DNA of 22,007 nt from a virus, in the IMG/VR virus record IMGVR_UViG_3300021090_000911, positions 1 to 22,007 of that record; one strand, 5' to 3'. Both the position numbers and the translations under genes were made by a program. Positions 1 to 22,007 of the stretch are shown here, one piece after another; the first letter of the stretch is position 1, and the number at the start of each line of letters is the position of its first letter. The notes under the pieces were generated by a model that saw nothing but the letters and a program-made list of their open reading frames with translations, was not told the DNA's origin and searched no databases.

Positions 1-36
1 ACACCCTACGATCAAGAATGAATTTTCTGTAATTCC

Positions 37-65
37 TTGACAAGGGACAGTTGGGACAGTAAAAT
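37..65 (+). promoter_or_regulatory. Sigma70-type promoter of the excisionase-like gene
   Basis: TTGACA (37-42) and TAAAAT (60-65) are separated by exactly 17 bases, a near-consensus housekeeping promoter. The spacer holds a direct repeat GGGACAG-TT-GGGACAG (44-59), which could be an operator. Transcription would begin near 72, almost on top of the ATG at 73, so the message may be leaderless. If the leftward right-edge gene continues across the window ends, this stretch would also be coding on the other strand. Confidence 0.5.
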
Positions 66-288
66 GACATCCATGAAAAGACGCCAAACCGACGCCCCCG
101 CCCTGACCACCACCGAAGCCGCAGAGCTATTACACGTCAGCGCGCGCACCATTCGCCGAATGATCAAAAGAGGGCACATACATGCTCACAAACTGGACCC
201 AAAAGCCAAGAGCATTTATCGCATTCCTCGTGAAGCCGTTGACCGACTACTTCAAGAACGGAACGCCAGAGCCGACAAAGGAGAATGA
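64..288 (+). CDS. Excisionase-family helix-turn-helix protein
   Basis: This small basic protein (74 residues from the ATG at 64, 71 from the ATG at 73) has a MerR/Xis-type winged helix-turn-helix. The motif is TTTEAAELLHVSARTIRRMI, followed by a wing and the end IPREAVDRLLQER typical of excisionase-type DNA-binding domains. Members of this family bind attachment-site DNA to steer integrase toward excision, or act as small repressors. It lies upstream of the tRNA-like attachment site and the integrase, which fits an Xis role. A TTG at 37 would extend the frame but overlaps the -35 box. The predicted transcription start near 72 favours the ATG at 73. There is no clear Shine-Dalgarno sequence. 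Family assignment is firm; the excisionase role is inferred from position. Confidence 0.8.
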   Translation: MTSMKRRQTDAPALTTTEAAELLHVSARTIRRMIKRGHIHAHKLDPKAKSIYRIPREAVDRLLQERNARADKGE

Positions 289-367
289 ACTCGAAGATTT
301 ACCAGTCACAGACATTGCAGCTTTATTGCTACTCGTGATCCTTCTGGCACTGATACCAATTCGATAA
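239..367 (+). CDS. Possible small membrane peptide overlapping the HTH gene
   Basis: In another frame, overlapping the 3' end of the helix-turn-helix gene, an open stretch ends in a strongly hydrophobic segment (DIAALLLLVILLALIPIR) followed by TAA. A TTG at 239 would give 42 residues with one membrane helix at the C-terminus. Half the frame lies beyond the HTH gene, so it is not only a shadow. There is no good ribosome-binding site and no family is recognised. Low confidence. Confidence 0.2.
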   Translation: MTDYFKNGTPEPTKENELEDLPVTDIAALLLLVILLALIPIR

Positions 368-376
368 TTTCCCGTC

Positions 377-401
377 TAGCTAATAGCTAATAGCTAATAG
401 C
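377..401. repeat. Tandem 7-bp repeat (TAGCTAA)
   Basis: Three full copies of TAGCTAA (377-397) plus a partial copy (TAGC) lie just left of the attachment site. All copies are identical. They could be arm-type or accessory protein sites for integrase or excisionase, or simple slippage repeats. No gene overlaps them. Confidence 0.6.
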
Positions 402-405
402 GAAA

Positions 406-431
406 GCGGCCCATGCACCAACATGAGCCGC
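406..431. terminator. Imperfect 10-bp inverted repeat between HTH gene and att site
   Basis: GCGGCCCATG (406-415) and CATGAGCCGC (422-431) pair with a single C:A mismatch around a 6-base loop. There is no T-run, so it may be a weak terminator or a protein-binding site. The rest of 289-498 has no convincing gene beyond the possible membrane peptide. Confidence 0.35.
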
Positions 432-498
432 CATCGTTGACCACTCAGTCACAAAGGTAAGCACTGTAAGACCTGTACCTTTACAACCGAATAGTTTG

Positions 499-539
499 TG
501 CCCCGGGTAGGAATCGAACCCACATCTAAGCCTTGTGAG
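499..539 (-). other. Attachment site: 3' half of tRNA-Val(CAC)
   Basis: Read on the minus strand, this is the 3' part of a tRNA. It has an anticodon loop CTCACAA, a 3' anticodon-stem strand GGCTT, a short variable region, T-stem GTGGG/CCTAC with T-loop TTCGATT, 3' acceptor strand CCGGGGC and discriminator A. The loop pattern CTNACAA is that of valine tRNAs, with anticodon CAC. The expected 5' anticodon-stem strand (AAGCC) is absent, so this is a fragment, not a working gene. It lies at the 3' end of a tyrosine integrase, whose stop codon falls inside it. This is the usual arrangement of an att core that restores the tRNA 3' end on integration. The matching site is not in this window. Confidence 0.75.
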
Positions 540-1395
540 TGCCAAACTTGAGTAAATTCTTTACGGGTAGATAGGGACGGATGATGTCCAACTGAAGAGT
601 AGCAGTGTAATGCTCGTATTCTTCCTGTGTTTTCCATCGCCCGCCGATCTGACCGGCACGCGAGGAAGCACCAAAGATCGCCGTCAACGTAGCATACGAA
701 GATCGCAGATCATGAGGGGAGACTTGAAAACCAACAACTTTACTCAGCCGCTTGAAGATACATTCCATCCCATTCCCAGTGAGCGCCCTGCCGGTCTTGA
801 GAGAGACGAAGAGTCTACCAACGCCGTCGGCTGGCTTTCGATATAACAACCAGGACTGAAGAATAGCCGCAGTTTCAGCGGAGAATGCACCATAGCCCCA
901 CCGACCACCTTTACACAATGCCTTTGCAGTATTGGCATAAAAATCCACATCCCCAAGCTGCATAGAGCAAAGCTCCCCCCTGCGAAAGCCGGTATCTAGA
1001 CCAAAAGCCACGATCGCCAGGTCCCGCGAGCCGCCAGCCGAAAGGGAATTGAATGACGACAGGACCCGCAAAGCTCTATCACTATTGAGCACGCGCCGTG
1101 GAGTCGGCTTGATCCGAGGGATCCTAGCCGTGAGAGCCGCATGATCATCCCCATAACGCCAGCGTAAAAACTTTCGCGCACAGTGGAGAGCAACGTTCTG
1201 CTGCGAGTTCCCCCACCCGGGCAGTTCAACAAACGCAACCAAGCCCGCCGCGTCCAAATGGTCCAGGTGAGAAAGAGCGACCAGCAACACAAGGACGCGG
1301 CGATAGCTTTCCTTCGTCGAAGCCGAGTAAGGAAACGACGACAGGAAATTCTCAATATCCCTACCAGGCGCGAAGCGCCAGTACTGTGTATTCAC
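526..1395 (-). CDS. int: Tyrosine recombinase / phage integrase
   Basis: This is a site-specific recombinase that integrates the element into the tRNA target. From the GTG at 1395 it has 289 residues: an N-terminal SAM-like core-binding region (about 10-100) and a catalytic domain. Catalytic residues visible are R138 (TGFRRGEL), K162 (KGGRWGY), H228 and R231 (HDLR), W254 and the likely nucleophile Y263 (EEYEHY). The GTG start is chosen because GGAGGT (1401-1406, complement) lies just upstream. The frame stays open back to 1584, but the extra 63 residues are Cys/Trp-rich and poorly integrase-like. The last codons lie inside the tRNA-derived att site, so integration also preserves the end of the gene. 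Confidence 0.92.
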   Translation of the reverse strand: MNTQYWRFAPGRDIENFLSSFPYSASTKESYRRVLVLLVALSHLDHLDAAGLVAFVELPGWGNSQQNVALHCARKFLRWRYGDDHAALTARIPRIKPTPRRVLNSDRALRVLSSFNSLSAGGSRDLAIVAFGLDTGFRRGELCSMQLGDVDFYANTAKALCKGGRWGYGAFSAETAAILQSWLLYRKPADGVGRLFVSLKTGRALTGNGMECIFKRLSKVVGFQVSPHDLRSSYATLTAIFGASSRAGQIGGRWKTQEEYEHYTATLQLDIIRPYLPVKNLLKFGTHKA

Positions 1396-1536
1396 GATGT
1401 ACCTCCATGGTTTTGTCAGGGCAGACATCCCCCGCCCTGTTGAAACACCCGGCAATCGGGACATTGCCGGGAGCGAAGAACACCAGCCAGGCAGGAGAAT
1501 CCTCACGAGAAGCCACGCCCAGCCGGTGTCATCCAT

Positions 1537-1545
1537 ATTATAGCA
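1537..1545 (-). promoter_or_regulatory. Extended -10 promoter candidate for integrase
   Basis: The minus strand reads TGCTATAAT here, a perfect TATAAT with the TG extension that can compensate for a missing -35 box. The expected -35 position falls within the long inverted repeat at 1554-1590. It would give an untranslated leader of about 135 bases before the integrase GTG. Confidence 0.4.
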
Positions 1546-1553
1546 AGATCTAT

Positions 1554-1590
1554 AAAAATGTGCGTGCGTGAAGTGCGCACGCACATTTTT
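1554..1590. terminator. Perfect 15-bp inverted repeat with T-runs on both strands
   Basis: AAAAATGTGCGTGCG (1554-1568) and CGCACGCACATTTTT (1576-1590) are perfectly complementary around a 7-base loop. Five T residues end the arm on each strand, so it looks like a bidirectional intrinsic terminator. It sits between divergent genes, just upstream of the integrase -10 and the 1611 gene. It may therefore act as an attenuator or as an operator bound by a dimeric regulator. Confidence 0.65.
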
Positions 1591-1594
1591 ACAG

Positions 1595-1610
1595 AAGGAG
1601 AACCCTCACA
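1595..1610 (+). promoter_or_regulatory. Repeated ribosome-binding leader (copy 1 of 3)
   Basis: AAGGAGAACCCTCACA precedes the ATG at 1611. Nearly the same leader (TAGGAGAACCCTCACATG, including the start codon) precedes the genes at 1868 and 3449. The last two also share CCCAARATAGG further upstream. The conservation extends well past the Shine-Dalgarno core. Confidence 0.7.
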
Positions 1611-1835
1611 ATGAGACCAGACCGAACCACCATACTGTTAGTTATTGCACTGTTGATCATCGGATTGCTAGCAATCCGATCCGGAGCAGTCGGATACCTA
1701 CTATCATACGACTGCCGGAGCGCAGCCGAGACAATGCGAATCAATTGGATATGGGACCCCATAAAGGGGTGCTTTATCCAGCAACCTAATGGCTCATGGA
1801 CGCCAATCGACACACAGCAAATCTACCAGCCATAA
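1611..1835 (+). CDS. Small single-pass membrane protein, unknown
   Basis: This is a 74-residue protein with one N-terminal membrane helix (about 8-31, TILLVIALLIIGLLAI). A short extracytoplasmic-looking tail follows, with two cysteines (CRSAAETM and GCFIQQP) that could form a disulfide. The start has a strong AAGGAG site in the repeated leader. It is the first rightward gene after the divergent regulatory region and precedes another membrane protein with the same leader. I recognise no family; a role at the host envelope, such as superinfection exclusion, is only a guess. Confidence 0.6.
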   Translation: MRPDRTTILLVIALLIIGLLAIRSGAVGYLLSYDCRSAAETMRINWIWDPIKGCFIQQPNGSWTPIDTQQIYQP

Positions 1836-1867
1836 TCTTATAAACCCCAAGATAGGAGAACCCTCAC

Positions 1868-2668
1868 ATGAAAAAAATTATTGGCGGAATCGCCGGTCTC
1901 TTCTTCGCAGTCTTCTGCGTTGGAGTGATCGGCTTGCTCATCTCACTCACCTACGGCGCATTACAAAAGCTTTTCCCGGGCAACTTCACAAACCAGATGT
2001 GGGGGCTGGTGCTCTACGACATAGCAACCATCGCATGGGCGCTCGCCTTCGTCTTCAAATCCAAAAGCTACTGGCAATACGTGGCGGCAGGAGCCGGATT
2101 TATCGCCGGATTTATCGGAACTATCGGCATGGTAGCCGCCGAGGTCACACTCTCAAGCACGGACCTGACAGGCGGACAGATCGACACCAGCCAGACCGGA
2201 CAATGGATGGTGTACGCCTTCATCGTCGTGACCATCATCCACGTCGCTCTAATCTACGCCCACCACGGAGCCAGCCCGGAAATGGCAATACAGATCAGCA
2301 CAGGCATCGCCCGCGGCGCGGTCAGGGACCACGCCATGAAGGACGCCGTAAAGCAACTGGACATCGAGAAGGCATCCCTGGCCAGGTCCATCACACTCGA
2401 TATTGTCTCCCAGGTCAAGCGGGATCTCCAGCTAGAGCCGGTTGATGGAACAGTCTTCGACCGCAGGCAGGAGCCGAGAGCCTACGAACAGGCACTCCCC
2501 TCCCCCACCAAACAGTATGTCTCCGATGAAGTGAAAGCAATGTACCCACCAGGGACCGAGTTTATAGACGGAACCAGGAACCCGGACCACCCCATTGACC
2601 TTACACCGAAGCCAGACCAGGAGGCGGGCGACCAGCCCAGCCCTTTTCTCAAGGGACAACCAGAATAA
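1868..2668 (+). CDS. Four-helix membrane protein with soluble C-terminal tail
   Basis: This 266-residue protein has four predicted membrane helices (about 5-28, 43-63, 68-91 and 112-130). A hydrophilic, partly helical C-terminal half follows (about 131-266), ending in a proline-rich acidic tail. No family is recognised. Translation starts at the repeated leader AGGAGAACCCTCACATG. The end overlaps the next frame in a four-base ATAA (2665-2668). Near the stop, CCCTTTT (2641-2647) lies in the phase required for a -1 slippery heptamer and would lead into the next frame, so a frameshift product cannot be excluded. Confidence 0.7.
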   Translation: MKKIIGGIAGLFFAVFCVGVIGLLISLTYGALQKLFPGNFTNQMWGLVLYDIATIAWALAFVFKSKSYWQYVAAGAGFIAGFIGTIGMVAAEVTLSSTDLTGGQIDTSQTGQWMVYAFIVVTIIHVALIYAHHGASPEMAIQISTGIARGAVRDHAMKDAVKQLDIEKASLARSITLDIVSQVKRDLQLEPVDGTVFDRRQEPRAYEQALPSPTKQYVSDEVKAMYPPGTEFIDGTRNPDHPIDLTPKPDQEAGDQPSPFLKGQPE

Positions 2669-2973
2669 AGACGGTCATCGACCGGTGGAAATCGTGGCAG
2701 AAGCCGAAGCAGGAGCCGCAGACCATCCAGGAAATCTCACAAACCAGCGACGCTCTCATTTGCTGGGAAAACCTACCGAACGGCATCCGGTGGCGCTGGT
2801 GGTGCAAGATATGCCGGGACGAGGGCAAACCGTGGCTGATGGAACAGACCTGCGAGCACGTGAAGAACGCCAAGCCCGAATTCGATATCAGCCGCGAGGC
2901 GGCAATCAAAACCCTCGAAAGCCTGATCCAGGAGAGCCTCATTACCCAGCCCAGCGACGCAAGCCAACCGTAA
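2665..2973 (+). CDS. Zinc-finger-like protein lacking a canonical start codon
   Basis: A clean reading frame with protein-like composition spans this interval, but the open stretch (2599-2973) has no early ATG, GTG or TTG. The sensible N-terminus would be the ATA at 2665, overlapping the previous stop as ATAA, with AAGGGA (2651-2656) eight bases upstream. This gives 102 residues (then KTVIDRWKSWQ). The motif WCKIC...TCEHV (C-x2-C and C-x-H) suggests a zinc site. Alternatives are a -1 frameshift from the upstream gene at CCCTTTT, or a recent G-to-A mutation (ATGA to ATAA) that disabled the start. The function is unknown. Confidence 0.5.
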   Translation: MKTVIDRWKSWQKPKQEPQTIQEISQTSDALICWENLPNGIRWRWWCKICRDEGKPWLMEQTCEHVKNAKPEFDISREAAIKTLESLIQESLITQPSDASQP

Positions 2974-3098
2974 CGAAAATCTGTGGTTGCGGATGCAATC
3001 AGAAATTCAAGACCAGTAACCCATTGAAGAAATTCAAGAACAAAGCGCACAAGCAGCGATCACATAGGAGTAAAGCGAATGTACAAAATTCAAATTAG
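2970..3098 (+). CDS. Short basic Cys-rich protein, non-canonical start
   Basis: The frame reads (V)TKICGCGCNQKFKTSNPLKK, a Cys-rich basic mini zinc-ribbon of 42 residues, closed by TAG at 3098. No ATG, GTG or TTG is suitably placed. The natural start would be the GTA at 2970, overlapping the previous stop as GTAA. Together with the ATAA just upstream, this makes two successive junctions each one G-to-A change away from ordinary coupled starts (ATGA, GTGA). Its 3' end overlaps the next gene by 20 bases. The C-G-C-G-C cluster resembles small phage zinc-binding proteins, but no family is assigned. Confidence 0.35.
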   Translation, partial: VTKICGCGCNQKFKTSNPLKKFKNKAHKQRSHRSKANVQNSN

Positions 3099-3300
3099 AG
3101 CAAACAATAAGAATACAGCCCTGCCACCCGCACCACTCGCGCTCCAACAGTGGCAGGACTTGGAAAAAATGCCAGAACTCAAAAGCAAATTGGAAGCCGA
3201 CCAATGGCTAATCGAAAACGAAGCCAGCAAGTTGGAAATTTTTGGGTTTGAATTTCAGATCGTTCCCAAAGAACGATTCGGGCTCATCATCCCAAAGTAA
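3079..3300 (+). CDS. Hypothetical small protein
   Basis: This 73-residue soluble protein starts at an ATG with AGGAG (3067-3071) upstream. It has no membrane segment and no cysteines. The central part (QQWQDLEKMPELKSKLEADQWLIENEAS) looks helical, and the end (KLEIFGFEFQIVPKERFGLIIPK) looks like beta strands. No family is recognised. It is followed by 148 bases without a gene that contain strong hairpins. Confidence 0.6.
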   Translation: MYKIQIRANNKNTALPPAPLALQQWQDLEKMPELKSKLEADQWLIENEASKLEIFGFEFQIVPKERFGLIIPK

Positions 3301-3309
3301 CAACGTAGC

Positions 3310-3416
3310 GACACGTGTCATAACACACGGCACCGGCGCCCGTGCGGTGAAAGCACAGTCCGAGCCGTAACGAAGCCTGCCGGTCCGGTCCCGCAGACCG
3401 GCAGGGAAGCCGTAAC
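3310..3416 (+). ncRNA. Possible structured RNA or hairpin region
   Basis: The gene-free interval 3301-3448 is dense in pairing potential. It has a 10-bp palindrome GACACGTGTC (3310-3319), a stem GTGC/GCAC around GGTGAAA (3342-3356), and a perfect 10-bp stem CCTGCCGGTC (3376-3385) with GACCGGCAGG (3396-3405). A nine-base direct repeat AGCCGTAAC (3363-3371 and 3408-3416) brackets the long stem. There is no T-run, so it is not a simple intrinsic terminator. It could be a small RNA, a processed leader of the 3449 gene, or a regulator site. No known RNA family is recognised. Confidence 0.35.
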
Positions 3417-3448
3417 AAAATCAACACCCAAAATAGGAGAACCCTCAC

Positions 3449-3727
3449 ATGCCATCACTGACCGTACAACCCTACAGGACCAAGAACGAAATGCAGCGCA
3501 TCCACCCCGAGGTAAAGAACTGGAGATGCATCCTGCAAACCCCAAGGGGAATGACCGGAGAAGTCCAGCTCACCAACCTTCGCAAAGCCATGCAGCGCAA
3601 GAACCTTGCGTCACAGATCGTTTATCAGATCGGCGATTTCTTTTGGATCCCCGAGACCTGCCGGTGTCTGGAGCGCATCCTCGACAATGGACCATGCCCG
3701 GTCCACGGACAGGAACCAGGAAGATAA
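3449..3727 (+). CDS. Hypothetical protein with possible C-terminal zinc site
   Basis: This 92-residue protein starts behind the third copy of the repeated leader (TAGGAGAACCCTCACATG). The basic central part (LTNLRKAMQRKNLASQIVYQIGD) looks helical. The C-terminus has C-x-C...C-x2-H spacing (TCRCLERIL...GPCPVHG), a plausible metal site. It precedes the replication initiator by three bases and is probably co-transcribed with it. No family is recognised. Confidence 0.6.
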   Translation: MPSLTVQPYRTKNEMQRIHPEVKNWRCILQTPRGMTGEVQLTNLRKAMQRKNLASQIVYQIGDFFWIPETCRCLERILDNGPCPVHGQEPGR

Positions 3728-3730
3728 ACA

Positions 3731-4399
3731 ATGAGCGTAAAAGCAATATCTCTAGTCTGGGAAATGGAATGCCCAAAGCAACACAACGGACTAAACTTCA
3801 AGCCAGGACATAAATTTATCCTGATCGCCTATGCAGACCACGCAGACCACGCCGGGAAAAGCATATACCCAGCCATTGCAACGATTGCACGGAAGACAGG
3901 CTACCAGGAAAGAAATGTCCAATACCTCACGCATGAACTCGAAACTATGGGAATACTAATCCCAGACGGAGAAGGTCCGCGCGGAACAAACCGATGGCTC
4001 ATTCCATACGATGAAGGGGGTGCAAAGATTGCACCCCTGCAAATTTTGCAGGGTGCAATAAATCAAAAATCATTGGGTGCAATCCCTTCGGGTGCAATCC
4101 CTTCGGGTGCAAAGATTGCACCCGAATTAAAGGAACCTGAAGTTAATAGAGGTATATCAAATAAGAATTACCTGATTCTGGTGCAGGCAGGCGAAGCCAT
4201 CTTCGATGCTCAATCCCACCAATGGCGCGAAATACGCGACACTCTGGAACACTGCAAAATCTCACAAAAGCAAGGCAGGATCATCATCAGGGGGATAGGG
4301 GTCAACGCAGAAAAATATCAGGAACGCTATGCCAGGTCATTCGAGAGAGCCTTAATCGGAATTCTCAAGAAAGAAGTACAAGTCACATTCAGGAAATAA
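3731..4399 (+). CDS. Replication initiator: winged HTH plus DnaA N-terminal-like domain
   Basis: This 222-residue protein has three parts. Residues 1-95 carry a winged helix-turn-helix (IATIARKTGYQERNVQYLTH, then GILIPDG) like the N-termini of phage replication initiators. Residues 96-131 are a low-complexity linker with repeats (GAKIAP, GAIPS) encoded by DNA iterons. Residues about 160-222 (GRIIIRGIGVNAEKYQERYA, then RALIGILKKEVQVTF) resemble the DnaA N-terminal domain, which in DnaA contacts DnaB helicase. I infer that it binds the iterons in its own gene and brings in host helicase, like lambda O with its loading step built in. No helicase or loader gene lies in this window. The ATG has only a weak ribosome-binding site. 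Confidence 0.75.
   Translation: MSVKAISLVWEMECPKQHNGLNFKPGHKFILIAYADHADHAGKSIYPAIATIARKTGYQERNVQYLTHELETMGILIPDGEGPRGTNRWLIPYDEGGAKIAPLQILQGAINQKSLGAIPSGAIPSGAKIAPELKEPEVNRGISNKNYLILVQAGEAIFDAQSHQWREIRDTLEHCKISQKQGRIIIRGIGVNAEKYQERYARSFERALIGILKKEVQVTFRK
4018..4180 (+). other. Predicted replication origin (iterons inside the initiator gene)
   Basis: GGGTGCAA occurs forward at 4018, 4051, 4075, 4090 and 4105, and inverted (TTGCACCC) at 4029 and 4116. Two identical 19-base palindromes GGGTGCAAAGATTGCACCC (4018-4036, 4105-4123) flank the array. A related palindrome CTGCAAATTTTGCAG lies at 4037-4051. The copies at 4075, 4090 and 4105 are exactly 15 bases apart. An AT-rich stretch follows (about 4124-4180), a candidate unwinding element. 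The order initiator DNA-binding domain, iterons, AT-rich DNA copies the lambda O/ori arrangement. Confidence 0.75.
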
Positions 4400-4402
4400 A
4401 GA

Positions 4403-4804
4403 ATGAAAAAAGCCATACTCACCCTAACAATCCTAATCTTGGCATCCATCGCCTGCCAACTACCAGGCACAACACTCGGAACTCAAGCCGGGACTCTTAC
4501 GGCTCCTGCGGCACCACATCTTATAACGGGAAGCCCGGGGCCCACAGAAGAAAACCCAGCCGGAGCCGTGTATTGGCCAGCAACGCCGGAACCAGCGAGA
4601 CTATGTGCCATCGTGACGGCCATCAAAGCCGTACACTTGCGAACCGGACCAAGCGAGAAAGCCGAGCACATCCAATACCTAACCAACGGGGGGCAAGTCC
4701 GGGTATTGAACCCAGCCGGGCGATGGTGGAAGATCCAGACCAGCACAGGCATAACCGGCTACGCAAACAGCCGATACCTTCAGGAGGCAAAATGCCAGGA
4801 CTAA
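4403..4804 (+). CDS. Lipoprotein with bacterial SH3 (SH3b) domain
   Basis: This 133-residue protein starts with a lipoprotein signal peptide (MKKAILTLTILILASIAC), with Cys18 as the likely lipidated residue. A proline/threonine-rich spacer follows. Residues about 69-127 form an SH3b domain (VHLRTGPSEKAEHIQYLTNG, then RWWKIQ and GYANSRYLQ). SH3b domains usually bind peptidoglycan or surface polymers. An envelope-anchored phage protein of this kind might alter the host surface, block superinfection or help lysis. No catalytic domain is attached. It lies between replication and early genes and overlaps the next gene by 13 bases. Confidence 0.75.
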   Translation: MKKAILTLTILILASIACQLPGTTLGTQAGTLTAPAAPHLITGSPGPTEENPAGAVYWPATPEPARLCAIVTAIKAVHLRTGPSEKAEHIQYLTNGGQVRVLNPAGRWWKIQTSTGITGYANSRYLQEAKCQD

Positions 4805-5205
4805 ACTTTCAAAAACGTTTCAGCGGAGCCGTCAAGGCAGGAGCAAAGACCCAAACCATACGGAAACGCCGAACACCACCAATCAAAGAGGGAGACCATC
4901 TAACCCTATGGACAGGACAGCGCACCAAACAATGTAAACCACTAGGCGATGCAACTTGTCAAATGGTCCGCCCCGTCAAGATCATTCCAGAGCGCCGGGA
5001 AATCTGGCTATGGGATTACGAATCCGAAACCATGGAACACGGCGAGATCTTCGGTAACTTCTACCTGGTACAAGACTCCGAAGCCTTCGCGCGGTTAGAT
5101 GGATTCGAAATACTCGATGAATTTTTTGAATTCTTCAAGCATTACCCTTCCGATGTGCTCCACTTCGGATTAGTTGTCATTTATTGGCGTTTAGGATGGG
5201 ACTAA
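4792..5205 (+). CDS. ASCH-domain protein
   Basis: This 137-residue protein starts at ATG 4792 with GGAGG seven bases upstream. The pattern FQKRFSGAVKAGAKTQTIRK, then GDHLTLWTGQRTKQCKPLG and ATC, matches phage-type ASCH proteins (a PUA-like beta-barrel fold predicted to bind RNA or modified nucleotides). The tail (FEILDEFFEFFKHYP) fits the end seen in this family. The frame is open further upstream to 4222, but that part is a shadow of the previous two genes. Its biological role is not established. Confidence 0.75.
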   Translation: MPGLNFQKRFSGAVKAGAKTQTIRKRRTPPIKEGDHLTLWTGQRTKQCKPLGDATCQMVRPVKIIPERREIWLWDYESETMEHGEIFGNFYLVQDSEAFARLDGFEILDEFFEFFKHYPSDVLHFGLVVIYWRLGWD

Positions 5206-5211
5206 CAAAAA

Positions 5212-5544
5212 ATGACCAGCGACGAAGCACAAGCCGAAGCCGTCAGGCGCTGGGGACTGAACGCGGTCGCACGAATACACCCCAGCCAGGGGTATCCCGA
5301 AGTCGGAGTCGACATACACGAAGCCATAGGCTGGAATGTGAAAAAGTGGGGACCAATCATAACGATTTACGGCTACGGCTCCACCTGGGAAGAAGCATTC
5401 ACCAACGCAGACGCCGGACAATACAGGAAACTAAAAGAACATGAACACAACCAAAACACCGGCACTGCGCACCGGCGCAAGTGTCCACCCGAACGCGCCC
5501 CCGAGACTGATAAAGCTCCTTCGCAAATGCGGCTCTTTCCATAA
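5212..5544 (+). CDS. Hypothetical early protein
   Basis: This 110-residue protein starts six bases after the ASCH gene, with only a weak upstream AGGATGGG. Residues 1-75 look like a small alpha/beta domain (VGVDIHEAIGWNVKKWGPII, then TIYGYGSTWEEAFTNAD). The last 30 residues are hydrophilic and overlap the next gene by about 100 bases, so the true functional part may be the N-terminal two thirds. No family is recognised. Confidence 0.5.
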   Translation: MTSDEAQAEAVRRWGLNAVARIHPSQGYPEVGVDIHEAIGWNVKKWGPIITIYGYGSTWEEAFTNADAGQYRKLKEHEHNQNTGTAHRRKCPPERAPETDKAPSQMRLFP

Positions 5545-5761
5545 GCTCGCCGACGAGACCAGCGTCAATGTCGCAATCGTACACGGACTCATAACCAAAG
5601 GCAGCGAGCCAACCGACCGGACAGAACTTGGACGAGAGATCCGCAAGCGATTATTCCTGCCACGCTGGAAGCGAAAAGCCAGGCAGAACCGACCACAGAG
5701 CCAGATACAAAAGGCAATTCGCGCCATGGTCCTGCGGACCAGAAAGGCAGTCAAGCCGTGA
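5441..5761 (+). CDS. Basic protein with helix-turn-helix-like segment
   Basis: This 106-residue, strongly basic protein has a central segment (LIKLLRKCGSFHKLADETSV, then NVAIVHGLITKG) that reads like a Cro/C1-type helix-turn-helix. An Arg/Lys-rich tail (PRWKRKARQNRPQ) follows. It probably binds DNA, perhaps as an early or late regulator. The start ATG lacks a good ribosome-binding site and lies inside the preceding gene. The end overlaps the next start (GTGA at 5758-5761), typical of coupled phage genes. Confidence 0.6.
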   Translation: MNTTKTPALRTGASVHPNAPPRLIKLLRKCGSFHKLADETSVNVAIVHGLITKGSEPTDRTELGREIRKRLFLPRWKRKARQNRPQSQIQKAIRAMVLRTRKAVKP

Positions 5762-5964
5762 AACAAAAAACACAGCGCCACGCGCCAGAGCGGGCGTACT
5801 ACGTCAGGGAGGAGGGAGGACGTTATTACATCTACTATCTAGAATTCTCCCCGGTCGAAACCCTCTTCGACATCAAGCACACACGCGAAGAAGCCGCACA
5901 GGCGATCAAAGAGCACAAAGACGGCAAACACGACACGCAATGGAAGCCGGAGGAGAAGCCATGA
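5758..5964 (+). CDS. Hypothetical small protein (GTG start)
   Basis: This 68-residue protein starts at a GTG overlapping the preceding TGA. It has an aromatic strand segment (AYYVREEGGRYYIYYLEFSP) followed by a helix (TREEAAQAIKEHKDGK). The end overlaps the next ATG in ATGA, so it sits inside a coupled block. No family is recognised, and there are no cysteines or membrane segments. Confidence 0.55.
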   Translation: MKQKTQRHAPERAYYVREEGGRYYIYYLEFSPVETLFDIKHTREEAAQAIKEHKDGKHDTQWKPEEKP

Positions 5965-6452
5965 GCGCATATGTGAAATGTGCAGGATGTAGTGAGATAG
6001 TCGAAATCCCTGATGAATTATCAGGACGATCTGCCGAGCAGATCGAGAGCGGCAATATAACAGACCCATCGAATCCGTATTACTGCGATGCTTGCGAACG
6101 CAAGGCCACATCCAACATGGAGCGAGCCATCGACATGACAGGTGGAAGCGCCGACACACTCGCCGAAGCCCTGGACCAGTGGGAGCGTGAGCGCGAGGCG
6201 CTTGTAGAACTATTCGACGAGAACGAGGCATTCACAATTTCATTCCGCATCTACGATCTCACAATGACCCTCGCCGAGAAGATCATCAACACCGTGGAGA
6301 TCGACGCCGCGATGTTCATGACCCAAAAGAGCCGAGATAAAATCGCCCAATTCCGAAAGCAGGTACAAGACCTGCAAGCACGCAGAGCCAACGACAGAGA
6401 GATCGTCGTTGACGCGACCAACAGGAGAAACTCCAATGTCAAAACTACATGA
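5961..6452 (+). CDS. Zinc-ribbon plus coiled-coil protein
   Basis: This 163-residue protein starts at ATG 5961 with GGAGGAG (5949-5955) upstream. The N-terminus holds a zinc ribbon: C-x2-C (VKCAGCSE) near residue 7 and C-x2-C (YYCDACERK) near residue 42. The rest is largely helical and charged (ALDQWEREREALVELFDENE and FRKQVQDLQARRANDRE), consistent with a coiled coil. It could bind nucleic acid or scaffold a complex. It overlaps its downstream neighbour by 17 bases. No named family is recognised. Confidence 0.65.
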   Translation: MSAYVKCAGCSEIVEIPDELSGRSAEQIESGNITDPSNPYYCDACERKATSNMERAIDMTGGSADTLAEALDQWEREREALVELFDENEAFTISFRIYDLTMTLAEKIINTVEIDAAMFMTQKSRDKIAQFRKQVQDLQARRANDREIVVDATNRRNSNVKTT

Positions 6453-6735
6453 AATTCTCGAAGACCAGATCGCCAGCGCGCGCAAGAGCGCCGGGCAGAA
6501 GATCATTCGCAAGCTCAAGAACGGACTCAGGATCGAGATCGTCTATGTCAACACCGTGGTGTACCTCACGCTCACGCGGGACAATCAATTCCCATCAACC
6601 CAGGAATGGCAAACAGTGCTCAGGCACTTGCCGTTCGCCGTGCCACACACAGAGCCAGCTACGGACAGGAGCGGACCACGCCACACCCTGACCGCGCGCC
6701 TGCCGATTACAGCCGAGCAGATCAAGTTCGGATGA
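6436..6735 (+). CDS. Hypothetical protein
   Basis: This 99-residue protein starts at ATG 6436 with AGGAG (6423-6427) upstream. In-frame sequence back to 6409 lies within the previous gene and lacks a signal. A helical basic N-terminus (ILEDQIASARKSAGQKIIRK) leads into beta-like strands (IEIVYVNTVVYLTLTR) and an extended C-terminus. Near the end, the coding sequence includes a 19-base stretch repeated at 8432, beyond the inserted cassette region. No family is recognised. Confidence 0.6.
   Translation: MSKLHEILEDQIASARKSAGQKIIRKLKNGLRIEIVYVNTVVYLTLTRDNQFPSTQEWQTVLRHLPFAVPHTEPATDRSGPRHTLTARLPITAEQIKFG
6641..6659 (+). repeat. 19-bp direct repeat (copy 1)
   Basis: TGCCACACACAGAGCCAGC here is identical to 8432-8450. 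The pair brackets the 1.8-kb stretch that includes the foreign-looking cassette genes, as expected if a segment was duplicated when material was inserted or if recombination used short homology. Confidence 0.6.
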
Positions 6736-6741
6736 ACCATA

Positions 6742-7038
6742 ATGAGCGCCGAAACCACGCCAATAAAATCTGAACCCGACGAGACGCCGATCACAGAGAA
6801 GACGCGCGCCATCCTTGCAGCGATCGACCGCATCGATAAAAAAGTCGATACACTAATTGCCGAACGACAGGCGTGGAAAGCGGCGCTCTATCGCATCCTG
6901 AAAGAGTCAATATCGTTGCTGTTTTCGGAGAAACAAAACGGCAAAAACAACCGCCAGCCAACGGGCGAGGGTGCGGATGATTTGCCAGGCAAATCACGAA
7001 CGACGCCGCACATCCGGGCAAGGAGAAGTCATGAATGA
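6742..7038 (+). CDS. Hypothetical coiled-coil protein
   Basis: This 98-residue protein has an acidic, proline-containing N-terminus. A helical coiled-coil-like stretch follows (TEKTRAILAAIDRIDKKVDT, then LIAERQAWKAALYRILKESI), then a hydrophilic tail. The tail codons include the inverted repeat GATTTGC/GCAAATC (6979-6995), also found after the capsid gene. Its last eight bases overlap the first cassette-like gene, so its present C-terminus may have been altered by the insertion. No family is recognised. Confidence 0.55.
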   Translation: MSAETTPIKSEPDETPITEKTRAILAAIDRIDKKVDTLIAERQAWKAALYRILKESISLLFSEKQNGKNNRQPTGEGADDLPGKSRTTPHIRARRSHE

Positions 7039-7381
7039 TAGATATATCCTAAAAGACGGGGTTCCCGTTCCTGAGCCTGATTTGTTCGCATGGGTGAAAT
7101 GGCTAGAGGATGATGACCATCGGCGTGTCGCTTCCACTGAGGTGGGTGCTGCGCGTATCTCTACCGTGTTCCTCGGCTTAGATCATGCTTTCGGTGGTGG
7201 CACGCCGGTGCTTTTTGAAACAATGGTTTTCGGTGGCGAGCTTGATGAGCATCAGCAACGGTATTACACGCTCGAGGAAGCCATGATAGGGCATGAACGC
7301 ATCGTAGCTGTGGTGCGGGCTAACACAGCTGCGCCTGACGGGTTGCCACGTGCCGCTAAATCAGATGATCCTGAAAAATAG
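7031..7381 (+). CDS. Conserved hypothetical protein, first cassette-like gene
   Basis: This 116-residue protein starts at ATG 7031 with AGGAG (7021-7025) upstream. It resembles a widespread small protein seen in phages and bacterial genomes, with the pattern VSTVFLGLDH...GGG.PVLFETMVFGG and TLEEAMIGHERIVA. Here it reads ARISTVFLGLDHAFGGGTPV and LFETMVFGGELDEHQQRYYT. Its function is unknown to me. Base use is G/T-rich, unlike the A/C-rich coding strand of neighbouring phage genes, pointing to recent transfer. The stop is followed by the first attC-like repeat. Confidence 0.7.
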   Translation: MNDRYILKDGVPVPEPDLFAWVKWLEDDDHRRVASTEVGAARISTVFLGLDHAFGGGTPVLFETMVFGGELDEHQQRYYTLEEAMIGHERIVAVVRANTAAPDGLPRAAKSDDPEK

Positions 7382-7438
7382 TTTATCCCGCTTCGTTGCC
7401 CGGTCCCCGCAACCTGCAGGTAACGCGCCCCGTTAGGC
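7379..7438 (+). repeat. attC-like cassette boundary (copy 1)
   Basis: After the stop codon come a hairpin GTTGC...GCAAC and then TAACG-N5-CGTTA (7421-7435), running on into GTTAGGC (7432-7438). That matches the integron core consensus GTTRRRY. The same TAACG-N5-CG(TTA) module occurs at 7829 and, decayed, at 8328. This is a sequence resemblance only; the upstream partner core is not clear here. Confidence 0.5.
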
Positions 7439-7462
7439 GTTCCATTGCCAGCAAGGAGAATC

Positions 7463-7831
7463 ATGAGTGATTTTTTCAAGTTCATATGTTCGGGTTGCAA
7501 AATGGATACGGTCTCAGAGTTTGCCTTGTCTGGCAAGCCGCATCTCGATTGCCCGCAAGGTTACGGCGAATGGCAAGAGTACAAAGAGATTGATTATTCT
7601 GCCTACACTGTCACTGTCCATGTCTCGCCGGATTGCCAGCCTGAGACACTGCAAGCCCTGGGTGAAATGATGAAACTTCTTATTCAGCAAGTCGAGAAAG
7701 ATCCATCGCAGAGAAGCCGCCTAACACAGCGTGTACCCGACTTGGGATGGGTGTGCGCCGAATGTGAGTTTACTAATCTGGAAGTTGATTCCGTTTGTCA
7801 ACTTTGTTTCACAGCCCGCCCAAGCGGGTAA
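7463..7831 (+). CDS. RanBP2-type zinc-finger protein, cassette-like gene
   Basis: This 122-residue protein starts at ATG 7463 with AAGGAG (7452-7457) upstream. The N-terminus has a zinc-ribbon start (FICSGCKMD, C9 and C12, with a possible partner at C30). The C-terminus is a textbook RanBP2-type finger W-x-C-x2-C-x3-N-x6-C-x2-C with W96, C98, C101, N105, C112 and C115 (WVCAECEFTN). Such fingers bind single-stranded RNA or ubiquitin in eukaryotes; the bacterial roles are less clear. The middle (TVTVHVSPDC, then LQALGEMMKLLIQQVEKD) is a strand plus helix. The stop TAA forms part of the attC-like repeat. Base composition is foreign to the phage neighbours. Confidence 0.7.
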   Translation: MSDFFKFICSGCKMDTVSEFALSGKPHLDCPQGYGEWQEYKEIDYSAYTVTVHVSPDCQPETLQALGEMMKLLIQQVEKDPSQRSRLTQRVPDLGWVCAECEFTNLEVDSVCQLCFTARPSG

Positions 7832-7847
7832 CGCCAGCCGTTAGCCA
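7829..7847 (+). repeat. attC-like cassette boundary (copy 2)
   Basis: TAACGCCAGCCGTTA (7829-7843) is an inverted repeat with a 5-base centre that includes the stop codon of the preceding gene. It is preceded by a small hairpin CCCGC...GCGGG (7816-7828). The right part GTTAGCC (7841-7847) is the exact complement of GGCTAAC at 8211-8217. The two could therefore be the right and left cores of the same kind of site. Confidence 0.55.
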
Positions 7848-7852
7848 GACCC

Positions 7853-8038
7853 ATGAAATACGATAATAATCACGTTCGGGATTTCGAAGGCGCAAAAGGC
7901 ACATGTGAGGTCTGCGGACTACAAATCACGCTTGATCGGCAAGACACACCCACGCATCCAATAAGCAATGTGTGGATTGTCAAATGCCCTCATTGCAAAA
8001 ATGCTGTGCGTTGTTGTCAGTCTGACAAAGGAGAATAA
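7853..8038 (+). CDS. Small double C-x2-C zinc-binding protein, cassette-like gene
   Basis: This 61-residue protein has C18-x2-C21 (GTCEVCGLQI) and C45-x2-C48 (VKCPHCKN), a zinc-ribbon layout, plus an extra pair C54-C55. The ATG lies five bases after the repeat core, with no clear ribosome-binding site, so translation may be coupled to the previous gene. No named family is recognised. Composition matches the other cassette-like genes rather than the phage backbone. Confidence 0.55.
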   Translation: MKYDNNHVRDFEGAKGTCEVCGLQITLDRQDTPTHPISNVWIVKCPHCKNAVRCCQSDKGE

Positions 8039-8042
8039 TACT

Positions 8043-8216
8043 ATGCCATTTATGCTTGGGAAACCATTTGCAGGAACATCGGGGTACCACGCAGAACCAA
8101 AAAGAATCGTCTGTCCGCATTGTAGTTCGCGGATTTTGATACTCGTCAAGAATAAAAAAACAGGCAAGAAAGACGCTTGCCCGGCGTGTGGCAAATCAAT
8201 CAAAAAGGCGGGCTAA
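8043..8216 (+). CDS. Small zinc-ribbon protein, last cassette-like gene
   Basis: This 57-residue protein starts at ATG 8043, with AAAGGAG (8028-8034) about eight bases upstream. It has C24-x2-C27 (IVCPHCSS) and C46-x2-C49 (DACPACGKS) joined by a basic loop (VKNKKTGKKD), a classic zinc-ribbon. Its stop codon lies inside GGCTAAC, the left core of the long attC-like element. A longer in-frame start at 7968 would overlap the previous gene and lacks a ribosome-binding site. The function is unknown; zinc-ribbons often bind nucleic acid. Confidence 0.6.
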   Translation: MPFMLGKPFAGTSGYHAEPKRIVCPHCSSRILILVKNKKTGKKDACPACGKSIKKAG

Positions 8217-8340
8217 CAAAGCGTGCAGTTGACGTGGGGTACGATCTCGCTACATGGGCGACATCCGACCGGAGCCGATTTGGCACAGAGGCGCGTACTA
8301 AGCCCACCCCACCCCACCCCACGCAACTAACGCCAGCCGC
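8211..8340 (+). repeat. Long attC-like hairpin element with decayed right core
   Basis: The left core GGCTAAC (8211-8217) is followed by AAAGCGTGCAG. Then GTTGACGTGGGG (8228-8239) pairs with CCCCACGCAAC (8317-8327) apart from one bulged A; extrahelical bases are a hallmark of attC sites. The right end continues TAACGCCAGCCG (8328-8339), then CTCC instead of the expected TTAGCC. A run of CCCCA units (about 8305-8321) forms part of the right arm. 8217-8511 carries no gene: it holds this element, a short inverted repeat CCGTCT/AGACGG, the 19-bp repeat and a terminator. Confidence 0.6.
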
Positions 8341-8431
8341 TCCTCTGGACAAATAGGATGATCGCATGTAATATACCGCAGACAGATTGAGCCGTCTCCG
8401 CGCACAAAAGCCCCAAGACGGTATAGGCGAC

Positions 8432-8450
8432 TGCCACACACAGAGCCAGC
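8432..8450 (+). repeat. 19-bp direct repeat (copy 2)
   Basis: TGCCACACACAGAGCCAGC is identical to 6641-6659 and runs directly into the terminator stem. The first copy is coding and this one is not. The duplication therefore probably marks the far edge of the inserted or rearranged segment. Confidence 0.6.
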
Positions 8451-8489
8451 CGCGTTCGAAGACCCGCAAGGTCCGAACGCGGCTTTTTT
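8449..8489 (+). terminator. Strong intrinsic terminator
   Basis: GCCGCGTTCG (8449-8458) pairs perfectly with CGAACGCGGC (8474-8483). An inner stem GACC/GGTC surrounds CGCAA, and six T residues follow immediately. It should end transcription of the early and cassette genes before the packaging operon. Confidence 0.9.
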
Positions 8490-8511
8490 ATTTTTCCAAG
8501 GAGACCCATAC

Positions 8512-8745
8512 ATGCCAGAGAAACAACCAGCAGAGGTATCCCGACCCGTGGTCCTATACGTTGAAAAGGTGGAAACCAATCCGGACATAGACGCATATCT
8601 CGACACCCGCAGACTCTCAGTCATTGACATCGAGATCGACACGGTTATGGCAAAACAGATCCTGGACCACCTTCGCGAACGGACAGACGGGCGGCTCGTT
8701 GGTTCAATCCGGCTCAGGTTCACGGGGAGACTGATACACCTGTGA
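8512..8745 (+). CDS. Hypothetical protein, first gene of the packaging operon
   Basis: This 77-residue protein starts at ATG 8512 with AAGGAG (8498-8503) upstream. It has beta strands at the start (RPVVLYVEKVET), a helix in the middle (MAKQILDHLRERTDG) and a terminal strand (GSIRLRFTGRLIHL). Its stop overlaps the next start as GTGA. No family is recognised. It is the first gene after the strong terminator, so a promoter may lie in 8485-8511, though none is clear. Confidence 0.6.
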   Translation: MPEKQPAEVSRPVVLYVEKVETNPDIDAYLDTRRLSVIDIEIDTVMAKQILDHLRERTDGRLVGSIRLRFTGRLIHL

Positions 8746-9104
8746 CAGACACGCCCACCTCTAAAAAAGTATTTCTCGCAGGACTTGCAAGGGAGGAACA
8801 GTTAGGCACACTATGGGACATGTGCCAATCTATTCGCTCAGAGCAGGCATCGGACCGCAAAGAGCGGATCAACACACGCAACGAAATGACCTATCTGAAA
8901 GGCGAGGTTGACGGTATTGGCCGTCGCAATGGTAGAAAGCAAGTCACCCTCACTACATCCGAAAAAATCGACGTCGCAATCACGAAGCGCAGTGTTGTAT
9001 GGATTTGGTATCGAGACAGAGTATTGGCACCCACACTCGCAGCCGTTCACACTATCGTCATTATGGCGATCCTGTACCTTTCGTTCGGAGGAAAACTACC
9101 ATGA
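8742..9104 (+). CDS. Membrane-anchored coiled-coil protein (GTG start)
   Basis: This 120-residue protein starts at a GTG coupled to the preceding stop. It has a hydrophilic, charged helical region (about 15-65, REEQLGTLWDMCQSIRSEQA, then RKERINTRNEMTYLKGE). One membrane helix lies near the C-terminus (about 94-115, LAPTLAAVHTIVIMAILYLS). This tail-anchored layout occurs in phage lysis accessory proteins and in hypothetical proteins next to terminases, but no family is identified. The end overlaps the next ATG as ATGA. Confidence 0.6.
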   Translation: MTDTPTSKKVFLAGLAREEQLGTLWDMCQSIRSEQASDRKERINTRNEMTYLKGEVDGIGRRNGRKQVTLTTSEKIDVAITKRSVVWIWYRDRVLAPTLAAVHTIVIMAILYLSFGGKLP

Positions 9105-9523
9105 CACCACAAGCAGAGACCGGCAGAAAACAAGGCGGACAGCCAGGAAACAAAAATGCCATGCGCCATGGCTTCTACGCGAAGAGATTCACCGACGAGG
9201 AAGCAGAGCGACTGGACAAACAAGGTCCAACAGACGTACAGGCTGAAATCGCATTGCTCCGCGTTTGCCTGGACAAACTCTACAACCAGCTTTATTTCGA
9301 GCCAACCTATTTCAATATCAAGAACAAGGACCGGGAGGACGCCACGGCGCAATCCAACATCCGGGATGACCATTACCTCAAGCAACTCAACACCCTTGCC
9401 ATTATGAGTCAGGCAGTTGCCACACTCGCGCGCACAGACCATCTAATACACGGCAAAGCCGGAGGCGTCCAGGACGACATCCTGCGCGCGCTGGAAGAGA
9501 TACGGCTGGAGATGGGACTGTGA
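9101..9523 (+). CDS. terS: Probable terminase small subunit
   Basis: This 140-residue protein starts at ATG 9101 with GGAGG (9088-9092, CGGAGGAAAA) upstream. The N-terminal motif QGGQPGNKNAMRHGFYAKRF is the usual opening of many phage small terminases and related DNA-binding proteins. The rest is helical (DVQAEIALLRVCLDKLYNQL, and DDILRALEEIRLEMGL at the end). Small terminases recognise the packaging site and control the large subunit. The position directly before a repeat-rich gap and the large terminase supports the role. The family call rests on motif and context, not on a search. Confidence 0.7.
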   Translation: MTPQAETGRKQGGQPGNKNAMRHGFYAKRFTDEEAERLDKQGPTDVQAEIALLRVCLDKLYNQLYFEPTYFNIKNKDREDATAQSNIRDDHYLKQLNTLAIMSQAVATLARTDHLIHGKAGGVQDDILRALEEIRLEMGL

Positions 9524-9526
9524 ACC

Positions 9527-9663
9527 GTGACGGCTCGAGCGTGACCGTTTCACGATCAGTCACACCAGCTCAGTCACGATATCCTACCGCCAGGAACAGC
9601 GATGGGTTCCGGAAAGTATCGCCAGAAATAGCGAGCTGGACCATACCGCCAGGAACGGCGATG
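9527..9663 (+). repeat. Repeat-rich gap: candidate packaging (cos/pac) region
   Basis: This 154-base gap between the small and large terminase genes has no gene. Its left part holds GTGAC twice, followed by GTCAC twice (9527-9577). Its right part has three copies of a 20-base unit, consensus TAYCGCCAGRAAYRGCGAKG, at 9585, 9617 and 9644; each can fold as a small hairpin (CGCC...GGCG). A related copy lies at 21668-21699. Small terminases bind such repeat arrays near their own genes, so a packaging site is the leading idea, but this is inference. Confidence 0.5.
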
Positions 9664-9677
9664 CCGGATCTCGAAAA

Positions 9678-11171
9678 ATGAGCACCCTCGCCCAAACCAT
9701 ACGGAACATCGCCAAGACCTTCGACCGCTTCACGTCCAAAGGCGGAGGGATCAAAATGCGGCCGTACCAATTGGAACCCGCAGAAGCGATCATCAATTCC
9801 ATTATCAATAAATCAGGATTGACGTTCGTCATCATCATATCCCGCCAGGCAGGCAAGGACGAACTGCTTGTCAACCTCATCGCCTATCTCATGAACTTAT
9901 TCGCTCACCGAGAAGTGGGGATCGTGGTAGCCAATCCCACCTACAAACCGCAGACGCTCAACTTCATCGTGCGACTGGAGAACAGACTCAAGGCAAACTT
10001 ACTCACGCAATCATTCTGGAAGAAACGCAGCGACTACATGCGCATGATCGGGAAAGCCGTCACGTCGCTCCTGTCAGGGGATAAGGATGCAAACGTCGTG
10101 GGAGCCGTAGCATCCCTCCTGCTGGTGATCAACGAAGCCCAGGACATCACGCCCGCCAAGTATGACAAGGACTTCGCGCCAATGGTCGCATCGACCAACG
10201 CCACCAGGATCATCGTAGGAACGCAGTGGACGACCAACACCCTGCTTGCCAGAGAAGAAGACGCAGCTCGCACCGCCGAGAAGGTCGATGGTATCCAAAG
10301 AGTGTTCCTATACACATCCGAGGACGTGCGGAAAGTCAACGAACCTTATGGCACATTCGTAGACGGGGAAGTCAGGAAATTGGGGAGACAGCATCCATTA
10401 GTCAAGACACAATATTTCTGTGAACGGATCGACGCGATCGCGGGCATGTTCAACGCGCGCCGCCTTGCCCTCATGCAGGGAGACCAGCCAGAGCAGAGCG
10501 GACCCATCCCCGGACACATTTATTGTTTCCTGATCGACGTGGCCGGGCAGGACGAGGGAGTCCTTGAACTGGCAGGCATGAGTAATCCCGGCAGGGACAA
10601 GACCACACTCGACATCGTAGACGTAGACCTTTCCTTCCTGGATGTCCTCCAGGCACCCACATACCGGGCAGTACAACGCATGGAATGGCAAGGACAGAAT
10701 CATGTCGATATATTCGGCGCGCTCGTTTCTCTCGCCGATAACTGGAACCCGCTTTACATCGTGATCGATGCGACGGGCGCGGGCGAAGGACTATGGGGAA
10801 TGTTGACACGCCAATACCCGAACCGAACCATTCCATTCAAATTCACAGCGCAGAGCAAAAGCGAACTTGGTTATGGTTTTATCGCCATCATCGAGAGCGG
10901 ACGCTTCCACGATTGCACGCAGACGGACGCGGAACGTGTAAGAGAGCAATACGAAAACTGTCAGAGCGAGATCCTGATCGGACCCACAAAGACCATGCGT
11001 TGGGGTGTCAAGGACGGAACGCGCGGCGCAGGCGGGCTCCTCATCCATGATGACTACATCACAGCCGACGCACTGACCGCCGCGCTCGACAAGCTCGAAT
11101 GGTACGTGCCCGCCGAGAATGCAATTATCCAACAACCGGATGTAATCGAGGAGATGAACAATGCCTACTAA
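9678..11171 (+). CDS. terL: Terminase large subunit
   Basis: This 497-residue packaging motor has ATPase and nuclease domains. ATPase motifs are Walker A SRQAGKDE (55-62, K60), Walker B LLLVINEAQ (147-155, with N where D is usual and E153 catalytic) and coupling motif VGTQW (180-184). RNase H-like nuclease acidic residues are D287 (FLIDVAG), D364 (IVIDATGAGEG) and D458/D459 (HDDYITADAL). The Walker A has Asp where Thr or Ser is common. It threads DNA into proheads through the portal encoded downstream. The start ATG follows the repeat region with only a weak Shine-Dalgarno. The last codons share the sequence AATGCCTACTAA with the next start. Confidence 0.95.
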   Translation: MSTLAQTIRNIAKTFDRFTSKGGGIKMRPYQLEPAEAIINSIINKSGLTFVIIISRQAGKDELLVNLIAYLMNLFAHREVGIVVANPTYKPQTLNFIVRLENRLKANLLTQSFWKKRSDYMRMIGKAVTSLLSGDKDANVVGAVASLLLVINEAQDITPAKYDKDFAPMVASTNATRIIVGTQWTTNTLLAREEDAARTAEKVDGIQRVFLYTSEDVRKVNEPYGTFVDGEVRKLGRQHPLVKTQYFCERIDAIAGMFNARRLALMQGDQPEQSGPIPGHIYCFLIDVAGQDEGVLELAGMSNPGRDKTTLDIVDVDLSFLDVLQAPTYRAVQRMEWQGQNHVDIFGALVSLADNWNPLYIVIDATGAGEGLWGMLTRQYPNRTIPFKFTAQSKSELGYGFIAIIESGRFHDCTQTDAERVREQYENCQSEILIGPTKTMRWGVKDGTRGAGGLLIHDDYITADALTAALDKLEWYVPAENAIIQQPDVIEEMNNAY

Positions 11172-11310
11172 ATCAATTCAACTGAAACGCCGTTCATGGA
11201 TTGGAAGAATAATTTACGCACCCCGCTTCGCTTACAAGCTTTTCAGAATCCGTCTGAATATTCGAGCAATTGTTTTTTCATTGAGAAATTTTCTCAGGTG
11301 GGATGAGTAA
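11161..11310 (+). CDS. Small basic protein between terminase and portal
   Basis: This 49-residue, Arg-rich protein (MPTKSIQLKRRSWIGRIIYA at the start) has amphipathic helices and an overall strong positive charge. It starts at ATG 11161 with GAGGAG (11149-11154) upstream, inside the end of terL, and ends in TAATG overlapping the next gene. The third base positions are T-rich compared with its neighbours, hinting at a separate origin. Its first 12 coding bases match those of the next two genes. No family is recognised. Confidence 0.6.
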   Translation: MPTKSIQLKRRSWIGRIIYAPRFAYKLFRIRLNIRAIVFSLRNFLRWDE

Positions 11311-11474
11311 TGCCTACTAAAGAGACTATTCAAAAAATAATCGACTTACTAGAAAAAGCACCGCGCATGGGAACGGACAAAGACGAACCCGAAGGCACGC
11401 GCTATATACAAATCAGCGACACACTCGCCAAAGAAATCGTCGCACAACTGAAAGAAGAATCCAGTGCCTACTAA
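11310..11474 (+). CDS. Small hypothetical protein before portal
   Basis: This 54-residue protein begins MPTKETIQKIIDLLEKAPRM and ends EIVAQLKEESSAY, with a central short strand (RYIQISDTL). Start and stop are both embedded in the repeated junction sequence (ATG CCT ACT AAA at the start; GCC TAC TAA at the end). It overlaps the portal start by 11 bases. It is probably translated by coupling. No family is recognised. Confidence 0.6.
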   Translation: MPTKETIQKIIDLLEKAPRMGTDKDEPEGTRYIQISDTLAKEIVAQLKEESSAY

Positions 11475-12825
11475 ACGACAACTTGAAGATCAAATAACCA
11501 TGCTGAACGATGCGCTCGAAGCCTCACTCAGCCTGTCACCTGAGCGAGATAACAACTTTTTCACAACCGGACTGTCCGGGCTGTATGGCGACCCACTCAA
11601 CCGAAACACATGGGACCGCAAAAGAATTTTCGCCGAAAGTTTGCGCGCGTGGAGAGTGAACCCCATCGCGCGCCGGATCGTAAAACTCATAACCTCCTTC
11701 ATCATCGGCAAGGGCATCACGATCAAGAGCGAACACCCGGGCACACAGACATTCCTACAGGAATGGTGGAACCATCGGCTGAACAAGGTAGGAAAAAACG
11801 CCAAACGCTGGAAGGACGAGGACACCCGCACAGGTAATCTATTCCTCCTGTTCACAGTAGGCGAGGACGGGATGTCATTTGTCAGAGCCGTACCCGCTGA
11901 ACAGATCGCGGAGATCAAGACCAAAGACAACGACATCGAGCAGGAAACCAAATACACCAAAGACGAAATCGGGGAAGACGGCTGGGACGCCTACGACCCG
12001 AACACCAGCCAGAAATCATTCATGCTGCACTTCGCCAGCAATAAGCCGGTAGGATCAACCTGGGGCGAAGCCGACCTCAGCCCCTTACTCGTATGGATAG
12101 GACGCTTCTCCTCGTGGCTCGAAGACCGCGTCAGACTCAACAGGTTCCGAACCATATTCATGTACGTAGTCAGTGGCCAATACAAGAACGAAGCCGAACG
12201 CGCGGCCAGGGAAACGAAGATCAACGCCAACCCGCCAAAGGCAGGCAGCGTACTTGTTCAAAACGCAGCATCCGGGGAAGTATGGTCCATCCTGTCCGCC
12301 CAACTCGACGCATTCGACGCTTCAGTCGATGGACTGGCAATCAAGAAGATGATCCTCAGCGGCATTGGATTTCCGCTCCACTATCTCGCAGAGCCGGAGA
12401 GCTCGACCACCACCACAGCCGACGCCGCAGGCACACCCACATTCCGAACGCTGGAAGAGTCACAGGATGAATTTTTCGAAAACCTCATCGAGAATGCGCG
12501 CGTGGCCGTGGAGGTTAGATCCAGAACCGACAAAAGCGTAGATGCAAAGGCAGTCATCACCATCGACGGACCCGACATCACGGAGCGGGACAATGCCACC
12601 CTCGCGCTTGCACTCGGACGGGCGTACCCACCACTGGCAGACCTGTTCGACCGGGACGGCATCGACGACAAGGAATTCCTACGGCTGGTCTACAAGATGT
12701 TTGCCGAGGTCTGGACGGGGAAGACGCCCAGGATCAAGAAGAAGCCATTGACCGCGCCGGGCACACAACCACCCGCGACCAGTCCCGACAGCGAAGCCGA
12801 GCCGACCGACCCGAAAGACGAATAA
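11464..12825 (+). CDS. Portal protein
   Basis: This 453-residue protein begins at GTG 11464 (MPTKRQLEDQITMLNDALEA). It has portal features: an N-terminal region with WRVNPIARRIVKLITSFIIG, a wing region with GNLFLLFTVGEDGMSFVRAV and a long stem helix region (FSSWLEDRVRLNRFRTIFMY). It also carries the motif KKMILSGIGFPLHYLAEPES seen in many dodecameric portals, and ends in a disordered Pro/Asp-rich tail (TSPDSEAEPTDPKDE). It forms the DNA channel at one head vertex and docks the terminase. The order terL, portal, protease-capsid is standard. The call is from motif memory and context. Confidence 0.9.
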   Translation: MPTKRQLEDQITMLNDALEASLSLSPERDNNFFTTGLSGLYGDPLNRNTWDRKRIFAESLRAWRVNPIARRIVKLITSFIIGKGITIKSEHPGTQTFLQEWWNHRLNKVGKNAKRWKDEDTRTGNLFLLFTVGEDGMSFVRAVPAEQIAEIKTKDNDIEQETKYTKDEIGEDGWDAYDPNTSQKSFMLHFASNKPVGSTWGEADLSPLLVWIGRFSSWLEDRVRLNRFRTIFMYVVSGQYKNEAERAARETKINANPPKAGSVLVQNAASGEVWSILSAQLDAFDASVDGLAIKKMILSGIGFPLHYLAEPESSTTTTADAAGTPTFRTLEESQDEFFENLIENARVAVEVRSRTDKSVDAKAVITIDGPDITERDNATLALALGRAYPPLADLFDRDGIDDKEFLRLVYKMFAEVWTGKTPRIKKKPLTAPGTQPPATSPDSEAEPTDPKDE

Positions 12826-12836
12826 GGAGCTGACAA

Positions 12837-13043
12837 ATGGACACAGGAAAAGGAAAATTCGAAAGCATAAAACACACCAACCCGGAAGAACTCGAAACCA
12901 TGATGAAGGCGCTTGAAGAAAAGCACCCCAATCACGGGGCATGGTTCCGTGAAGGCGAGACTATCGAGATCAGAGGAAGTCTCTTCCGCGTGAAAAGTGT
13001 AAAGCCGACAGAGATAAGACTCAGGTTGTTACCAAAGGAATAG
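12837..13043 (+). CDS. Small hypothetical head-module protein
   Basis: This 68-residue protein starts at ATG 12837 with AAGGAG (12824-12829) upstream. A helix (NPEELETMMKALEEKHPN) is followed by a compact beta segment (EGETIEIRGSLFRVKSVKPT, then EIRLRLLPKE). Small proteins of this size often sit between portal and protease genes. Their roles are usually unknown, and I do not assign one. Confidence 0.6.
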   Translation: MDTGKGKFESIKHTNPEELETMMKALEEKHPNHGAWFREGETIEIRGSLFRVKSVKPTEIRLRLLPKE

Positions 13044-13047
13044 CACC

Positions 13048-15300
13048 GTGAAAAAGAAACCAGTCCCAATCCTTCGCTCATTGCCCATCACCGATAAATT
13101 ACAGCTCCCTGACCGCGCGGTGATCCTGCCGCAGATCGAAAGCGGAGAACTCGACCACATCGACTTCGCCGCGCGCGTCTACCGCGCGGACACGAAGAAC
13201 CGCAACCCATACATTTTCCAGGCTAAAGACCTGGACGGCTTCGCCACCTCGTTCGAGGGACAGCCGTTCCTCCGCAATCACGACACGTGGGATATAGACG
13301 CCAGGGACGGGACCATCATCGACTCGGCGCTCGAAGGCTCTGCCTTCAAACAGACCGTCCGGCTCACAACCCGCCGCGGCATGACCGATTTCGTGGAAGG
13401 CAAGATGGACCGATTCTCGATCGGCTGGTTCTATGACGACATTCTGTGTTCCATCTGCAACCAGTCATGGCTATCCAGTGAGTGCGCTCACTGGCCAGGA
13501 CGCATGTACAAGGTCGGAGAGACAAAGACAGAGAAGATGTGCATGCTCATCTTTATCAACCCCACCGGCAAAGAGACCAGCGCCGTGAATGTGCCCGCAA
13601 TCGTTGGCACAGGGATCGACACCACAGCCGGACAGCTCAAGGAACTACAGACCTATAAACTTGAAGTTATCGGCGCAGCAAACGCCATGACCCACGCGCG
13701 CAGCGCGTACAACAAACCCTCCCCGGCACTTGCGCCCGGGGCAAGTGTGACCAAAGGAGGTCAAATGAAACGCAAAGCGAAAGTGAAAGTGAAAGTGGTC
13801 GATCCCGAAACACAGGAGATTTCCGAAGTCGAGGGCGAGATCGTCGAGCCGACACTGCAAGAACAGCAGTTGGAGGATAACCGCCAGGCAGCAGCCGATT
13901 TACTTGGCGAGACGGAGCGCATGAACGCCATGGACGCACAGCTTGCCGAAAGCCAGGCCGTGCTAGTGGCAACCTGTGAGCACCTGCTTACCACAGGACT
14001 CGCAGGCTCACGCCTGCCGGAGATCATCCAGACCCGCATCCGAAAGAGCTTCACAGGCAAGGCATTCAAGGCACCCGAGCTAACAGCCGCCATCACCGAG
14101 GCGCGCGCCGAACTCGCAACCCTGACCGAAGCCGCAAGCATCCAGGGACCCGGGCGCCAGGTATTCGAAATGTTCTCTTCAGTCGATCAATTCAGACTCG
14201 CCGTCGAAGATATGTTCGGATTAGAGCGCGCACCCGCACAGGCGAACATCAAAGTCCACCGGCTCATGGGCATCCGAGACGCCTATCTCAAAGCCACAGG
14301 CGATGAGTATTTTATGGGCGGCTATTTCCCCGAGTTCTCACTCGTAAGCGCCAACTTCCCCGGCATCGTGGCAAACGTTCAGAACAAAATGCTCATCGAC
14401 GCATGGAAGGACTTCGAAGAGTCCTACGGCTGGTGGCAGAAGATCGTTACCGTAGAGCACTTTACCAACCTCAAGACCGCAACCTGGGTACGGACGGGCA
14501 CAATAGCCAGCCTGCCCACGGTCGCAGAGCGCGGAGAGTACACGGAACTGCCAGTCGGCGACATCAAGGAAACGAGCGAGTGGGGCAAGTATGGTGGATA
14601 CGTGCCATTGACAATCGAAGCCGTCATCAATGATGATCTCCGCGCCTTCCGGCGCATGCCGTCCGAGGTCGCACTCGCAGGGATGCGAAACATCTCAGAA
14701 CAGGTCGCAGCCATCTTCACAACCAACAGCGCAGCCGGTCCAGTAATGACCGATGGAGGCGCATTATTCAACTCCACAGCCCAGACCACGGCCGGAGGAC
14801 ATGTCAATCTACTCACGACCGCACTCGGAACTGATTATGTCGCGTGGAACGCGGTTGCCCTTGCCATGTACAAGAAAAAGTTGATGGTCAAGAACGCCGC
14901 AGGCTACTATGGCACAGGCAAGCCGCAGGCTTTGAAGCCAAGTCTCTGTCTGGTACCCGCCGACCTGATCACACAAGCCGAAGCCCTATTCATTCCCCGT
15001 TGGGATGCACCCGCACAGAACGTTCCAGCCACCGCGAGCGTGCGTTGGGGCGGACGCGTGCAGCCGGTCGTAGTCCCCGAATGGACAGACGCCACAGATT
15101 GGGCGGCAGCGATAGATCCCAAGTTGCGCCCAGGCGTTATGTTAGGCGAGATCTTCGGAGTCAAGCCACAGATCTTCTCTGCATCCTCAGAGATCGACCC
15201 CGCCATGTTTGCGAACGATGAGAGCCGGATCAAGGTCCGCCAGTTCGTTACTGTTGGCGTAGCGGATGACCTGCCGTTGCACAAGAACAACGTCGCGTAA
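13048..15300 (+). CDS. Fused prohead protease, scaffold-like region and major capsid protein
   Basis: This is a 750-residue fusion with a GTG start. Residues 1-200 look like an HK97-type prohead protease, with likely catalytic H78 (FLRNHD) and S124 (DRFSIGW). They also carry a zinc-like insertion at C134, C137, C146 and H148 (CSICNQSW...CAHWPG). Residues about 240-385 are charged and helical, scaffold-like (PTLQEQQLEDNRQAAADLLG). Residues about 395-750 look like an HK97-fold capsid protein (TIASLPTVAERGEYTELPVG and GKYGGYVPLTIEAVINDDLR). Protease-capsid fusions are known. A strong in-frame internal start at M240 could release a separate scaffold-capsid chain. The gene ends in TAATAA. Confidence 0.88.
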   Translation: MKKKPVPILRSLPITDKLQLPDRAVILPQIESGELDHIDFAARVYRADTKNRNPYIFQAKDLDGFATSFEGQPFLRNHDTWDIDARDGTIIDSALEGSAFKQTVRLTTRRGMTDFVEGKMDRFSIGWFYDDILCSICNQSWLSSECAHWPGRMYKVGETKTEKMCMLIFINPTGKETSAVNVPAIVGTGIDTTAGQLKELQTYKLEVIGAANAMTHARSAYNKPSPALAPGASVTKGGQMKRKAKVKVKVVDPETQEISEVEGEIVEPTLQEQQLEDNRQAAADLLGETERMNAMDAQLAESQAVLVATCEHLLTTGLAGSRLPEIIQTRIRKSFTGKAFKAPELTAAITEARAELATLTEAASIQGPGRQVFEMFSSVDQFRLAVEDMFGLERAPAQANIKVHRLMGIRDAYLKATGDEYFMGGYFPEFSLVSANFPGIVANVQNKMLIDAWKDFEESYGWWQKIVTVEHFTNLKTATWVRTGTIASLPTVAERGEYTELPVGDIKETSEWGKYGGYVPLTIEAVINDDLRAFRRMPSEVALAGMRNISEQVAAIFTTNSAAGPVMTDGGALFNSTAQTTAGGHVNLLTTALGTDYVAWNAVALAMYKKKLMVKNAAGYYGTGKPQALKPSLCLVPADLITQAEALFIPRWDAPAQNVPATASVRWGGRVQPVVVPEWTDATDWAAAIDPKLRPGVMLGEIFGVKPQIFSASSEIDPAMFANDESRIKVRQFVTVGVADDLPLHKNNVA
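13753..13767 (+). promoter_or_regulatory. Internal ribosome-binding site and in-frame start
   Basis: AAAGGAGGTCAAATG lies inside the protease-capsid gene. AGGAGG is a full Shine-Dalgarno match, four bases before an ATG in the same frame (residue 240). Protein starting there would be 511 residues (MKRKAKVKVKV), lacking the protease. This recalls lambda Nu3, made from an internal start in gene C. Functional use is inferred. Confidence 0.55.
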
Positions 15301-15320
15301 TAAACAATTCACGTATTCAC

Positions 15321-15370
15321 TCCCTCGGAGGTTCGGAAGCCCCCGAGGGATGATTTGCTTGGCAAATCAT
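15321..15370 (+). terminator. Two hairpins after the capsid gene
   Basis: TCCCTCGG (15321-15328) pairs with CCGAGGGA (15343-15350). Immediately after, ATGATTTGC (15350-15358) pairs with GCAAATCAT (15362-15370) around TTG. There is no long T-run, so these may be partial terminators or RNA-stabilising 3' ends. The second hairpin sequence also occurs, with a different loop, in coding DNA at 6976-6996. Confidence 0.5.
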
Positions 15371-15424
15371 AGACCAACCCGCCAAAGCTGATAGCTGAAA
15401 GCTGGAATAAAGGAGTAACACATC

Positions 15425-15931
15425 ATGGGCTACATTCACGATACGCATATGGCACAGTACATCCCACCGACCGCCTTTCACTGCGTTACAGGAACATACA
15501 CAGACGCAGCCGGAGCCGTCGCAGGGACTATCGCCAAACATCGCGCCGCAGCCGCATCCACAGGAGTGATCAACATCCCGATCATCCTGCCATCCAATTC
15601 AGTTGACCTAAAAGGCGCGTACCTGACAACAGTCGAGGTCGATTACGAGTGCCTGCTTGCCGCAGCCACATCCATCACAGCCACAATGAACAAGGTCACG
15701 CGCGGCGCAGACGGAGCCGTCGCAGTGGTCTCAGCCGTCACGGTCACGCAGGACCTCACCGCGGCCACAGACGCAGCCGACCAGGACCAACACAAACTCA
15801 CAGTCACTCTCACTACCCCGGTATGGATCGACAACGACGCAGAATACCTGCTTGTCATCACCGCCATATGCGGCGCGACCGTTACCCTCGACTTCCTGGG
15901 TGCAGTCGCAAACTTCACGCTAAGGCTGTAG
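15425..15931 (+). CDS. Structural protein, first of two tandem paralogues
   Basis: This 168-residue beta-rich protein starts at ATG 15425 with AAAGGAG (15407-15413) upstream. It shares MGY.HDTHM.QYIPPT.FHC at the start and NKVTRGADG, DQHK and LGAVAN later with the next gene, at about half identity over the full length. The position after the capsid gene suggests a head decoration or stabilising protein, or a head-fibre subunit. No signal peptide or catalytic motif is visible. Naming beyond structural protein would be speculation. Confidence 0.65.
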   Translation: MGYIHDTHMAQYIPPTAFHCVTGTYTDAAGAVAGTIAKHRAAAASTGVINIPIILPSNSVDLKGAYLTTVEVDYECLLAAATSITATMNKVTRGADGAVAVVSAVTVTQDLTAATDAADQDQHKLTVTLTTPVWIDNDAEYLLVITAICGATVTLDFLGAVANFTLRL

Positions 15932-15938
15932 GTGTGAC

Positions 15939-16451
15939 ATGGGATACCTACATGATACCCACATGAGCCAGTACATCCCACCGACCCTGTTCCATTGTGT
16001 CACAGGCACATGGACACTCGCCGCGGGACAGGTCGCAGGCACAATTGCCAAACACGTAGCCGCCGCCGACGAAAGCAGCGTCATTACCATCCCGATCATC
16101 ATCCCGTCCAACTCGGTCGCACTCAAAGGCGCTTATCTCAAATCCATCGAGATCGACTTCGAAGTACTGATTGCGGCGTGCGACGCACTCGCGGCAGTAG
16201 TAAACAAGGTCACGCGCGGCGCGGACGGATCAGTCGCAACAGTGACTCCGCAGACATTCACCTACGACGGCGGACACGACGCCGCATCCGAGCGCATCGA
16301 TGTTGATCAACACAAGATGACCCTCACCATCACCACGCCATTCTGGCTGGACAATGGCGAGTACGTACTGGTCGAAATCACAGCCGACAAAGCCGCGACC
16401 ACAACCATAGACATGCTCGGCGCAGTGGCAAACTACGATTTGAGGGAGTAA
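15939..16451 (+). CDS. Structural protein, second tandem paralogue
   Basis: This is a 170-residue paralogue of the preceding protein, seven bases downstream. It differs mainly in a central insertion (TFTYDGGHDAASERID), while the conserved blocks IPIIIPSNSVALKGAYL, NKVTRGADGS and LGAVANYDLRE remain. The duplication kept both frames intact, which suggests two specialised copies, for example hexon-centre and other capsid positions. The stop is adjacent to the next ATG (TAAATG). Confidence 0.65.
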   Translation: MGYLHDTHMSQYIPPTLFHCVTGTWTLAAGQVAGTIAKHVAAADESSVITIPIIIPSNSVALKGAYLKSIEIDFEVLIAACDALAAVVNKVTRGADGSVATVTPQTFTYDGGHDAASERIDVDQHKMTLTITTPFWLDNGEYVLVEITADKAATTTIDMLGAVANYDLRE

Positions 16452-16907
16452 ATGCCCATTTACCGGCTTTCAGCCGAAGATGTAAACAAACTTCTAAAGG
16501 AACTAGGTATAACCATGAAACAAATACCTGAACACATTTTCAAAGCCGCGGAGAAGTATGGCGGAATCCCGCTTGACTTCCACGAGGACGAGGACGCCCT
16601 GGTCATCATCATGACCGACGGACGCAAGATCACCGAAGAAAAGGAATCCGGCACAAAGAAGCGCATCCAACGCGCCGAAGCAGAGCAGGCAGAAGACCAG
16701 GCAGCAGAAGCAAAAGACGAACACAATCGAGCAGCCGAAGCCGAACGACTGGCCAACGAGACCATGAACAAGGCAAAGGAACGCGCCGAAAGTTTGCGCG
16801 CAATTGCAGACGGGAACTCGACTCCCGCGGCGCCGCCGCCTGGCGAGTACGACGCACTCCGACTTCAGACCAATGAGAAGCCAGCACCCAGGAAAGGCAA
16901 ACCATGA
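16452..16907 (+). CDS. Coiled-coil protein, possible head or neck accessory
   Basis: This 151-residue protein has a small N-terminal domain (MPIYRLSAEDVNKLLKELGI to about residue 60). An Ala/Glu/Lys/Arg-rich coiled coil follows (about 66-118, AEAEQAEDQAAEAKDEHNRA), then a proline-rich tail. It could be a structural scaffold or linker. The end overlaps the next gene as ATGA. No family is recognised. Confidence 0.6.
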   Translation: MPIYRLSAEDVNKLLKELGITMKQIPEHIFKAAEKYGGIPLDFHEDEDALVIIMTDGRKITEEKESGTKKRIQRAEAEQAEDQAAEAKDEHNRAAEAERLANETMNKAKERAESLRAIADGNSTPAAPPPGEYDALRLQTNEKPAPRKGKP

Positions 16908-17152
16908 CGCATTTCGACAAGCTCAAGGCGGCGCTCCCCCCGTTCGTCTACTCCCTCGCATTCTGGCAGGCGCTTGCCTACGTGATCGCCGCGCTGACGG
17001 CCGCATTCACAAGCTACAAACTGGAGGCAGGCATCCTGCTTGCCCTGACCCTGGCCGTGCTCAAAATGTTCAACATCGCTCCACAGATCAGAGAAGCCAA
17101 ACACAGGCTTGAAATGATGAAAAGAGTAAAAACACACACAAAGCCGGAATAA
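16904..17152 (+). CDS. Two-helix membrane protein, holin-like
   Basis: This 82-residue protein has two predicted membrane helices (about 18-37, LAFWQALAYVIAALTAAF; about 41-58, AGILLALTLAVLKMFNI). A basic C-terminal tail follows (REAKHRLEMMKRVKTHTKPE). Size, two helices and charged tail fit class II-like holins, which open the inner membrane at lysis. No lysin gene is next to it, so the role is a guess from topology. It is the last gene before a strong double hairpin. Confidence 0.55.
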   Translation: MTHFDKLKAALPPFVYSLAFWQALAYVIAALTAAFTSYKLEAGILLALTLAVLKMFNIAPQIREAKHRLEMMKRVKTHTKPE

Positions 17153-17172
17153 CCACTCACAACCTAAGACTA

Positions 17173-17285
17173 CTGCCGCCTGTTACTAAAAATAACAGGC
17201 GGCAGAACACCCCTTCCCTATCAAAGTCGATAAAAGGGATGGGTTGACCAACAGAAGCCCGCACACGCCCTTCTGGGCGGTTTTT
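17173..17285 (+). terminator. Strong hairpin followed by intrinsic terminator
   Basis: CTGCCGCCTGTTA (17173-17185) pairs perfectly over 13 bases with TAACAGGCGGCAG (17193-17205). Further on, a short stem CGCCC/GGGCG around TTCT (17266-17279) is followed by G and TTTTT, an intrinsic terminator. The 158-base gap 17153-17310 otherwise holds no gene. A separate promoter for the next gene is not obvious. Confidence 0.75.
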
Positions 17286-17310
17286 GGATACATACACGAA
17301 AGACACGAAC

Positions 17311-18438
17311 ATGGATCTTCCACTTGCCCCATTCGGTGAGATACAGACAGCAGAAAAAAGCCTGCTTACTTACATCTCATTCCACTACAACATCAACACA
17401 GAACTCGCCACCGCGACCGTTGCCAACAATGGGACCGTGACACAATCAGCGAGCGCGGCCTTACTCAAGACCAGCGCCACCTCGAACGGCAGCGCAATCC
17501 TCCGATCCAGATTACCCGCGCGCTATATTGCAGGACAAGGCTTACAAATCATATTCTCAGCAATGTTTGGCACAGGTATAGCAAGCAACCTACAGGAAGC
17601 AGGCTACGGAAACACGGAAGACGGTTTATTCTTCGAGTACAACGGCGAGACGTTCGGAGTCAATCGCAGATCCAAAGCCACCGGCGAAGTCGTGAACAAT
17701 CGCAAAACACAAGCAGAATGGTCGGAAGTACTAGGCTTCGAGTTCAACCCACTCAAACTCAACATATATGCAATTGAATTTCAATGGTTAGGTGCAGGCG
17801 AGATTGATTTTCTAATTGAAAACCCACACACTCGCAACCTACACACAGTACATAGGATCAAATACACCAACAGCGAAACCGTCGCATCACTACTAAACCC
17901 ATCTCTGCCGATATGGATGAGAAACATCAACAGCGGAAGCGTAATAGACACAACACTCAAAATCGGCAACGCCGCAGCATACGTATTTGGAAAGAAAGAG
18001 TCAGTCGGAATACGACAAGCCTACCGAGCCGGGCTTGCCTACACAACCGGAGCCGAACGGACAGTACTCGCAATCGAGAATATGGCAGATGTCTTCGGTG
18101 GAACAGGGAACAATCGTTCCATTCTGAAACCCACTCATATCAACTGGTCAACAGATGGGACGAAGATAGCCACGCTTCGAGTCAAACGATGCACGATCAG
18201 CGGCGGAACCGCCGCCGTGATCAATGTCGATACGTCCATCGCCAAGCAATACACAGGAACACCAACCGTATCGAACACGAAACTATTATTCTCGATCGAA
18301 GCGGCAAAGGATGACCAGGATACTTTTCACATTCCCGACGATGTCGAACTCGCACCAGGCGAAGCGATCATCGTGACAGCCGAATCCACCGCAAACAGTG
18401 ATCTAGCCATAGGCATCTCATGGAAGGAATTGTTATAA
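17311..18438 (+). CDS. Beta-rich structural/adhesin protein
   Basis: This 375-residue protein starts at ATG 17311. A TTG at 17284 would extend it by nine residues but lies in the terminator T-run. The central blocks FFEYNGETFGVNRRSKATGE, AIEFQWLGAGEIDFLIEN and HTVHRIKYTN match a lectin-like jelly-roll pattern I associate with phage structural proteins. The C-terminus (LAPGEAIIVTAESTANSDLA, then IGISWKELL) is another beta-sandwich pattern common in phage fibres. A surface or receptor-contact role is inferred. It lies in a late gene group with likely head-tail components. Confidence 0.7.
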   Translation: MDLPLAPFGEIQTAEKSLLTYISFHYNINTELATATVANNGTVTQSASAALLKTSATSNGSAILRSRLPARYIAGQGLQIIFSAMFGTGIASNLQEAGYGNTEDGLFFEYNGETFGVNRRSKATGEVVNNRKTQAEWSEVLGFEFNPLKLNIYAIEFQWLGAGEIDFLIENPHTRNLHTVHRIKYTNSETVASLLNPSLPIWMRNINSGSVIDTTLKIGNAAAYVFGKKESVGIRQAYRAGLAYTTGAERTVLAIENMADVFGGTGNNRSILKPTHINWSTDGTKIATLRVKRCTISGGTAAVINVDTSIAKQYTGTPTVSNTKLLFSIEAAKDDQDTFHIPDDVELAPGEAIIVTAESTANSDLAIGISWKELL

Positions 18439-19239
18439 ATGGCAGCGAACGGCAGACGAGTAATCTATCTCAAGAACCCCAGAGGCGGCTCCCACTTCAT
18501 CACGATCAACGGTGGAGGAAGTAAGGGAGGCAGAACGCCAGGTCGCACGTCTCTCACACTTGGCGGTAAGACCCTACTCCAAATCCTCGGACCCAAATTC
18601 CTAAAGCCGAAATTTGCCCCAAGAAAGCCAAAGGGACCAGGATTCGAATATTCATCCTATGTCATAGAACTCACCGGCGGCGCGCGCTACCACACACCGG
18701 GGAGCGAATGGTTCGTAGCGCCGGAGAAGCCGGTCGATTACGGAACCCTGCCAGAGACAGGAGTAGTCTCGCCGACCGATATTTCCATTCAACTCTTCCA
18801 GCCGTCGCAAACCCTGCTAGGCAGCGCGTGGTATATCCTACATGGAGTAGACCCGGGCACAGGTGAAGTCATACCCCCCCTGGGTACGCCGGGAACGCTC
18901 AAATTCGGAGCAGGCACAGAATGGACGAGCTTCACCAACGAACAAATAGACACCGGAAGACTACAAGGCAACCCGGTCTTACAGGGATACACCACAGGCG
19001 CATCGGGATTCGGAACAAGTCAGGGACCAGCCAATCTCAATCCGACAATCCCGTCAGGATTGCGGACACGAACCAATGTATACAACCTGCCCGAATGGTT
19101 GCAACGGATAGAGAACTTCCAGAACATGGGCATCACATTCGATACATCACAACCCGGACCACTTGCTAATGCAACAGGACTCCGAAACGCAGCCAGTTAC
19201 CTTATGCCACCGCAAGGATGGAAGCCCTTCGGATACTAA
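18439..19239 (+). CDS. Glycine-rich structural protein, unknown
   Basis: This 266-residue protein starts directly after the previous stop, with AAGGA (18424-18428) upstream. The basic, Gly/Pro-rich N-terminus (GGGSKGGRTPGRTSLTLGGK) is followed by mostly beta and loop sequence without cysteines or membrane helices. Its position suggests a virion component such as a plug, collar or internal head protein. No family is recognised. Confidence 0.6.
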   Translation: MAANGRRVIYLKNPRGGSHFITINGGGSKGGRTPGRTSLTLGGKTLLQILGPKFLKPKFAPRKPKGPGFEYSSYVIELTGGARYHTPGSEWFVAPEKPVDYGTLPETGVVSPTDISIQLFQPSQTLLGSAWYILHGVDPGTGEVIPPLGTPGTLKFGAGTEWTSFTNEQIDTGRLQGNPVLQGYTTGASGFGTSQGPANLNPTIPSGLRTRTNVYNLPEWLQRIENFQNMGITFDTSQPGPLANATGLRNAASYLMPPQGWKPFGY

Positions 19240-19251
19240 AAGGAAAATCCA

Positions 19252-19908
19252 ATGAGCGACAGCCTGACCACACTCATAACCAAAGTCAAAACCATTCTCG
19301 GAGACGCAGCCGGGACCTACTTCTCGACCGATACCGTGACCGCGGCCATCCGCCAGGCACTCAGTGATTGGAACCTACGCGTCCCCATCTATGCAGCCGT
19401 GACGATCGTAGGCGCGAACAATCAATACGAATACGAGCTCACAGACGAAGACAGCCTGTCGTGCGAGATCATTGACGTACTACTACGAGGAACGGACACA
19501 GCCCAGGATATAAGCATTGGTCTCGACTTCGATCAATATATCGAGGATGAGCGCGTATTCTTCCGCCTCCGCAGACCCGTGACCACCAGCGACACCCTCA
19601 TCGTGAGATACACCGTATACCACACCATCAACGGGCTCGACAGCGCCACCGAAAGCACACTACTTGCCAGGGATGATCAGGCTATAGTGAACGGCGGAGC
19701 CTTCTATTCGATCATGATACGCGCGGTATCACGAATTGAAACGATCAATCTATCCCAGGACCAGGCAGACAATTACCGGGAAATGGCAGGCGGCTTCGCC
19801 GCCGCATTCGGACAGCGCGTCATGTATGCCATGAAAAGCCGGATGCCCGCAGTCTCCGAACCCGACACCCGCGCATGGAACGACGCGTACCACTCATGGG
19901 ACCAGTGA
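19252..19908 (+). CDS. Head-tail connector/adaptor-like protein
   Basis: This 218-residue protein starts at ATG 19252 with AAAGGA (19238-19243) upstream. A helical N-terminus (LITKVKTILGDAAGTYFSTD, then AAIRQALSDWNLRVP) leads into beta strands and a helical end. The pattern of an early helix pair with an Asp/Ala-rich loop recalls phage head-completion and adaptor proteins that bind under the portal. A role at the neck is inferred from this and from the position before the fibre gene. Confidence 0.55.
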   Translation: MSDSLTTLITKVKTILGDAAGTYFSTDTVTAAIRQALSDWNLRVPIYAAVTIVGANNQYEYELTDEDSLSCEIIDVLLRGTDTAQDISIGLDFDQYIEDERVFFRLRRPVTTSDTLIVRYTVYHTINGLDSATESTLLARDDQAIVNGGAFYSIMIRAVSRIETINLSQDQADNYREMAGGFAAAFGQRVMYAMKSRMPAVSEPDTRAWNDAYHSWDQ

Positions 19909-19909
19909 C

Positions 19910-21472
19910 ATGCCGTACACACTGCCAGCAGCACTGACAACGGTAATGGACTCGGGCAAATATGAACCATATTTGCGCGTTGTGGTGAATAGTGCAATCA
20001 GTGACACCGGAGCCAGCACGGTGCAACCACTGTCATTCAGAAAAACCGCAATTGCCGCAACGGTATCGTTTGCCCCCTTCTCGAACGACGTAGACGACTA
20101 CGCCTACTTCCGATTAGTGAGGGGAGCATTGATAGACGGCACGCCAAGCACGATATCGACAGTCTGGTACATAACCAAAGACATGACCTATAACGGGAAA
20201 TTCGTCACGCTGACGGGGCACATTTTGTCTGATGATCGTTATATGGATACAGCAGCAAATGTTCTTTTCAACATAATAGAAAATATAGTAGGGCCCTTCG
20301 CCTACGAAGGCACAACCCCGGCATGGCTCGATCTTGATTACAACATCACCGGGGAAGCAGCCATACTGGACAAAAGCACAGACCTCATAAACGAATTGAA
20401 ACAGAAGTATCTTCTATTCATCACAGAAAATGGATGGAGTGACGAGGACAATGGGGCTTTTGGGAATCGAAATTATTTTTTCGTGTTCATCGCACCCCTA
20501 TCAAGGGCACTGGATTACACCATCACAGATATATTATTCAACGGCAACGAACACAGGGAAGAACGAAGGTTGATCTTCACGGATGAATTTGGCGTTATCC
20601 ACGCACAGGGAGCCGATACGCTACCCATCCACAACCTCGGAGGCCACGCCAGCACAACCGCATTCCCCGCACCGAACACAGTCAATCGAAATGTAGGAGC
20701 CAGATCATCACACTTACCCGTACACCTAAAGCGCAGGACCGGAGATAAGGCAACGTGTGCAGGAGACGGGACCGGACTCAATGACTTCAATTCCCGGATC
20801 AACGTGATCGAAGTGCTTGACCTGGAAGCCACTCCCGCATGGTATCAGATCATCGAGGGGTTAGTGTGGCACAGTGGCAACGAAGGCAACATACAGCCGG
20901 GACTCGATCTCGGATGGAAAGGAACCGCAGGAACGGCAGTCTACACCAGCAGCAACACAACAGCCCAATCGGGCAGCGGACCACCGAAGTTTGCAGGACT
21001 TGCACCAGGTAAATTTATTGGCAACCTGTCCCTGAATGACACGAACCTTCAAGCCGCAATGCAAACACTGGACAGGCACATCCACGGAGTACAAGCGTAC
21101 CTATCCAATGCCATCGGCGGGACGGTCCCGGCAGGCTTGACCTACTATTGCTATCCTTATGAATTCGCCATGCCATCGGCAACATCCCGAATCATGCCGA
21201 TACTCAGAGCCGGGACTGTCAAGAACCTTTACGTTCGGCAGACAGGAACCCAACCCGCAAGTGGCAACCTGATTATCAGTGTCACAACTCCAGAGGGAGC
21301 TATAGATATTGTTATAGCCGCGGGAACGTCAGGCGCACAGACACACTCGAATACAACCGTCACTGAACACGTAGACGCAGGGACATTCATCACGTTCAAA
21401 CTGGTGAACAATGCCGCAGCCCCAAGCACAACACTCGGATTTATCGGTGTGGAGGTGGAATTCGATCCATAA
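19910..21472 (+). CDS. Tail fibre / receptor-binding protein
   Basis: This 520-residue protein starts two bases after the previous stop. N-terminal residues 1-230 are a mixed baseplate-like domain. A middle stretch (about 360-395, GLAPGKFIGNLSLNDTNLQA, then QTLDRHIHG) is fibre-like. The C-terminal 100 residues form a jelly-roll tip (GTVKNLYVRQTGTQPASGNL, then IVIAAGTSGAQTHSN and FITFKLVNNAA), a pattern common at the ends of phage fibres. It probably binds the host surface. It is the last rightward gene and is followed by a convergent hairpin. Confidence 0.7.
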   Translation: MPYTLPAALTTVMDSGKYEPYLRVVVNSAISDTGASTVQPLSFRKTAIAATVSFAPFSNDVDDYAYFRLVRGALIDGTPSTISTVWYITKDMTYNGKFVTLTGHILSDDRYMDTAANVLFNIIENIVGPFAYEGTTPAWLDLDYNITGEAAILDKSTDLINELKQKYLLFITENGWSDEDNGAFGNRNYFFVFIAPLSRALDYTITDILFNGNEHREERRLIFTDEFGVIHAQGADTLPIHNLGGHASTTAFPAPNTVNRNVGARSSHLPVHLKRRTGDKATCAGDGTGLNDFNSRINVIEVLDLEATPAWYQIIEGLVWHSGNEGNIQPGLDLGWKGTAGTAVYTSSNTTAQSGSGPPKFAGLAPGKFIGNLSLNDTNLQAAMQTLDRHIHGVQAYLSNAIGGTVPAGLTYYCYPYEFAMPSATSRIMPILRAGTVKNLYVRQTGTQPASGNLIISVTTPEGAIDIVIAAGTSGAQTHSNTTVTEHVDAGTFITFKLVNNAAAPSTTLGFIGVEVEFDP

Positions 21473-21473
21473 A

Positions 21474-21513
21474 AATAGATACTCCCCTCTCTTCTCACGG
21501 AACGGGGAGTATC
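21474..21513 (-). terminator. Convergent hairpin terminator
   Basis: GATACTCCCC (21478-21487) pairs perfectly with GGGGAGTATC (21504-21513). On the minus strand the stem is followed by TATTTTTATGG, a short T-run, so it should stop the leftward gene. On the plus strand it immediately follows the fibre gene and may also stop the structural operon. Confidence 0.7.
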
Positions 21514-21667
21514 CATCTGACTTGACGCACCCTTCGCAAATGATCTACAGAACTCGATTACTCTACAAATGCGGTCGTCTTGGGGCAAGGATAAAAGACA
21601 AATAGACAACTGTCAATATAAGAATGAGAGCCGGAAGCCAGCTCACACCGTCAAATAAGGCGATACT

Positions 21668-21699
21668 TTCCGGATCCCATCGTCAGAACCAGCGATGAC
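21668..21699 (+). repeat. Distant copy of the terminase-gap repeat
   Basis: TTTCCGGATCCCATCGTCAG followed by AACCAGCGATG resembles 9608-9635 (TTCCGGAAAGTATCGCCAG followed by AAATAGCGAG). The ends CATCG/CGATG (21679-21698) can form a hairpin. It lies in 21514-21777, a 264-base stretch with no credible gene. Confidence 0.45.
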
Positions 21700-21713
21700 T
21701 TCGAAGAAACACA

Positions 21714-21737
21714 GCCGCCCCCAAAAACGAGGGCGGC
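21714..21737. terminator. GC-rich hairpin downstream of the leftward gene
   Basis: GCCGCCC (21714-21720) pairs with GGGCGGC (21731-21737) around a 10-base loop containing AAAAA. On the minus strand it lies 41 bases past the stop of the right-edge gene. A T-rich stretch follows only loosely, so it is a candidate first terminator. Confidence 0.45.
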
Positions 21738-21777
21738 GCACCGGGTTGACCAATAAGGCTTACTGCCGGGGAGTAAA

Positions 21778-22007
21778 TCATATTATACCTGAAGCATCAC
21801 CCAATTCAGCGATGCTCGAGAGCAGAGCATACCTTTGCAACTGATCCATACGAAGAAGCCGAGCACGCCAACGCCGTTTTTGCCGAGCGATCTTCTCACG
21901 CTCACGGAAGTTCCCACCCAGGAACGAGTAATCATGCAGTTCCACAGGCTCAGGATAATTCATCCATAGCCATTCCCGCGCCGTGGTACCACCGCGCGTC
22001 TGTGCAT
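21778..22007 (-). CDS. Conserved phage-type protein, 5' part cut by window edge
   Basis: The visible 3' part encodes 75 residues: TRGGTTAREWLWMNYPEPVE, LHDYSFLGGNFREREK, then a basic helical end (RRWRARLLRMDQLQRYALLS). I associate the pattern GGT..REWLWMNYPEP..LHDY.FLG..FRERE with a conserved family in phages and mobile elements, sometimes at the end of proteins annotated as DNA methylases, but I cannot name it with confidence. The frame is open to the edge. If positions 22007 and 1 are joined, it stays open for 24 more codons, back to an ATG at 70 and a CPNC pair. It runs against the structural genes and ends at convergent hairpins. Confidence 0.6.
   Translation of the reverse strand, partial: AQTRGGTTAREWLWMNYPEPVELHDYSFLGGNFREREKIARQKRRWRARLLRMDQLQRYALLSSIAELGDASGII

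Follow-up and report, generated by a model that had tools for sequence, protein, structure and literature searches.

What is the block of short genes and hairpins at 7031–8340 of the viral DNA analysed here, and what do its repeats encode? The stretch of 22,007 nucleotides, hereafter the window, is the complete 22-kb IMG/VR virus record IMGVR_UViG_3300021090_000911 and belongs to an uncultured tailed phage, whose genes include those for a tyrosine integrase, a terminase, a portal protein, and a capsid. An earlier note, made from the letters alone, had described the block as an integron-like cassette array in the phage early region, and this description is supported by a covariance model that matches all copies of the repeat (Table 1). 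The phage is probably temperate and its host probably a member of the Anaerolineae (Chloroflexota). The attC type and the relatives of its large terminase, TerL (33–45% identity), present in 50 of the 396 genomes of Anaerolineae, the sole class searched, make such hosts likely, as support rather than proof. No tRNA was found in the window, and named phages gave no DNA match to window positions 6400–9200.

Judged by sequence and predicted structure, the repeats of the window are attC sites. Every copy is matched by the covariance model R1, the next-best match in the window having an E-value of 0.16. The attC core boxes (YAAC and GTTRRRY) are both present in attC1 and attC2, while attC3 has R'' alone. 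Paired L'' and L' arms, an extrahelical base and a variable loop are seen in the R1 alignments, in the fold of attC2 and in the covariation of the family. The attC2 stem reads CCCG-a-CTTGGG / CCCAAGCGGG, and its bottom strand takes an attC-like fold (z = -3.6) whose stability was equalled by 0 of 200 shuffles; attC3 was also examined by folding. The boxes named in the earlier note were all found, namely the right cores GTTAGGC at 7432–7438 and GTTAGCC at 7840–7846, the left core GGCTAAC of the last element at 8211–8217 with its bulged A, and the mutated right core of the last copy, where GCTCC replaces GTTRRRY; the stop codons of genes 2 and 4 also lie within the repeats as it had stated. The loss or replacement of R' in attC3 may reflect decay, or else insertion at a non-canonical site, which would have left the last cassette joined to phage DNA at this point. 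The note had further placed a TAACG-N5-CGTTA module or a longer hairpin close to each of four genes; two exact modules exist, at 7421–7435 and 7829–7843, but there are three attC, and genes 3 and 4 form one cassette. With one mismatch permitted, this motif is expected 0.33 times per shuffled window and two occurrences were reached in 3 of 100 shuffles, so that the motif alone is only mildly unlikely, and the identification is decisive because the full structure is matched by the covariance model. A core-box scanner using RYYYAAC overlooked the window sites, because their R'' is GGCTAAC, and was dropped in favour of the model. An attC-like vestige at 6946–6965 was rejected since the same stretch in the related contig L009 is phage backbone, the exact 16-mer TAACGCCAGCCGTTAG occurred in 29 IMG/VR stretches that were mostly chance or unrelated matches on inspection, and an Rfam scan gave no match.

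Table 1. Coordinates of the phage genes, cassette genes, attC sites, and slot border in the window.
Feature	Position	Strand	Remarks
Phage tyrosine integrase	526..1584	-	PF00589
Left flanking phage gene	6742..7038	+	homologues flank the slot in L009, L012, L013, L242
Cassette 1 gene (gene 1), 116 aa	7031..7381	+	attC1 codes the last ~20 residues
attC1	7318..7438	+	R'' GGCTAAC, R' GTTAGGC; model R1 53.3 bits, E = 5e-15
Cassette 2 gene (gene 2), 122 aa	7463..7831	+	C-terminus attC2-coded; stop TAA 7829-7831 in L' box of attC2
attC2	7719..7846	+	R'' GCCTAAC, R' GTTAGCC; model R1 74.2 bits, E = 2e-21
RanBP2-like zinc finger DLGWVCAECEFTNLEVDSVCQLCFTARPSG, coding part of attC2 loop and L' arm	7737..7828	+	
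Cassette 3 first ORF (gene 3), 61 aa, Cys-rich	7853..8038	+	
Cassette 3 second ORF (gene 4), 57 aa, zinc-ribbon-like	8043..8216	+	stop TAA 8214-8216 inside attC3 R''
attC3	8211..8343	+	R'' GGCTAAC; model R1 45.2 bits, E = 1.7e-12
Right slot border	8367..8489	+	promoter-like TGTAATATACC, AGGCGACTGCC motif, intrinsic terminator; conserved
Right flanking phage gene	8512..8745	+	homologues in relatives

Model R1 was built from 50 bacterial sites, mostly from Anaerolineales (Chloroflexota) and none of them viral. It contains 23 pairs with 92.7% of cells paired; both sides had changed in 153 cells, compared with 61 in shuffles, and pairing falls sharply once the partners are slid. When one genome per species from 84,980 bacterial and archaeal species was scanned for TAACNNNGCGTGCANNNGAC-N60..90-TAACGCNNNCCGTTRG, at least 119 stretches matched, and most of those named among the matches listed were metagenome-assembled genomes of Anaerolineales or other Chloroflexota. 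In seven genomes the arrays lie on what we infer to be the same contig as an integron integrase that scores above the TIGR02249 cut-off. The repeats are found again in chromosomal arrays that carry IntI, and also in other phages; a lack of recurrence in other contexts would, according to the earlier note, have counted against its reading. In seven viral contigs (L021, L026, L027, L031, L033, L034, and L042) model R1 had no match at E <= 0.01. Anaerolineales-type arrays are also present in L082 and L146, in contigs binned as Bathyarchaeota, through contamination or transfer.

The three attC delimit three cassettes with four ORFs. The sole tyrosine recombinase of the window, the phage integrase, was considered as an IntI and rejected: it has no TIGR02249 match at E<=1, and an alignment with chromosomal IntI shows that the IntI-specific patch is absent. 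The array of this record, itself a fragment, is therefore a CALIN and not a complete integron, there being no intI in the window.

The sites overlap the genes, attC1 starting within gene 1 and attC2 within gene 2. The family of gene 1 extends to named phages, plasmids (Nostoc, Aeromonas, Pseudomonas, and others), and IMG/VR, and gene 1 is absent from the 396 Anaerolineae genomes. Homology with ten IMG/VR relatives stops at residue 88–98 and R'' of attC1 starts at residue 96; attC1 therefore appears to have been added at the end of a gene from mobile elements. Gene 2 has one weak match in the same genomes (E = 4e-4), and its N-terminus resembles an ORF lying between two attC of the viral contig L193 (54% over 39 aa). 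Its last 37 residues, including GWVCAECEFTNLEVDSVCQLC, are encoded by attC2, whose L' box supplies the terminating TAA. This tail is 81% identical over 31 aa to one encoded by the attC of a related phage, L251, with substitutions of 4/3/7 by codon position, only a slight third-position excess, and it contains the RanBP2-type pattern W-x-C-x2-C ... N ... C-x2-C. The L251 homologue scores E = 0.0085 against PF00641, under the cut-off, and the gene 2 protein of the window has no match to that family. Gene 3 starts 21 nt past the gene 2 stop with no clear Shine-Dalgarno sequence, and gene 4 reaches E about 8e-4, under the cut-off, with PF09723/PF23548. PADLOC had no match for any of the four cassette proteins. 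The foreign composition that had been ascribed to all four genes holds for genes 1 and 2, whose AT skews of -0.08 and -0.04 lie outside the 0.18 to 0.49 of backbone genes, and holds only weakly for genes 3 and 4 (0.18 and 0.23); the skew of 7031–8340 as a whole is 0.05, compared with 0.273 +/- 0.056 (minimum 0.15) in backbone windows.

Coding by attC extends well beyond this window, and many phage-borne attC of this type statistically encode the C-terminus of the cassette protein. The longest cassette ORF was followed in 249 distinct phage-borne attC preceded by sufficient sequence. It terminates around the L' box in 134 of them, for which loop shuffles predict 64; the same model identified 332 chromosomal attC, a control set dominated by one canonical loop type, and in 12 of these the ORF ends there. 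In 91 of the 134 phage-borne cases the stop codon coincides with the TAA of TAAC. A zinc-finger-like motif lies in the attC part at 21 sites from 17 loci (24 by a looser count), with 0.3 in shuffles, none in chromosomal attC, and 7 such endings among 1026 other ORFs of those loci. Codon-phase composition is seen in coding loops only (G 37/22/23%), although selecting open frames itself somewhat biases this measure, and non-coding phage loops are nearly flat. Pairs of coding loops, picked by protein similarity, differ at 100/70/160 sites by codon position. In the loops of L187 and L174 the finger stays in frame with the L' stop, and the cassettes enter in different frames. The upstream parts of the zinc-tailed proteins vary and are mostly of no known kind. 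One of them, from L199, joins a Dam DNA methyltransferase-like part to a zinc ribbon tail (Pfam E-values 3e-5 and 1.5e-4, below cut-offs), and the zinc motifs in general score under Pfam cut-offs. Expression, zinc binding, and function of the attC-coded tails are predictions. Other recurrent tail families of coding loops include LQ..LFADVP.AT, QALSTPE, and AAGGESADENSES (for example L169:6816-6941, L182:1081-1205, and L296:1388-1513).

An ordinary CALIN from a host chromosome could account for the array, the ORF–attC overlaps then being incidental stop-free frames of the loops that carry no protein meaning. The attC type does match Anaerolineales chromosomes, and about a quarter of shuffled loops keep a frame open by chance. 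Read-through, however, occurs twice as often as shuffles predict and 15 times as often as in chromosomes, the zinc tails are about 70 times their expectation and 12 times as frequent as in the other ORFs of these loci, and the coding loops have codon-phase composition, which together leave this explanation unlikely.

Coding attC appear to occur in several phage lineages, as judged from terminases and tail genes. The contigs of the terminase family are phage, and the other contigs with coding arrays have PHROG terminases of different families (L037, L180, and L199), tape-measure proteins (L184 and L194), RecT (L169), replication genes (L187), or a serine-type integrase of family phrog_95 (L174 and L307). 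L212 (contig G035) and L213 (contig G051), both viral, have IntI-like genes 26–34% identical to chromosomal IntI that adjoin attC arrays and keep the IntI-specific patch; these are possible phage-borne integrons. G034 and G055, with canonical arrays and chromosomal-type IntI, may be chromosomal flanks.

The position of the array within the phage genome is conserved. A relative of the window terminase is encoded by 59 viral contigs, and 28 of the 31 attC in the loci analysed from this set lie 0–4.5 kb upstream of TerL, all on the TerL strand, a count that omits four opposite-strand attC near the left end of the L017 contig (L049). The slot contains attC in 13 of 28 related contigs having at least 2.5 kb of upstream sequence; L006/L007 and L259/L269 look near-duplicate, so about 11 of 26 independent slots are occupied. 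The insert of the window is limited at about 6980–7030 on the left and at 8343–8366 on the right. The right-border element is common to at least seven relatives, L004, L009, L012, L013, L235, L238, and L242; it includes a terminator hairpin at 8449–8483 with a T run at 8484–8489, and this conserved non-coding element may represent a promoter followed by a leader or small RNA. The earlier note had suggested looking for a related phage without the insert, and several exist: the slot is empty in L012, L013, and L242, where left and right borders are joined directly, and L235 and L238 have one small unrelated ORF each (66 aa in L238). An array occupies the slot of L009, other relatives hold different cassettes, and none of the four window genes is complete in any relative, which is the opposite of the four-gene synteny in all relatives that the earlier note had named as a sign against its reading. 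With its conserved flanks and variable or absent content, the slot is a phage hotspot; it separates the early region from the terminase operon, and the array in it is oriented in the direction of transcription.

Other positions were also noted in these contigs. In L235, at 6853–7260, a single cassette with attC is flanked by two diverged copies of the start of the coding sequence of the gene 6437 homologue, and further attC at 1236–1366 of L009 and 4090–4181 of L018, upstream of a helix-turn-helix gene near the integrase, mark a possible second array position. An exact 19-bp direct repeat, TGCCACACACAGAGCCAGC, occurs at 6641–6659 and 8432–8450 of the window, one copy being intragenic and the other in the conserved leader.

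Two further explanations were weighed. An assembly chimera, or host chromosome mistaken for phage, might be suspected from the metagenomic origin of the record and from the composition shift at the insert borders, but it is very improbable, as both flanks carry genes of the same phage, the same slot is occupied in the same orientation by arrays in separate contigs from different samples, and phage cassettes are shorter than those of host chromosomes, with a median attC spacing of 344–474 bp versus 848 bp. That the moron genes are native to the phage and the hairpins between them act as terminators or other regulatory stem-loops, as their location at gene ends of the phage early region and the real terminator that follows at 8449–8489 might suggest, is the least credible reading, given a sequence and structure matching IntI-associated attC down to the bulged base and both core boxes, and boxes that stay constant while the intervening genes differ between phages.

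We therefore consider it probable that the insert is a three-cassette CALIN in the hotspot of a temperate phage, whose attC doubles as coding sequence for a protein C-terminus. The cassettes would most likely have been inserted by an IntI supplied in trans, encoded either on the host chromosome or on another element resident in the cell; the same enzyme could also excise them through recombination of the folded attC bottom strand. The missing R' of attC3 and the lack of a recognisable GTTRRRY at the left border mean that the junctions do not prove insertion by IntI. Transcription would proceed rightward as far as the terminator. In this phage and many other phage lineages, as the counts above show, the cassettes are small and a cassette ORF crosses the R'' and L'' arms, enters the loop and stops around the L' box, often at TAA; the loop thus encodes the C-terminus, which is zinc-finger-like in about one case in twelve. 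Translation of gene 2 across attC2 would open the hairpin and may aid gene 3. Compaction, and passing ribosomes that prevent the hairpin from obstructing translation of the cassette downstream, are likely reasons for a coding attC. Beyond this window, we lean somewhat towards a general cassette class in which one stretch serves both as the folded recombination site and as the coding sequence of a transferable C-terminal domain, in many cases a zinc ribbon; proteins would gain this tail by being cassetted. Phages of several lineages, of which some have a divergent IntI themselves (G035 and G051), would keep arrays of small cassettes as a moving pool of accessory proteins.

Integrons and CALINs in phage genomes have been described before, in 21 phages, and a phage attC was recombined by IntI1 in an assay (Qi et al. 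2023, PMC9892861). The present array resembles those, which are integrase-less attC arrays with unidirectional cassettes in tailed phages; the available text of that paper discusses no Chloroflexota phages and describes neither an array slot conserved within a phage family nor a coding attC. The sedentary chromosomal integrons of Anaerolineales and other Chloroflexota share the attC boxes and stem with the window, as captured by model R1, and adjoin IntI. They differ in their long T-rich non-coding loops, with cassettes about 850 bp apart, and in ORFs that end before or in R'', unlike the phage coding attC. In class 1 integrons, attC hairpins block translation and short ORFs in attI1/attC relieve this block (Jacquier et al. 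2009, as reviewed in PMC8876359). In both systems, translation that runs inside the recombination site is taken to help the cassette that follows; the ORF described there is separate and short, whereas here the main cassette ORF ends in the attC with a domain-sized tail. The ACID definition treats attC as non-coding, with an ORF overlap of at most 15 bp (PMC2674596). Within the open-access literature (subscription papers lie outside this scope), no attC with a zinc finger or a coding overlap was found described. The phage CALIN is thus already known, and the protein-coding attC is what looks new.

If this reading is true, phage attC hold two codes, a hairpin for single-strand recombination and the end of a protein, and cassette annotation under the 15-bp overlap rule would truncate such proteins. 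It would also account for the existence of very small cassettes, and the effect of translation on attC folding becomes testable. Phages of a mostly uncultured phylum would then reserve a slot for cassettes in their genomes and may ferry cassettes between hosts.
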